The notes: generated from the letters alone by a model not told the origin. A DNA stretch of 57,311 bases from Nitrospirota bacterium (GCA_013388455.1 JACAFF010000004.1:1-57311); one strand, 5' to 3'. Shown: positions 1-57,311, numbered from the stretch's first letter. Numbers and translations are program-made.

Positions 1-510
1 AAATTCGTTGCAGATGCTATGGGCGGAGCATGTTCTGCTGAAATTAATGGCTCCTCATGGCTTGATGCACTTACATTTGACACTTCAACTTCACAAGGCA
101 ATACCAATGCAGTTGCTTACGGTTACACTTATGTTCAGATTCCGAAGGCTACTGTTTACGGCACAGGTCTTTGCGAGGCACCAAGAGGCGCACTCGGACA
201 CTGGATAAAGATTCAGAACAAGAAGATTGCCAACTACCAGTGCGTTGTTCCTTCAACATGGAACAATGGACCAAGGGGTTCAAGCTATTCAGATCTTGGA
301 GTTGCAGAGTCAGTCCTTTATGGCTTAAAGGTCTGTGATGGAGATCCAACATCTAATACCACCCTTCAAAACGAAGCGGCTCTTAACATAGCGAGAATGC
401 TCCATCCTTATGACTTTTGCACTGCTTGCGCAGTTCATGTTGTAAGTCCTGAAGGAAAAGAGCTCGTAAAGTTCACCTTTGATCCTGACGGGAAAATAAT
501 GCGCATCTAA
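1..510 (+). CDS. [NiFe] hydrogenase large subunit, C-terminal part
   Basis: The frame is open from the first base of the window, so the 5' part of the gene lies outside it. The 169 visible residues match the C-terminal end of the catalytic large subunit, which binds the Ni-Fe site and oxidises or evolves H2. The proximal pair of nickel ligands is seen in YDFCTACAVH (C-x2-C-x2-H); most family members have DPC here, so a Phe replaces the Pro. About 23 residues follow the His, which is the tail normally removed by a maturation endopeptidase. The conserved stretch APRGALGHWI, with its GALGHW core, supports the assignment. A strong terminator follows and no maturation gene lies downstream, so this is the last gene of its operon. 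The hydrogenase subgroup cannot be set from this fragment. Confidence 0.93.
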   Translation, partial: KFVADAMGGACSAEINGSSWLDALTFDTSTSQGNTNAVAYGYTYVQIPKATVYGTGLCEAPRGALGHWIKIQNKKIANYQCVVPSTWNNGPRGSSYSDLGVAESVLYGLKVCDGDPTSNTTLQNEAALNIARMLHPYDFCTACAVHVVSPEGKELVKFTFDPDGKIMRI

Positions 511-527
511 GTTCTTCTTCTTTTAAG

Positions 528-558
528 AAGGGAGGTGTTGAAACACCTCCCTTTCTTT
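528..558 (+). terminator. Rho-independent terminator of the hydrogenase operon
   Basis: GGGAGGTGTT at 530-539 pairs perfectly with AACACCTCCC at 542-551, and a T-rich tract follows. It sits 18 bases after the hydrogenase stop codon. Confidence 0.9.
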
Positions 559-591
559 AAAAAATAATATATATTTTTTCTTGGAAATTGA

Positions 592-1071
592 ATGATAAAT
601 TATATCTACCTTGACACAAAATTTGAAACACGATTGAATGAATTTCGAAGACAGGGTGGGACATCATCTGCTGTTGCTAAAAAAGCTGATGAAATTATTA
701 AGAAATTATCCTGCAATAAAGATATAAATTATACTGAAATTAGAAGGTTAACAAAAAAAGGAGAACAAAGAATAAAGAATTGCAGGAAATACGACCTTGG
801 TAAAGGATACCGCATGATTTGTATTAAAGATGGAAATAATCTTATCTTTTTATATATCGGAACCCACGATGAATGTTCTCGCTGGTTAGAACGGAACAAA
901 GATTTGAAGTATGAATTAGATAATGCAACTTGCTTAGTTATTCCAAAATCATCAAAAGCCGCTTATTATGTTAATGAAGAAATTAATTACGCAGAGGAGT
1001 ATGAAAAACAATTACTCGAAAAAATTGACGACAGGATCTTACGTAAAATATTTTGTGGATTATGCAAATAA
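592..1071 (+). CDS. RelE/ParE-like hypothetical protein
   Basis: This 159-aa protein is lysine-rich. Its central part, about residues 60-105 (RKYDLGKGYRMICIKDGN, then FLYIGTHDECSRWLERN), looks like the beta-sheet core of RelE/ParE-type toxins: a basic strand, a hydrophobic strand, then a GTHDE-like turn and a final helix. In that family such proteins cleave mRNA or poison gyrase, but the activity here is an inference. No antitoxin-sized partner gene lies next to it, and the protein is longer than a typical RelE (about 90 aa), with an extra acidic C-terminal segment. It lies between the hydrogenase terminator and a convergent PP-loop-like gene. Function is not established. Confidence 0.6.
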   Translation: MINYIYLDTKFETRLNEFRRQGGTSSAVAKKADEIIKKLSCNKDINYTEIRRLTKKGEQRIKNCRKYDLGKGYRMICIKDGNNLIFLYIGTHDECSRWLERNKDLKYELDNATCLVIPKSSKAAYYVNEEINYAEEYEKQLLEKIDDRILRKIFCGLCK

Positions 1072-1082
1072 TCATAGCTTTT

Positions 1083-1877
1083 TCAATCGAGATGTTCACG
1101 AACAAACTCTTCTGAAGTTTTCAAAGCAAAATCATTAAAGAACCTTCTGATTGAATACTCATTAAGAATTACTCTCCCATCGATCTCCTGATAATTCTTA
1201 CTCAGGACACATTCAAGTTGTTGTTTTCCTTCTTCCCATTGTTCTCCGATAATAGAAGTAATATCAGTTCCTGAATTCACATGCCTGATAGGAAGCAAAA
1301 GTTCAATATCATAACTTTTCAAAAAATCTATATAAGTATCAAGAGCTATTTTTATTTGATTTACCTTAATTCTATTATCATGCAATTCTCTCTCGCCTGC
1401 TATCAGAAGATTGATTTTCAGCTTTTTAGCAAGCGGAACCCTAATTGTATGGAAATAAAGATGGCATCCAGTACAGGGCGTGTAAAAACCATAGATTTTC
1501 TGAAAATGCAATAAATATCTACCGCAGAGTTTCCACCAATATTCAGGTGAACCAAGAAGAATTGTGTTAAAAACCTTTATGCCATTTTTAAATAATTTAT
1601 CTTTTAATGTTTGTATTTTCTTAAAAGTATCATCCCAATTACCATATTCTGAGCCTGTATATGCTACTGTAGGAATAATAGCCTTAATAGTCCTGATTTC
1701 ACATGCTTTTATAACAGCAGCAAAGCTGTCTCTTCCTGCTATTTCAGCAATAGCAACATCTTTCATTTCTTTAACCTTTGAAATGGTTGTCTTATTTAGC
1801 ATCCATTCAGGGAAATCAATAACCATCTCTGGTTTTTTAGCAAGTATTTCAAGCATTCTTTTACTTATTTTTTTCAT
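1083..1877 (-). CDS. PP-loop-like ATPase family protein, hypothetical
   Basis: A 264-aa soluble protein. Residues about 42-57 (AIAEIAGRDSFAAVIK) resemble the N-terminal strand, SGGxDS-type loop and helix of adenine-nucleotide alpha-hydrolase (PP-loop) enzymes, with GRDS in place of SGGxDS. A CTGCH segment near residue 135 and IAGERELHD near 160 could serve substrate or metal binding. PP-loop enzymes activate a carbonyl or carboxylate with ATP in tRNA modification, NAD synthesis or Asn synthesis; which of these applies is unknown. The start codon overlaps the stop of an upstream 35-codon ORF (ATGA), so translation may be coupled. I do not recognise a named ortholog. Confidence 0.55.
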   Translation of the reverse strand: MKKISKRMLEILAKKPEMVIDFPEWMLNKTTISKVKEMKDVAIAEIAGRDSFAAVIKACEIRTIKAIIPTVAYTGSEYGNWDDTFKKIQTLKDKLFKNGIKVFNTILLGSPEYWWKLCGRYLLHFQKIYGFYTPCTGCHLYFHTIRVPLAKKLKINLLIAGERELHDNRIKVNQIKIALDTYIDFLKSYDIELLLPIRHVNSGTDITSIIGEQWEEGKQQLECVLSKNYQEIDGRVILNEYSIRRFFNDFALKTSEEFVREHLD

Positions 1878-1981
1878 AATGTAAATGGCTCATAATTACC
1901 CGGATAATAAGGTTGATCAACAGGTGTATCCATAAGACCATACATTTTTGCTTTATCCAGAAAATTGAGAATTAGATACAT
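1874..1981 (-). CDS. Small 35-aa ORF coupled to the PP-loop-like gene
   Basis: The ORF begins with ATG at 1981, preceded by AGAAGGAATTG, a good ribosome-binding site. It ends with a TGA that shares bases with the ATG of the 264-aa gene (ATGA). The product starts MYLILNFLDKAKMYG and ends DQPYYPGNYEPFTL, with a Tyr/Pro-rich tail. No family was recognised. The site and overlap argue for translation. It could be a leader peptide, a small protein acting with the PP-loop enzyme, or the remnant of a larger gene. Confidence 0.45.
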   Translation of the reverse strand: MYLILNFLDKAKMYGLMDTPVDQPYYPGNYEPFTL

Positions 1982-2147
1982 CAATTCCTTCTAATATTAC
2001 TAAAATAAACCTCATATTGATTTGTATCATTTATATCACATAATATGTAATGAATACTATTAAATATTATCTATAAAATTTTTATATGTATTGATAAAAC
2101 TTATTTGACAATAGAATTATAGGTATACATATTATAACTATAGAAAT
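1982..2147. promoter_or_regulatory. Divergent AT-rich promoter region
   Basis: This spacer separates the minus-strand small ORF/PP-loop pair from the plus-strand PHP gene and is nearly pure A/T. TTGACA at 2105-2110 on the plus strand is followed by the weak -10 candidate CATATT at 2128-2133, 17 bases on, which would start transcription about 8 bases before the PHP start codon. A better hexamer, TATAAC at 2133-2138, is 22 bases away. No operator or structured RNA is evident. Confidence 0.4.
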
Positions 2148-2741
2148 ATGATTATAGATATGCACATTCATACGAGTTTTTCCCCATGTAGTAATATAAA
2201 TATACATCATCTTCTTAAAAGAGCTGTAGAAATAGGAATTGAAGGCATCTGCATAACTGACCATGATACCACAGCAGCAAAAAAAGTTATTGTAGATAGC
2301 ATTGATAAATATGGTATCTGCGTAATTGTTGGAATTGAATATACCACTTCAAAAGGAGATTTTCTGATCTTTGGACCAGTCGAATCTTTACATTCAGGCA
2401 TGACTATAGAAGAAATTTTTCAGTGGACAAATAAAGAGGGGGGAATAGCAATACCTGCTCATCCTTTCAGGAAAAGTCGACCTGTAGATATAAATATCCT
2501 TCCATTTTTTGAAGTTGTAGAAAGTTCAAATGGCAGAAATTCAGCCTTCGAAAATAATCTTTGTAATGAATGGATTTTAAACTCAGGCAATAATTATAGG
2601 GGGATTGGTGGAAGCGATGCTCATACACTTGATGAGGTTGGACATATTGTTACAGTATTCAAAAATAATATTTACAATTGTGAAGATCTTATAAGCGAGC
2701 TCCACAAAAATACCTTTTCACCTAAAATCTATCTCCGTTGA
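2148..2741 (+). CDS. PHP-domain metal-dependent phosphoesterase
   Basis: This 197-aa protein is a single PHP domain. It shows the ordered metal ligands of the family: HIH at residues 5-7, ITDHD near 38-42, GIEYT near 65, AHPFR near 106-110, and GGSDAH near 162-167. PHP proteins hydrolyse phosphoester bonds in a tri-metal site; members include histidinol phosphatase, the DNA polymerase exonuclease domain and RNase AM/YciV-type enzymes. The substrate here cannot be told. It is shorter than YciV-type proteins (about 280 aa), as it lacks the inserted domain. The gene stands just upstream of mutS with a 48-base gap, which may be chance. Confidence 0.85.
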   Translation: MIIDMHIHTSFSPCSNINIHHLLKRAVEIGIEGICITDHDTTAAKKVIVDSIDKYGICVIVGIEYTTSKGDFLIFGPVESLHSGMTIEEIFQWTNKEGGIAIPAHPFRKSRPVDINILPFFEVVESSNGRNSAFENNLCNEWILNSGNNYRGIGGSDAHTLDEVGHIVTVFKNNIYNCEDLISELHKNTFSPKIYLR

Positions 2742-2789
2742 GCTTTTCAATATTGAACTTTCTCTATATAATATTCTTTAATAATATTT

Positions 2790-5366
2790 ATGTCTGAATT
2801 AACCCCTTTGATGAAACAATATTTCATTCTTAAAGAAAAATATAAAGATGCAATCTTATTTTTCAGGCTCGGTGATTTCTATGAAATGTTCGGAGAGGAT
2901 GCTGAAAAGGCATCCAGGGTTTTACAGATTGCTCTCACTTCAAGAGACAAATCTAAAGAAGAACCTATCCCGATGTGTGGCATTCCACATTTTGCTTCTG
3001 AAACATATATAACTAAATTAATAAAAGCAGGATATAAGGTCGCTATTTGTGAACAAATGGAAGATCCTAAAGAGGCAAAAGGAATTGTTGAAAGAGATAT
3101 TGTCAGAGTTATAACACCAGGAACTCATGTGCCGGATAATCCAAAAGAGAATTCGTATATCGTAAGTTTGATGCCATTTGAAGATAAACATGGAATTGCC
3201 GTTGCTGATATATCTACAGGTGAGTTTATTATATATGAGACAGATGAAAATATTGAAGATGAAATGTATAGATTCGAACCGCGGGAAATAATCATACCAC
3301 ATAGCATCAAAGACAATATACATTACAGAGAAGCTTTTAAAGATTTTTATATCTCTGCTTTTGAAGACTGGTATTTTGATTTTACAGAAGCATATAAAAC
3401 ATTACTCCACCATTTAAAGGTCTCATCACTTGATGGGTATGGATGTGATGGCTTAAATATTGCTATCTCTGCTGCAGGTGCACTGGTAAGTTATCTTGAA
3501 GAAACTCAGCGAGATACATTTCGGCTTAAAAATATAACTACTCTTAGAAAAAATGCTTTTATGTTTCTTGATGCTGCAACACAGCGCAATCTTGAACTAA
3601 CACATAATCTCAAGGACAATTCAATCGACGGCACACTCCTATGGATTCTTGATGAAACTCTGACACCTATGGGCGGTAGATTTTTAAGGACTTCAATAAC
3701 AAAACCTTTAATTGATATACAGGAAATAACAAAACGTCATAATGCAGTAGAATATTTAGTTGAGGATTTTGAGTTACTTGAAGAACTAAGAACTTTATTA
3801 AGAAAGATACAGGATATCGAGAGGCTTTCTTCAAGGCTTGCTACCAGAACAGCAAATGCAAGGGATATGATTGCAATAAAAAACTCTGCTAACCATTTAC
3901 CCAGAATTAAAATAGTCCTGAGCAAAACAAAAAATTCTTACCTGAATTCACTTTCAGAAGATATATCAGATTTTTCTAATATGACACAATTACTGGAGAA
4001 AAGCCTCAAAGATATAGCACCTTTAAGCCTGAAAGATGGTGGAATAATAAAAGATGGGTATAACAGTGAAGTCGATGAACTGAGAAACATTGCAAAAAAA
4101 GGAAAAGATTTTCTTTCAGAATTGGAACAAAAAGAACGTCAAAAAACTGGCATTGCTTCCCTAAAAGTTGGATATAACAAAATTTATGGATTCTACATTG
4201 AAGTCACTAAGCCAAATCTTTATATGGTTCCTGAAAATTATATAAGAAAACAAACACTTGTGGGTGGTGAACGTTTTATAACATCCGAACTAAAGGAATA
4301 TGAATCAAAAATACTCGGGGCTGAAGAACGTCTGAAAAATCTTGAGTATGAACTCTTTCAGGAATTGCTCGATATATTGCATAAAGAATCTATATTCCTT
4401 TCTCAGACAGCTTCGGCAATAGCAATAGTAGATTTTATAACTGCTCTTGCTATAGTAGCTAAACGCCATAGATATATCAAACCTTTCATTGATGACAGTG
4501 GTATATTAGAAATTATCGACGGAAGACATCCTGTACTTGAAAGGATACCATCTGCTGAAAGATTCATACCTAATAGCGTCACTATAGATACTGAAGATAA
4601 CCGCCTGCTAATTATTACAGGCCCAAATATGGCTGGAAAATCAACATTCCTCAGACAGACAGCATTAATAGTGATACTTGCACAGATTGGCAGTTTTGTC
4701 CCGGCAACTGAAGCAAAAATAGGAATTGTAGACAGGATTTTCACCAGAATAGGAGCATCTGATTTTATTACTAAAGGTCAAAGCACATTTATGGTAGAAA
4801 TGATAGAAGTTGCAAATATCACGCGCAATGCAACTAAGAAAAGTCTTATAATACTCGACGAGGTGGGAAGAGGAACAAGTACTTTTGACGGTATAAGCAT
4901 TGCATGGGCAGTTGCTGAATATATACTAAATGAATTACAGGCGAGGACGCTTTTTGCAACACATTATAATGAGCTGACGGAACTCAGCATCACTCACGAT
5001 GGAGTAAAAAATTATAATGTTGCAGTTAAGGAATGGGGCGATGAGATTATCTTTTTGAGAAAAATCGAGAAAGGGCCTGCTGACAAGAGTTATGGTATTC
5101 AGGTAGCCCGACTGGCAGGTCTTCCAGATTCTATACTAAACAGGGCAAAGGAAGTGCTCACCAATCTTGAAAAAGATGAACTCGATGAATCCGGAAGTCC
5201 AAGATTTGCAGATAGAAAAACCAAAAAAGCTACTGTTCAATTAGACCTTTTCTCATCAATAAGAGATTCAATAATATCTGAAATAAGAAATCTTGATATT
5301 AATAATATGAAACCCGAAGATGCATTGAAAAAACTGAAAGACATCAAGAAGAAAATTAGCCTGTGA
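2790..5366 (+). CDS. mutS: DNA mismatch repair protein MutS
   Basis: A full-length 858-aa MutS, the ATPase that recognises mismatches and small loops and recruits MutL. The mismatch-wedging FYE motif is at residues 30-32, within [12 protein letters not shown]. The core and clamp domains follow. The ATPase domain carries Walker [10 protein letters not shown] near residue 611 and [12 protein letters not shown] near 690, and THYNEL lies beyond. The C-terminal helix-turn-helix ([10 protein letters not shown]) is present. The stop lies inside the end of the convergent purC gene (11-base overlap). TATAAT at 2767-2772 lies 17 bases before the ATG and no Shine-Dalgarno sequence is visible, so the 5' leader is probably very short. 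Confidence 0.98.
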
Positions 5367-6231
5367 TTATTTTGTATATTTCTTTATATCTCTGCGAAGT
5401 TTTTTCAACTATATCATCTGGTAAGGTAGGACCAGGATAAGTCTTATCCCAGTCAAGTGTTAGAAGATAATCTCTTACTATCTGTTTATCATAACTTTCC
5501 TGTCTTTTTCCTGGCACATAATCTTTCCTTGACCAGAAACGTGAAGAGTCTGGAGTAAGGAGTTCATCTATGAGAATTAATTTACCGTTATACTGTCCGA
5601 ATTCGAATTTTGTATCTGCAATGATAATCCCTCTTTTCTCTGCAATATCCTGTGCCTTGCTATATATTTTAAGGCTTATATCTCTGAGTTTGATAGAAAG
5701 GTCTTTCCCAACTCTTTTTTCAACCTCTTCAAATGATATATTCATATCATGCCCGTGTTCCTCTTTTGTCGTAGGAGTAAATATAGGTTCGTTCAATTTC
5801 GAAGACTCGCTCAGACCTGCTGGCAATTTTACACCACAGATAGATTGTGTTTTCTCATATTCTTTCCATCCACTCCCGGAGAGATAACCTCTCACCACAC
5901 ATTCCACACTTACTGGATTTGTCTTTTTAACAAGCATACTTCTGCCCTCAAGATATTCAGCATATTTATGCATTTTCCTTGGAAAATCTTTAATATTTAC
6001 AGCAACAATGTGGTTTGGAATTATATCTTCCATTTGTTTAAACCAGTAAATAGATATCTGAGTTAGAACCCTTCCCTTTTCAGGTATACCATTTGGTAGA
6101 ACAATATCGAAAGCAGATATTCTATCAGTTGCAACAAGAAGAAGAAGTTCCCCATAATCATAAATATCTCTTACCTTACCTCTTTTTAATAAGTTAATAT
6201 CAGGAAAATCAGTTTTCAAAACTATCTTCAT
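5356..6231 (-). CDS. purC: Phosphoribosylaminoimidazole-succinocarboxamide synthase
   Basis: This 291-aa enzyme is SAICAR synthase, which joins aspartate to CAIR with ATP in step 8 of purine synthesis. The N-terminal GKVRDIYD (residues 18-25) and ATDRISAFD (34-42) are signature motifs. [14 protein letters not shown] near 108-121, IADTKFEFG near 206 and [12 protein letters not shown] near 222 complete the active site. It is the long form (about 290 aa, as in yeast and many bacteria) rather than the 237-aa E. coli form. The gene is monocistronic here, convergent with mutS. Confidence 0.97.
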
Positions 6232-6322
6232 ATAAGATAAGTATACTCCTTTTAATTTATTGAATTTACGAGTATAACATAGACTGTTAGCAAATTTTAT
6301 TCAATAATAAGGGGTAGGTTTA

Positions 6323-7174
6323 TCATGAATGTCTGCGATGTTTACGATATTCACTTAATATATTTGCAGCAACCTCCTCAATTGCCCTATTAGATACATC
6401 AATTACTCGCCAACGAGGATTTTGTTTAAAATATTCAATGCACCATTCGATTTCATTAGATACATAAACAGGATCAGCGTATTTTGCTTCAGGTTCCAAA
6501 CCTAATTGACGTAAACGTGCCTCTCTGAGTTTTACAAGGTTTTCTACATTTATTATAAGCCCAAAAATTTTTCTCTGGTCTATTTCAAAAAGCTCTTTGG
6601 GCGTCTCCAGATCAGGATGCACAGGGATATTGGCTACCTTCCAACCCTGATTTGCAAGGTATGTTGATAATGGTGTCTTCCCTGTTCTTGAAAGACCTAT
6701 GAGAACTATATCTGCATCTGTCAGTCCCTGAGGAAGTTTACCGTCATCATGTTTTACTGAGAAATTAATTGCTTCTATACGTCTGAAATAATCTTCATCG
6801 AGAATATATTGCCTGCCCGGTATCTCAAGAGGTTTTTCTTTAAGGAAAATTGAGAGCTGGATAATAAAGTTACCTATTACATCAATTGCCTTTATGCCGA
6901 GACGGTCAGCCTCTGCTATGAGATAATCTCTTAAATTGGGTTGAACTATGCTGAAAGCAACAAGTGCATTATCCTCTGATGCATGTTTTAGAATGCGCGA
7001 AATATAATGTTCATCTTTAACAAGAAAAAATGTTTTTATATTAACCCTCTCACGGTGGAATTGCGCAAGAGCAGCTCTGGCAATTTTGCTTATAGTTTCA
7101 CCTGTGCCTTCTCCTACAAGATAAATATGCTTTTTTTTATAAATCCTTTTCTTAATTACTTCACTCTTCTTCAT
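6323..7174 (-). CDS. PEP synthase/PPDK regulatory kinase-phosphatase (DUF299), copy B
   Basis: This 283-aa protein belongs to the PEP synthetase / pyruvate,phosphate dikinase regulatory family, which inactivates its target by ADP-dependent phosphorylation of a Thr next to the catalytic His and restores it by Pi-dependent dephosphorylation. The N-terminal YLVGEGTGETISKIARA matches the family's V-SD-TG-TA segment in altered form. The P-loop-like GLSRTGKTP lies near residue 160 and NIPVHPD follows. It is the last gene of the operon, 5 bases after the UPF0146 gene and downstream of ppsA. A second paralog (9988-10806) lies on the other side of ppsA. This copy keeps GLSRTGKTP while the other has GVSRTSKTP. 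Confidence 0.9.
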   Translation of the reverse strand: MKKSEVIKKRIYKKKHIYLVGEGTGETISKIARAALAQFHRERVNIKTFFLVKDEHYISRILKHASEDNALVAFSIVQPNLRDYLIAEADRLGIKAIDVIGNFIIQLSIFLKEKPLEIPGRQYILDEDYFRRIEAINFSVKHDDGKLPQGLTDADIVLIGLSRTGKTPLSTYLANQGWKVANIPVHPDLETPKELFEIDQRKIFGLIINVENLVKLREARLRQLGLEPEAKYADPVYVSNEIEWCIEYFKQNPRWRVIDVSNRAIEEVAANILSEYRKHRRHS

Positions 7175-7179
7175 TTGAA

Positions 7180-7593
7180 TTACCTTTTTTCACTTTCCAT
7201 ACATTTTTTATATTCCCAGATAAAAAATGTAGTGTTTTCATAACTAAATAATTTCCCGTTCAAATATTCAGAAGATAGAGGTTTAACTATCAGATCAGCA
7301 GGAATCTTTTGTGCAAGATTTATCATGTAAGGCACTAACTCTGTAGGAGCGCGCATTGAGTAAACAAGATCAACGTCTTTGTATAAAAAAAACATTGGCT
7401 CTGTCACATCATCGACAATGACTTTAATTCCTTTGTAATAATATGGCTTAATATCAGTTGCAAATACCTTTAAGCCTTTCTGGATTAGCTGGAAAGCAAT
7501 ATCAGGGAAACAGCCAATACCAATCTCTACAGCATTATGATACCTGTCTGCTATGTAATCCACCAGACCTTTTATTCTTCTATGTGTCTCCAA
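7180..7593 (-). CDS. UPF0146 family protein
   Basis: This 137-aa protein matches UPF0146, a short Rossmann-fold, methyltransferase-like family that I know mainly from archaea. The pattern is AVEIGIGCFPDIAF (nucleotide-binding-like loop), then FATDIKP, VDDVTEP, LVYSMRAPTEL and ADLIVKPLSSE. Function is unknown; the fold suggests binding of SAM or a nucleotide. It overlaps the 3' end of ppsA by 22 bases and is followed at once by a PPPase gene, so it is part of the PEP synthase operon. Presence in a bacterium, if confirmed, hints at transfer from archaea. Confidence 0.85.
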   Translation of the reverse strand: METHRRIKGLVDYIADRYHNAVEIGIGCFPDIAFQLIQKGLKVFATDIKPYYYKGIKVIVDDVTEPMFFLYKDVDLVYSMRAPTELVPYMINLAQKIPADLIVKPLSSEYLNGKLFSYENTTFFIWEYKKCMESEKR

Positions 7594-9968
7594 AAAAACA
7601 CCTCATCCAGAGGAATTTTGGCTATCTTCGGTCTTGCAGCAATACCCAATGATTTCTCCATCTGAATCTTCTGTTCTATTACAGCGATATTCTTTCTTGA
7701 AGAAATAACCGTATCAGGGTTTACAGATATCGAAGTAGCACCACATCTTATCATAAATTCAAGATAGTCCGGATAAACACTTGGCGCCTGCCCGCAGATA
7801 GATGTTGTTACACCATATTTCTTGCATACTGTCATGGTGTATGCAATCGCTCTAAGGACACCGAGATTACGTTCGTCATAAATCTCCTGCACAGACGCAT
7901 CGTTGCGGTCTACACCAAGTATAAGCATCGTCAGATCATTTGTTCCAAAACTCACACCATCTATTCTTTCTTTACAAAACTCTTCAATCATAAACACAGC
8001 ACTCGGGACTTCCACCATAATCCAGAGCTGGAAATTCTTATCATTTAGATAATCCAGCCCTTCTTCACGCATAATTGCAACTGTCTTTCTAAAAATATCA
8101 ACACTTCTTACAAAAGGCACCATAACCCATATATTGCTAAAACCCATTTTTTCTCTTGCCTGCCTTATAGCTCTTAATTCAAGCCTGAAAATATCATCTT
8201 CTTTTGAATATCTGTATTCTCCTCTATAACCTATCATAGGATTCGGACCAACATGACTTCTTTCATATTTTTCGCCTCCTGGCAATTCAAGAAATTCATC
8301 AGGTTTGAAATCAAGAAATCTATAAACTACTGGTTTTGGAAAAAATGCTTCAGCTACCTTACCTACTCCATTTGCGAATGTATCGATCATTTCTCTATCA
8401 CCACCTTCTTCCAATAGGAGTCTCGGATGCTTTCCTATGCTTAGCATTAAATGCTCTGCTCTAAGAAGTCCTACACCGTCAGCATTCGTTTCAGAAGCTA
8501 CTTTTTCAGCAATCTCAGGGATAGAGAGGTTAACATAAACCTTTGTTGCAGTAACTATTTGCTTTGCCATGTCTGTCAACATGATCGGTGTTTCTTTACC
8601 TTTTTCTTCTTCTCTTTTTTCACCTTTGTATATTAAACCTCTTTGGCCCTCAACAGTAATAATTTCCCCATTTTTTAATATCTTTGTTGCATTCCCTGTC
8701 CCAACAACACATGGCACACCGAGTTCGCGGCTAACTATAGCTGCATGGCATGTCTTTCCTCCAAGGTTTGTTATAATAGCTCCTGCTATTTTCATTGCAG
8801 GCACCCAGTCCGGAGTCGTCATTTCTGTTACTAAAATATTTCCCTTCTCAAATTGATTTATATCTTTCGCATTTAAAATGACCTGTACTTTTCCAGAAGC
8901 CTGACCAGGACTTACTCCTATACCTTTAATGATAATAGTCTCTTCCATAGCTATACCTCCTTCTTCTCTCTTTGATACCGCAGGTTTTTCAACCCCATGG
9001 ATTGTTTCTGGTCTCGCCTGCAGTATATAAATCTTCTCATTTTCGTCAACTGCCCATTCAATATCCTGTGGTGTTATGTAATGTTTTTCAATATCTACCC
9101 CATATTTTGCAAGACGTATTATTGTTTTGTCACTAAGTGCAGGCTTTTCTTGTAATGCTTTATCAACATTTACCCAGAGTGTCCCACCTTTGTTATCAGA
9201 TATAATCATTCGCTCTTTTTTTGCAATATTTTTCTCAAGAATCTTGAATGTGACTTTTTCAATAACATATTCGTCGGGTGTAATCTGACCGCTGACTATT
9301 GCTTCTCCCAATCCCCATGAGGCATTAATGATAATCCTGTCGTTTGCACCACTTACAGGTTCAATCGTGAACATAACGCCTGAGGCCTTTGAAAAAACCA
9401 TCTCCTGAACAGCTATACTAATAAGCACATCTTTATGTGAAAAACCTTTTTCTTTTCTGTAGACAATTGCTCTTGGTGTAAATAAAGAACTCCAGCATCT
9501 TTTAATACTTTCTAATAAATCTTTCTTTGTTACATTTAAAAAGGTGTCCTGCTGACCTGCAAAGCTTGCCCCCGGGAGGTCCTCTGCTGTAGCTGAAGAC
9601 CTGACAGCAACTGCCACATTTGTCTTACGGGTGCGTTTACATAGTTCTCTGTATGCCTGAAGGATGTCTTTTTGCATATCCTCTGGCATACGTAGACTTT
9701 CAATAAAAGCTCTGATTTTCTTTGAGCTGTTATGCAATGAGTCTATATCCTCAATGTTAATATCAGAAAGAATGGCTTGAAGTTTTTTATCAGCCGTTGT
9801 TTTTTCAAGAAATTTTTTATATGCATAAGCTGAAATAGCAAAACCATAAGGGACAGGAACACCAACTTTTCTGGTTAATTCTCCAAGATTTGCACACTTT
9901 CCTCCTACAATTGGTATATCATCTTTACCTAAATCCTCAAACCATATTACAGTATCACTCCTTTTCAT
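7572..9968 (-). CDS. ppsA: Phosphoenolpyruvate synthase
   Basis: This 798-aa enzyme converts pyruvate and ATP to PEP, AMP and Pi, the entry step of gluconeogenesis. The N-terminal ATP-binding domain begins DIPIVGGKCANLGELT and includes SSATAEDLPGASFAGQQDT. The central phosphohistidine domain has GGKTCHAAIVSREL near residue 407, where the His carries the phosphate and the Thr two residues before it is the expected regulatory phosphorylation site. The C-terminal PEP/pyruvate barrel contains FGTNDLTML and the catalytic Cys in TTSICGQAPS near 723. The length matches E. coli PpsA (792 aa). DUF299 regulators lie on both sides of it in the same operon. Confidence 0.97.
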   Translation of the reverse strand: MKRSDTVIWFEDLGKDDIPIVGGKCANLGELTRKVGVPVPYGFAISAYAYKKFLEKTTADKKLQAILSDINIEDIDSLHNSSKKIRAFIESLRMPEDMQKDILQAYRELCKRTRKTNVAVAVRSSATAEDLPGASFAGQQDTFLNVTKKDLLESIKRCWSSLFTPRAIVYRKEKGFSHKDVLISIAVQEMVFSKASGVMFTIEPVSGANDRIIINASWGLGEAIVSGQITPDEYVIEKVTFKILEKNIAKKERMIISDNKGGTLWVNVDKALQEKPALSDKTIIRLAKYGVDIEKHYITPQDIEWAVDENEKIYILQARPETIHGVEKPAVSKREEGGIAMEETIIIKGIGVSPGQASGKVQVILNAKDINQFEKGNILVTEMTTPDWVPAMKIAGAIITNLGGKTCHAAIVSRELGVPCVVGTGNATKILKNGEIITVEGQRGLIYKGEKREEEKGKETPIMLTDMAKQIVTATKVYVNLSIPEIAEKVASETNADGVGLLRAEHLMLSIGKHPRLLLEEGGDREMIDTFANGVGKVAEAFFPKPVVYRFLDFKPDEFLELPGGEKYERSHVGPNPMIGYRGEYRYSKEDDIFRLELRAIRQAREKMGFSNIWVMVPFVRSVDIFRKTVAIMREEGLDYLNDKNFQLWIMVEVPSAVFMIEEFCKERIDGVSFGTNDLTMLILGVDRNDASVQEIYDERNLGVLRAIAYTMTVCKKYGVTTSICGQAPSVYPDYLEFMIRCGATSISVNPDTVISSRKNIAVIEQKIQMEKSLGIAARPKIAKIPLDEVFFWRHIEE

Positions 9969-9987
9969 TTATAAACGCCCTCCTTTT

Positions 9988-10806
9988 TTAAGAAGATTTA
10001 CTTTCCTGTCTACCTTCTACTATTTTGTTTGCTACTTCCTCAATCGAGCTATGGGTTACATCAATAACCTGAATTCCTTTAATCCTATTGAATATTCTGT
10101 GACTGTATTCAAGTTCTCTTTTTATATGCGATATATCCAGATAATCAGTAGCACCTGCATATTTCAATCTTCTTTCTCTTATAAATGCTAATCTCTCGGG
10201 AGCTATTGTTAAGCCAACCTTCTGCATATTCATTGAAAAAACCTTATCAGGTGGGTTTATTCCTTCTATTATAGGTATATTTGCTACTTTCATATTATTA
10301 TTGCATGACAGATATAGACTGGTTGGAGTTTTAGATGTTCTTGAAACGCCAATTATTAGAAGATCTGCCTCATCAATAGACTCAATATTCTGTCCATCAT
10401 CATGTCTTAATGTAAAGTCAATAGATTCTGCAAGACGTATTGACTCTTCTCCTATTCTCCTTAAAAGTCCTGGATTAAAAGTTGGGATTATATTCCACAT
10501 TTTTCCTAATCTATCCAGAAGCGGACCGAGTAAATCTATCATAAATATATTTATCTTTCTTTTTTCTTTTCTAATCCATGACCTGAGTTCCTGAGAGACA
10601 AGAGAGTAAATGATAATTCCCTGAACAGACTCTGCCTGCTCAAGTATTGCTTTTATCTGTTCTTTAGTTTTAATGTATGGAAATTTTTTAAATACTGGAT
10701 CTATTTCTTTAAATTGCACAAGAACTGCACTTATTACCATTTCAGCAGTTAATCCGGTTGCATCTGAGACAATAAAAACATGTACTTTTTTCTTACGCTC
10801 TTTCAT
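9988..10806 (-). CDS. PEP synthase/PPDK regulatory kinase-phosphatase (DUF299), copy A
   Basis: This 272-aa protein is a second member of the bifunctional kinase/pyrophosphorylase family acting on PEP synthase or PPDK. The N-terminal VFIVSDATGLTAEMV is the classic family start, and the P-loop-like GVSRTSKTPTSLYL lies near residue 154. It keeps the consensus better than copy B. The gene lies 19 bases upstream of ppsA and 21 bases downstream of the isochorismatase-like gene in the same direction. Two copies around one ppsA suggest split kinase and phosphatase roles, or a second target outside the window; this is an inference. Confidence 0.93.
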   Translation of the reverse strand: MKERKKKVHVFIVSDATGLTAEMVISAVLVQFKEIDPVFKKFPYIKTKEQIKAILEQAESVQGIIIYSLVSQELRSWIRKEKRKINIFMIDLLGPLLDRLGKMWNIIPTFNPGLLRRIGEESIRLAESIDFTLRHDDGQNIESIDEADLLIIGVSRTSKTPTSLYLSCNNNMKVANIPIIEGINPPDKVFSMNMQKVGLTIAPERLAFIRERRLKYAGATDYLDISHIKRELEYSHRIFNRIKGIQVIDVTHSSIEEVANKIVEGRQESKSS

Positions 10807-10827
10807 CGGTAGATATAATTTGTATAT

Positions 10828-11862
10828 TTATAGTTTTATTCCATCCCATTTCTTAATCAGCTCATTGGTTCTTACAATATGCATACCGTGTTCTGAGAAT
10901 CGCCTGAAAGCCTCTTCTGCTTTTTCTGTAAAATCTATTACATCAGGAATTACTACAGGAGAAGTACAATCTTCTAATAGATATATTTTCTCAGTAAGTT
11001 TTTTATCAGTTGCAAGGATATATTGCAATAGATCATCAATTGTCCATGCCAAACAATGACTTTTCGCTTGTCCTGCTATTATAACTGCGTCAAATTCTAA
11101 AAGTTTCTTGAATAGAAATTCACTTTTATTCCCTAATATTTCATTATCCGGTCCTTTAATTACTTCAGGACCTATCACAGAATAATGTTCTGTAAAAGGC
11201 TTATCTCCTTTAATATGGAAATCAGGTTGACTATATCTAACAATACTATGAAAGAAAACAGCTTCCTCAAAAGATGAAACAAGTGCATGACCTATTCCGC
11301 CAAGCATTCCGTGAAATGGCCATATAGTAAGATTATATTTACCACTTTCTTTAAGTGATTTAGTATAATGCAAGAGATGTCGCTGGCCGTATTCTGCGGT
11401 TATCTTAAGGCTATAACATAAATTAGGATTGAATTTCCATATTCCATTTTCAACATCATCAGTGGATATCAACGTAAAAGGTTCAGGATGTTCACCTCTG
11501 TCGTTTATCAAATAAAGAGAATGGAATATTTGCATTACACTATGGGTATCCATTGTTGGACATATCTGAGTAATGACATCTATGTTACGATAAATAAATT
11601 CACAAAGTCTTCTATTGTCATCAACTGCTCCTGTACCCGATCTTCCACCAACATATAATTCAAATCCAGGAATGCAAAAGGTATTTTGAACATCTACCGC
11701 AATGAGACAAATTTTATAGGTATCATTTAAAGATGGGGTTATATTGTGTTTTTTAGCCCAATCTTCTGCTTTGAACATTAAATCCTGGTAAGGAACTTTC
11801 CATATTTTGCTAACTTTTTCAGGATCAAAATGAGGAGGAATTGGTTTTCCATCATATGACAC
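10828..11862 (-). CDS. Isochorismatase/nicotinamidase-family hydrolase
   Basis: This 344-aa protein has the cysteine hydrolase fold of nicotinamidases and isochorismatases. The catalytic Asp is seen in LIAVDVQNTFCIPG (D57) and the nucleophile Cys in AGQAKSHCLAWT near residue 268, with MDTHS and HYSVIGPEV between them. It is much longer than PncA (about 210 aa), since it has an N-terminal extension of about 45 residues and a long central insertion. Nicotinamide deamidation for NAD salvage is one possibility, but the inserted region could change the substrate. It lies 10 bases downstream of coaD in the same operon. Confidence 0.8.
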   Translation of the reverse strand: MSYDGKPIPPHFDPEKVSKIWKVPYQDLMFKAEDWAKKHNITPSLNDTYKICLIAVDVQNTFCIPGFELYVGGRSGTGAVDDNRRLCEFIYRNIDVITQICPTMDTHSVMQIFHSLYLINDRGEHPEPFTLISTDDVENGIWKFNPNLCYSLKITAEYGQRHLLHYTKSLKESGKYNLTIWPFHGMLGGIGHALVSSFEEAVFFHSIVRYSQPDFHIKGDKPFTEHYSVIGPEVIKGPDNEILGNKSEFLFKKLLEFDAVIIAGQAKSHCLAWTIDDLLQYILATDKKLTEKIYLLEDCTSPVVIPDVIDFTEKAEEAFRRFSEHGMHIVRTNELIKKWDGIKL

Positions 11863-11872
11863 TTTAACCTCC

Positions 11873-12373
11873 CTATTTGACTATTTTAGATTTCTGCTTA
11901 AATTTCTCTTTCAGAGCCTGTTCAACCTCTTTTGGAACAAGATTTCTAACAGAACCACCAAATGAGGCAACTTCCTTGACTATACTTGATGTTAAAAAGC
12001 TGTATTCTTCACTCGGCATCATAAATACTGTCTCAATATCTGTGTCGAGTTTTCGGTTCATATGAGCCATCTGAAGTTCATACTCGAAATCAGACACTGC
12101 TCTCAACCCTCTTAGTATGGCTATACCTTTCCTTCTCTTTACATAATCGACAAGTAGGCCGTTAAATGTCTCAATTTTTATTCTTTTGAACTTCTTAACA
12201 GCAATATCTATCATGTATAGTCTCTCTTTTAGTGAGAAAAGGGGTTGTTTCTTATAACTTGGCGCTACCGCAATAATGACATTATCAAATATTCTCAGAG
12301 CCCGTTTTATCAAATCAAGATGTCCATTAGTAATAGGATCAAAAGTTCCAGGATAAATAGCCGTCTTTTTCAT
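11873..12373 (-). CDS. coaD: Pantetheine-phosphate adenylyltransferase
   Basis: This 166-aa enzyme transfers AMP from ATP to 4'-phosphopantetheine, the penultimate step of coenzyme A synthesis. The nucleotidyltransferase signature TFDPITNGHLDLI (T/HxGH-type) is at residues 10-22. KRRKGIAILRGLRAVSDFEYE and SSIVKEVASFGG, the ISSTxIR-like motif, follow at the expected places. The length is typical (160-170 aa). Its ATG overlaps the rsmD stop by four bases, the common rsmD-coaD pair of bacteria. Confidence 0.98.
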   Translation of the reverse strand: MKKTAIYPGTFDPITNGHLDLIKRALRIFDNVIIAVAPSYKKQPLFSLKERLYMIDIAVKKFKRIKIETFNGLLVDYVKRRKGIAILRGLRAVSDFEYELQMAHMNRKLDTDIETVFMMPSEEYSFLTSSIVKEVASFGGSVRNLVPKEVEQALKEKFKQKSKIVK

Positions 12374-12948
12374 AAATTAACCTTTCTGTAAAATGAAAGT
12401 ATTGTATCACCATATCTATAACTTCTATGTTTTTCTAAATTTCCTATTGTTTCAGGAATTCTTTTTTTATGAAAGTGTTCAACTATAACAAAACCTTCAG
12501 TATTCACAAGATCTTTGCTACTGATTAAAGGTAATATTTTATCAATTTCATCTGATTGATAAGGTGGGTCAACAAAAAATATATCAAACATCTCTTGATT
12601 AGAAGAGGCTTTTTTTAGGAATTCTTCTGCACTACATTTAATTATCTGCGTTTTACAGATAAATCCTAATTCATGTGCTGTCTTTTTTATAGTATTAACC
12701 AGAAATTCATTCTTCTCAACGAAAACCGTTCTTTTTCCTCCTCTCGAAAGAGCCTCAAATCCTACGGTTCCAGTGCCTGCATAGAGGTCTACAAAGGTTG
12801 CTCCACTTATTTTATTCTTTATAATATCAAAAAGCGCTTCTCTTACTTTAGAGGATGTAGGTCTCAGTCTTGTTTGGTTCCGGGCATGTAATAAGATTCT
12901 TTTTGTAGAGGTGCGTCTCCCTTTGGCAATCCCAGCAGAAATCTTCAT
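12370..12948 (-). CDS. rsmD: 16S rRNA (guanine966-N2)-methyltransferase
   Basis: This 192-aa SAM-dependent enzyme methylates G966 of 16S rRNA. It shows RGRRTSTK-like basic residues at the start (AKGRRTSTKRI), RPTSSKVREALFDII, the SAM loop VDLYAGTGTVGFEALSRG and the catalytic VDPPYQ (DPPY). It overlaps coaD by four bases. No Shine-Dalgarno sequence is seen; instead TATATT at 12954-12959 on the minus strand ends five bases before the ATG, which suggests a leaderless transcript. Confidence 0.96.
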   Translation of the reverse strand: MKISAGIAKGRRTSTKRILLHARNQTRLRPTSSKVREALFDIIKNKISGATFVDLYAGTGTVGFEALSRGGKRTVFVEKNEFLVNTIKKTAHELGFICKTQIIKCSAEEFLKKASSNQEMFDIFFVDPPYQSDEIDKILPLISSKDLVNTEGFVIVEHFHKKRIPETIGNLEKHRSYRYGDTILSFYRKVNL

Positions 12949-12998
12949 TTGCTAATATATTACTATAAGAGAAGATGAGCTTCAAGAATTCAAATAAA

Positions 12999-14573
12999 TT
13001 ATTGTCTGAAATATAGATTTTCAAATAATTCCATTGGTTTGACAGATCTGCAATCCTTACCATTTATAGGAAGGTATGTAGAATAGACAAGTTGGTTTCC
13101 TGAATGATTAATCATGGTTGCAAATGCTTCCCTGCTCTCATCGTATTCAGAATAAACAGGCTCTTTCAACGGAAAGTTTAATGATTTTGTACAACCTGTA
13201 ACAAATATATTTCCCTCATCATCTGCTTTAATATGAAAGCCAGCATCCCAGTTGCTTCCACCAAGATATGTTGAATAGATAAGAGGATTGCCATACTCAT
13301 TAGTTTTTACAACGAATGCATCATAATATCCACCTTTCTGAGGCTGAAATGGATTCTTTGTTGAAAAGTTAAGAGATTTGGTGCTCCCTGTGATGTATGC
13401 ATTTCTTTTGCTGTCTATTGTAATATCAGTAGCAATGTCATGATTACTTCCTCCAATATATGAAGAATATGTAAGGTCATCACCTGAGGCATTAATCTTT
13501 GTTATGAAAACATCCGTTCCGCCTCCTTCGTAGTTCTTTTGAAAAGCATTCCGGATAGGAAAATCTTTTGATGACGTATCACCTGTTAAATATATATTTC
13601 CCGAACTGTCTGTTGAAATACTAACTCCATAATCACGTGAACTCCCTCCTAAAAAAAGAAGATAAATTAAAGAACTTGGTTTTGAATGAAGCTTAATAAC
13701 TATTGCATCTTCTGAATTTTTCCCGATCGGATTATTTACTGCATGGTAAAGACTTTCAACAGCAATACAACCTGTTATATAGATATTTCCAGAATTGTCT
13801 GAAATTTTTTTCGTAATTATCTCTTCAATTTTTCTATCAAAATATACTTTTTCAATTAATACCTGTTTTATGATTAATGGAAATTTTCTATCGTGTTTAG
13901 CTGTTCGGAACCCAAATGATTTTTTATCAAGAATATAAAAATCACCAGATATTATCGAAGTTTTTCCTTTGATATTCTGAAAAAATACCGGTTTTTTTAA
14001 AATATATTTTTTATTTTTTACTCCAATAGTAAGCAATCCTTCCTCGTTTATGTCTAAAAAGTCTATAGCATCAAACGATAACTTTATATCTGTAATGTCA
14101 GCAGCAGGCTTTACTATTATCTGTAAATAAACCTCATCATCTTCTGCATTGAATTGAATATCTATATTACTATATATATTTTTATAATGTATTTTTCTGT
14201 ATCCTTTTATATCTCTTATCCATGACGAATCATTATCACCTATAAAATAGTTAACTTTTGTGTTTATTTTTTCTTCTCCAGAGAATTTTGATTCTTTTTT
14301 TGAATCGATAAATTCAAGTTTCACAGGTATTTTATTTTTATCATTACATAAATAGAAAAAGACTCCTTCTTCTGTAAACAGTATGCTACTCATCCATTCA
14401 TAATATTTTACATGTGGAACTATTTGACCTTCGTTCTTTAAAAAAAATGGCGGTAATTTAATTAAAGAGTCATTATTTTTCTCTGCATTCAGATAATCAA
14501 ATTCTAAAAGAATTAGTGAAATGATAAGAAATATAAATAATATTACTTTTAGTGAATCAAAAAACTTACTCAT
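12999..14573 (-). CDS. Exported SBBP-repeat beta-propeller protein, apparently 3'-truncated
   Basis: A 524-aa protein with a hydrophobic signal segment (residues about 8-28, ILFIFLIISLILLEFDYLNA). Residues about 35-200 form the N-terminal domain often found before SBBP repeats, starting PPFFLKNEGQIVPHVKYY. From about residue 270 come four SBBP propeller units of the type DxGxxIxxDSSGNIYLTGxT, each followed by DAFVxKxNxxGxxLIYSTYLGGS. A fifth unit begins (GKDCRSVKPMELFENLYF) and the frame stops two residues later, in the middle of the blade. Relatives usually continue to a C-terminal anchoring domain, so the gene appears to have lost its 3' part. Role unknown; the protein would act outside the inner membrane. 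Confidence 0.8.
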   Translation of the reverse strand: MSKFFDSLKVILFIFLIISLILLEFDYLNAEKNNDSLIKLPPFFLKNEGQIVPHVKYYEWMSSILFTEEGVFFYLCNDKNKIPVKLEFIDSKKESKFSGEEKINTKVNYFIGDNDSSWIRDIKGYRKIHYKNIYSNIDIQFNAEDDEVYLQIIVKPAADITDIKLSFDAIDFLDINEEGLLTIGVKNKKYILKKPVFFQNIKGKTSIISGDFYILDKKSFGFRTAKHDRKFPLIIKQVLIEKVYFDRKIEEIITKKISDNSGNIYITGCIAVESLYHAVNNPIGKNSEDAIVIKLHSKPSSLIYLLFLGGSSRDYGVSISTDSSGNIYLTGDTSSKDFPIRNAFQKNYEGGGTDVFITKINASGDDLTYSSYIGGSNHDIATDITIDSKRNAYITGSTKSLNFSTKNPFQPQKGGYYDAFVVKTNEYGNPLIYSTYLGGSNWDAGFHIKADDEGNIFVTGCTKSLNFPLKEPVYSEYDESREAFATMINHSGNQLVYSTYLPINGKDCRSVKPMELFENLYFRQ

Positions 14574-14582
14574 ATATATTCG

Positions 14583-14762
14583 TTAACCCGAATAATACAG
14601 ACATTGCTCAAAAATTTCTTTAACTCGATGAATTATCGGATTTGTCTTATTTGTTTTATGGATAAAAATATTCGCAAAACCATTAGTTAAAGGAACACTA
14701 AGGAATCGAAAAATAAATTTTCTCACAACATCTGCATTATTCAATTGCATTTTTTGGGTTAA
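14583..14762. repeat. 180-bp palindromic-ended repeat, copy 1
   Basis: This element runs from TTAACCC to GGGTTAA. A near-identical copy of exactly 180 bp lies at 56262-56441 in the opposite orientation; by eye only about ten bases differ. Inside the termini, both ends carry AATAATGCAGA-like and TTGC segments as inverted repeats. It has no coding potential. It fills the gap between purN and the truncated SBBP gene. The form fits a MITE. Confidence 0.88.
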
Positions 14763-14812
14763 TAGACGATTGAATTATTATAATTTTTAAATCCAAAGCT
14801 GAAATTTATTAA

Positions 14813-15457
14813 TTATATCGGAGGATTTATCAGAAAAGTATCATGTGCAAAATAGTCTTTAATTCTTACTCTTCTTCCTTCAATCTCGATTCTTCCCTCG
14901 GAATATAGTTTTATGGCCTCAGGATATATCTTATGCTCTAAACGCAGAATCCTCTCTGATAGCAACTCTTCAGTATCGTCATTAAAGACAGGCACAGCAG
15001 CCTGAATAATTACAGGACCGGTATCCATACCTTCATCTACAAAATGGACAGTACAACCTGAAATCTTTACGCCGTATTCAATGGCCTGCTTCTGTCCATG
15101 TAATCCCGGAAATGATGGCAGAAGTGCTGGATGAATATTCATAATTTTGTTCCTGTATTCATCTATAAGAGGCTTTCCGATAATTCTCATAAAACCTGCT
15201 AAAATAACAAGTTCAACATTTCTTTTTTTTAATTCGTAAGCAATTTTTCTATAAAAATTATCTTTTGAATTGTATTCCCCTGGTTTGATTATTAAATACT
15301 CAATTTTATGTTTCTTTGCTCTTTCGATAGCATATGCAGATGGATTATCGGTTATTAGTATTTCTATTTCAGCATTTATAAACTTATTATCTATTGCATT
15401 AATAATTGACTGGAAATTTGAACCTCTACCAGAAGCAAGTATGCCAAGTCTTAAAAT
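14813..15457 (-). CDS. purN: Phosphoribosylglycinamide formyltransferase with AUU start
   Basis: This is GAR transformylase (10-formyl-THF-dependent), purine step 3. The frame encodes a complete 214-aa enzyme only if translation starts at ATT (15457-15455). The start is chosen because AAGGAGG lies five bases upstream, the N-terminus then reads ILRLGILASGRGSNFQSII as in PurN, and no ATG, GTG or TTG occurs in frame before codon 90 (ATG at 15190). Catalytic residues are intact: Asn and His in MNIHPALLPSFPG and Asp in VDEGMDTGPVI. The gene follows the SurA-like gene by 14 bases and must share its transcript. A program limited to ATG/GTG/TTG would call a 125-aa fragment. Confidence 0.93.
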   Translation of the reverse strand: MLRLGILASGRGSNFQSIINAIDNKFINAEIEILITDNPSAYAIERAKKHKIEYLIIKPGEYNSKDNFYRKIAYELKKRNVELVILAGFMRIIGKPLIDEYRNKIMNIHPALLPSFPGLHGQKQAIEYGVKISGCTVHFVDEGMDTGPVIIQAAVPVFNDDTEELLSERILRLEHKIYPEAIKLYSEGRIEIEGRRVRIKDYFAHDTFLINPPI

Positions 15458-15471
15458 ACTATCCTCCTTAT

Positions 15472-16425
15472 TTATAATCTTATTTCTATATGAGATTTTT
15501 CTCTTAACTCCTTGATAAGGCTTTTATATCTCTTCGAAAAGATATCTTCTGCCAATTGTTTTCTAACATTCTCCTTTATTTTTTCTATATCAGGAGCAGG
15601 AATTATTTCATCCAGCTTAATAATATGAAGCCCTTTTTCAGTCCAGAATGGTTTGCTGATATCACCTGTCTTCATATTGGAGATTACATGAACAAATTCC
15701 TTTGATAAATCACCCTTTTTAACTACACCAAGGTCCCCTCCTGTTTTTGCAGATGGGTCATCTGAATACTCATGGCACAAATTTGAGAAATCTTCTCCTT
15801 CATTTAATTTCTGAATAACAATAGCCGCCTTTTCTTCTATAGATTTTATATCATCATCTTTTGGTCGCTTGAAAAAGATCTGTCTTATTCTATATGATTC
15901 ACTGTCAAGCAATTCCCTTTTATCCTTTTCGAGAAACCTTTTTATTTCTTCTTCAGATACAACAACCTTATTTCTTATCTGATAATTTAAAAATTTACTG
16001 ATGAGCATCTGTTCTGACAGTCTTTTTTTATAATCTTCGAGGGTAAAACCTTCTTTTTTCAATGATTCTTCAAAATCAGTGTCATTCATAGAGTATTTCT
16101 TCTTTATATTTTCAATAGCTTCCTGTATTTCATCCTGTTTAACTTCGAAGCCAAGGCGCTTTGCCTCTTGTAGCTGTAATTTAAAATCTATCAGTTTATC
16201 AAGAAAAATAGCTTCATTTTCTTTAAATACTTTATTGCGCTCTTCTTCTGTCAGCGCTTTTATTTGATCTGTTGATTCGTATTCCATCATCTTAAAAAGT
16301 TCGCTCCATGTAATAACCTCTTTGTTTACAACTGCAATAACACGGTCAAGAAGAATAGCATTGTATGCATTTTTAGTAATAACAGTAATTACTAATATAA
16401 TAATTAATAATTTTAATCTTCTCAT
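15472..16425 (-). CDS. SurA-like periplasmic peptidyl-prolyl isomerase
   Basis: A 317-aa protein with an N-terminal signal segment (LLIIILVITVITKNAYNA, about residues 6-23). The SurA N-terminal chaperone region follows (LLDRVIAVVNKEVITWSEL). A parvulin-type PPIC domain covers about residues 180-280 (RIRQIFFKRP, GGDLGVVKKGDL, FWTEKGLHIIKLDE). It should fold or chaperone outer membrane or exported proteins in the periplasm. It has a single parvulin domain, whereas E. coli SurA has two. It lies directly upstream of purN. Confidence 0.9.
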   Translation of the reverse strand: MRRLKLLIIILVITVITKNAYNAILLDRVIAVVNKEVITWSELFKMMEYESTDQIKALTEEERNKVFKENEAIFLDKLIDFKLQLQEAKRLGFEVKQDEIQEAIENIKKKYSMNDTDFEESLKKEGFTLEDYKKRLSEQMLISKFLNYQIRNKVVVSEEEIKRFLEKDKRELLDSESYRIRQIFFKRPKDDDIKSIEEKAAIVIQKLNEGEDFSNLCHEYSDDPSAKTGGDLGVVKKGDLSKEFVHVISNMKTGDISKPFWTEKGLHIIKLDEIIPAPDIEKIKENVRKQLAEDIFSKRYKSLIKELREKSHIEIRL

Positions 16426-16543
16426 AATATCGCTCAGATAACCTCTGGTATGTTCACAAAGACTTAAGAAACGTTAAAATTATATAATATATTAGATATG
16501 TTTCTCAAATTTTTTTAATTCAAATTTTAGGGCTCATATCTAA

Positions 16544-16575
16544 TTGACAAAATTTTATTTTATATAGTATATAAT
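16544..16575 (+). promoter_or_regulatory. Promoter of the tRNA pair
   Basis: TTGACA at 16544-16549 and TATAAT at 16570-16575 precede the tRNA-Val gene by nine bases. The spacing of 20 is longer than usual, so the exact -10 may be an overlapping TATA-rich hexamer. Confidence 0.6.
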
Positions 16576-16584
16576 AGTTCTTTT

Positions 16585-16657
16585 GGGCGGATAGCTCAGT
16601 TGGGAGAGCGCAGCCCTTACAAGGCTGAGGTCACAGGTTCAATCCCTGTTCCGCCTA
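16585..16657 (+). tRNA. tRNA-Val (UAC anticodon)
   Basis: A 73-base cloverleaf. The acceptor GGGCGGA pairs with TCCGCCT, with one G-U at 1:72, and A is the discriminator. The anticodon stem CAGCC/GGCTG holds the loop CTTACAA with anticodon TAC. The T arm is ACAGG-TTCAATC-CCTGT. The 3' CCA is not encoded. Confidence 0.97.
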
Positions 16658-16659
16658 CT

Positions 16660-16737
16660 GGGGTGGTAGTTCAGCCCGGTTAGAACGCTGGCCTGTCAAG
16701 CCAGAGGTCGCGGGTTCAAGTCCCGTCCACCCCGCCA
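16660..16737 (+). tRNA. tRNA-Asp (GUC anticodon)
   Basis: The acceptor GGGGTGG pairs with CCACCCC, G is the discriminator, and CCA is encoded at 16735-16737, unlike its neighbour. The anticodon stem CTGGC/GCCAG holds CTGTCAA with GTC. It lies two bases after tRNA-Val, so the two are co-transcribed. The 175 bases that follow are AT-rich and hold no evident gene. Confidence 0.97.
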
Positions 16738-16912
16738 TAAAAATCTATTAATCTTTACCGGCCTCATCAAAGATTAAAACAAAATTAATCATTATTTCAT
16801 TTATAAAATCCTTATCCATAAAAATGCATTTTTCGGGCTTTTAGACACAAATTTATATTAAATTTAAAAGTAATTTTAATTATTTCATAAGAAATATTAA
16901 TGATTTAAATAC

Positions 16913-16941
16913 TTGACAATTTAAATTTTTTGTTATATAAA
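16913..16941 (+). promoter_or_regulatory. Sigma-70-type promoter of the hsp20 operon
   Basis: TTGACA (16913-16918), a 17-base spacer, and TATAAA (16936-16941) form a near-consensus promoter. The predicted transcription start falls at the edge of the CIRCE element. Confidence 0.9.
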
Positions 16942-16947
16942 AATAAA

Positions 16948-16974
16948 TTAGCACTCTCTGTTATAGAGTGCTAA
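16948..16974 (+). promoter_or_regulatory. CIRCE operator (HrcA binding site)
   Basis: TTAGCACTC-N9-GAGTGCTAA with a perfect 9-base inverted repeat and a 9-base spacer. It matches the CIRCE consensus exactly. HrcA bound here would block initiation until heat stress. The hrcA gene is not in this window. Confidence 0.97.
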
Positions 16975-17021
16975 TCCTAATGAAGATATATTATAGACAC
17001 TCAAAAGGAGGTGTTTTTTCT

Positions 17022-17453
17022 ATGCTATGGTCAGATTTAGAAAGACTTGGTAGATTATTTGACCCGTGGAGTGAATTTGAACGCCTAAATCGTTCACTTT
17101 GGAATTGGAGACCTCTTACAGAAGTAGAATTCCCGCCAGTCAATATGTGGGTTTCAGAAGACGAAGCAGTTGTTACCACAGAAATCCCTGGTATTTCTGC
17201 TGAGACAATCGACATCTCACTTGCTGGAAATTCTCTTACTTTACGAGGTTCTCGGAAACCTGAAGAGCTAAAGGAAGGGGAAACATATCATCGTAAAGAA
17301 AGGTGGCAGGGACAGTTTAGTAAAGTTATTGAGCTACCTTTTACTGTAGAAGGAGATAAAATTGATGCAAGAGTTATTAATGGAGTACTTTATATTAAAC
17401 TTCCACGTGCAGAGGCAGAAAAACCAAGAAAAATTGCAGTAAAATCAATATAA
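17022..17453 (+). CDS. Small heat-shock protein Hsp20, first copy
   Basis: A 143-aa alpha-crystallin-type chaperone that holds unfolding proteins in an ATP-independent way. The start at 17022 (MLWSDLERLG) is chosen because AAAGGAGGTG lies just before it; an ATG 54 bases upstream lacks such a site. The alpha-crystallin domain spans about residues 40-135, with MPG-like EIPGISAETIDISL and the GVLYIKLP signature. The C-terminal IAV is the I-x-V type tail that joins oligomers. It is the first gene after the CIRCE operator. Confidence 0.95.
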   Translation: MLWSDLERLGRLFDPWSEFERLNRSLWNWRPLTEVEFPPVNMWVSEDEAVVTTEIPGISAETIDISLAGNSLTLRGSRKPEELKEGETYHRKERWQGQFSKVIELPFTVEGDKIDARVINGVLYIKLPRAEAEKPRKIAVKSI

Positions 17454-17475
17454 ATACATAAGGAGGTGATTTTAT

Positions 17476-17886
17476 ATGGCAGATACTGTAACAAAAGATA
17501 TTCAGAAAAAAGTGTCTGAAACTCCTGAAAAAGCTGAACGAACAAAGACTTCAAAAATATATAATCCTTCTGTGGATATAATAGAAAGAAAAGATGAAAT
17601 TGTCCTATTTGCCGATATGCCAGGTGTTGATGAAAAAAATGTTGATATAACACTCGAAAAAAACATTATTACTATCTACGGAAAGGTCGACACCGAAATA
17701 CCTGAAAGACATAGGCTCACCTTATCTGAATATGGTGTAGGAGATTATCAAAGATCTTTTACTCTTACAGATGAGATTGATAGAGATAAAATTCAGGCAA
17801 CCATGAAAAATGGTGTTTTAAAATTGATTCTACCCAAGGCTGACGCTGTGAAAACTAAAAAGATTACAGTGAAAGCTGAGGGATAA
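17476..17886 (+). CDS. Small heat-shock protein Hsp20, second copy
   Basis: A 136-aa Hsp20 with a short N-terminal region and an alpha-crystallin domain from about residue 30 (NPSVDIIERKDEIVLFADMPG) to NGVLKLILPKA near 118, ending KKITVKAEG. It lies 22 bases after the first copy and has its own AAGGAGGTGA site. It diverges clearly from both neighbours, so it is an old paralog, not a recent duplication. Mixed oligomers are possible. Confidence 0.95.
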   Translation: MADTVTKDIQKKVSETPEKAERTKTSKIYNPSVDIIERKDEIVLFADMPGVDEKNVDITLEKNIITIYGKVDTEIPERHRLTLSEYGVGDYQRSFTLTDEIDRDKIQATMKNGVLKLILPKADAVKTKKITVKAEG

Positions 17887-17920
17887 AAAATAAATTCTTA
17901 TTAGAAAGGAGGATTTAAAA

Positions 17921-18412
17921 ATGGCAATTAAGAACCTTATAACATCAGCTAAAAAAGATGTCCCTGTAAGGCGTGAAGAGTATGATCCATTCGCCCTTTT
18001 TCGTCACGAGATGAACAGACTTTTTGACAGCTTCTTTCACGGTTTCGATATCGAGCCTTTTGAGAAAAGATTTGGGGGTTTCACACCAAATGTTAATGTA
18101 GTTGAGGATGAAAAAGAGATTAAAGTTACAGCAGAACTTCCCGGTATGGATGAAAAAGACATAGATGTCTCTTTAGCAAAAGATTCTTTAACAATTAAAG
18201 GTGAAAAGAAGGAAGAAAAAGAGGATAAAGGTAAAAATTATTATCGTATGGAACGTTCATATGGTTCATTCACTCGCATGATTCCTATTCCTGTAGAAAT
18301 CGACACAGATAAGGCAAAAGCACAATTCAAGAAAGGAGTTCTTACTGTAACCCTTCCAAAAACTGCTAAAGCGATTAAAGAAACAAAGAAGATTCCTGTC
18401 AAGGCTGAATAA
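17921..18412 (+). CDS. Small heat-shock protein Hsp20, third copy
   Basis: A 163-aa class A-like bacterial small heat-shock protein. The N-terminal arm includes DPFALFRHEMNRLFDSFF, and the alpha-crystallin domain runs from about residue 50 (FTPNVNVVEDEKEIKVTAEL) to KGVLTVTLPKT. The C-terminal tail has KKIPVKAE (I-x-V). It is the last gene of the CIRCE operon, with AGAAAGGAGG before the start and a terminator just after the stop. Confidence 0.96.
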   Translation: MAIKNLITSAKKDVPVRREEYDPFALFRHEMNRLFDSFFHGFDIEPFEKRFGGFTPNVNVVEDEKEIKVTAELPGMDEKDIDVSLAKDSLTIKGEKKEEKEDKGKNYYRMERSYGSFTRMIPIPVEIDTDKAKAQFKKGVLTVTLPKTAKAIKETKKIPVKAE

Positions 18413-18422
18413 GAGACTCAAA

Positions 18423-18469
18423 GGAGCTGATATGTGTTAAACTTTATACACAATATCAGCTCTTTTTTT
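18423..18469 (+). terminator. Terminator of the hsp20 operon
   Basis: GAGCTGATAT (18424-18433) pairs with ATATCAGCTC (18453-18462), a GTGT/ACAC step extends the stem, and a run of seven T follows. Confidence 0.92.
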
Positions 18470-18489
18470 ATTTTAAAAACATACCTTTT

Positions 18490-20601
18490 ATGAATAGCTT
18501 AATACCATTCATATGCATGGGTCTCACATCTTTGCTTCTTCAGATAACCGCTCTACGCCTTCTACTTTCAACATTTTCAGGGAATGAACTCGATATCGGA
18601 ATAACTTTTTCATTCTGGCTTATCTATGTTAGCCTGGGAAGTTATATAGGACAGAGAATAAGATTTAAATATGCATTCATATATTCTTTTATTGTTATTG
18701 CAATCCTATCGTTGCCTACTGCTTTTGCAATAAAATCGATAAGAACTATCCTGTATTTAGAACCTGGTGAATCAGTATCTTTTCATTTCACTGTCCTTTC
18801 AACAGCAATTACTCTTTTACCTCTTTGTTTTATGATCGGATTGCAATTTCCTTTATCTGTTTCATTTTCAGGAGGAAACAATGCAGCAGGAAGGGTCTAT
18901 GGACTTGAAGCATTTGGAGCTTTTACAGGTGGCATTTTATTCACCTTTTTTATTTCTTCGCGAATGAATGCTTTTGAATTATGTCTTGTTCTATCATTGA
19001 TAAATATAGTAGTTGCAGTTTATCTCTCAAAAAAGAAACTTATTTCTATTACAATGATCCTTCCTCTCATTTTCTATATTGGATTTCATAAGACTTTTTC
19101 CAGCCTTTCTTGGAATGGTATGGAGATTTCTCAATCAGCCGAATCCAGATATGGAGAAATCGAAGTTATTAAGATCAGAGAACAATCGAGTATTTATACA
19201 AACGGACATCTCATGTTCACGTATCCGAATCCACAAAGGGATGAGATGAACGCACACTTACCTATGACCTTACACCCCTCACCATCGAATATCCTTGTTA
19301 TCGGCGGATCTTTAGGAATACTCAAAGAGTTTTTGAAATATCCTGTTGATAGTTTAGATTTCATAGAGCTTGATTCAAAAATTGTCGAAATATCTATGCA
19401 ACTTCTCAATAGTAGCAGAGAAGATGCAAATGCTATAAAAGATCAGAGAGTTAGAATAATTATTGAAGATGGAAGAAGATTCATAAAAAAATTAAATAGA
19501 CACGCATACGATCTGATAATTTTAAACCTTCCACAGCCGTCTACAGCAAGTATTAACCGCTTTTATACCACTGATTTTTTCATGGAAACAAAGGATGTTC
19601 TGAAAAGATACGGCATGATCTATTTATCAATTCCGCAATCAACAGGATATATCGGTAAAAGGATGAAGATAGCAAACGGCTCTATTTATAATTCACTTAA
19701 ATCTGTCTTCAGATATGTTGAGGTAACCACACAGGAATACGGAGGGCTTTTCGCATCTGATTCTGTAATATCCACAGAACCAGAGATACTTGAAAAAAGG
19801 TTTATCCAGAGAGCAATCCATACAAAACACTTTAATCAGTATATCTTCAGTGATGTCTTTTCTCCTTTTAATTTAGAGTATGTTAAAAAGAGACTCGGAG
19901 AGATAAAATTGATCAATACTGACTTCCGTCCTTCAGCATATGTATATAATCTAATGCTTTGGGCAGAGATACATGGTGGGGGAATATTATATAATCTGCT
20001 TTCAATCAGGTTCTGGAATATTCTTATCATATTTGCAGTTTATCTAACATGTATTGCCCTCATATCATACAGAAAAAAGAAACGTGTAATCTTTTTCTCT
20101 ATTTTTACTACAGGATTCTCCGGAATGTCTTTTGTCCTTACTATAATTCTTACATATCAGGCAATATACGGCTATATATATGAGATGATAGGGATACTAT
20201 CAGCAACATTCATGATCGGACTATGGATAGGAACATTAATAACAAGAAATCTCAGAGAGCCGTTAAGAATACTGTTTTATATGGAACTGACAACTATTCT
20301 TCTATCTGTCTCTTCCCCCTTATTATTTTTTAAGTCAGAATTCTTATTTTATATATTAGTTTTTCTGATAGGTGCAATTACCGGAGGCCAGTTCAGTACA
20401 GCAAATCTATCAATGGGTAGTTCTAAAGCAGGTGGAAAACTTTATGCAATGGATTTAATAGGTTCATTCACAGGATCATTGTTATCAACCTTATTGATCA
20501 TCCCCCTCTTTGGAATTTCAAGCGCACTTATGCTCATTGCATTCATAAAGGCATTCTCTGCATTCTTGATAAGGAGTATATATACTGAATCTTTTAATTG
20601 A
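18490..20601 (+). CDS. Membrane protein with spermidine-synthase-like domain
   Basis: A 703-aa protein in three parts: about six transmembrane helices (residues 1-190), a soluble Rossmann domain like polyamine aminopropyltransferases (about 215-480), and about seven helices (500-700). The Rossmann loop is degenerate (NILVIGGSLGILKEFL instead of GGGDG) but the acidic ribose ligand remains (DFIELDSKIVEI), as does EDGRRFIK. The catalytic DSSDP-type loop is replaced by LNLPQPST, so it may not make spermidine. Many bacteria have such fused proteins, usually annotated as spermidine synthase-like; function unknown. It lies 20 bases upstream of amrS in the same direction. Confidence 0.85.
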   Translation: MNSLIPFICMGLTSLLLQITALRLLLSTFSGNELDIGITFSFWLIYVSLGSYIGQRIRFKYAFIYSFIVIAILSLPTAFAIKSIRTILYLEPGESVSFHFTVLSTAITLLPLCFMIGLQFPLSVSFSGGNNAAGRVYGLEAFGAFTGGILFTFFISSRMNAFELCLVLSLINIVVAVYLSKKKLISITMILPLIFYIGFHKTFSSLSWNGMEISQSAESRYGEIEVIKIREQSSIYTNGHLMFTYPNPQRDEMNAHLPMTLHPSPSNILVIGGSLGILKEFLKYPVDSLDFIELDSKIVEISMQLLNSSREDANAIKDQRVRIIIEDGRRFIKKLNRHAYDLIILNLPQPSTASINRFYTTDFFMETKDVLKRYGMIYLSIPQSTGYIGKRMKIANGSIYNSLKSVFRYVEVTTQEYGGLFASDSVISTEPEILEKRFIQRAIHTKHFNQYIFSDVFSPFNLEYVKKRLGEIKLINTDFRPSAYVYNLMLWAEIHGGGILYNLLSIRFWNILIIFAVYLTCIALISYRKKKRVIFFSIFTTGFSGMSFVLTIILTYQAIYGYIYEMIGILSATFMIGLWIGTLITRNLREPLRILFYMELTTILLSVSSPLLFFKSEFLFYILVFLIGAITGGQFSTANLSMGSSKAGGKLYAMDLIGSFTGSLLSTLLIIPLFGISSALMLIAFIKAFSAFLIRSIYTESFN

Positions 20602-20621
20602 AATAGTTTTATAATATTAAT

Positions 20622-21596
20622 ATGTCTAAAACAGTCCAATGTGAACTTTGTCCAAACAGTTGCGTATTGGTAAACGGGCAACACAGTAAATGTCGGGCAA
20701 GGATGAATAAAGACGGAAAACTTTATAGTCTGGTATACGGTAAACCCTGCGCTGTTCATGTTGACCCCATCGAAAAGAAACCATTTTCTCATTTTCTTCC
20801 TGGAACAACCGCTTTTTCAATTGCTACAGCAGGGTGTGTACTCGACTGCAAATTTTGTCAGAACTGGCAGATATCACAGGCAAAACCAGAGGATACAGAT
20901 ACATACAATTTACCTCCTGAAAAAGTTGTTAGTCTTGCGAAATCTTATCAGTGCAGATCTATCGCATATACGTATACAGAACCCACAGTCTTTTATGAAT
21001 ACATGTACGATACGTCGATTATCGCAAAAAAAAATGATATCAAGAATACAATGCACTCATGCGGCTATATCAATGAAAAACCTCTCAGGACATTATCGAA
21101 ATATCTAAATGCTGCAAATATTGACCTGAAGGGATTCAGTGAAGATTTTTATTCACGCATATGCAATGGCAGTCTCAAGCCTGTTCTCAATTCACTTGTT
21201 ATATTGAAGGATGAAAATGTATGGCTTGAGATAACTAACCTTGTCATCCCAACACTTAATGATAATATGAAAACTATTAGAGACATGTGCAAATGGATTC
21301 TTAAAAATCTTGGGCCTAATGTGCCTGTGCATTTTTCAAGATTTTTTCCGAATTACAAATTAACTAATCTTCCACCTACCCCTCTTGAAACACTTATTGA
21401 AGCAAGAAAAACAGCTATTGATACAGGATTGCATTTTTCGTATATTGGAAATATCAGGCATGAAGGTGAAAGCACCTTCTGCCCGAAGTGTAAGAAAATA
21501 CTTATAGAGAGAATAGGTTATTTTGTAAAACAGAATAATATCTCGAATGGCATGTGCAGGTTTTGTAAAACTTCCATTCCTGGAATCTGGAGTTAA
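20622..21596 (+). CDS. amrS: AmmeMemoRadiSam system radical SAM enzyme
   Basis: A 324-aa radical SAM protein. The [4Fe-4S] motif is C-x3-C-x2-C in AGCVLDCKFCQNW near residues 71-79. N-terminal CELCPNSC plus C and C-terminal CPKC...CRFC sets could bind a further metal site. The ending IPGIW is typical of AmrS. The chemistry is not known; the gene is named for its constant linkage with Memo and AMMECR1, both found two genes downstream. TATAAT at 20610-20615 ends six bases before the ATG, so a leaderless transcript may start here in addition to read-through from the upstream gene. Confidence 0.93.
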   Translation: MSKTVQCELCPNSCVLVNGQHSKCRARMNKDGKLYSLVYGKPCAVHVDPIEKKPFSHFLPGTTAFSIATAGCVLDCKFCQNWQISQAKPEDTDTYNLPPEKVVSLAKSYQCRSIAYTYTEPTVFYEYMYDTSIIAKKNDIKNTMHSCGYINEKPLRTLSKYLNAANIDLKGFSEDFYSRICNGSLKPVLNSLVILKDENVWLEITNLVIPTLNDNMKTIRDMCKWILKNLGPNVPVHFSRFFPNYKLTNLPPTPLETLIEARKTAIDTGLHFSYIGNIRHEGESTFCPKCKKILIERIGYFVKQNNISNGMCRFCKTSIPGIWS

Positions 21597-21600
21597 CAAA

Positions 21601-21729
21601 ATGAACAGAAGAGATTTTCTAAAAATATTTTTAATAGGTATATTAAGCCTTTTTTCGAAAAAAGTTAATGCCGGGCGAAAAGCTGAAAAAAATCTGAAAG
21701 AAGCCATGTTCTGGAGGAAAATAGATTGA
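21601..21729 (+). CDS. Small RR-motif signal peptide protein in the AmmeMemoRadiSam operon
   Basis: A 42-aa product starting MNRRDFLKIFLIGILSLFSK, an RR-x-F-L-K twin-arginine motif followed by a short hydrophobic run, then a basic tail ending MFWRKID. The start at 21601 is chosen because GGAG lies eight bases upstream and the ORF sits four bases after the amrS stop. Its TGA overlaps the TTG start of the Memo-AMMECR1 gene. The Tat signal has no passenger domain, so it may be an independent small membrane protein or the stray signal of the next gene. Confidence 0.75.
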   Translation: MNRRDFLKIFLIGILSLFSKKVNAGRKAEKNLKEAMFWRKID

Positions 21730-23144
21730 AGTTAAAAAGAAAACTCATTCTGATAGCCTTTTGCTTATTGCTTGTCCCTTATTCCGCTGGCTGTGCTGAA
21801 AATGTTAAAGAACCATCAGTTGCGGGGATGTTCTATCCTGCTGATTCAAAAGAACTCGTGAAAACTATTGAGAATTTTCTCACAAATGCAGAAAGAACGA
21901 AAAATAACGGAAAACTCATAGCACTAATCTCTCCACATGCTGGATATACTTATTCAGGTCAGGTAGCAGCTTTCGGATACAAAACAATTAAAGGCAACGA
22001 TATAAAAAAAGTTATACTGATAGGACCAAGCCATCATACGGGATTTAAGGGAGTTTCTGTTTATACAAAAGGAAGTTTTAAAACTCCTCTTGGTAATGTT
22101 GATATAAACACAAATCTTGCAGAAAGTCTGATAAATGAAAATGCAGATGTTCGATTCTATCCTGAGGCATATGCAAAGGAACATTCACTTGAGGTGCAGC
22201 TGCCATTTCTCCAGACTGTCCTGAAAGACTTTACAATAGTTCCTGTTCTTATCGGGTCTATTACAAGACAGTCTTTCGATCATCTTATAGCAAAATTAAT
22301 AGATATCCTCGATGAAAAGACTTTAATCATAGCAAGCACAGACCTTTCGCATTATCATGATTATCATAAGGCAATAGAGATGGACAGCAAGATCATATCA
22401 GCTGTTGAACGGCTATCTGTCATGGATGTAAGTCAGCTTTTGCAGGATGGAAAATCTGAAATGTGTGGTGCTTATCCGGTCATCATCACCCTGGAAGTTG
22501 CACGAAGATATGGTGCGAACATCGGCGTTCTCTTTAAGTATGCAAATTCAGGTGATGTAACGGAAGAAAAAGATATGGTTGTCGGTTATGCTTCAATCGG
22601 ACTTTATAAAAATCCCTTTACAGAAGAAGAAAAAAAGGAACTTCTTGAATTAGCGAAAAAAGCTATTACCGATTATGTTACCAACGGGAAAACACCTGAG
22701 GCACAAATAAAAAACCAGAAGTTCAAAACAGACGGAGCTGTCTTTGTAACTATAAAAAAGAATGGCGCTTTGAGAGGTTGTATCGGACATGTTCAGGCTA
22801 TTATGCCTTTACATCAATCAGTAGTAAAGAATGCAGTAGCAGCATGCTCGGCTGACCCGAGATTCCCTTCTTTGACGAAAGAGGAGTTAAAGGATATAGA
22901 TGTTGAAATATCCATACTTTCACCGCTTAACTATGTGAAGGATATTAAAGAAATTCAGGTTGGAAAACACGGGCTCGTGATCAGAAAAGGCATGCATCAG
23001 GGGCTCCTCCTTCCTCAGGTTGCAGAAGAAAACGGATGGGACAGGGAAACATTTCTTAATAAATTATGTAACAAGGCCGGGCTCCCAGAAAATGCATGGG
23101 AAAATGCTGATTTATATTATTTCACTGCTGAAATCATAAAATAA
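21726..23144 (+). CDS. Exported Memo (AmrB) - AMMECR1 (AmrA) fusion
   Basis: A 472-aa two-domain protein. Residues 1-22 form a signal segment with a lipobox-like YSAGC, so it is probably a lipoprotein. The Memo domain (about 28-285) has VAGMFYPAD, LISPHAGYTYSGQVA, IGPSHHTGF and ASTDLSHYHDY, with the His/Cys ligands of this dioxygenase-like fold. The AMMECR1 domain (about 300-472) has GAVFVTIKKNGALRGCIGH (RGCIG motif), DPRFPSL and the closing LPENAWENADLYYF. Translation starts at TTG, coupled to the RR-peptide gene through TTGA. Function is unknown. Confidence 0.93.
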   Translation: MKLKRKLILIAFCLLLVPYSAGCAENVKEPSVAGMFYPADSKELVKTIENFLTNAERTKNNGKLIALISPHAGYTYSGQVAAFGYKTIKGNDIKKVILIGPSHHTGFKGVSVYTKGSFKTPLGNVDINTNLAESLINENADVRFYPEAYAKEHSLEVQLPFLQTVLKDFTIVPVLIGSITRQSFDHLIAKLIDILDEKTLIIASTDLSHYHDYHKAIEMDSKIISAVERLSVMDVSQLLQDGKSEMCGAYPVIITLEVARRYGANIGVLFKYANSGDVTEEKDMVVGYASIGLYKNPFTEEEKKELLELAKKAITDYVTNGKTPEAQIKNQKFKTDGAVFVTIKKNGALRGCIGHVQAIMPLHQSVVKNAVAACSADPRFPSLTKEELKDIDVEISILSPLNYVKDIKEIQVGKHGLVIRKGMHQGLLLPQVAEENGWDRETFLNKLCNKAGLPENAWENADLYYFTAEIIK

Positions 23145-23230
23145 CGAAAATACTTTTCACAATTTATAAACATCCTTTTCACAAAAATAATTATTTAAAA
23201 TCAATATATTAGAAATTTATCACTTTTTTC

Positions 23231-23259
23231 TTGACATATACAATATCTTGTGGTTTAAT
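23231..23259 (+). promoter_or_regulatory. nrdJ promoter
   Basis: TTGACA (23231-23236), a 17-base spacer and TTTAAT (23254-23259) form a near-consensus sigma-70 promoter. The upstream gap (23145-23230) is AT-rich with nothing recognised. Confidence 0.85.
23238..23253 (+). promoter_or_regulatory. NrdR box 1
   Basis: The core CAATATCTTG matches 9 of 10 positions of the NrdR box core CwATATaTwG. It fills the spacer between the -35 and -10 hexamers of nrdJ, where a repressor would block RNA polymerase. Confidence 0.75.
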
Positions 23260-23279
23260 GTCTAAAATTATAATCAATT

Positions 23280-23295
23280 ATACAATGTATTGATA
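23280..23295 (+). promoter_or_regulatory. NrdR box 2
   Basis: The core CAATGTATTG (23283-23292) also matches 9 of 10 core positions and lies 42 bases from box 1, which is four helical turns. NrdR boxes normally occur in such phased pairs before ribonucleotide reductase genes. Confidence 0.75.
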
Positions 23296-23320
23296 ATATA
23301 ATATTAAAAAGGGGGATTAT

Positions 23321-25567
23321 ATGAAAGTTGTCAATGGATTAAACCTTTCACCAAATGCAATAAAGGTTCTTGAAAAAAGATATTTAAAAAAAGATGAAGA
23401 TGGAAAGATTGTTGAAACCCCTGAAGGCCTATTCAGAAGGGTTGCAAAAGCAGTAGCACAAGCAGAAAGACAATATAAAAAAACAGACTCAGAAGTATCA
23501 AAGCTTGAAGAAGTCTTTTACCAGATGCTTACTGCTCTTGAATTTCTTCCGAACAGCCCTACCCTTATGAACGCAGGCAGGAGGCTTGGCCAATTAAGTG
23601 CTTGTTTTGTAATACCTGTGGATGATTCCATGGAGTCTATTTTTGATGCTGTAAAAAATACCGCAATTATACATAAATCAGGTGGTGGAACCGGATTCAG
23701 TTTTTCGAGATTAAGACCAAATGGAGATATTGTTGGGTCTACAAAAGGCATCTCTTCAGGACCTGTTTCCTTTATGACTGTATTCGATACTGCAACAGAG
23801 GCGGTCAAGCAAGGTGGAACAAGAAGAGGTGCCAACATGGGCATCCTCAGAGTTGATCATCCCGATATTATAAGTTTTATAACATGTAAAGATGACAATA
23901 CAAAATTTAATAATTTCAATATTTCTGTTGCAATTACAGACGATTTTATGAAAGCTGTTGAAGAAGACAGGTCATATGACCTTATCAATCCAAGGACCCA
24001 GAAAGTAACAAATACCCTCAGGGCAAGGGATGTATTCAATCTTATTATTGAACATGCATGGAAAAACGGAGAACCTGGAATTGTATTTATTGATAGAGTG
24101 GATGCATCTAATCCGACTCCTCATATAGGTCATATAGAGTCAACAAATCCATGCGGAGAACAACCTTTGCTACCATATGAATCCTGTAATTTAGGCTCAA
24201 TCAATCTCGCCAAGATGGTTAAAAAGGCGGAGGATAACAAGGAAAAAGCTGAAATTGACTGGGATAAACTCAAAGACATAACGTGGAAAGCCGTAAGGTT
24301 TCTTGATAATGTAATTGATGTAAATAAATATCCATTAAAGAAAATCGAAGAAATGACAAAGGCAAATAGAAAGATAGGGCTTGGACTGATGGGTTGGGCA
24401 GATATGTTAATACAACTTGGTATTCCATATAATTCAGATAGAGCAGTTAGTCTTGCTGAAGAGGTAATGGAATTCATTCAAAAAGAGGGCAAGAATGCAT
24501 CAGCATCGCTCGCAGAAGAACGTGGTGTCTTTCCAAATTACAAAGGAAGCATTTATGACGGAAAGCTTAGACTGAGGAATGCTACAGTGACTACTATTGC
24601 ACCGACTGGAACACTTTCAATTATTGCAGGCTGTTCATCTGGCATCGAGCCTCTATTTGCAGTATCTTTTATCAGAACAGTTATGGAAGGCACAAAACTG
24701 ATCGAGATCAATCCATATTTTGAAAAAGTTGCAAAGGAGCGAGGTTTCTGGTCACGAACTCTTATGGAGAGGATCGCAGATAAAGGTTCAATTAAAGATT
24801 TTGACGAGATACCTGAAGACATCAGAGAAGTCTTTGTTACAGCCCATGATATTACTCCTCTTGAACATATAAAAATGCAGGCATCATTTCAAAAATATGT
24901 TGATAATGCTGTATCAAAAACAGTGAATTTCCCTCATCATGCAACTGCAAAAGATGTTGAGGATGTTTATCTCCTTTCTTATAAACTCGGCTGTAAAGGC
25001 GTCACTGTTTATCGTGATGGCTCTCGTGAACAGCAGGTTCTAACAAAAGGTAAAACAACATTAAGCAGTCAGCAGTCAGCAGTTAGCAGTCAGACAGCCA
25101 AAATAATTCCTAAAAAAAGGCCAGAAGTTATAAAAGGAACAACTCGTTTAATGAAGACAGGTTGTGGGAATCTTTATGTAACTATCAATGAAGATGAAGA
25201 AGGACATCTGTTTGAATTGTTCACTTCCATGGGAAAAGCGGGTGGATGCGCAGCAAGTCAGTCCGAGGCTATAGGCAGGCTTGTCTCGCTCGCATTCCGT
25301 TCCAATATAGAGCCTGATGAAGTAATCAAACAACTGAAAGGTATATCCTGTCACTTGCCTGTATGGCTTGAAGGAGGCAAGATTTTATCCTGTTCGGATG
25401 CTATTGCAAAAGCACTCGAAAAATATCGCACTGTTGGTAAAAAGGGCAATGGTGATGGCTATAAAGTTACTATGCTCATGGGTGCCTGCCCTGAATGTGG
25501 CGGGGCCATCGAACGCGAAAGCGGCTGCCTCGTCTGCCACAATTGCGGGTTTACAAAATGCGGATAG
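23321..25567 (+). CDS. nrdJ: Adenosylcobalamin-dependent ribonucleotide reductase (class II)
   Basis: A 748-aa enzyme that reduces ribonucleotides to deoxyribonucleotides by a radical generated from coenzyme B12, which works with or without oxygen. Diagnostic segments: LEFLPNSPTLMNAG near residue 73, QLSACFVIPVDDS, GGGTGFSFSRLRP, NPCGEQPLLPYESCNLGSINL with the radical-site Cys and Glu, and APTGTLSIIAGCSSGIEP. The C-terminus has a CPECGG...CHNCG zinc motif. A linker near residues 582-592 is encoded by a heptamer DNA repeat. GGGGGA precedes the ATG, and two NrdR boxes overlap the promoter. Confidence 0.97.
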   Translation: MKVVNGLNLSPNAIKVLEKRYLKKDEDGKIVETPEGLFRRVAKAVAQAERQYKKTDSEVSKLEEVFYQMLTALEFLPNSPTLMNAGRRLGQLSACFVIPVDDSMESIFDAVKNTAIIHKSGGGTGFSFSRLRPNGDIVGSTKGISSGPVSFMTVFDTATEAVKQGGTRRGANMGILRVDHPDIISFITCKDDNTKFNNFNISVAITDDFMKAVEEDRSYDLINPRTQKVTNTLRARDVFNLIIEHAWKNGEPGIVFIDRVDASNPTPHIGHIESTNPCGEQPLLPYESCNLGSINLAKMVKKAEDNKEKAEIDWDKLKDITWKAVRFLDNVIDVNKYPLKKIEEMTKANRKIGLGLMGWADMLIQLGIPYNSDRAVSLAEEVMEFIQKEGKNASASLAEERGVFPNYKGSIYDGKLRLRNATVTTIAPTGTLSIIAGCSSGIEPLFAVSFIRTVMEGTKLIEINPYFEKVAKERGFWSRTLMERIADKGSIKDFDEIPEDIREVFVTAHDITPLEHIKMQASFQKYVDNAVSKTVNFPHHATAKDVEDVYLLSYKLGCKGVTVYRDGSREQQVLTKGKTTLSSQQSAVSSQTAKIIPKKRPEVIKGTTRLMKTGCGNLYVTINEDEEGHLFELFTSMGKAGGCAASQSEAIGRLVSLAFRSNIEPDEVIKQLKGISCHLPVWLEGGKILSCSDAIAKALEKYRTVGKKGNGDGYKVTMLMGACPECGGAIERESGCLVCHNCGFTKCG
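25064..25091 (+). repeat. Heptamer tandem repeat inside nrdJ
   Basis: Four units of AGCAGTC (one with a final T) in a row encode part of the Ser/Gln/Ala linker SSQQSAVSSQT. The stretch lies before the C-terminal domain and keeps the frame open. Confidence 0.85.
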
Positions 25568-25623
25568 AGAGTTGCAATATAGTATTCTTATTTATGCAAA
25601 ATAGTATTACAAGGAGGCCATAA

Positions 25624-25671
25624 ATGCCGGCTGCAAAACTTGAAATAAGTTTCCCCAGCAATCCCTTATAG
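25624..25671 (+). CDS. Tiny 15-codon ORF after nrdJ
   Basis: ATG at 25624 has a strong AAGGAGG site nine bases before it; the product MPAAKLEISFPSNPL ends at TAG. No family can be assigned. It may be a leader peptide or the 5' stump of a lost gene. The rest of the gap holds nothing recognised. Confidence 0.3.
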   Translation: MPAAKLEISFPSNPL

Positions 25672-25681
25672 TGATAAAGAG

Positions 25682-26416
25682 GTGTTATTCCGATTTCGAA
25701 TGCTTTCAGAGATCAAAAATTTAAAAATCATCGCCATATTTTTTATTCTATTCTTTTTTAATCTAAATACAGCATCTGGATGGTATGATGAGACCCATCT
25801 TGCAATTGCAAAGGCTGCTGGATATTCTAAATGGTATAACGCTGTCGGGGCTGATATTGCAAAATTAAAGGCAGGAAGTATAGAGTCTTATAACCATTAT
25901 TTTAATAACAATAACGAGCTTGAAGTTACCCCGGAAATGGTTATGTCACAAATAGCTAAATATAACAATCCTTCAGATAAAGAAGGTCATCTTTATGGAG
26001 CTATTATTGCTTCTCTACGTGGATATAATGAAACCAAAAAAGCCGGTAAATATGCTGAATATCACATTGCTTTATGCGCTCATTATGTAGGTGATTTATC
26101 ACAACCCATGCATAACATACCATATGATGATTTTAATAGAAACCATCATGATATAAACGATGGCATTGTTGAGGCTGAAGTTTTAAAAAAAATAGCAAGC
26201 ATAGAAAAATATGTATATCAAATTAATTTGAGGTCGTACTTCTTTGAGGAAGACTTATCAAAAGAGATTGCACGCATAGCTAACCTTTCGAGAAAATTGG
26301 GGCAAAAATTAAAAGCAGAAAATAGGGATATGACAGAAGAAGAAGCTTATATACAGCTTGGGCATAGCGTTTCTTTATTAAGGGCAATTTTAAAATATCT
26401 CGGGAAAATTAAATAA
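25682..26416 (+). CDS. Exported Zn-dependent phospholipase C/S1-P1 nuclease-fold protein
   Basis: A 244-aa protein with a hydrophobic signal (residues about 15-32, IIAIFFILFFFNLNTASG). The mature part begins WYDETHLAIAKAAG, the N-terminal Trp plus His pattern of the trinuclear zinc phospholipase C / S1-P1 nuclease fold. A second set, HIALCAHYVGDLSQPMHN near residues 128-145, matches the H-x3-D...H zinc ligands, and GHSVSLLRA lies near the end. It could act on phospholipids or nucleic acids outside the cell. The start is uncertain: GTG at 25682 or ATG at 25700; neither has a well-placed ribosome site. Confidence 0.8.
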   Translation: MLFRFRMLSEIKNLKIIAIFFILFFFNLNTASGWYDETHLAIAKAAGYSKWYNAVGADIAKLKAGSIESYNHYFNNNNELEVTPEMVMSQIAKYNNPSDKEGHLYGAIIASLRGYNETKKAGKYAEYHIALCAHYVGDLSQPMHNIPYDDFNRNHHDINDGIVEAEVLKKIASIEKYVYQINLRSYFFEEDLSKEIARIANLSRKLGQKLKAENRDMTEEEAYIQLGHSVSLLRAILKYLGKIK

Positions 26417-26437
26417 AAAAAGTACACGTATAATTGC

Positions 26438-27886
26438 CTATTTTTTCCAGAACTGAGGAATAAATAATATTAATACAGTATAGATTTCGAGTCTACCTGT
26501 AAACATACAGAAAATAAGTATCCATTTTCCAATAATAGGAATAGATGCAAAGTTTTCAGAAGGACCGGCAATACCAAAGGCTGGTCCAACGTTACTCATT
26601 GCTGAGATGACAGTGGTTGATGATGTAATGATATCGAGTCCTGTTGCGGCCATCGCAATTGTAGCTATTGTGCATATTCCTAAAAATAAAAAAACAAATC
26701 CCCATATGCTTCCAAGGATTTCCTTATCAAGAAACTTTTCATCAATCTTTACAGCAGTAATAGCTCGAGGATGTATTAATTGATACATTTCTCTGAAACC
26801 CTGTTTAATCATAAGTAAAATTCTTATCTGTTTGATTCCACCTCCTGTTGACCCTATCATGCCCCCGAAAAACATCAACAATATAAGCAACACCTGTGCA
26901 AATGGAGCCCACTGCTCATAATCTGCTGTAGCATATCCTGTAGTAGTCATAATAGATGCAACCTGAAAAAGGGAATATCTTAATGAATCAGTAATTGAGT
27001 TGTAAGAATTTTTCCATAAAAAAGCGGCTATAAGCAAAACGCTGATTATTGTGACAGAAATGTAAAATCTGAATTCATTACTTCTCCATAATCTTAAAAA
27101 ATCACCTTTGAATACATAAAAATAAAGCGAATAATTAACTCCTGCAAAAAGCATAAATATACTCGTTATATATTCTATAGAAGGGTTTCTAAAATAAGCA
27201 ATGCTGGCGTTCTTTGTTGAAAATCCTCCTGTTGCCATTGTAGTAAATGCATGACATATGGAGTCATATAAATCCATTCCTGCTGTAAAAAGTAGTGACG
27301 CATCTGTAACAGTAAGGACTATATAGATTATCCACAATGCTTTAGCTGTATCAATTATTCTTGGTCTTAGCTTATCAACATTTATCTCAGGCACTTCTGC
27401 CTTAAAAAGTTGCATTCCTCCTGTTCCAAGTAAAGGCAATACAGCAAGTGCAAATACGATTATACCCATACCTCCTATCCACTGTGTCATACACCTCCAG
27501 AAAAGAATACCTCTGGGAACAGCCTCAATATCTGTAATTACAGATGCACCCGTTGTAGTAAATCCAGCCATTGATTCAAAATAAGCATCAGTAAATGAAC
27601 TTAAGGTTCCAGATAAAATAAATGGAAGACATCCAAAAAGGGAAATGGCTGTCCAAGTAAGAGCCACAATAATAAATGCCTCACGGTGTCTTACATCATC
27701 TCTTCTATGTTGTCTTGTAGGAAGATAAAGAATAATACCAGAAAAAAACGTTATAGCAAATGATACTAAAAGTATGATTGTATCCTGTTGATGCTGAATA
27801 AATGATACAAGTAAAGGCAATATCATAAAAAATGAGAGAAAAATAAGGACAAAACCAATAAAGTAAAGTATTACCTTAATATTCAT
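26438..27886 (-). CDS. trkH: Trk-type potassium uptake membrane subunit
   Basis: A 482-aa integral membrane protein of the TrkH/KtrB family that forms the K+ path. It has the four-fold helix-pore-helix plan, with filter-region segments such as FESMAGFTTTGAS, HAFTTMATGGFSTKN, ASIMTTTGYATADYEQW and AMSNVGPAFG, each with the conserved Gly. The start is placed at 27886 because AGGAG lies 11 bases before it; an ATG nine codons upstream has no such site. It follows trkA in the same direction after a 178-base gap with no recognised gene. Confidence 0.96.
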   Translation of the reverse strand: MNIKVILYFIGFVLIFLSFFMILPLLVSFIQHQQDTIILLVSFAITFFSGIILYLPTRQHRRDDVRHREAFIIVALTWTAISLFGCLPFILSGTLSSFTDAYFESMAGFTTTGASVITDIEAVPRGILFWRCMTQWIGGMGIIVFALAVLPLLGTGGMQLFKAEVPEINVDKLRPRIIDTAKALWIIYIVLTVTDASLLFTAGMDLYDSICHAFTTMATGGFSTKNASIAYFRNPSIEYITSIFMLFAGVNYSLYFYVFKGDFLRLWRSNEFRFYISVTIISVLLIAAFLWKNSYNSITDSLRYSLFQVASIMTTTGYATADYEQWAPFAQVLLILLMFFGGMIGSTGGGIKQIRILLMIKQGFREMYQLIHPRAITAVKIDEKFLDKEILGSIWGFVFLFLGICTIATIAMAATGLDIITSSTTVISAMSNVGPAFGIAGPSENFASIPIIGKWILIFCMFTGRLEIYTVLILFIPQFWKK

Positions 27887-28064
27887 AGAGAACTCTGCTC
27901 CTATGGTTGTCATTATTTGGCTTGTATGTCCAGAAAGCTTTCGGGATGGATTTTCTGATCAATCTTATCACCGAAAATAGTAACCACGGATCTGGCAATG
28001 ACAGAATAAAATATTTTAAATATTTTTTAAGATCTTTGAGAATTAATAGCATAAAAGGATACGA

Positions 28065-29402
28065 TCATATAAGGATTTTTTCTACATCCTTTATTGATTC
28101 CCGGAGAGTGAATATTATTAACTTATCACCTTCGATGATTTTATCAGAACCTGAAGGTATTATAACTTCTTCCCCTCTAATAATCGCTCCAATAATTGAT
28201 TTATCTGGCTGCGTTTGATCGAGTGTTTTTCCCAGAAGAGGTGAAGTCTTGCCGATTCTTCCTTCGATAATTTCTGCTTTTGCTTCTGCTATGGCTGTTA
28301 ATGACAAAATATCTCCTTTTCTCACATAACGGAGAATCGTACTTGCTGTAATAAGTCTTGGACTAAGGACAGATTGAAGTCCAAGGCTATGTGCTAAAAG
28401 CATATAATCTGTTTTGTTTACAACCGCTATAGTCTTTTTTGCACCCAATTTTTTTGCAAATAATGAAACCATTATATTTAATTCATCATTATTTGAGGCT
28501 GCTATGAAAGCATCCATATCACCAACATTCTCTTCGATTAGTATTTTTTGCTCTGTTCCGTCTCCATGAAGTACCAAAGTTTTTCTGAGGTTTCTTGTAA
28601 GAAACTTACACCTATCTAAGTCTTTTTCGATTATCTTAACATCTGCCTTTTGTTCTATTGCTGAAGAAATATAATATCCTGTACGGCCTCCACCTAATAA
28701 CATAACTCTTTTAATGGGTTTTCTTGACATTCCCAAAAGGGTCAGTGTATCTTCTATTTCTTCTTTTTTAATAGGAATATATATGATATCAGAAGCTCTA
28801 ATTACATCACTCCCTTTAGGTATTATAGTTTTGTCTTCTCTAAGAATAATGCCTATGAGAATCTTTTTATTTAGTGTCATCCCAAGCTTTCTAAGTGATT
28901 TGTCTATCAATGAAGAGCCTTCGGGTATCTTAAATCCTATAACTTTTACAAGACCACCTTCAAACTCTTCGATATCTGTTGCCTGAGGAACTTCAAGAAT
29001 TCTCATTACTGCCTTTGCAAGCTCAAGCTCAGGATTAATAGCAGGGTCTATATCAAGATTTTCTCTACTCAGTAGCTTTTCATTGTAAAAATACTCTGGA
29101 TTCCTGATACGAGCAATTTTCCTCGGTATACCAAACATTGCTTTTGCAAGCAAACATGCAATCATATTTGTTTCATCTTTATCTGTAACTGCCAGTATTA
29201 TGTCTGCTTTATCTGCCTCTGCTTCTCTTAGAGTTGAAGGGCTGCCACCTTCGCCTTCAACTACTGCAACATCTATATCTTCAACAATTCTTCTTAGTTT
29301 TTCCTTATCTTTATCTATTACTATAACGTCAATTACCTCTCGAGAGAGAAATTTTGCAATCTGATAGCCGACTTCTCCTGCTCCTACAATAATCACGCGC
29401 AT
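28065..29402 (-). CDS. trkA: Trk potassium channel regulatory subunit
   Basis: A 445-aa cytosolic gating subunit with two repeats of NAD-binding RCK_N and RCK_C domains. The first Rossmann loop is VGAGEVGYQIAKFL (residues 5-18) with VIDKD at the second strand; the second is LLGGGRTGYYISSAI near 235. The length equals typical TrkA (about 450). An extended -10, TGATATAAT (hexamer 29408-29413 on the minus strand), ends five bases before the ATG and no ribosome site is seen, so the mRNA is probably leaderless. The gene is divergent from the methyltransferase at 29488. Confidence 0.96.
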   Translation of the reverse strand: MRVIIVGAGEVGYQIAKFLSREVIDVIVIDKDKEKLRRIVEDIDVAVVEGEGGSPSTLREAEADKADIILAVTDKDETNMIACLLAKAMFGIPRKIARIRNPEYFYNEKLLSRENLDIDPAINPELELAKAVMRILEVPQATDIEEFEGGLVKVIGFKIPEGSSLIDKSLRKLGMTLNKKILIGIILREDKTIIPKGSDVIRASDIIYIPIKKEEIEDTLTLLGMSRKPIKRVMLLGGGRTGYYISSAIEQKADVKIIEKDLDRCKFLTRNLRKTLVLHGDGTEQKILIEENVGDMDAFIAASNNDELNIMVSLFAKKLGAKKTIAVVNKTDYMLLAHSLGLQSVLSPRLITASTILRYVRKGDILSLTAIAEAKAEIIEGRIGKTSPLLGKTLDQTQPDKSIIGAIIRGEEVIIPSGSDKIIEGDKLIIFTLRESIKDVEKILI

Positions 29403-29449
29403 GGCAAATTATATCATATTCATAAACTTTAAAAAAAAGGCTTTATATC

Positions 29450-29478
29450 TTGTGAATTATAATTACAAAAGATATAAT
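29450..29478 (+). promoter_or_regulatory. Promoter of the MidA-like gene
   Basis: TTGTGA (29450-29455), a 17-base spacer and a perfect TATAAT (29473-29478). The ATG follows nine bases later, so the 5' leader would be 0-4 bases. Confidence 0.75.
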
Positions 29479-29487
29479 TCTTTGTTT

Positions 29488-30606
29488 ATGAATATACTTG
29501 AACAAAAAATTAAAGAGAAAATCAATAAAGAAGGTCCTATAAAATTTGCGAAGTTTATGGAGATGTCTCTCTATGAACCAAGTCTTGGCTATTACACCTC
29601 AGAGAAGACCTATATTGGTAAAGCAGGTGACTTTTACACAAGCCAGCATGTCCATCAGATATTCGGCACCATGATTGGAAGGCAAATTGAAGAGATGTGG
29701 AGAATTATGGAAAAACCTTCTGAGTTTTTTATTATCGAACCTGGGGCAGGCATGGGTTATCTGTGCAAGGATATTATGGATTACCTCAATAAAAGGAACA
29801 TAATTGAAGCATTTACCTATTTAATCATTGAAATAAATCCTTCATTATATGAAAAGCAAAAGAAGCTTCTCGCTTGTTTCTTCGATAAAGTTAAATGGTT
29901 ACGATCTATTATTGAAATTAATGGATTAAAGGGCTGTGTAGTTTCAAACGAACTACTTGACTCATTCCCTGTTCATATTATAGTTATGGAAGATGAATTA
30001 AAAGAGATCTATGTCGGTTTCCAAGACAACGTATTCAAAGAAATTCCCACAGCTCCGGTAGATGAATCTTTAATTAATTACATAAATGAATTCTCAATTG
30101 ACATTCAAAAAGGTTACAGAACAGAAATAAATCTTAAAATAAAAGAATGGCTTTTGGCTCTTAATAAAGCTATTTCTGAAGGTTTTATTATAACAATAGA
30201 TTACGGCTATTCTGCACGAGACTATTACAGCGAAGAAAGAAACAGGGGAACATTGCTATGCTATCACAAGCATCAGTTAAGCGAGAACCCTTATGAAAAT
30301 ATAGGCGAACAGGACATAACAGCTCATGTCAATTTCTCTTCAGTCAAAAAATGGGGAGAGGAACTCGGTTTCAAGACTTTAGGATTCTGTCAACAGGGGA
30401 CGTATCTCGTGAGCCTCGGAATTGATGAAATGATTCGAGAACTTTTTCAACAATCGCATGATTATCTATTTGAGATTGCAAAAATAAAAAGGCTTATATT
30501 GCCAGGAACTATTGGCGAAACACATAAGGTCATGATACAATATAAAGGTAATAAAGATCCATCTTTACGTGGATTTATGCTTAGAAATCAGAAAGATATA
30601 CTATAA
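29488..30606 (+). CDS. SAM-dependent methyltransferase, MidA/NDUFAF7 family
   Basis: This 372-aa protein belongs to the family of NDUFAF7, which methylates an arginine in complex I of mitochondria. Signatures: IKFAKFMEMSLYEPSLGYYT near the N-terminus, GDFYTSQHVHQIFG, the SAM loop IIEPGAGMGYL, VSNELLDSFPVH, TIDYGYSA and GEQDITAHVNF. Bacterial members have no settled substrate; a complex I subunit is one candidate but no nuo genes lie here. The start at 29488 is chosen because homology begins there and an ideal -10 lies nine bases upstream. Confidence 0.9.
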   Translation: MNILEQKIKEKINKEGPIKFAKFMEMSLYEPSLGYYTSEKTYIGKAGDFYTSQHVHQIFGTMIGRQIEEMWRIMEKPSEFFIIEPGAGMGYLCKDIMDYLNKRNIIEAFTYLIIEINPSLYEKQKKLLACFFDKVKWLRSIIEINGLKGCVVSNELLDSFPVHIIVMEDELKEIYVGFQDNVFKEIPTAPVDESLINYINEFSIDIQKGYRTEINLKIKEWLLALNKAISEGFIITIDYGYSARDYYSEERNRGTLLCYHKHQLSENPYENIGEQDITAHVNFSSVKKWGEELGFKTLGFCQQGTYLVSLGIDEMIRELFQQSHDYLFEIAKIKRLILPGTIGETHKVMIQYKGNKDPSLRGFMLRNQKDIL

Positions 30607-30664
30607 AATATAATAATTTGCTTTATCTTTATAGATTAACATATTGATATTAAACAAAATAATC

Positions 30665-30770
30665 ACTTATTTTTCGATATTTTAATGCACCTATAACTGA
30701 TGGTTTAATTAATATTTTATCCATATAATAACATAAAATAATTTAATAAAATCATAGAGTTAAATATAAT
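30665..30770. repeat. Degenerate relative of the 180-bp repeat
   Basis: The stretch TTATTTTTCGATATTTTAAT followed by GCACCTATAACTGATGGTTT matches the 180-bp element in about 35 of 40 bases, and further matches run to AGAGTTAAATA. Both termini have decayed, so the limits are approximate. It lies downstream of the methyltransferase gene, and the rest of the gap from 30607 is AT-rich with nothing seen. Confidence 0.65.
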
Positions 30771-31435
30771 TTTCTAATTTACTTATGCTTTTAATCGCAT
30801 CCTGTGGGGTATGTGCTTCTACTGTATAAATTAACCCCTTCTTGTCCTTTAACATATCAAACAATGTCTCAAAATCAAATGTTCCGTCACCTATTGCATT
30901 ATGGTCATCTGCTGTCTTGTAATTGTCATGAAGGTGAATTTCTATAATATAATATTGCAATTGTTTCATCCATTCATTAAGAGACACTTGAGAAAAAAGA
31001 TTAAAATGCCCAGTATCAAAGCATAAACCGAAATGTTCAGAACCAAGTTTTTCCATCATCAACCTTAAATTCTAAGCTTTCCTCGAGCCAAATATCGACT
31101 CTTTTAGCATATTTCCATTTTTCATATCCAGAGTGAAAGACTATAACTTTAGGATTCAATATTTCGGCTATCTCAAAAACCTGTGAAAACCTTTCCATAG
31201 TTACATTTCTAATTTTATTATCTACTGCTCCAGGCGAAAGATCCATAAAAGGAGCGTGCAAACTGAGAGAGGGTTTATAATCAAGTCTCTTCTTTAATTC
31301 TTTAATATCATTATCTCTTAAAGAATCAAGTGAATTGGATGAGAGATAGATTTCAAGATTTATTCGATTTTCTTTGATAAATGAGAAATATTCTCCTATT
31401 TTAATATAGGGGACATGAACATGAGGACTGACCAT
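30760..31435 (-). pseudogene. Sugar phosphate isomerase/epimerase (TIM barrel), disrupted
   Basis: Two frames encode pieces of one xylose-isomerase-like TIM-barrel protein. The N-terminal piece (31435-31037) runs [20 protein letters not shown] to VDIWLEESLEF and then leaves the family. The C-terminal piece (from about 31071) resumes in another frame at NLRLMMEKLGSEHFGLCFDT, with the metal-binding GLCFDTGHFN, EIHLHDNY and YTVEAHTP. The segment normally between them, with IENI, is absent, so an internal deletion of roughly 25-30 codons plus a frame change seems likely at about 31070. Its first codon overlaps the stop of the FmdB gene. Confidence 0.8.
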
Positions 31436-31707
31436 TAATTTTTGGCAGATGTCTCTGCTTTCTGCTTTTTATCTGTATCAGGTTTACGTTTATCCTCTGT
31501 GTGTTTCTCCTCAGGCTTTTTCTTTTCAGCACGTGCATAATCAGTTACATACCAACCAGTGCCTTTAAGAACAAATGAAGTCTGCGATATGAGTTTGTGC
31601 ATATGCCCCCCACAGTCGGGACATGTTTTTATGGGTTCTTCATTGAATTTCTGAAAAACTTCACAATGTTTTCCGCAGTTACTACATTCATATTCGTATA
31701 TTGGCAT
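31435..31707 (-). CDS. FmdB-type zinc ribbon protein
   Basis: A 90-aa protein with the regulatory zinc ribbon typical of Fmd[13 protein letters not shown] followed by TCPDCGG (two CxxC knuckles) and [11 protein letters not shown] highly charged Lys/Glu/Asp tail follows from about residue 55. The start at 31707 is chosen because family members begin MPIYEY and GGAGG lies nine bases upstream. Function is unclear; the fold may bind nucleic acid or assist regulators. It shares one base with the start of the downstream pseudogene (TAATG). Confidence 0.9.
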
Positions 31708-31811
31708 TCCTATCAACCTCCATAATAAAAAACAATTTTATTATAACATATTAATTTCTATATCCAGCGGTAATTCTGCTAACCCATATCATTCATAAAT
31801 TTTTGAATATA

Positions 31812-31951
31812 GACAGGACATAGTATTTAAGCGGATTTATTTTGCCGATATTCAAATACATCCCACTTAGTCCCCCCTTAGCAAGTGGGGAATTAAAGGG
31901 AGGTGAGGCGAAATATCTCGGAGGTCAAAGATCGACAATGAGCGTAAATAC
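31812..31951. repeat. 140-bp palindromic-ended repeat, copy A (one end decayed)
   Basis: It begins with GACAGGACATAGTATTT and continues with a diverged form of the reverse complement of the element at 40755-40894, including the GCGGATTTATTT and TTAGCAAG...GGGGAATTAAAGGG parts. The far terminus is lost after AAATAC. A CCCC/GGGG hairpin in the middle could stop transcription. It fills the gap between the thermospermine-synthase-like gene and fmdB. Nothing else is seen at 31708-31995. Confidence 0.85.
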
Positions 31952-31995
31952 AGGGCGTTCTTAGTTATAGCTGTTGGAAAAATAATTGCATTTTG

Positions 31996-32856
31996 CTAAA
32001 GAAATTTTTTGATATGTTTGGGAATACAGAAAATTCTTTTATGCGCATCTGTATCATAATACAAAAGATTTGATAATTCCCTCTCTATTATTCTTTTATT
32101 AATAACCCTAAAAGATACTGTTTGGGGATTATATTTTGCAGATCCGATGATAAACGCCCATTGCGTAGCAAAGCTTGGAATATATTCATAATAAAAAACT
32201 GCCTTTGCAAATATTTCACTTAAAATATTAAACAATTTAAACGAGATTGTTGTTCCTGTCTCAGAGACATTTGTAGCATGTGTAACAAAAAGACCATCTG
32301 CTTTAAGAGCCTTTTTAATGTAAGTATAAAATTTCTTCGTATATATCATTTTAGCAGGACCTCCTTCGACAGGGTCACTGATATCTGCAATGATTACATC
32401 ATATGTATCTCTGACTCTTTTAACATACTCCATCGCATCGTCAAAAATTAAGTTTACCTTTTTATCATTAAATGAATTATTGTGCCATTTTTTAAGATGT
32501 TTTTTACACAAATCAACAAATTCTTTATCTATATCTATCATATCAACTTTACTGACTGTTATATGTTTTAACACCTCTCTCAATGTCGCACCCTCTCCGC
32601 CTCCGAGTATCAATATATTTTCAGGTTTTGGATGCAATATCATAGCCGGGTGCACAAGTGTTTCATGATATATAAACTCATCTCTTTCAGATGACTGAAT
32701 CTTTTTGTCAAGAACTACAACAGTTCCAAATTCGTAAGTTTTTAATATTTTCACGTGCTGATACTTCGTCTTCTTTGATAATATATAATCTTTTACACGA
32801 TGGTATATCCATCTATTTTTGCTGTCCTTATCGATAAACCATATATTCCTTTCCAT
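31996..32856 (-). CDS. Aminopropyltransferase, thermospermine-synthase-like
   Basis: A 286-aa polyamine aminopropyltransferase. It has the SAM-type loop ILGGGEGATLREVLKH, the acidic MIDIDKEF and FDDAMEY. The catalytic strand is IIADISDPVEGGP, then YTKKFY, and YIPSFATQWAF lies near the end. DPVEGGP and PSFAxxW are shared with ACL5-type thermospermine synthases, as I recall them, and differ from the DSTDPxGP of spermidine synthases. It would add an aminopropyl group to spermidine. It is the last gene of the polyamine operon, 36 bases after a second aminopropyltransferase. No speD lies in the window. Confidence 0.85.
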   Translation of the reverse strand: MERNIWFIDKDSKNRWIYHRVKDYILSKKTKYQHVKILKTYEFGTVVVLDKKIQSSERDEFIYHETLVHPAMILHPKPENILILGGGEGATLREVLKHITVSKVDMIDIDKEFVDLCKKHLKKWHNNSFNDKKVNLIFDDAMEYVKRVRDTYDVIIADISDPVEGGPAKMIYTKKFYTYIKKALKADGLFVTHATNVSETGTTISFKLFNILSEIFAKAVFYYEYIPSFATQWAFIIGSAKYNPQTVSFRVINKRIIERELSNLLYYDTDAHKRIFCIPKHIKKFL

Positions 32857-32892
32857 TTTTAAAATACCACTGAATCGAATTTATTTATCTTT

Positions 32893-33732
32893 TCACCACA
32901 TCAACTTCTTTTGCATCAACTTCTGATACAAATCTTTTGTCATAAATGCCTGCTTATGTATTTCTGGATCATAATACTTTGTGTTAATTGAGAAGCTATT
33001 TCTAACTTCTCTTGGATTAATTTTTTTTGATGCAACTGCAAAAGCCCACCAATTACCAGGATACGTTGCAATCGGAGCAGTATATAAATCTACTATAGGG
33101 AAAATATGTTTCAATGTTTCCTGCATTTCGATAACCATATCTTTATGAAAATGTAATGACTCTGTATGACTAACAAATAATCCTTCAGATGAAAGACTAT
33201 CTTTCACAGAATAAAAAAAATCATCAGTGAACAGACTCCTTGCAAATCCAATAATATCGGTCGAATCAATAATAATTGCATCAATATCAGTATTTTTCTT
33301 TTTCTTCAAAAATTCTGCCCCATCCATGATATTTAATTCCACTCTGGGGTCGTCAACACCTGAGGATATAGTTGGAAAAAATCTCTTTGAAACATTAATT
33401 ACTTCTTCATCAATTTCAACAAAATAGACTTTTTCAACTGTTTTATGTTTTAGAACCTCTCTTACTACTCCTCCATCTCCACCACCGATTACAATAACCT
33501 TTCTTGGATTAGGATGTGCATGCATTACAATATGAGTCAGCATCTCATGATAAAAGAACTCATCCCTTTCTGTTAGTTGCACAACGTCGTCAAGAATCAG
33601 CATTCTCCCAAAATAGGGGTTTCTTATAACCATAATTTCTTGAAATTTACTTTTCCCTGTGTATAATATCTCTTCAACATCATATAAATATTCAACCGGT
33701 GCATAAGGAGCTTTTTCTGTAAACTTAATCAT
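32893..33732 (-). CDS. speE: Spermidine synthase-like aminopropyltransferase
   Basis: A 279-aa enzyme expected to transfer aminopropyl from decarboxylated SAM to putrescine. It shows GGGDGGVVREVLKHKTVEKV, VEIDEEVI, NIMDGAEFL, IIDSTDIIGFARSLF and the YPGNWWAFAVAS end. The usual DSTDP-x-GPA loop reads DSTDIIGFA here, so the substrate pocket is altered. The start at 33732 is chosen because GAGAGG lies before it and the homology begins at MIKFTEKAPYAPVEY. It lies 14 bases downstream of the ornithine decarboxylase gene. Confidence 0.9.
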   Translation of the reverse strand: MIKFTEKAPYAPVEYLYDVEEILYTGKSKFQEIMVIRNPYFGRMLILDDVVQLTERDEFFYHEMLTHIVMHAHPNPRKVIVIGGGDGGVVREVLKHKTVEKVYFVEIDEEVINVSKRFFPTISSGVDDPRVELNIMDGAEFLKKKKNTDIDAIIIDSTDIIGFARSLFTDDFFYSVKDSLSSEGLFVSHTESLHFHKDMVIEMQETLKHIFPIVDLYTAPIATYPGNWWAFAVASKKINPREVRNSFSINTKYYDPEIHKQAFMTKDLYQKLMQKKLMW

Positions 33733-33746
33733 ATTTATCCTCTCTT

Positions 33747-34910
33747 CTATATAAGAATTGTTTTTGGTATACAAAATCCATTAAATTCAGAAGCATATGA
33801 TACAGTGTATGCTCCACCTGACAATATAAGCATTAAATTGCCAATATTGGGTTCTGGCAGAATAACATTTTTATCAATCACATCAAAGCTATCACAACTC
33901 GGGCCTGCTATGGTCCATGATTTTTTTCCTCTTACATTTTTATCAGTTTCCACAATATAGGTATATTTTATACCACCTATACTTTCCATTAGCCCATTGA
34001 AAACACCAACATCAATATATAACCACTCTCCGTCACCTCTTCTCGCTTTACCAATTACCGAAGTGACCATTATTCCAGCATCTCCAATAACGGCCCTGCC
34101 TGGTTCAATATGAATATCAATGTCTTGTGGAAATCTATCATATATAAGTTCATTTATATTCCTTTCTATAGCTTCAATACTCAAAACATCTCTTGTATAA
34201 CGTATTGGATAGCCTCCACCAATATTTAAAAGTCTTAAAACAATATTCTTTTTTGCTGCCATGTTCCATAAAGTCTCTGCTTTATCAAGTGCTATATTCC
34301 AGTTATACATATTTGTACATTGGGAACCAACATGGAAAGTGATCCCTGTTGGCTTGAGCTTTTTTTCTTTTGCATACTTTAAAAGTTCAAGAGCATCATC
34401 AAGTTCTACACCAAACTTCTTACTCAAAGGCCATTCACTTCCTTCATTGGGAACAGATAATCTCACATACACATTACATCCTGGAATATATTTTACAAGC
34501 TTATCTACCTCCTCTGGAGAATCGAAAGCAAAATACTTAATGCCATACATTGAAGCCTTTTTCAGAAACTTTAAAGATTTTACAGGATTGCTCGAAATAA
34601 TTTTATCTGGTTTTACTTTCAATGCTGCAAGTACCTCGAGTTCACCCTCAGACGATATCTCAAAGCCCATTTTTAGCTTGTTTAAAAATCTAAGAACCTC
34701 AATATCCGGGTTTGCCTTAACAGCATAAAATACTTTTGAATTTAATATGCTGCTTCCGATCATAAATACTTTTTCTTTTAACTTTTCTGAGTCTATAATT
34801 AAATAAGGTGTTTCTTGTGTTGTATGGTCAAGATATTTGAGAGTCTTGAATAATGTTGATTCAGATACTATTTTTGCGTGGAACTTATCTACCTTAAAAG
34901 TTCTAAGCAT
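33747..34910 (-). CDS. Ornithine (or lysine/ornithine) decarboxylase, alanine-racemase fold
   Basis: A 387-aa PLP enzyme of fold type III that makes putrescine from ornithine. K65 in FYAVKANPD is the PLP lysine and H193 in FHVGSQC stacks on the ring. GGGYP (231-235) and EPGRAVIGDAG bind the phosphate. C339-D340 in GPSCDSFD supply the catalytic Cys and the substrate-binding Asp, and Y372 lies in SYASEFNGF. Lysine to cadaverine activity cannot be excluded. TGGAG precedes the ATG. The two aminopropyltransferase genes follow directly, which supports a polyamine role. Confidence 0.92.
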   Translation of the reverse strand: MLRTFKVDKFHAKIVSESTLFKTLKYLDHTTQETPYLIIDSEKLKEKVFMIGSSILNSKVFYAVKANPDIEVLRFLNKLKMGFEISSEGELEVLAALKVKPDKIISSNPVKSLKFLKKASMYGIKYFAFDSPEEVDKLVKYIPGCNVYVRLSVPNEGSEWPLSKKFGVELDDALELLKYAKEKKLKPTGITFHVGSQCTNMYNWNIALDKAETLWNMAAKKNIVLRLLNIGGGYPIRYTRDVLSIEAIERNINELIYDRFPQDIDIHIEPGRAVIGDAGIMVTSVIGKARRGDGEWLYIDVGVFNGLMESIGGIKYTYIVETDKNVRGKKSWTIAGPSCDSFDVIDKNVILPEPNIGNLMLILSGGAYTVSYASEFNGFCIPKTILI

Positions 34911-34921
34911 ATTAACTCCAT

Positions 34922-35599
34922 CTAATGAGCTTTCCTGGCTTTCAGAAGTTTTTTTGCTGTAATACGCACTCCCTCTGATACATTTTTATTCTTTTCCACC
35001 AGAGCAAGGTCTCTTGTTCGTAATTCAGATACAAGATTAACTGCTATACTTGCCGGTGTTTTTGGATTGGTCACAAGAGATAAAATAATATTATAATTCT
35101 TCATCCACTCTCTCTTTTTAGTTATCTTTCTCAAGGCTTCATCAGATATAGATCTGGACTTTGCGATATTCTCTATCTCAGTTTCGGTTATCTTTGGATT
35201 TTCCAGAACAGTGAGTAATACTTCTTTGTTTGGATCTCTTAATAAAATAGATCTAACCTCTTTACCTCCACGTAATGCAAGAAGTATCCTTTCAGAGACA
35301 CTCAGTTTTTGAATTCTCTGTAGAATAGTCTGTGAACGATCTTCGGCTGTCTTCTGTTCCTTTACTATTTCATATTTTTTCATAACAGGCACTTGAAGAG
35401 TTTGAGCTACTATTTGCCTAACTTCGTCAGGTGTATCAGGATGCTCATTCAGTAATTTAAGTATCTCCGGCCTATTCATATTTAATTTTGCAATCTCAGC
35501 AAATACTGACGGATCATTAGTTTCATCGAGTAATATTTCTATTAAAACTGGCGATGCTGTAGCTAAATCTACTCCAATTAATAATTTTTCTCCTTCCAT
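34922..35599 (-). CDS. Conserved hypothetical helical-repeat protein
   Basis: A 225-aa protein, predicted all-helical and soluble. Short repeats of the kind ILLRDPNKEVLLTVLENPKITETEIE, ILSLVTNPKTPASIAVNLVS and LLNEHPDTPDEVRQIV recur at about residues 45-70, 115-150 and 170-195. They resemble HEAT-like or leucine-rich-repeat-variant units with an NP/DP turn. No catalytic motif is seen. It is encoded between tlyA (1-base gap) and the decarboxylase (11-base gap), so it is firmly in the operon. Function unknown. Confidence 0.75.
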   Translation of the reverse strand: MEGEKLLIGVDLATASPVLIEILLDETNDPSVFAEIAKLNMNRPEILKLLNEHPDTPDEVRQIVAQTLQVPVMKKYEIVKEQKTAEDRSQTILQRIQKLSVSERILLALRGGKEVRSILLRDPNKEVLLTVLENPKITETEIENIAKSRSISDEALRKITKKREWMKNYNIILSLVTNPKTPASIAVNLVSELRTRDLALVEKNKNVSEGVRITAKKLLKARKAH

Positions 35600-35600
35600 A

Positions 35601-36377
35601 CTATAACCTCACCATATAAAGAAAATATTCAACATTTCCTTTTTGTCCGCTAATAGGACATTTAAATACTCCAATAGTTTTTAGACCAAGACTTTCGAAA
35701 TGTTTCTGTATATCATTTACAGCTTTCAGTCTCTTATCCTCGTCCTTTACAATTCCACCTCTGCCAACTTCTCCTTTGCCAACTTCAAACTGGGGTTTTA
35801 CCAATGAAAGAACTTCACCATTCCTATTAAGAAAATGTAATACTGCATTAATAACTTTTTTGAGAGATATAAATGATATGTCTATTACAGCCATATCAAT
35901 ATTTCTATTTTTTAGTTCTTCAAAATCTTGACCTCTATATCTTGAGTCTTTATGCCAATCAATCCTGTCAAGATATCTTACATTTGTTCTTTCCATAATG
36001 ATTACCCTTGGGTCTTTTCTGAGTAACCATGCAAGCTGTCCATAACCAACATCTATACAAAATACCTTTTTCGCACCCATCTTCAATAAACAATCAGTGA
36101 AACCCCCTGTTGATGCACCAACATCCATTATGATTCTATTGCTTACATTTATATTAAAAAAGTTTATTGCAGATTCGAGCTTAAGTCCCCCTCTACTTAC
36201 ATAAGGAAAATCTACTTCATTGAGAAATATTTTTGCATCTTCACTTACAGCAGTTCCAGCCTTTGTTATCTTTTCACCATTGACAAATACCTTTCCCTCC
36301 AGAATAAGGGCTTTAGCCATTTCTCTGCTTTCGACAAGTCCCCTTGAAACTATAAGTTTATCCAGTCGTTCTTTCAA
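35601..36377 (-). CDS. tlyA: TlyA family rRNA (cytidine-2'-O)-methyltransferase
   Basis: A 258-aa protein with an N-terminal S4 RNA-binding domain (RLDKLIVSRGLVESREMAKALI, residues 3-25) and an FtsJ-like methyltransferase domain. The SAM loop is MDVGASTGGFTDCLL near 85, followed by CIDVGYGQLAW, AVIDISFISL and SLVKPQFEVGKGEVGRGG. In mycobacteria TlyA methylates 16S and 23S rRNA and may also act as a haemolysin. Its ATG overlaps the dxs stop by four bases, an order common in bacteria. Confidence 0.95.
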   Translation of the reverse strand: MKERLDKLIVSRGLVESREMAKALILEGKVFVNGEKITKAGTAVSEDAKIFLNEVDFPYVSRGGLKLESAINFFNINVSNRIIMDVGASTGGFTDCLLKMGAKKVFCIDVGYGQLAWLLRKDPRVIIMERTNVRYLDRIDWHKDSRYRGQDFEELKNRNIDMAVIDISFISLKKVINAVLHFLNRNGEVLSLVKPQFEVGKGEVGRGGIVKDEDKRLKAVNDIQKHFESLGLKTIGVFKCPISGQKGNVEYFLYMVRL

Positions 36378-38260
36378 AATCTGTATACTGGTTCTTTTAG
36401 AAAGGAACTAACAATAGATGATATACTGTCTTCATCGAGCCCATAAATTCTTCTCAATTCATTTGTATCACCATGTTCTACAAAGATATCCGGGATGCCC
36501 AATCTCTTTAACCTTACATTAAATAGACCCATTTCATTGAAGAGTTCAAGAACGGCACTTCCAAAACCTCCCATAATAACATTGTCTTCAACAGTAATAA
36601 TTCTCTGAATTAGAGACGCAACTTTTGATAAAAGCTTTCTGTCTAAAGGTTTTATAAATCTTGCATTTATTACCATTGGATTTATTCCTTCTTTCTCAAG
36701 CTTTTCAGCAGCTTTTAAAACTGTAAAGACTGTATTTCCTATACCAATCAGGGCTATATCTGTTCCATCTTTAAGAATTTCAGACTCTCCAATCTTGAAT
36801 AATGACTGAAATTTTTGACTTTCATTGAAAATTGGTATTCTTCCTTTTGGATATCTTATAGCTACAGGACCATTATACTCTAATGCTATTTTTAACATCA
36901 TTTTTAATTCAAGGGCATCCTTTGGCGCCATTACAACTAAGTTTGGTATATGCCTTAAATAGGACAGGTCAAAAATACCGTTATGTGTAGGCCCATCTTC
37001 ACCAACAATGCCTGCTCTATCTATAGCAAAGACAACATGAAGTTTCTGAAGACAAATATCGTGGACAATCTGATCATATGCCCTTTGAAGGAATGTTGAA
37101 TAAATAGCAACAACTGGCTTTAAACCCTGTGTTGCAAGTCCAGCAGCAAATGTTAAAGCATGCTGTTCTGCTATTCCGACATCATAAAATCTATTGGGAA
37201 ATCTTCTGGCAAAGTAATCGAGACCCGTCCCCTCTTTCATAGCTGCTGTAATCGCAATAATCTTTTCATCTTTTTCAGCAAGGTCTATCAGTGCATCTCC
37301 AAACACATCACTATAATTTTGACCTTGAGTTTCAATAGGCTCACCCGTTTCGATTTTAAAAGGTCCTATCCCATGATATATTGAGGGGTTTTTCTCTGAA
37401 AATTCATAACCCTTGCCTTTTTTTGTTATTACATGAATTAGGATAGGACTTTGAATATTTTTTATACGCCTTAATGTATCTATTAAAAGTTCAATATTGT
37501 GACCATCTATTGGACCAACATATGTGAACCCGAGTTCTTCAAACAGTAATCCTGGTAAAATAAGTCCCTTTAAAACTTCTTCTGTTTTCTGAGCAATCTT
37601 TGCTGCCTTCCCACCTAATTTTGGGATTCCCTCAAGAAATGACTTTGTATCTCTTTTGAACTTCTGATATCTTTCAGCAGTAAGTATTCTGTTTAGATAA
37701 GCTGAGAGTGCTCCAACATTTGGAGAAATGGACATTTCATTGTCATTTAAAATGACTATCAGGTCTTTTTTGAGACTTCCAGCATTATTCAATCCTTCAA
37801 GAGCAAGTCCCCCGGTCATTGCGCCATCACCTATTACTGCTACAATCTTAAAATCCTCTCTGTTTTTATCTCGACCTTCTATAATTCCAAGTGCTGCAGA
37901 AATTGATGTAGAACTGTGTCCTGTACCGAAAGCATCGTGCTCGCTTTCATCTCTTCTGGGAAATCCTGAGATACCTTTTAACTTTCTCAAATCTGCAAGT
38001 CTCTTGTATCTTCCTGTCAGAAGCTTATGTGTATATGATTGATGACCAACATCCCATATTATCTTATCTCTTGGAGAATCAAAAACATAATGCAGAGATA
38101 TTGTTAATTCCACCACCCCGAGATTTGATGACAGATGTCCACCATTTCTTGAGATTCGATATATCAGGGTATCCCTTATCTCTTTAGCAAGTATTTTGAG
38201 TTCTGATATTGAAAGTTTCTTTAAATCTAAAGGTGATTCTATATTTTCAAGATACATCAT
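36374..38260 (-). CDS. dxs: 1-deoxy-D-xylulose-5-phosphate synthase
   Basis: A 628-aa thiamine-diphosphate enzyme that condenses pyruvate and glyceraldehyde 3-phosphate, the first step of the MEP isoprenoid pathway. GHQSYTHKLLTGR near residue 70, the ThDP motif VIGDGAMTGGLALEGLNNAG near 142-161, DGHN near 258, GIAEQHALTFAAG near 366 and the transketolase C-terminal domain are all present. The length is typical (about 620-640). Overlapping ATGA junctions with ispA and tlyA indicate tight co-expression. Confidence 0.98.
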   Translation of the reverse strand: MMYLENIESPLDLKKLSISELKILAKEIRDTLIYRISRNGGHLSSNLGVVELTISLHYVFDSPRDKIIWDVGHQSYTHKLLTGRYKRLADLRKLKGISGFPRRDESEHDAFGTGHSSTSISAALGIIEGRDKNREDFKIVAVIGDGAMTGGLALEGLNNAGSLKKDLIVILNDNEMSISPNVGALSAYLNRILTAERYQKFKRDTKSFLEGIPKLGGKAAKIAQKTEEVLKGLILPGLLFEELGFTYVGPIDGHNIELLIDTLRRIKNIQSPILIHVITKKGKGYEFSEKNPSIYHGIGPFKIETGEPIETQGQNYSDVFGDALIDLAEKDEKIIAITAAMKEGTGLDYFARRFPNRFYDVGIAEQHALTFAAGLATQGLKPVVAIYSTFLQRAYDQIVHDICLQKLHVVFAIDRAGIVGEDGPTHNGIFDLSYLRHIPNLVVMAPKDALELKMMLKIALEYNGPVAIRYPKGRIPIFNESQKFQSLFKIGESEILKDGTDIALIGIGNTVFTVLKAAEKLEKEGINPMVINARFIKPLDRKLLSKVASLIQRIITVEDNVIMGGFGSAVLELFNEMGLFNVRLKRLGIPDIFVEHGDTNELRRIYGLDEDSISSIVSSFLKEPVYRF

Positions 38261-39147
38261 GCTTTCCTTTCATATAGATAAATTGCTAACTTCCTCAAAA
38301 TATCTGCTTTATGTGAAAATATACTGAGGGAGTCTATAGCAGTTGTTATTAAATCCTTAGCCCTGTTACGAGATCCTGTTATGCCAAGGACTGCCGGATA
38401 TGTCATCTTCTTTTTCTTTATGTCAGAACCTGCTGTTTTACCTAAAGTGTCTGTAGTCCCTTCAATATCCAGTATATCATCAATAATCTGAAAAGCAAGT
38501 CCTAAATTGGTGCCATAGTCTGTAATTGCCTTTATCTGCATCTTATCTGCATTTGCAAGTAAAGCTCCAATCTTTACTGAAGCTGTAATTAGAGCTGCTG
38601 TTTTATGCTTATGAATAAATTGGACCTTGTCTTCATCAGGTTTATCATTTTCAGAGATTATATCCTGAGCCTGACCTCCAACCATTCCATGAATACCTGC
38701 AGCTATTGCAACTTCACGAATTACTTTTATTAGCGTTGTGGGTTTTATTATAGTAAAGTCAGTATTTTTTTTTACCATCATATAAAAAGCCTCCGTAAGG
38801 AGTGCGTCTCCTGCAAGGATTGCCATTGCTTCTCCAAAAACCTTATGATTTGTTCTTTTTCCACGTCTCAGGTCATCATTATCCATTGCGGGCAAATCAT
38901 CATGTATAAGGGAATATGTATGTATAAGCTCAAGTGCTGCTGCTTGAGGAATTATATTTTTAGATTTTCCTCCACATGCCTCATGAGAAGCAAATGCAAG
39001 TATAGGTCTTACTCTCTTCCCACCAGCAAATAATGAATATGTTATTGAACGATGGAGTATAGAAGGTTCAAATATAGTATCAAAATAAGATTTTAAATAT
39101 GAGTCAATTAATTCACGCTTTTCTCGTAAATAAGCTTTTATGTCCAT
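38257..39147 (-). CDS. ispA: Polyprenyl (farnesyl/geranylgeranyl) diphosphate synthase
   Basis: A 296-aa trans-prenyltransferase. The first aspartate-rich motif is LIHDDLPAMDNDDLRRGKRT near residues 81-100 and the second is FQIIDDILDIEGT near 220. GGKRVRPILAFAS near 43 is the basic diphosphate-binding segment. The insertion DDLPAMD marks a bacterial FPP synthase-type enzyme. It provides prenyl chains for undecaprenyl-P, quinones and tRNA. It lies upstream of dxs, the usual pair. Confidence 0.95.
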   Translation of the reverse strand: MDIKAYLREKRELIDSYLKSYFDTIFEPSILHRSITYSLFAGGKRVRPILAFASHEACGGKSKNIIPQAAALELIHTYSLIHDDLPAMDNDDLRRGKRTNHKVFGEAMAILAGDALLTEAFYMMVKKNTDFTIIKPTTLIKVIREVAIAAGIHGMVGGQAQDIISENDKPDEDKVQFIHKHKTAALITASVKIGALLANADKMQIKAITDYGTNLGLAFQIIDDILDIEGTTDTLGKTAGSDIKKKKMTYPAVLGITGSRNRAKDLITTAIDSLSIFSHKADILRKLAIYLYERKA

Positions 39148-39159
39148 TTTATCTAAAAA

Positions 39160-40701
39160 TCACTCCCATTCGATTGTACTTGGAGGTTTTGAACTGATAT
39201 CATAAACTACCCTGTTTACACCTCTTACTTCATTAATGATTCTGTTTGAAATCCTTTCCAGAATATCATATGGAATTCTGACCCAGTCTGCAGTCATACC
39301 ATCAAGACTGTGGACAGCTCTAACAGCTATTACGTTTTCATATGTTCTTTCATCTCCCATAACACCAACACTCTTAACAGGTAAAAGTACCGCAAATGCC
39401 TGCCACATCTTTTTATACAACCCTGCTTTTTTTATTTCTTCAAGAACAATTGTATCAGCTTTTCTTAATATATCACATCTTTCCTTTGTTACTTCTCCAA
39501 TTACACGTATTGCAAGCCCAGGACCTGGGAATGGATGACGGTTTATAATCTCCTCAGGAATTTTAAGTTCCTTTCCTAAAACACGCACCTCATCTTTGAA
39601 CAATTCTCTCAGAGGTTCTATTAGTTTTAACTTCATCCTTTTCAGCAATCCTCCAACATTGTGGTGGCTCTTAATTGTAGCCGATGGTCCTTTAAAAGGT
39701 AAGCTTTCAATAACATCAGGGTATAAAGTTCCCTGTGCAAGAAATTCAACCCCTTTAATCTTAACAGCCTCTTCTTCAAATACTTTTATGAACTGATTAC
39801 CTATAATCTTCCTCTTTTTTTCTGGATCTTTCACCCCTTCTAACTTTTTCAGAAATCTTTCAGATGCATCAACACAGTCTATATTCATATGAAAATATCT
39901 TCTCAATGTTTCTTCAACCTTTTTTGCCTCACCCGTCCTCAATACTCCATTATCGACAAAGATACACGTTAATTGATCACCGATAGCTTCATGCACGAGA
40001 ACTGCTGTAACAGTAGAATCAACCCCTCCACTGATACCACATACAACCTTTTTTTTTCCAACCATCTCTTTTATTTCTTTAGTGGCCGTCTCAATAAAAG
40101 ACTTCATTGTCCATAATGGTTTGCAACCGCATATCTTGAATATAAAGTTTTTAAGAATTTTATTGCCCATCTGAGTATGAACAACCTCAGGATGAAATTG
40201 TAATGCAAAAAATTTCTTTTTTGTATGAGCCATTGCTGCTATCGGAGAATTATCAGTATGTGCTAAAATCTGGAAATCTGGAGGGCAACGCTCAATACGA
40301 TCACCATGACTCATCCAGACTATACTTCTTTTTGGTATATCATCAAAGATTTTGCCGTTTCTATTAATTATTAGTTCTGCCTTGCCATATTCTCTTTGTT
40401 GTGCCTTTGCAACTTTTCCGCCAAGACAGTGCGCCATAATCTGCATACCATAACAAATGCCAAGAACCGGGATATTAAGTTCAAATATTGTTAGGTCAGG
40501 AATCGGTGCTTTTAAATCATATACGCTCGATGGTCCACCTGAAAGAACTATTCCTTTTGGTTTAAATTGTTCTATTTTTTCAAAAGGAAAGTTATATGGA
40601 TAAATTTCAGAATATACTTTGAACTCTCTAATACGTCTTGCAATTAATTGTGAATATTGAGAGCCAAAATCGAGGACTAATATTTTTTCACTATAAGTCA
40701 T
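39160..40701 (-). CDS. guaA: GMP synthase (glutamine-hydrolysing)
   Basis: A 513-aa enzyme that aminates XMP to GMP. The N-terminal class I amidotransferase has [33 protein letters not shown] with the catalytic Cys, and [10 protein letters not shown]. The ATP-pyrophosphatase domain has the P-loop [12 protein letters not shown] near residue 225, and the dimerisation domain ends KPPSTIEWE as in orthologs. It appears to be the first gene of the long operon running to the polyamine genes. guaB lies 268 bases upstream, separated by a repeat. Confidence 0.98.
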
Positions 40702-40754
40702 TTGTCATTAATTACTTTTATTAGCCCTGATTATTCATAAACTATGGTTAATCA

Positions 40755-40894
40755 GACAGGACATAGTATTTATGCTCATTCTCAGTCTTCGACCTCCTAG
40801 GTATCTCGCCTCAATCCCCCCTTTAATTCCCCCTTGCTAAGGGGGTATATTTGAATACCGGTGAAATAAATCCGCTAAAATACTATGTCCTGTC
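40755..40894. repeat. 140-bp MITE-like element with 17-bp perfect inverted termini, copy B
   Basis: It starts with GACAGGACATAGTATTT (40755-40771) and ends with the exact reverse complement (40878-40894). The interior has no ORF but holds a CCCCCTTGC-TAAGGGGG type hairpin. A decayed, inverted copy lies at 31812-31951. The element lies between guaB and guaA. No clear target-site duplication is seen. The rest of the gap 40702-40969 holds nothing else recognisable. Confidence 0.92.
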
Positions 40895-40969
40895 TATATC
40901 TTAAAAATTTTCATATAAAATGAATTAGCACATTTAATAACTATTGACTTATAACTCATGATTTTACTG

Positions 40970-42459
<1,490 letters not shown>

Positions 42460-42520
42460 TTTGACATCCTTTAAAGCAATTTGTCAAAATTAATTTATAT
42501 ACAAAATTCGAAAGAAAATT

Positions 42521-44308
42521 ATGTCCAAAAATATACGTAATTTTTCAATAATAGCTCATATTGATCATGGCAAATCCACACTCGCTGACAGGATACTCGA
42601 ATATACAGGAGCTCTTGGCGCAAAGGAAATGACCGACCAGGTTCTTGACTCCATGGATCTTGAAAGAGAAAGAGGGATTACAATTAAGGCTCACACAGTA
42701 AGATTAAAATATCGAGCAGAAGACGGTCAGGAATATATTTTAAATCTTATTGATACTCCAGGGCATGTGGATTTTTCCTACGAGGTTTCAAGGAGTCTTG
42801 CTTCATGCGAAGGTGCTTTGCTTGTTGTTGATGCATCACAAGGTGTCGAAGCACAGACAGTTGCTAATGCTTATCTTGCTCTGGAACATAATCTTGAGAT
42901 GATTCCAATTATAAACAAGATAGACCTTCCAAGTGCTGAACCTGAAAAGACAAAAGAACAGATTGAAGATGCAATTGGCATTGACTGTTCCGATGCAATT
43001 CTAACAAGCGCAAAAGAGGGAATAGGAACTAAAAAAATTCTTGAATCAATTATTAAGAATATCCCTCCACCAGAAGGCGATGATCAAAAACCTCTAAAAG
43101 CCCTTATTTTTGACTCCTGGTTTGATAATTATCAGGGAGTAATAGTTCTTGTGAGAATATTTGATGGCTATATCAAAGCTGGTAAAAGAATCAAACTAAT
43201 GGCAACAGATAACGTATTCGAAGTATCCAGTGTAGGAATCTTTTCGCCAAAGATGGAGTCTGTCAATATTCTTTGTTCTGGTGAGGTAGGGTATATCATA
43301 GCAGGCATTAAAAATGTAACAGAAACCAAGATAGGAGATACTATAACCGATGCAGATGACCCTGCTAAAGAACCGTGTCCTGGATATAAGGACATCAAAC
43401 CAATGGTTTTCTGTGGTATCTATCCGACCAGTCCTCATCAATATGAAAATCTTAGAGATGCTATGAACAAATTAAGACTGAATGATGCATCATTCAGTTA
43501 TGAACCCGAAACATCTTTAGCACTAGGTTTTGGTTTCAGATGCGGTTTCCTTGGATTGCTTCATATGGAGATTATACGTGAAAGACTTGAAAGGGAATTT
43601 AATCTCTCACTTTTAAGCACTGCACCAACTGTTATTTATAGAGTTACAAAATCAAAGGACGATATCTTTTTTATAGAAAATCCTGCTTTATTGCCAGATC
43701 ATTATGAAAAAATAGAAGAACCTGTTGTAATTGCAACAGTCTTTTCTCCTAAGGATTTTATTGGACCAATTCTTGATTTATGTCAGGAAAAAAGAGGTAT
43801 TCAGAAAAATTTTACATTTATCGGCAAAGACAGGATTAGAGTGGAGTATGAACTACCTCTCAATGAGATATTATGGGATTTCTATAACCGTTTAAAATCT
43901 ATTTCAAAGGGATACGCATCTTTAGACTATGACTTTTTAGGATACAGGGAATCCGATCTTGTAAAACTTAATATTCTACTTAATGGGGAATTAGTAGATG
44001 CTCTCTCTTTGATAGTTCACAGGGAAAATGCTTATTATAAAGGACGTGATTTATGTGAAAGGCTGAAAGATGTCATTCCACGACAATTGTTTGAAGTTAT
44101 CATACAGGCGTCTATTGGAAATAAAATTATAGCAAGAGAAAGTATAAGACCACTCAGGAAAGACGTTACTTCCAAATGCTATGGTGGTGACATTACACGA
44201 AAAAGAAAGCTGCTTGAAAAACAGAGAGAAGGCAAGAAAAAAATGAAACAATTCGGGAAGGTCGAACTTCCTCAGGAGGCCTTTTTAGCTGTCTTAAAAG
44301 TTAGATGA
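42521..44308 (+). CDS. lepA: Elongation factor 4 (LepA)
   Basis: A 595-aa translational GTPase that acts on stalled or paused ribosomes. The G motifs are seen in order: [16 protein letters not shown] (G1), [10 protein letters not shown] (G2), [10 protein letters not shown] (G3), [10 protein letters not shown] (G4) and TSAKEGIG (G5). The EF-G-like domains III and V and the LepA-specific C-terminal domain ([20 protein letters not shown], ending [16 protein letters not shown]) follow. The length is normal. hemW follows after 13 bases, an order shared by many bacteria. Confidence 0.98.
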
Positions 44309-44321
44309 CAGGCAAATCTCA

Positions 44322-45467
44322 ATGGTTGAATTCTTATACATTCATATACCGTTCTGTATAAAGAAATGTCTTTATTGTGATTTTATATCAATTCCCTATA
44401 ATATATCGTTAGTAGAAGATTATATTAATGCCTTATGCAAGGAATTAACCCTTAAAAAACATCTGGCTAAAACTCTAAAATCTATTTACATCGGTGGCGG
44501 CACACCTTCCATTTTATCTGAAAAATGCTTTCAGCAAATATTCTTATGTTTAAAAGACAATTATAATCTCTCATCATATATTGAAATAACCGTAGAAGTA
44601 AATCCAGGAATGTTTAATGAATCAAAACTTACCAATCTGCTTTCTTTGGGTGTTAATAGGATAAGCATTGGTATTCAGTCATTTGATAACAGAGAATTGC
44701 AAATACTCGGAAGGATTCATAACTCAGCAGATGCAATAAAAGCAATTACACTGATAAAAAAATCTGGGCTTAAAAACTATTCGATCGATTTAATGTATGG
44801 GATACCAGGACAGACAATAGATTCGTGGAAGAAATCTTTATCAAAAGCGATTGCATTTTCACCAAGCCATATCTCTGCTTATGAACTTACTCTCGAAGAA
44901 AATACACCACTATTTGAGATAATAAAAAAATGGAAGAATAAAGGAACTTCAAGAAAATTAAAAATGTTAGATGAAGACATAATCCTTCAAATGTATAACT
45001 ATACCATAGATTATTTAGCAAATTCTGGATTTGAACATTATGAAATATCAAATTTTGCAGTTCCAGGCTACAATTGTCTCCACAATATTAATTACTGGGA
45101 CAGAGGACAATATATCGGCACTGGAGTAGGAGCACATTCTTTTATCGGTAATTTACGTTCTGAAAATACAGGTAATATTTATCGTTATATAGAAGACCTT
45201 AGAAAAAGTAAAATTCCTGAAACATACTCCATACAATTAACTCCAGATGAATCACTAAAGGAACTCATATTCCTCGGGCTTAGAAAAAGAAAAGGAGTTA
45301 ATATTTCGAAATTAAAAGTTTTTAAACCAATCCTTCTTCAAGAATGTGAGGAGCTTTTCAAATTAGGGTATATGGTTATTGAAAAAGGTCACCTGAGATT
45401 GACAAGAAAAGGCATTAACATTTCTAATAAAATCGTGCTGGAAGTATTTGATAGTTTAGGTCTTTAA
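44322..45467 (+). CDS. hemW: Radical SAM family heme chaperone HemW
   Basis: A 381-aa protein starting LYIHIPFCIKKCLYCDF, with the C-x3-C-x2-C cluster motif plus the further Cys-Asp typical of HemW/HemN-like enzymes. IYIGGGTPS, EVNPG, RISIGIQSF and SIDLMYGIPGQT are the usual HemW segments. The HNxxYW signature is present as HNINYWDRGQYIGTGVGAHSF, which marks HemW rather than coproporphyrinogen dehydrogenase. It inserts heme into acceptor proteins. It lies downstream of lepA and 6 bases upstream of the Cys-rich gene. Confidence 0.94.
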   Translation: MVEFLYIHIPFCIKKCLYCDFISIPYNISLVEDYINALCKELTLKKHLAKTLKSIYIGGGTPSILSEKCFQQIFLCLKDNYNLSSYIEITVEVNPGMFNESKLTNLLSLGVNRISIGIQSFDNRELQILGRIHNSADAIKAITLIKKSGLKNYSIDLMYGIPGQTIDSWKKSLSKAIAFSPSHISAYELTLEENTPLFEIIKKWKNKGTSRKLKMLDEDIILQMYNYTIDYLANSGFEHYEISNFAVPGYNCLHNINYWDRGQYIGTGVGAHSFIGNLRSENTGNIYRYIEDLRKSKIPETYSIQLTPDESLKELIFLGLRKRKGVNISKLKVFKPILLQECEELFKLGYMVIEKGHLRLTRKGINISNKIVLEVFDSLGL

Positions 45468-45473
45468 ATTATT

Positions 45474-45995
45474 ATGACGCAATTTTTTAGAGCAAAATTT
45501 GAATACTTTAGAAATAATCTCAAACAACGAGATGAAGAGTTATATTATGAAGCGTTTAACTATCTCGAAGAAATCTTTCAAACAAATGGATTACAAAAAG
45601 TTAAAGAACTCGCAAAAATTTATCAATCAAATATTGAAGAAATAAGCCCATTCATTGAAAATGCAACACAAATAGTCTGCCCATCGTGTCAAGAAGTATG
45701 CTGTATCAATAAACATGGATATTATAATTTTGAAGATCTAATATATTTCCATGCTATAGAATTAAAACCTCCTGTTTATAAATCAGTTGGTAACGATTCA
45801 GAACCATGTCAGTTTCTAACCCCTGAAGGATGTTCCTTAAAGCGATCTCTTCGACCTTCGGGATGCAACTGGTATTTTTGCGATCCTTTACTCGAATATA
45901 TTGAAAATTTGCCTGAATATAATAAGTTTGATGATAAAATAAAATATTTAGCAGAAATCTGGATAATGATGATAGAAGAATTTTCTAATTTATAA
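45474..45995 (+). CDS. Cysteine-rich protein, YkgJ-like metal-binding domain
   Basis: A 173-aa soluble protein. The N-terminal half is helical and charged. From residue 68 there is a Cys cluster CPSCQEVCC, then CQFLTPEGCSLKRSLRPSGCNWYFC. The pattern CxxC...CC...C-x-L-x-EGC...RP-x-C is that of the YkgJ family, proposed to bind zinc or an iron-sulfur cluster. Function unknown. It sits between hemW and der with gaps of 6 and 9 bases, so it is co-transcribed with them. Confidence 0.75.
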   Translation: MTQFFRAKFEYFRNNLKQRDEELYYEAFNYLEEIFQTNGLQKVKELAKIYQSNIEEISPFIENATQIVCPSCQEVCCINKHGYYNFEDLIYFHAIELKPPVYKSVGNDSEPCQFLTPEGCSLKRSLRPSGCNWYFCDPLLEYIENLPEYNKFDDKIKYLAEIWIMMIEEFSNL

Positions 45996-46004
45996 ATATA
46001 TTGT

Positions 46005-47327
46005 ATGGCAAAACCAATTGTTGTCATAGTCGGAAGACCTAATGTAGGTAAATCCACGCTATTCAACAGGATGACACGAACAAATGCTGCTATCGTTGAA
46101 TCAATACCCGGTGTCACTCGTGATACAAACTACCTCGATACTGAATGGGAAGGCAAAAAATTCATTGTCGTTGATACAGGTGGCTTTTATGTAGCACCCC
46201 CAGAAAATATTTTCATGCAGGTAAAAGAACATGCTATGTTTGCTATTGAGGAAGGTGATATTGTAATCCATCTTCTTGATGGAAAAGATGGCCTTACTCC
46301 ATCTGATAAGGAACTTGCAAAAATGCTCAGGGCATCAGGGAAGAATATCCTCTGGGTTGTAAATAAAATTGACAGTCCAAAACATGAAGATAAGCTGCTG
46401 GATTTTTATGAGTTAGGCACTGATACACTGTTTCCTTTGTCAGCAATTACCGGTTATGGCTATAGCGATTTTATGGATAATCTTGTTTCATTTCTGCCTC
46501 ATACTATAGAACAAAAGCTTGATTATCCGAAGATTGCAGTAGTTGGAAGACCAAACGTTGGAAAGTCAACACTGGTGAATACTTTACTTGGGAAGAAAAG
46601 AATGATAGTAACTCCAGTCCCTGGAACAACAAGAGATGCGGTTGACAGTATATGTACTTATTACAAAAGGAAATACCTATTAATAGATACTGCAGGCATT
46701 AAAAGGAAAGATAAATTTGGATATTCACTTGAACGATTTTCTATGATAAGGGCACTGAGAAGTATTGAGAGATGTGATATAGCGCTGATTGTCCTTGATG
46801 CTGGTGATGGAATTGTTGAACAGGATCAGAAGATAGCAGGCATCGTAGAACGATATGGAAAAAGTGCATTGTTCCTCTTAAATAAATGGGACATTATTAA
46901 ATCTCCTGAAGATATGTATAAAACATTAACCCTTGAATTAAAGAGAAAGATGTGGTTTATGCAATATGCACCTGTTCTTACTATTTCAGCAACTGAAAAG
47001 ACAAGGGTAACAAAAATTTTTCACATCATTGATGAAATAATGGGAGAAAGGAGAAAGAGAATACCTACAGCAGAATTAAACAGATATTTTCGGGAGATCA
47101 ATGCTTCTCTATCACTACCACATTTTAAAGGCAGGCCCGTAAAACTTTATTATATTACTCAGATTAAGACCGAACCACCTTCTTTTACTGTTTTTACAAA
47201 TTATCCTGCTGCAATAAGCGAATCTCATATTCGTTTTATGGAAAAAGTTCTCCGTAATAATTTTTTATTCAGTGGAACACCTGTAAGGATCTACATAAAA
47301 GGAAGGGAAAAAGAAAAAAGAGGTTAA
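46005..47327 (+). CDS. der: Ribosome biogenesis GTPase Der (EngA)
   Basis: A 440-aa GTPase with two tandem G domains, needed for 50S subunit assembly. The first has VGRPNVGKSTLFNRM (residues 7-21), DTGG and NKID; the second has VGRPNVGKSTLVNTL near 182, DTAGI and NKWD. The C-terminal KH-like domain ends FSGTPVRIYIKGREK, as in orthologs. No Shine-Dalgarno site is seen; TATAAA at 45991-45996 ends eight bases before the ATG, so an internal leaderless start is possible in addition to read-through. Confidence 0.98.
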   Translation: MAKPIVVIVGRPNVGKSTLFNRMTRTNAAIVESIPGVTRDTNYLDTEWEGKKFIVVDTGGFYVAPPENIFMQVKEHAMFAIEEGDIVIHLLDGKDGLTPSDKELAKMLRASGKNILWVVNKIDSPKHEDKLLDFYELGTDTLFPLSAITGYGYSDFMDNLVSFLPHTIEQKLDYPKIAVVGRPNVGKSTLVNTLLGKKRMIVTPVPGTTRDAVDSICTYYKRKYLLIDTAGIKRKDKFGYSLERFSMIRALRSIERCDIALIVLDAGDGIVEQDQKIAGIVERYGKSALFLLNKWDIIKSPEDMYKTLTLELKRKMWFMQYAPVLTISATEKTRVTKIFHIIDEIMGERRKRIPTAELNRYFREINASLSLPHFKGRPVKLYYITQIKTEPPSFTVFTNYPAAISESHIRFMEKVLRNNFLFSGTPVRIYIKGREKEKRG

Positions 47328-47331
47328 TTAA

Positions 47332-48147
47332 ATGAAGTATTTCAGAATTATCTTTAAAAGTTTTATTGATTTTATCAGAGATAACGGTTTCATGCTTGCA
47401 GGATCACTCGCTTATTTTTCTATGATGGCATTAGTTCCTTTATGTATTTTTTTAATCACAATATTCGGTTATATTTTAGGGCACTATCACGGATTCTATG
47501 AGTTTTTTTCAAACAGGTTGATCAGCTTCTTTCCAGAGATCACATCTAACATTACAAAAGAACTCGGGAATCTTATAAAATTTAAAGGGATTGGTACCAT
47601 AAGTTTGATTTTGTATGGTATCCTTTCATATCAGGTCTTTGCCTCATTACAGAATGCTCTAAACACTATTTTCAAAGTTAAAAAAAAGAGAAAATTCATC
47701 TGGTCAATTATTGTTTCATTAACTATCGTAACCCTTATGATTCTGATTCTCATAGTATCTTTTATGGCTACATCTCTCATCCCCCTACTCAGGGCATTAA
47801 AACAATTATTCCCTGAATTAAAAGTAGGATTGATAACAGCTTTTTTAATACAGTATTTTATCCCCTTTTTAATGATTTTTTTCAATGTATGCATTATTTA
47901 TATCTTCTTTCCAAAAACAAAAGTAAAGATATCAAACGCTTTTATTGGTGCTCTATTCACAACAACTCTTCTTGAAATTGCCAAACACATATTCACGTGG
48001 TATATTGGGACGATAGCAAAGTTCGGAACAATATATGGTCCCATGACAGCATTTGTCGTTTTTCTTCTCTGGGTTTTTTATTCCTCGTGCATATTTTTAA
48101 TCGGTGCTGAACTCGTATATAACATGGCTAATTATAAAAAAACATAG
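47332..48147 (+). CDS. YihY/virulence factor BrkB family membrane protein
   Basis: A 271-aa protein with about six transmembrane helices. MLAGSLAYFSMMALVPLCIFL near residue 21 and the closing GPMTAFVVFLLWVFYSSCIFLIGAEL are the family's signatures, formerly annotated as ribonuclease BN. The family's role is not settled; transport or envelope functions have been proposed. GAGGT lies before the ATG, and the gene starts four bases after the der stop, so it shares that transcript. Confidence 0.9.
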   Translation: MKYFRIIFKSFIDFIRDNGFMLAGSLAYFSMMALVPLCIFLITIFGYILGHYHGFYEFFSNRLISFFPEITSNITKELGNLIKFKGIGTISLILYGILSYQVFASLQNALNTIFKVKKKRKFIWSIIVSLTIVTLMILILIVSFMATSLIPLLRALKQLFPELKVGLITAFLIQYFIPFLMIFFNVCIIYIFFPKTKVKISNAFIGALFTTTLLEIAKHIFTWYIGTIAKFGTIYGPMTAFVVFLLWVFYSSCIFLIGAELVYNMANYKKT

Positions 48148-48172
48148 CTCCGAGAATATTTTATAGAATTAA

Positions 48173-48201
48173 TTGCAATAAAATAATTTTTTTACTAATA
48201 T
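48173..48201 (+). promoter_or_regulatory. Promoter for the MshEN-domain gene
   Basis: TTGCAA (48173-48178), a 17-base spacer and TAATAT (48196-48201). The ATG at 48207 comes five bases after the -10, so the transcript would be leaderless. Confidence 0.65.
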
Positions 48202-48206
48202 GTAAT

Positions 48207-49172
48207 ATGAAGCTCGGTGAAGCCTTAGTTAAAGAAGCTCTGATTACCAGACAGCAGCTTGAACTTGCTCTTAAAAGACAGACACAATTCGGTGGTAGAA
48301 TTGGAACCAATCTTATTGAATCAGGTTTCATCGAAGAGGAAGACTTGTCTAAATTTCTGAGTACTTATTTCAAAGTTCCATCTGTTAAGGCTGATCAAGT
48401 TAATGCAATTCCAGAAGAAGTTATTAATACTGTAAGCAAAGAAATTATAGAAAAATATAGAATTCTTCCATTTAGAAAAGAACGAAATAGACTGCATATT
48501 GCTATGCTAAATCCAAAAGACATTAAAGAAATTGATGAACTACGTTTTATAACAGGCTATGACATCATTCCATATGCCATAACTGAACTAAGGCTAATTC
48601 ATACTCTTGAAAAATATTATGGAATCAAAAGAGATATCCGTTTTATAAGTCTAACAGATAGATTTACCACTGAAAATGTAAAAGAAGAAATTTCCATAGA
48701 TAATATTAAAAAAGCATTTACAGATGTTAAAGATACAGAGGATGTTGCAGGCATTCTATTAAATGAGATTTTCAAAATAGCTCCACGTATTGCTATCTTT
48801 ACAGTTAAAGGAGAAAAACTGATTGGATGGAAAGCAAGAGGGTTGGATATTAATAATTTTGTTATTTCAGAAAATGAATCTCCTATTTTTTCAGAGGTTA
48901 TTCGAACAAAAACAAATTACAGAGGACCTATTATCAATATAAAACAAAATGAAAGTCTAATAAAAATTTTATCAGGTACTCCACAAGATGTCCTTATACT
49001 ACCGATTGCGATAAGAGAAAAAGTAATAGCTATAGTCTATATAGATAATGGTAACAACGCTGTTTTAAATGCAAATGTTGGATATATCTCAATGCTAACA
49101 TCTATGGCTGCTATCGCTTTTGAGATTCTGATTCTTAAAAAGAGAATCCTTGATATGGGAATAACAAAATAA
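48207..49172 (+). CDS. MshEN-domain (type II secretion/pilus ATPase N-terminal) protein with GAF-like C-terminus
   Basis: A 321-aa protein. Residues about 1-150 match the GspE/PilB N-terminal domain (MKLGEALVKEALITRQQLEL, then GTNLIESGFIEEEDLSKFLS and the following KVPSV...YRILPFRKERNRLHIAMLNP). This domain in MshE binds cyclic di-GMP. There is no ATPase part; instead about residues 170-320 look like a GAF-type sensor (FKIAPRIAIFTVKGEKLIGW, VLILPIAIREKVIAIVYIDN). A signalling protein that answers c-di-GMP is an inference. It lacks a Shine-Dalgarno site and appears leaderless. It stands between yihY and glnE. Confidence 0.78.
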   Translation: MKLGEALVKEALITRQQLELALKRQTQFGGRIGTNLIESGFIEEEDLSKFLSTYFKVPSVKADQVNAIPEEVINTVSKEIIEKYRILPFRKERNRLHIAMLNPKDIKEIDELRFITGYDIIPYAITELRLIHTLEKYYGIKRDIRFISLTDRFTTENVKEEISIDNIKKAFTDVKDTEDVAGILLNEIFKIAPRIAIFTVKGEKLIGWKARGLDINNFVISENESPIFSEVIRTKTNYRGPIINIKQNESLIKILSGTPQDVLILPIAIREKVIAIVYIDNGNNAVLNANVGYISMLTSMAAIAFEILILKKRILDMGITK

Positions 49173-49212
49173 TAATTAAATACCTGCCTTAAATATAATA
49201 TAAAACATTCTT

Positions 49213-52008
49213 ATGGATATATTTAATCTTATTAAAAATGTTTCGGCCGAAACACCTGACCCAGAAAGCTCTACAAAAAATCTCCAGAAACTTTTAAAAA
49301 AATCTCCAGAATTTATTGAAAAATATAAAAATCAAATCCACTATATTGCCAGATTATTTTCCTACAGCCAGTTTCTTTCAGACTATACAATAAATAATCC
49401 TGACAAGCTTTCATTCGCATTGAATAATATTAAACAGCCAATCACAAAACAGAAGATACTGTATGATTCACATACAGAATACAGAGAGATTTACAAACAT
49501 GCTCCTTTTACATTTAAAAAAGATTTTATGAAATTCATTCGAGATTTAAAAAAAAGATACCTTCTGATAATTACTCTTAGATATGTATGTGGAATAACCG
49601 ACCTTTACAGAAGCATGTCAGAGTTGACTTCACTTGCTGAAGCAATTTTTGAGTTAACACTTGATGCTGCATTTATGATAATGAAAGAAAAGTTTGGTGA
49701 CATCAAAGATCGTTCTTTTTGCATAATATCTCTTGGAAAACTTGGTGCACAGGAACTCAACTATAGTTCAGATATTGATATTATTTCTGTCTATCGCTCT
49801 TCAGATTATATGTCTTCAGGCATTATTTCACAAACAGGTGTTAGAACAAACAAAATCGAATCCCATGAATATTTTTGCAGACTTACAGGACTATTTTCCA
49901 GCTTACTTCAATCACCGACAGAGGATGGTATAGCATACAGAGTAGATATGCGGTTACGTCCCAACGGGCAGAAAGGCGATATCTCTCACTCGCTCAAGGC
50001 ATACAGCTCATATTATGAAGCATGGGGTAAGACATGGGAAAGGATGGTATTAATACGGGCCCGTCCTGTTACCGGTGATATTCTCCTCGGCAATCTATTT
50101 ATTGTAGAGATTGAACCATTTGTCTGGAAAAGATCAATTGACTATAACGATATTGAAGAGATTATTGATATGAAAATTAAAATAGATAATATTCATGATA
50201 CAAATGATATTAAACGTAGCTACGGCGGTATTAGAGAAATTGAGTTTTTTGTCCAGACTTTTCAGCTTTTATATGGTGGCAATAAAATCAGTCTCAGGTG
50301 TGGGAAGATGAAAGATGCGCTTAATGCATTGTTGAAAGAAGAAATTTTGAATTCAGAAGATGTCTTGAGACTTTCAGAAAGTTATTCTCTCATGAGAAAG
50401 ATTGAACATATTCTTCAGATGAAAGATGATCTTCAAACACATAAATTACCAACAGAAAAAAATGAACTTAAAATACTTGCAAGAAAGCTAAACTTTAGGA
50501 GCGAAAAGAAATTCTCATCAGAACTTAGATTAAAAAGACTCATGATCAGGGATATGTATAATTCATTGTTTGGGCTTCCAGATGTAAAACAGGATTTTAT
50601 GTTACTAATTAATCAATACCTACCTGAACAAGGAGTTTTTGATTACCTTTCATTTAAGGGTTTTAAATATCCAGATTCAGCATTAAAGCATATAAACACT
50701 TTCAATGAAAATATAAACACCTTTAAAACCATAACAGAACGTAATCTTCTTAGAAAATTAATGTCTCTCTTCATGGAATATATAATTCAATATGAAAATA
50801 AAGATACATTATTAAGGATGTTTGTTACATTTATGCAAAAGATAAACAAACACAAAGCCTATATTGACATACTTTTGCAACGAAATGATCTTAGAGAAAT
50901 TATTGTAAATATATTATCTTCGAGCACTTATCTTACAAGAACGTTACTAAGTCTTGACAACGTCGAGGGTATTTTTGAATACCATGATACAATGATAGAT
51001 TTCAAAACATTAGAAGATCGCCTCTACAATATACTAAAAAATAGCAAAGAACCTTTGATATCACTAAGAGATTTCAAATTAATTGAAGAATTGAAATCAG
51101 GAGTGCTTTTTCTGAAAGGGTTACATGACGTTCATTCATTTACAAACATATTAAGCAATCTTGCCGATACTGTAGTGAGAGCTCTGACAAAATATTTTAA
51201 ATCTGATTCTGATTTTGCAGTTGTAGGGGCTGGTGCCTTTGGAGCTATGGAAATGAATATAGGTTCTGATCTTGACCTTCTTTTTATCAGCACAAATGAC
51301 AGTCTTTATTCGAAGGCAGAAGATATAATCAGATTTTTATCAGAGTATACTTCAAAAGGAATAGCATATAAAGTTGATATGCGTTTAAGACCTGATGGTT
51401 CAAAAGGTATATTGCTAAATAATATAAAAGCATATGAAAATTATTATTTTAAATCTGCACATCTCTGGGAAATACAATCTCTTCTTAGAGCAAGACCTGT
51501 TGCAGGTGACAGGTTTCTTATGAGAGATTTTGAGGATATGAGGAAAAAGATAATTATAACTCGTGGAGGACAGATTACGGGTTCTTATATGAAAGATATC
51601 CGGAAAAGGATCATTAAAAAATTTTCAGAAAAAACATCATCATATGATATCAAAAGAGGCATGGGTGGAATTAAAGAAATAGAATTTTTAGTGCAGTATC
51701 TTCAGATGAAAAATGCATCACATTATCCTGATCTTATTTCGTCCAATACCCTTAAGTCGCTCAAGAATCTTTTCAAAATAGGCATAGTCGACATAAATAC
51801 AGAATCCATACTTTCACAATCATATACATTTTTAAAAACTATCGAAACTCTTCTCAGATTAAATGAACTGGATGTTCTAAAGATAAATTCTGATATAACT
51901 GATATAATAGCAAGATTTATGAATTTAAAAAACAGTGAAGAACTCAAAATTAAGATTGAGGATATCAGGTTAAAAATAAATAGAATTACTGATATGTATT
52001 ATAGCTAA
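49213..52008 (+). CDS. glnE: Bifunctional glutamine synthetase adenylyltransferase/deadenylase
   Basis: A 931-aa protein with two nucleotidyltransferase domains that adds AMP to, or removes AMP from, glutamine synthetase under PII control. The N-terminal (deadenylase) site has LGKLGAQELNYSSDIDIISVY near residue 180 and the C-terminal (adenylylase) site has AFGAMEMNIGSDLDLLFIS near 683. Each is followed by VDMRLRPNG/VDMRLRPDG and by GGIREIEFFVQ/GGIKEIEFLVQ. The length is close to the usual 945. TATAAT at 49194-49199 lies 13 bases before the ATG and no ribosome site is seen. glnA follows one gene downstream. Confidence 0.96.
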   Translation: MDIFNLIKNVSAETPDPESSTKNLQKLLKKSPEFIEKYKNQIHYIARLFSYSQFLSDYTINNPDKLSFALNNIKQPITKQKILYDSHTEYREIYKHAPFTFKKDFMKFIRDLKKRYLLIITLRYVCGITDLYRSMSELTSLAEAIFELTLDAAFMIMKEKFGDIKDRSFCIISLGKLGAQELNYSSDIDIISVYRSSDYMSSGIISQTGVRTNKIESHEYFCRLTGLFSSLLQSPTEDGIAYRVDMRLRPNGQKGDISHSLKAYSSYYEAWGKTWERMVLIRARPVTGDILLGNLFIVEIEPFVWKRSIDYNDIEEIIDMKIKIDNIHDTNDIKRSYGGIREIEFFVQTFQLLYGGNKISLRCGKMKDALNALLKEEILNSEDVLRLSESYSLMRKIEHILQMKDDLQTHKLPTEKNELKILARKLNFRSEKKFSSELRLKRLMIRDMYNSLFGLPDVKQDFMLLINQYLPEQGVFDYLSFKGFKYPDSALKHINTFNENINTFKTITERNLLRKLMSLFMEYIIQYENKDTLLRMFVTFMQKINKHKAYIDILLQRNDLREIIVNILSSSTYLTRTLLSLDNVEGIFEYHDTMIDFKTLEDRLYNILKNSKEPLISLRDFKLIEELKSGVLFLKGLHDVHSFTNILSNLADTVVRALTKYFKSDSDFAVVGAGAFGAMEMNIGSDLDLLFISTNDSLYSKAEDIIRFLSEYTSKGIAYKVDMRLRPDGSKGILLNNIKAYENYYFKSAHLWEIQSLLRARPVAGDRFLMRDFEDMRKKIIITRGGQITGSYMKDIRKRIIKKFSEKTSSYDIKRGMGGIKEIEFLVQYLQMKNASHYPDLISSNTLKSLKNLFKIGIVDINTESILSQSYTFLKTIETLLRLNELDVLKINSDITDIIARFMNLKNSEELKIKIEDIRLKINRITDMYYS

Positions 52009-52033
52009 CCAAGATTGAGATTCTGATTTTACC

Positions 52034-52726
52034 ATGTCAGTTTTAATACCAAAAAATACTATAAAAGAAGGGCCTGGAACCATAGAAGATTTTCTCAAAC
52101 AAGAGAAATTTTCTTATACTATTTTGGAATTAGAATCTGGAGAAATTCCTCCAACGTTAGAGAATTTTACAACCCTCATCATTCTTGGTGGTCCAATGGG
52201 GGTATATGAAATGGACAAATACCCTCATCTTAAAATAGGCTCCCGTATTATCAGAGAAGCAATAAACAGAGATATGAAGATAATGGGTATATGTCTTGGA
52301 TCACAGATGATTGCACACTGTCTTGGTGCAGATGTTTACCCCGGACATAAAAAAGAGATTGGCTGGTATCATATAGAGCTGACAGGTGAAGGGTTAAAAG
52401 ATCCTCTGATGAGAAAATTTGCTATTCATCCTCGTGTTGGAGATTTCTGGAGACGCTTTAAAGTTTTTCACTGGCATGCTGATACTTTTGATTTACCTCA
52501 TGGTTCAGTTCTTCTTGCAAGCACAAAATTATACAAAAATCAAGCCTTCAGATTCGGGGAAAATATCTATGCATTCCAGTTTCACATAGAAGTTAAGAAC
52601 AACATGATTTACGAATGGTTTAAAGATACTCCAGACTGTAAACTAATACTTGAAGAAACTGAAAATGTTTATTATGAATATTACGGTAGAGCAATGAATT
52701 TCTATAAAAAATTCTTTAAAAAATGA
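52034..52726 (+). CDS. Class I glutamine amidotransferase
   Basis: A 230-aa stand-alone amidotransferase of the GMP synthase-like kind. The nucleophile Cys is in GICLGSQMIAHCLGADVYPG near residue 85 and the catalytic His-Glu in FQFHIEV near 183. LIILGGPMGVYE builds the oxyanion region and HWHADTFDLPHGSVLLAS fits the family. Unlike guaA it has no synthetase domain, so the ammonia acceptor is unknown. It lies between glnE and glnA, which suggests a role in glutamine use or breakdown. Confidence 0.88.
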   Translation: MSVLIPKNTIKEGPGTIEDFLKQEKFSYTILELESGEIPPTLENFTTLIILGGPMGVYEMDKYPHLKIGSRIIREAINRDMKIMGICLGSQMIAHCLGADVYPGHKKEIGWYHIELTGEGLKDPLMRKFAIHPRVGDFWRRFKVFHWHADTFDLPHGSVLLASTKLYKNQAFRFGENIYAFQFHIEVKNNMIYEWFKDTPDCKLILEETENVYYEYYGRAMNFYKKFFKK

Positions 52727-52754
52727 TAAACATAAAAAGAATGAGGAGGGAAAA

Positions 52755-54110
52755 ATGGAAAAAGTAAAAGTTAAAGGAGTTGTCAAAAAACCGCGAGATA
52801 AAAAAGATGTTATGGAGCTTGTAAAAAAACATAACGTAAAATTTATTAGACTATGGTTTACAGATATCCATGGCCAACTTAAGAGTTTTGCTGTTCCGGT
52901 AGAGGAACTCGAATTTGCCTTTAATGAAGGGATGGGTTTTGACGGATCTTCTATAAAGGGTTTTGCAAGAATTGACGAGAGTGATATGATTGCCAGACCT
53001 GACCCAAAAACTTTCGTAATTCTTCCATGGAGGCCTAAAGAAAGAGCAGTTGCAAGAATGTTCTGCGATATATTTGAACCTGATGGTTCTCCTTATAAAG
53101 GTGACCCTAGATATGTCCTCAAAACAAATCTTGAAAAAGCTCTACAAAAAGGTTTTACATTTTATATAGGTCCTGAACTCGAATATTTTTATTTTAAGTC
53201 CGATAAAGCAACGGAAACACTTGATGAGGGAGGTTATTTTGATTATCCTCTTGATGCAGCAGAAGATTTACGTAGAGATACAATACTCGCACTTGAATCA
53301 ATGGGAATCAAAGTAGAATATTCACATCATGAAGTTGCCCATTCACAGCACGAAATAGATTTACGTTATGAAGATGCGCTGACAATGGCTGATATTGTAA
53401 TAACACATAGGATAATCGTTAAAGAGATTGCCAAGCAGTATAATGTTTATGCTACATTTATGCCAAAACCTATATTTGGTCAAAATGGAAGCGGTATGCA
53501 TACCCATCAATCCCTTTTCAAAGATAATCAGAATGCCTTTTTTGATCCCAAAGATCAATACTTTTTGTCTGATATAGCAAAAAAATACATAGCCGGGCTA
53601 CTGACTCATATTAAAGAGATAACTTTAGTCCTGAACCAATGGGTAAATTCGTACAAAAGGCTTGTGCCGGGTTTTGAGGCTCCTGTTTATATATGCTGGG
53701 CACGTAGAAACAGATCCACCCTTGTTCGCGTTCCTCTTTACAAACCAGGAAAAGAAAAGGCAACTCGTCTTGAACTTCGTTCACCTGACCCTGCCTGTAA
53801 TCCTTATCTTGCATTCGCTTGTATGCTAAATGCCGGACTAAAAGGTGTCGAAAAGGGTTATATTCTGCCTGAACCTATTGAGACAGATGTTTATCACCTA
53901 TCTGAAGAAGAACGGAAAAAGCTTAACATAGATACATTACCGGGTAGTCTAAATAGAGCCATAGAATATGCTGAAGAAAGCGATTTACTGAGAGAAACTC
54001 TCGGTGATCACATATTTGAACAATTTATAATTAGTAAAAAAGTAGAATGGGATGACTATCGAATAAAAATTCATCCATATGAAATTGAGAAATATCTGCC
54101 AATACTTTAA
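52755..54110 (+). CDS. glnA: Glutamine synthetase, type I-alpha-like
   Basis: A 451-aa ligase making glutamine from glutamate, ammonia and ATP. Motifs: FTDIHGQLKSFAVP, GFDGSSIKGF, the beta-grasp GPELEYFYF, the ATP region NGSGMHTHQSLF, VPGFEAPVYICWARRNRS and LELRSPDPACNPYLAFACML. It lacks the roughly 25-residue insertion and the NLYDLP adenylylation loop of type I-beta enzymes; the matching place reads DVYHLSEEE near residue 379, more like the alpha type of Bacillus. Yet glnE lies two genes upstream. AGGAGGG precedes the ATG. The stop is two bases from that of the convergent cation-efflux gene. Confidence 0.96.
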   Translation: MEKVKVKGVVKKPRDKKDVMELVKKHNVKFIRLWFTDIHGQLKSFAVPVEELEFAFNEGMGFDGSSIKGFARIDESDMIARPDPKTFVILPWRPKERAVARMFCDIFEPDGSPYKGDPRYVLKTNLEKALQKGFTFYIGPELEYFYFKSDKATETLDEGGYFDYPLDAAEDLRRDTILALESMGIKVEYSHHEVAHSQHEIDLRYEDALTMADIVITHRIIVKEIAKQYNVYATFMPKPIFGQNGSGMHTHQSLFKDNQNAFFDPKDQYFLSDIAKKYIAGLLTHIKEITLVLNQWVNSYKRLVPGFEAPVYICWARRNRSTLVRVPLYKPGKEKATRLELRSPDPACNPYLAFACMLNAGLKGVEKGYILPEPIETDVYHLSEEERKKLNIDTLPGSLNRAIEYAEESDLLRETLGDHIFEQFIISKKVEWDDYRIKIHPYEIEKYLPIL

Positions 54111-54112
54111 CT

Positions 54113-56076
<1,964 letters not shown>

Positions 56077-56110
56077 CTAATAGCAGATTAAATCGTAATT
56101 TGATATGAAA

Positions 56111-56228
56111 TTATATATTATTGTATTCTTCATAATCTTTTTTTAGTAAACGTTTCCATAGTCTTAGCATACTATCTTCTTCTTACTTCGTCTAAGTCTT
56201 TTAATTTTTCATCAACCGCCTGAACCAT
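56111..56228 (-). other. Coding-like remnant or two tiny ORFs upstream of tgt
   Basis: On the minus strand, 56228-56172 reads MVQAVDEKLKDLDEVRRR and stops; past the stop the same frame continues YAKTMETFTKKRL. A second ORF (56170-56111) reads MLRLWKRLLKKDYEEYNNI. The first frame resembles real protein sequence broken by stops. It may be a decayed gene next to the inserted 180-bp element. The rest of 56068-56261 shows nothing. Confidence 0.25.
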
Positions 56229-56261
56229 TTTCTAATAGATAATGAGTAATCTTATTCTGCC

Positions 56262-56441
56262 TTAACCCAAAAAATGCAATTGAATAATGCAGATGTTGCG
56301 AGAAAATTTATTTTTCGATACTTTAGTGCACCTTTAACTAATGGTTTTACGAATATTTTTATCCATAAAACAAATAAGACAAATCCGATAATTCATCGAG
56401 TTAAATAAATTTTTGAGCAATGTCTGCATTATTCGGGTTAA
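56262..56441. repeat. 180-bp palindromic-ended repeat, copy 2
   Basis: TTAACCC to GGGTTAA, exactly 180 bp, inverted with respect to the copy at 14583-14762 and about 95% identical by eye. It has no ORF. It lies between the coding-like remnant and the 52-aa membrane peptide gene. Confidence 0.9.
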
Positions 56442-56451
56442 ATCTTTTGTA

Positions 56452-56610
56452 TTATATAAGGTAATAAAGGATAATGATTACAGGCCAGATGATTAGTGCG
56501 ACAGAGTGGCCTAATGGCTTGCAAAAAATAGTTAATGGCATAGCGAAAAGCCTTGCAAAGAGCTGTGTTACAGCCAGCATCACAAAAAACATCAGAACAT
56601 CGATGAACAT
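56452..56610 (-). CDS. Small 52-aa membrane protein
   Basis: The ORF starts MFIDVLMFFVMLAVTQLF and ends VALIIWPVIIILYYLI. It forms two hydrophobic segments (residues about 4-28 and 36-52) around a short FCKPLGH loop, a hairpin-like small membrane protein. A strong GGAGG lies eight bases before the ATG. No family was recognised. It is outside common length cut-offs and would be missed by many pipelines. The stop lies 10 bases from the 180-bp repeat. Confidence 0.6.
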   Translation of the reverse strand: MFIDVLMFFVMLAVTQLFARLFAMPLTIFCKPLGHSVALIIWPVIIILYYLI

Positions 56611-56669
56611 ATAATTGACCTCCGAGATTATTGAATTAAATATACGTGCAATAAACCTTGCCAGTCAAG

Positions 56670-56735
56670 GTCGCAATCCCTTTTTCATCAGGTCAGCCCG
56701 GCTCCGCCAGAGTGAACGTCGAAAGTTAAAAGTGA
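56670..56735. repeat. 66-bp direct repeat, unit 1
   Basis: It begins GTCGCAATCCCTTTTTCATC and ends AAGTTAAAAGTGA. It is repeated with a single difference noticed (A for G in CTCCGCC-A/G-GAG) at 57151-57216. It ends two bases before the stop of the four-helix-bundle gene. Confidence 0.92.
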
Positions 56736-56737
56736 TT

Positions 56738-57097
56738 CTACTTTCCCTCAACCGAGTTGATCATCTTGCTCAGCATCGCCCGAAGCTCCTGACACATCTG
56801 CTCCCTCTCTCGAAAAATCCCTTCATTTATGTAATTCAAACTCTTGAGCTTTTCATACCAGTCAATAGTCTCATTTGCCGAACCACGAGCTATATAGAGA
56901 TAGTGCTCATATTCCTTACCACGCCTCCTACCGTATCCTTCCGCTATATTCGCCGTGATCGATGAAACGCTTCGAATTATCTGATTAGCAATGATCCGCC
57001 CCACCTCTGTCTTGGGAAAACCTTCAACATCTCGTACCACGTCTTTAAATAAATCCATACCCTTTTGCCATACCTGTAACACCCGAAAATCCTTCAC
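56738..57097 (-). CDS. Four-helix-bundle protein (S23 rRNA intervening-sequence family)
   Basis: A 119-aa protein starting at GTG (57097). It matches the family encoded within 23S rRNA intervening sequences and also found free: FRVLQVWQKGMDLFKDVVRD, then FPKTEVGRIIANQIIRSVSS and IAEGYGRRRGKEYEHYLYIA, then ARGSANETIDWYEKL. Function is unknown; the free copies are often called diversity or accessory genes. Its base composition is richer in G+C than the neighbours. It is flanked by 66-bp direct repeats, which suggests a transferable unit. Confidence 0.93.
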   Translation of the reverse strand: MKDFRVLQVWQKGMDLFKDVVRDVEGFPKTEVGRIIANQIIRSVSSITANIAEGYGRRRGKEYEHYLYIARGSANETIDWYEKLKSLNYINEGIFREREQMCQELRAMLSKMINSVEGK

Positions 57098-57110
57098 TCG
57101 TTTCCCATTT

Positions 57111-57311
57111 CACTTTCATCTTTCACTTTCATCTCCGCCTCAGGCGGGTTGTCGCAATCCCTTTTTCATCAGGTCAGCCCGGCTCCGCCGGAGTGAACGT
57201 CGAAAGTTAAAAGTGACACTACTTTCTCTGCAAATGTTTCTTCCCCTTTCACTTTCATCTTTCACTTTCATCTCCGCCTCAGGCGGGTTGTCGCAATCCC
57301 TTTTTCATCAG
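57111..57311. repeat. 139-bp tandem repeat reaching the window edge
   Basis: The block CACTTTCATCTTTCACTTTC followed by ATCTCCGCCTCAGGCGGGTT (57111-57150) recurs at 57250-57289, and GTCGCAATCCC at 57151 recurs at 57290, so the period is 139 bp. Palindromes CCGCCTCAGGCGG and CTCCGCCGGAG lie inside. The second unit is cut by the end of the window, so the true copy number is unknown. Confidence 0.9.

Follow-up and report, generated by a model that had tools for sequence, protein, structure and literature searches.

A four-gene run in a Nitrospirota bacterium raises two linked questions: why the radical SAM enzyme AmrS is followed by a gene for a 42-residue twin-arginine (RR) peptide, and on which side of the membrane the products of the run act. 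The window, by which we mean the whole analysed stretch of 57,311 nucleotides (GCA_013388455.1 JACAFF010000004.1:1-57311), carries the genes with gaps of 20 nt between the SpeE-like gene and amrS and of 4 nt between amrS and the RR-peptide gene, which shares a TTGA overlap with the TTG-started gene for a Memo-AMMECR1 fusion. This arrangement, proposed in a sequence-only reading, was borne out in its coordinates and spacings by the sequence and by family matches:

18490 to 20601, + strand: polytopic membrane protein with SpeE-like domain, 703 aa (PF01564, hydropathy, AF2 model)
20622 to 21596, + strand: AmrS, radical SAM enzyme, short form, 324 aa (TIGR04337, N-terminus comparison)
21601 to 21729, + strand: RR peptide, 42 aa, MNRRDFLKIFLIGILSLFSKKVNAGRKAEKNLKEAMFWRKID (twin-arginine leader and detached AmrS N-terminal element)
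21697 to 21726, + strand: tail of the RR peptide, KEAMFWRKID (counterpart of EAMFWEKLD in one-piece AmrS)
21726 to 23144, + strand: Memo-AMMECR1 fusion, 472 aa, with hydrophobic leader and C23 in YSAGC (TIGR04336, TIGR04335)
21726 to 21794, + strand: leader of the fusion through C23, MKLKRKLILIAFCLLLVPYSAGC (sequence; Cys kept in relatives)

All three proteins of the AmmeMemoRadiSam set are encoded in this single cluster and score above their NCBIfam cut-offs (AmrS against TIGR04337, 378 bits, cut-off 220; Memo against TIGR04336, 287 bits, cut-off 26; AMMECR1 against TIGR04335, 184.5 bits, cut-off 99). The CVLDCKFC cluster motif (CxxxCxxC) of AmrS is intact, as are the Memo metal-site motifs SPHAGY, GPSHH and CGAYP and the AMMECR1 motif LRGCIG in the fusion. 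A single above-cut-off AmrS copy was found in the genome. No solved AmrS structure was found by sequence search, and the nearest solved fold is 3cb8 (Foldseek E 3.3e-13, 14% identity); the score against the activase model TIGR02493 (46.5 bits, cut-off 231.75) places AmrS outside that family, with similarity in fold alone.

Unsplit AmrS begins MKEAMFYEKLDxxKVxCxLC. The AmrS of the window begins MSKTVQCELC, corresponding to position 11 of the family model, and has neither a leader nor the EAxFYxKL element; it thus departs from the standard one-piece form in that the element lies off its chain and on the RR peptide, whose tail KEAMFWRKID matches MKEAMFYEKLD. Because the tail is the N-terminal element missing from AmrS, AmrS is likely the passenger of the RR peptide, and the earlier description of the peptide as an independent partner without passenger was not supported. 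Between the aromatic pair and the VxC strand, whose Val is the first conserved one, lie 7 residues in 10 of 10 cytosolic AmrS and in 45 of 54 exported one-piece AmrS with the motif, no clear motif being seen in 15 exported one-piece AmrS; counted without the initiator Met, RR-peptide tail and AmrS N-terminus sum to 7 residues in 14 of 24 split pairs, the window's included. EAMFWEKLD is packed at a pLDDT of about 95 in a one-piece relative modelled with AF2 (L190, mean pLDDT 93.8), and the break point is flanked by strands W18-K20 and V26-C28, which, judged by strand order, would form a hairpin.

The division of AmrS is a conserved one. A profile of the RR peptide found matches in 29 of 296 genomes of the phylum, and short AmrS (counted at an identity of at least 56%) is present in exactly the same 29, with G039, in which amrS is broken at contig ends, set aside. 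One further profile match (L120) turned out to be an unrelated protein's leader. Among the 19 relatives first examined, the RR peptide directly follows short AmrS in 16, usually before the fusion and with the same tail; in the other three (L046, L049, L050) it lies upstream of the fusion, on a contig other than that of amrS. In these three genomes (G027, G048 and G034) peptide and amrS are thus both present though unlinked. The supposed linkage of the SpeE-like gene and the RR peptide with amrS was tested and far exceeds chance: the SpeE-like protein is encoded in 29 of 29 split-AmrS genomes and in none of 31 controls, the RR peptide in 29 of 29 and none of 267. The four genes are thus a real conserved unit, with RR peptide, short AmrS and SpeE-like protein common to the same 29 genomes.

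In all 29 RR peptides, the RR at positions 3-4 and AxFW in the tail are kept; FL-type residues after RR are nearly invariant, and the tail ends KEAMFWRK(L/I)D. Since the peptide is conserved and codon comparison yielded a pN/pS of 0.22 (with synonymous sites near saturation), it is a real gene under purifying selection. It has the features of a Tat leader, namely an RRxFL motif, a moderately hydrophobic segment and a basic c-region, and TatC is encoded in the same genome (G000:C42, E 2.4e-70). Its score against Tat_signal PF10518 (14.1 bits) is under the cut-off of 22.7, which lowers the case for counting it among Tat substrates yet would be compatible with Tat function.

Leaders are common among AmrS of other phyla. 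We collected 80 AmrS loci from a species-level genome collection, covering Omnitrophota, Bacteroidota, Acidobacteriota, Planctomycetota, Desulfobacterota, Latescibacterota and others. By crude pattern matching, an RR/KR-type motif precedes a hydrophobic stretch in 53 of these mostly one-piece proteins, and 15 have such a stretch alone; of the 12 others, two (L145, L195) showed an RR/RK motif on inspection, so that about 70 of the 80 bear a leader, mostly RR/KR-type and otherwise Sec-like, ahead of the same N-terminal element. Six (L166, L176, L187, L196, L210, L211) have a CxxCH haem-c motif after the ARFW element and ahead of the first CxxC. Within about 4 kb of the 70 leader-bearing amrS loci, the Memo-AMMECR1 fusion was found at 36 and the SpeE-like gene at 38; neither was found at the 19 cytosolic-type amrS loci. 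In the tree, leader-bearing and split AmrS stand apart from nine cytosolic AmrS (support 100), and the split forms fall into two clades of 24 rows (support 99) and 5 rows (support 98), a topology that one origin of the split or two would fit equally. The second split clade (L148, L163, L169, L175, L178; hosts from Omnitrophota, Elusimicrobia and an unclassified bacterium) has a leaderless AmrS with a separate RR/RK-type peptide just downstream, carrying an A-x-x-Y tail; in L163 the peptide motif reads KRIDFLK. No RR peptide was found beside one-piece AmrS, motif matches there (L158, L191, L215, L221) being rejected as chance, with no RR or no sensible location. To judge from these relatives, the AmrS of the window is itself of the exported type, a point absent from the earlier reading.

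The fusion, too, appears built for export. A hydrophobic leader is present in the fusions of 33 of 40 relatives, and nearly all relatives retain a Cys directly behind the hydrophobic segment; in the window the putative lipobox, judged by inspection, reads SAGC with Ser at -3. For the system as a whole, a site of action outside the cytoplasm, as suggested previously for the final protein, is most likely.

The membrane protein matches Spermine_synth PF01564 (E 1.7e-25). The 13 helices assigned to it earlier were recovered by hydropathy; the AF2 model (mean pLDDT 89) gives 14, seven on either side of the SpeE domain, and the two membrane halves are repeats of each other (E 3e-5). The SpeE-like domain (about residues 212-505) matches the aminopropyltransferase fold of 1uir (Foldseek E 7.6e-13). 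With this domain left aside, even-numbered loops hold 17 Lys and Arg and odd-numbered loops 6; from this bias the N-terminus is predicted inside and the SpeE domain, after seven helices, outside. GGGDGG and DxxD are the catalytic motifs of SpeE; here the glycine motif is replaced by GGSLGI and the DxxD region by NLPQP, in agreement with the degenerate aminopropyltransferase domain described before, while the acidic residues of the nucleoside site remain. The SpeE fold is thus present, with scores below the spermidine synthase equivalog cut-offs (130.7 against 472 and 83.6 against 249.55 bits). The protein is a candidate to serve the system by binding SAM or some related nucleoside; our guess would be that, on the outer side, it retains, transports or removes SAM or SAM-derived products.

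Split systems outside the window's family contain two further components. One is a TM peptide of 66 aa, which ends KKGLSLHKGMYWKEKE; the other is a NosR-like protein, in which CxxxCP motifs accompany SRATVS, a motif of the flavinylation type. The TM peptide occurs in 20 of the 296 genomes, all with short AmrS, and the NosR-like protein in the same 19 of the 29 split-AmrS genomes; both are absent from 10 of 10 genomes of the window's family (f1), its own included, and were therefore rejected as parts of the window's system. L148, L175 and L178 carry the tail as a C-terminal fusion on the NosR-like protein, past an extra helix, and the NosR-like protein is tailless where AmrS is in one piece (L150, L159). 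From these tails we infer that AmrS docks on an electron donor, and the NosR-like flavoprotein together with the second anchor peptide suggests an electron supply route in the relatives. With an equivalent tail on this second peptide, the AmrS site may take more than one ligand, RR peptide and TM peptide perhaps sharing it in turn, the one during export and the other afterwards.

In the reading that we consider probable, the locus encodes an extracytoplasmic AmmeMemoRadiSam system in which the Tat leader of AmrS is now a separate gene whose product docks in trans. AmrS would fold round its Fe-S cluster in the cytoplasm without an EAxFW element of its own; the RR peptide would provide this element in trans, its tail bedding against the first strand of AmrS, and by its twin-arginine leader TatABC would export the folded AmrS as a hitchhiker or insert the anchored complex. 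Outside, AmrS would have two partners, the Memo-AMMECR1 fusion, which is lipoprotein-like, and the SpeE-like membrane protein; the nucleoside-binding-type domain of the latter is predicted on the outer face. In favour stand the occurrence of RR peptide and short AmrS in the same 29 genomes, on different contigs in three of them, and the CxxCH motifs of six AmrS, haem c being attached outside the cytoplasm only. Against it, radical SAM chemistry outside would need SAM and a strong reductant there, and the window's family is without the NosR-like donor; the RR-peptide gene keeps with memo-ammecr1, away from amrS, in three genomes; and Memo and AMMECR1 are also encoded at C42 of the window's genome, as separate genes without leaders and with no second AmrS, so that the sole AmrS might be required, or at least have a role, in the cytoplasm.

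In a rival reading, the RR peptide would complete AmrS in trans as a plain membrane tether, with AmrS staying on the inner face and modifying something there. SAM and reductants are located in the cytoplasm, as would be the leaderless Memo and AMMECR1 that have no other AmrS, and in many RR peptides the hydrophobic segment is short and flanked by basic residues at either end, with cleavage sites absent (AxA is missing from many outside the window's family). A plain anchor would need neither the RR kept in 29 of 29 peptides nor the F/L-type residues after it, however; sister AmrS have Tat leaders and in some cases CxxCH, the fusion that partners AmrS bears a leader for export, and the second anchor tail of the relatives follows the last helix of the NosR-like protein, which would place it on the outer side. 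We regard a tether as unlikely. It is highly doubtful that the tail is instead a substrate, its EAMFW modified by AmrS alone or with Memo-AMMECR1 as in a RiPP-like precursor with a Tat leader: a small peptide gene adjoins a radical SAM gene, the aromatic pair is invariant, and the same motif recurs on the second anchor peptide and NosR-like tails, but unsplit AmrS, cytosolic and exported, has this element as its fixed N-terminus at constant spacing, AF2 packs it within the AmrS fold, and an RR peptide is found only alongside AmrS without it.

That the RR peptide serves the fusion, as had been considered in the form of help with its targeting, has the TTGA translational overlap on its side, as well as the three genomes that keep the peptide ahead of the fusion and have amrS elsewhere. 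The fusion, however, has its own hydrophobic leader and Cys, occurs without an RR peptide beside one-piece AmrS (36 loci), and is mostly not found near the RR peptides of Omnitrophota and Elusimicrobia, which adjoin AmrS; no genome with RR peptide and fusion but without short AmrS was found among the 296, and we judge this role very improbable. A decaying remnant of a second amrS, suggested by the resemblance of the RR peptide to the start of a Tat-AmrS (compare L068), is ruled out by conservation in 29 genomes with an end point always about the same and by the pN/pS of 0.22.

The preferred reading, of AmrS exported by a leader docking in trans, can be extended, if only tentatively, to a widespread extracytoplasmic radical-SAM system: a stand-alone Tat leader would export and complete AmrS in two lineages, AmrS would re-dock in most relatives by the equivalent tail on an anchor or NosR-like electron feeder, and the SpeE-like protein would handle SAM or its products outside. 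The data suggest that many phyla run an unrecognised extracytoplasmic version of the Memo/AMMECR1/radical-SAM system. To our knowledge, no radical SAM enzyme acts outside the cytoplasm, and none was described in the literature searched, which covered few subscription journals; the same search returned no description of an exported AmrS or a stand-alone Tat leader peptide, and papers on flavinylated electron carriers mention neither radical SAM nor AmmeMemo. If true, a separate peptide that serves as Tat leader and also completes its cargo would represent a new way of targeting proteins. Memo and AMMECR1 have conserved human counterparts, and we know of no agreed biochemical function for them. 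The operon ties their fused form to AmrS, a SpeE-like protein and, in relatives, an electron donor, making function testable; predictions of location, electron source and partners of the AmrS system are now at hand.

Compared with known systems, the locus resembles AmmeMemoRadiSam (TIGR04335, TIGR04336, TIGR04337) in its three proteins well above the cut-offs and its key Memo and AMMECR1 motifs; it differs in an AmrS belonging to the leader-bearing clade rather than with the cytosolic enzymes, in Memo and AMMECR1 that are fused and of exported type, in the SpeE-like constant partner and in an AmrS leader encoded by its own gene. The pyruvate formate-lyase activating enzyme (3cb8) is like AmrS in fold, whereas the operon has no glycyl radical enzyme. 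Polyamine aminopropyltransferases and fused MFS-SpdSyn proteins (PF01564, NF037959, PRK03612) share the central SpeE fold flanked by helices; the window's protein is below all NCBIfam cut-offs, has changed motifs and a domain predicted outside, and within this set goes strictly with split AmrS. One-piece Tat-AmrS (L068, L072, L073 and many of L142-L221) have the RR leader, EAxFY element and VxCxLC, often near Memo-AMMECR1 and SpeE-like genes, with leader and enzyme on a single chain and no separate peptide. Heterodimers are known to travel through Tat as hitchhiker pairs, for example the small and large subunits of NiFe hydrogenase (PMC10924467), and such pairs are alike in that an RR leader on one polypeptide would serve a folded Fe-S partner; there the leader is on a full protein, whereas here it would be on a peptide of 38-50 aa, the remainder of which is the detached N-terminal element of the enzyme.

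Three Hsp20 genes upstream and a gene for a B12-dependent ribonucleotide reductase downstream flank the operon, and their position beside it is conserved in several relatives (loci L032, L033, L034 and L038).

16968-18412, three Hsp20 genes, upstream of the operon
23321-25567, B12-dependent ribonucleotide reductase, downstream of the operon

Separate AMMECR1 and Memo genes were located elsewhere in the window's genome (G000, 99.4% complete), in which a second AmrS was sought and not found. Memo-AMMECR1 fusions also occur in genomes G042 and G060, neither of which has a split AmrS, an RR peptide or the SpeE-like protein.

G000:C42:29233-29715 and 32672-33463, separate AMMECR1 and Memo genes, both leaderless
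G042:C49:33427-34809, Memo-AMMECR1 fusion, genome without split AmrS
G060:C79:9563-10966, Memo-AMMECR1 fusion, genome without split AmrS

In one member of the window genome's family, the one-piece Tat-AmrS and SpeE-like genes are followed by a second radical SAM gene (L072:8799-9875), the product of which carries a Tat-type leader, MDSLSRRQFIKACFY.... In six relatives (L166, L176, L187, L196, L210, L211), AmrS contains a CxxCH haem-c motif, inserted after the ARFW element and before the first CxxC.

The split AmrS of relatives L129, L131, L040, L043, L138 and L140 is adjoined by a NosR-like flavoprotein and a 66-aa TM peptide with the tail KKGLSLHKGMYWKEKE; neither was found in any member of the window genome's family.

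L129:5021-6244, NosR-like flavoprotein and 66-aa TM peptide
L040:7596-8813, (-) strand, NosR-like flavoprotein and 66-aa TM peptide

In the second clade of split AmrS, outside the window's phylum, the RR peptides of L148, L169, L175 and L178 terminate a short distance past the aromatic motif in LAG (DDLAG, EKLAG, DGLAG and DSLAG, respectively), a feature by which they differ from the RR peptides of the window's phylum.
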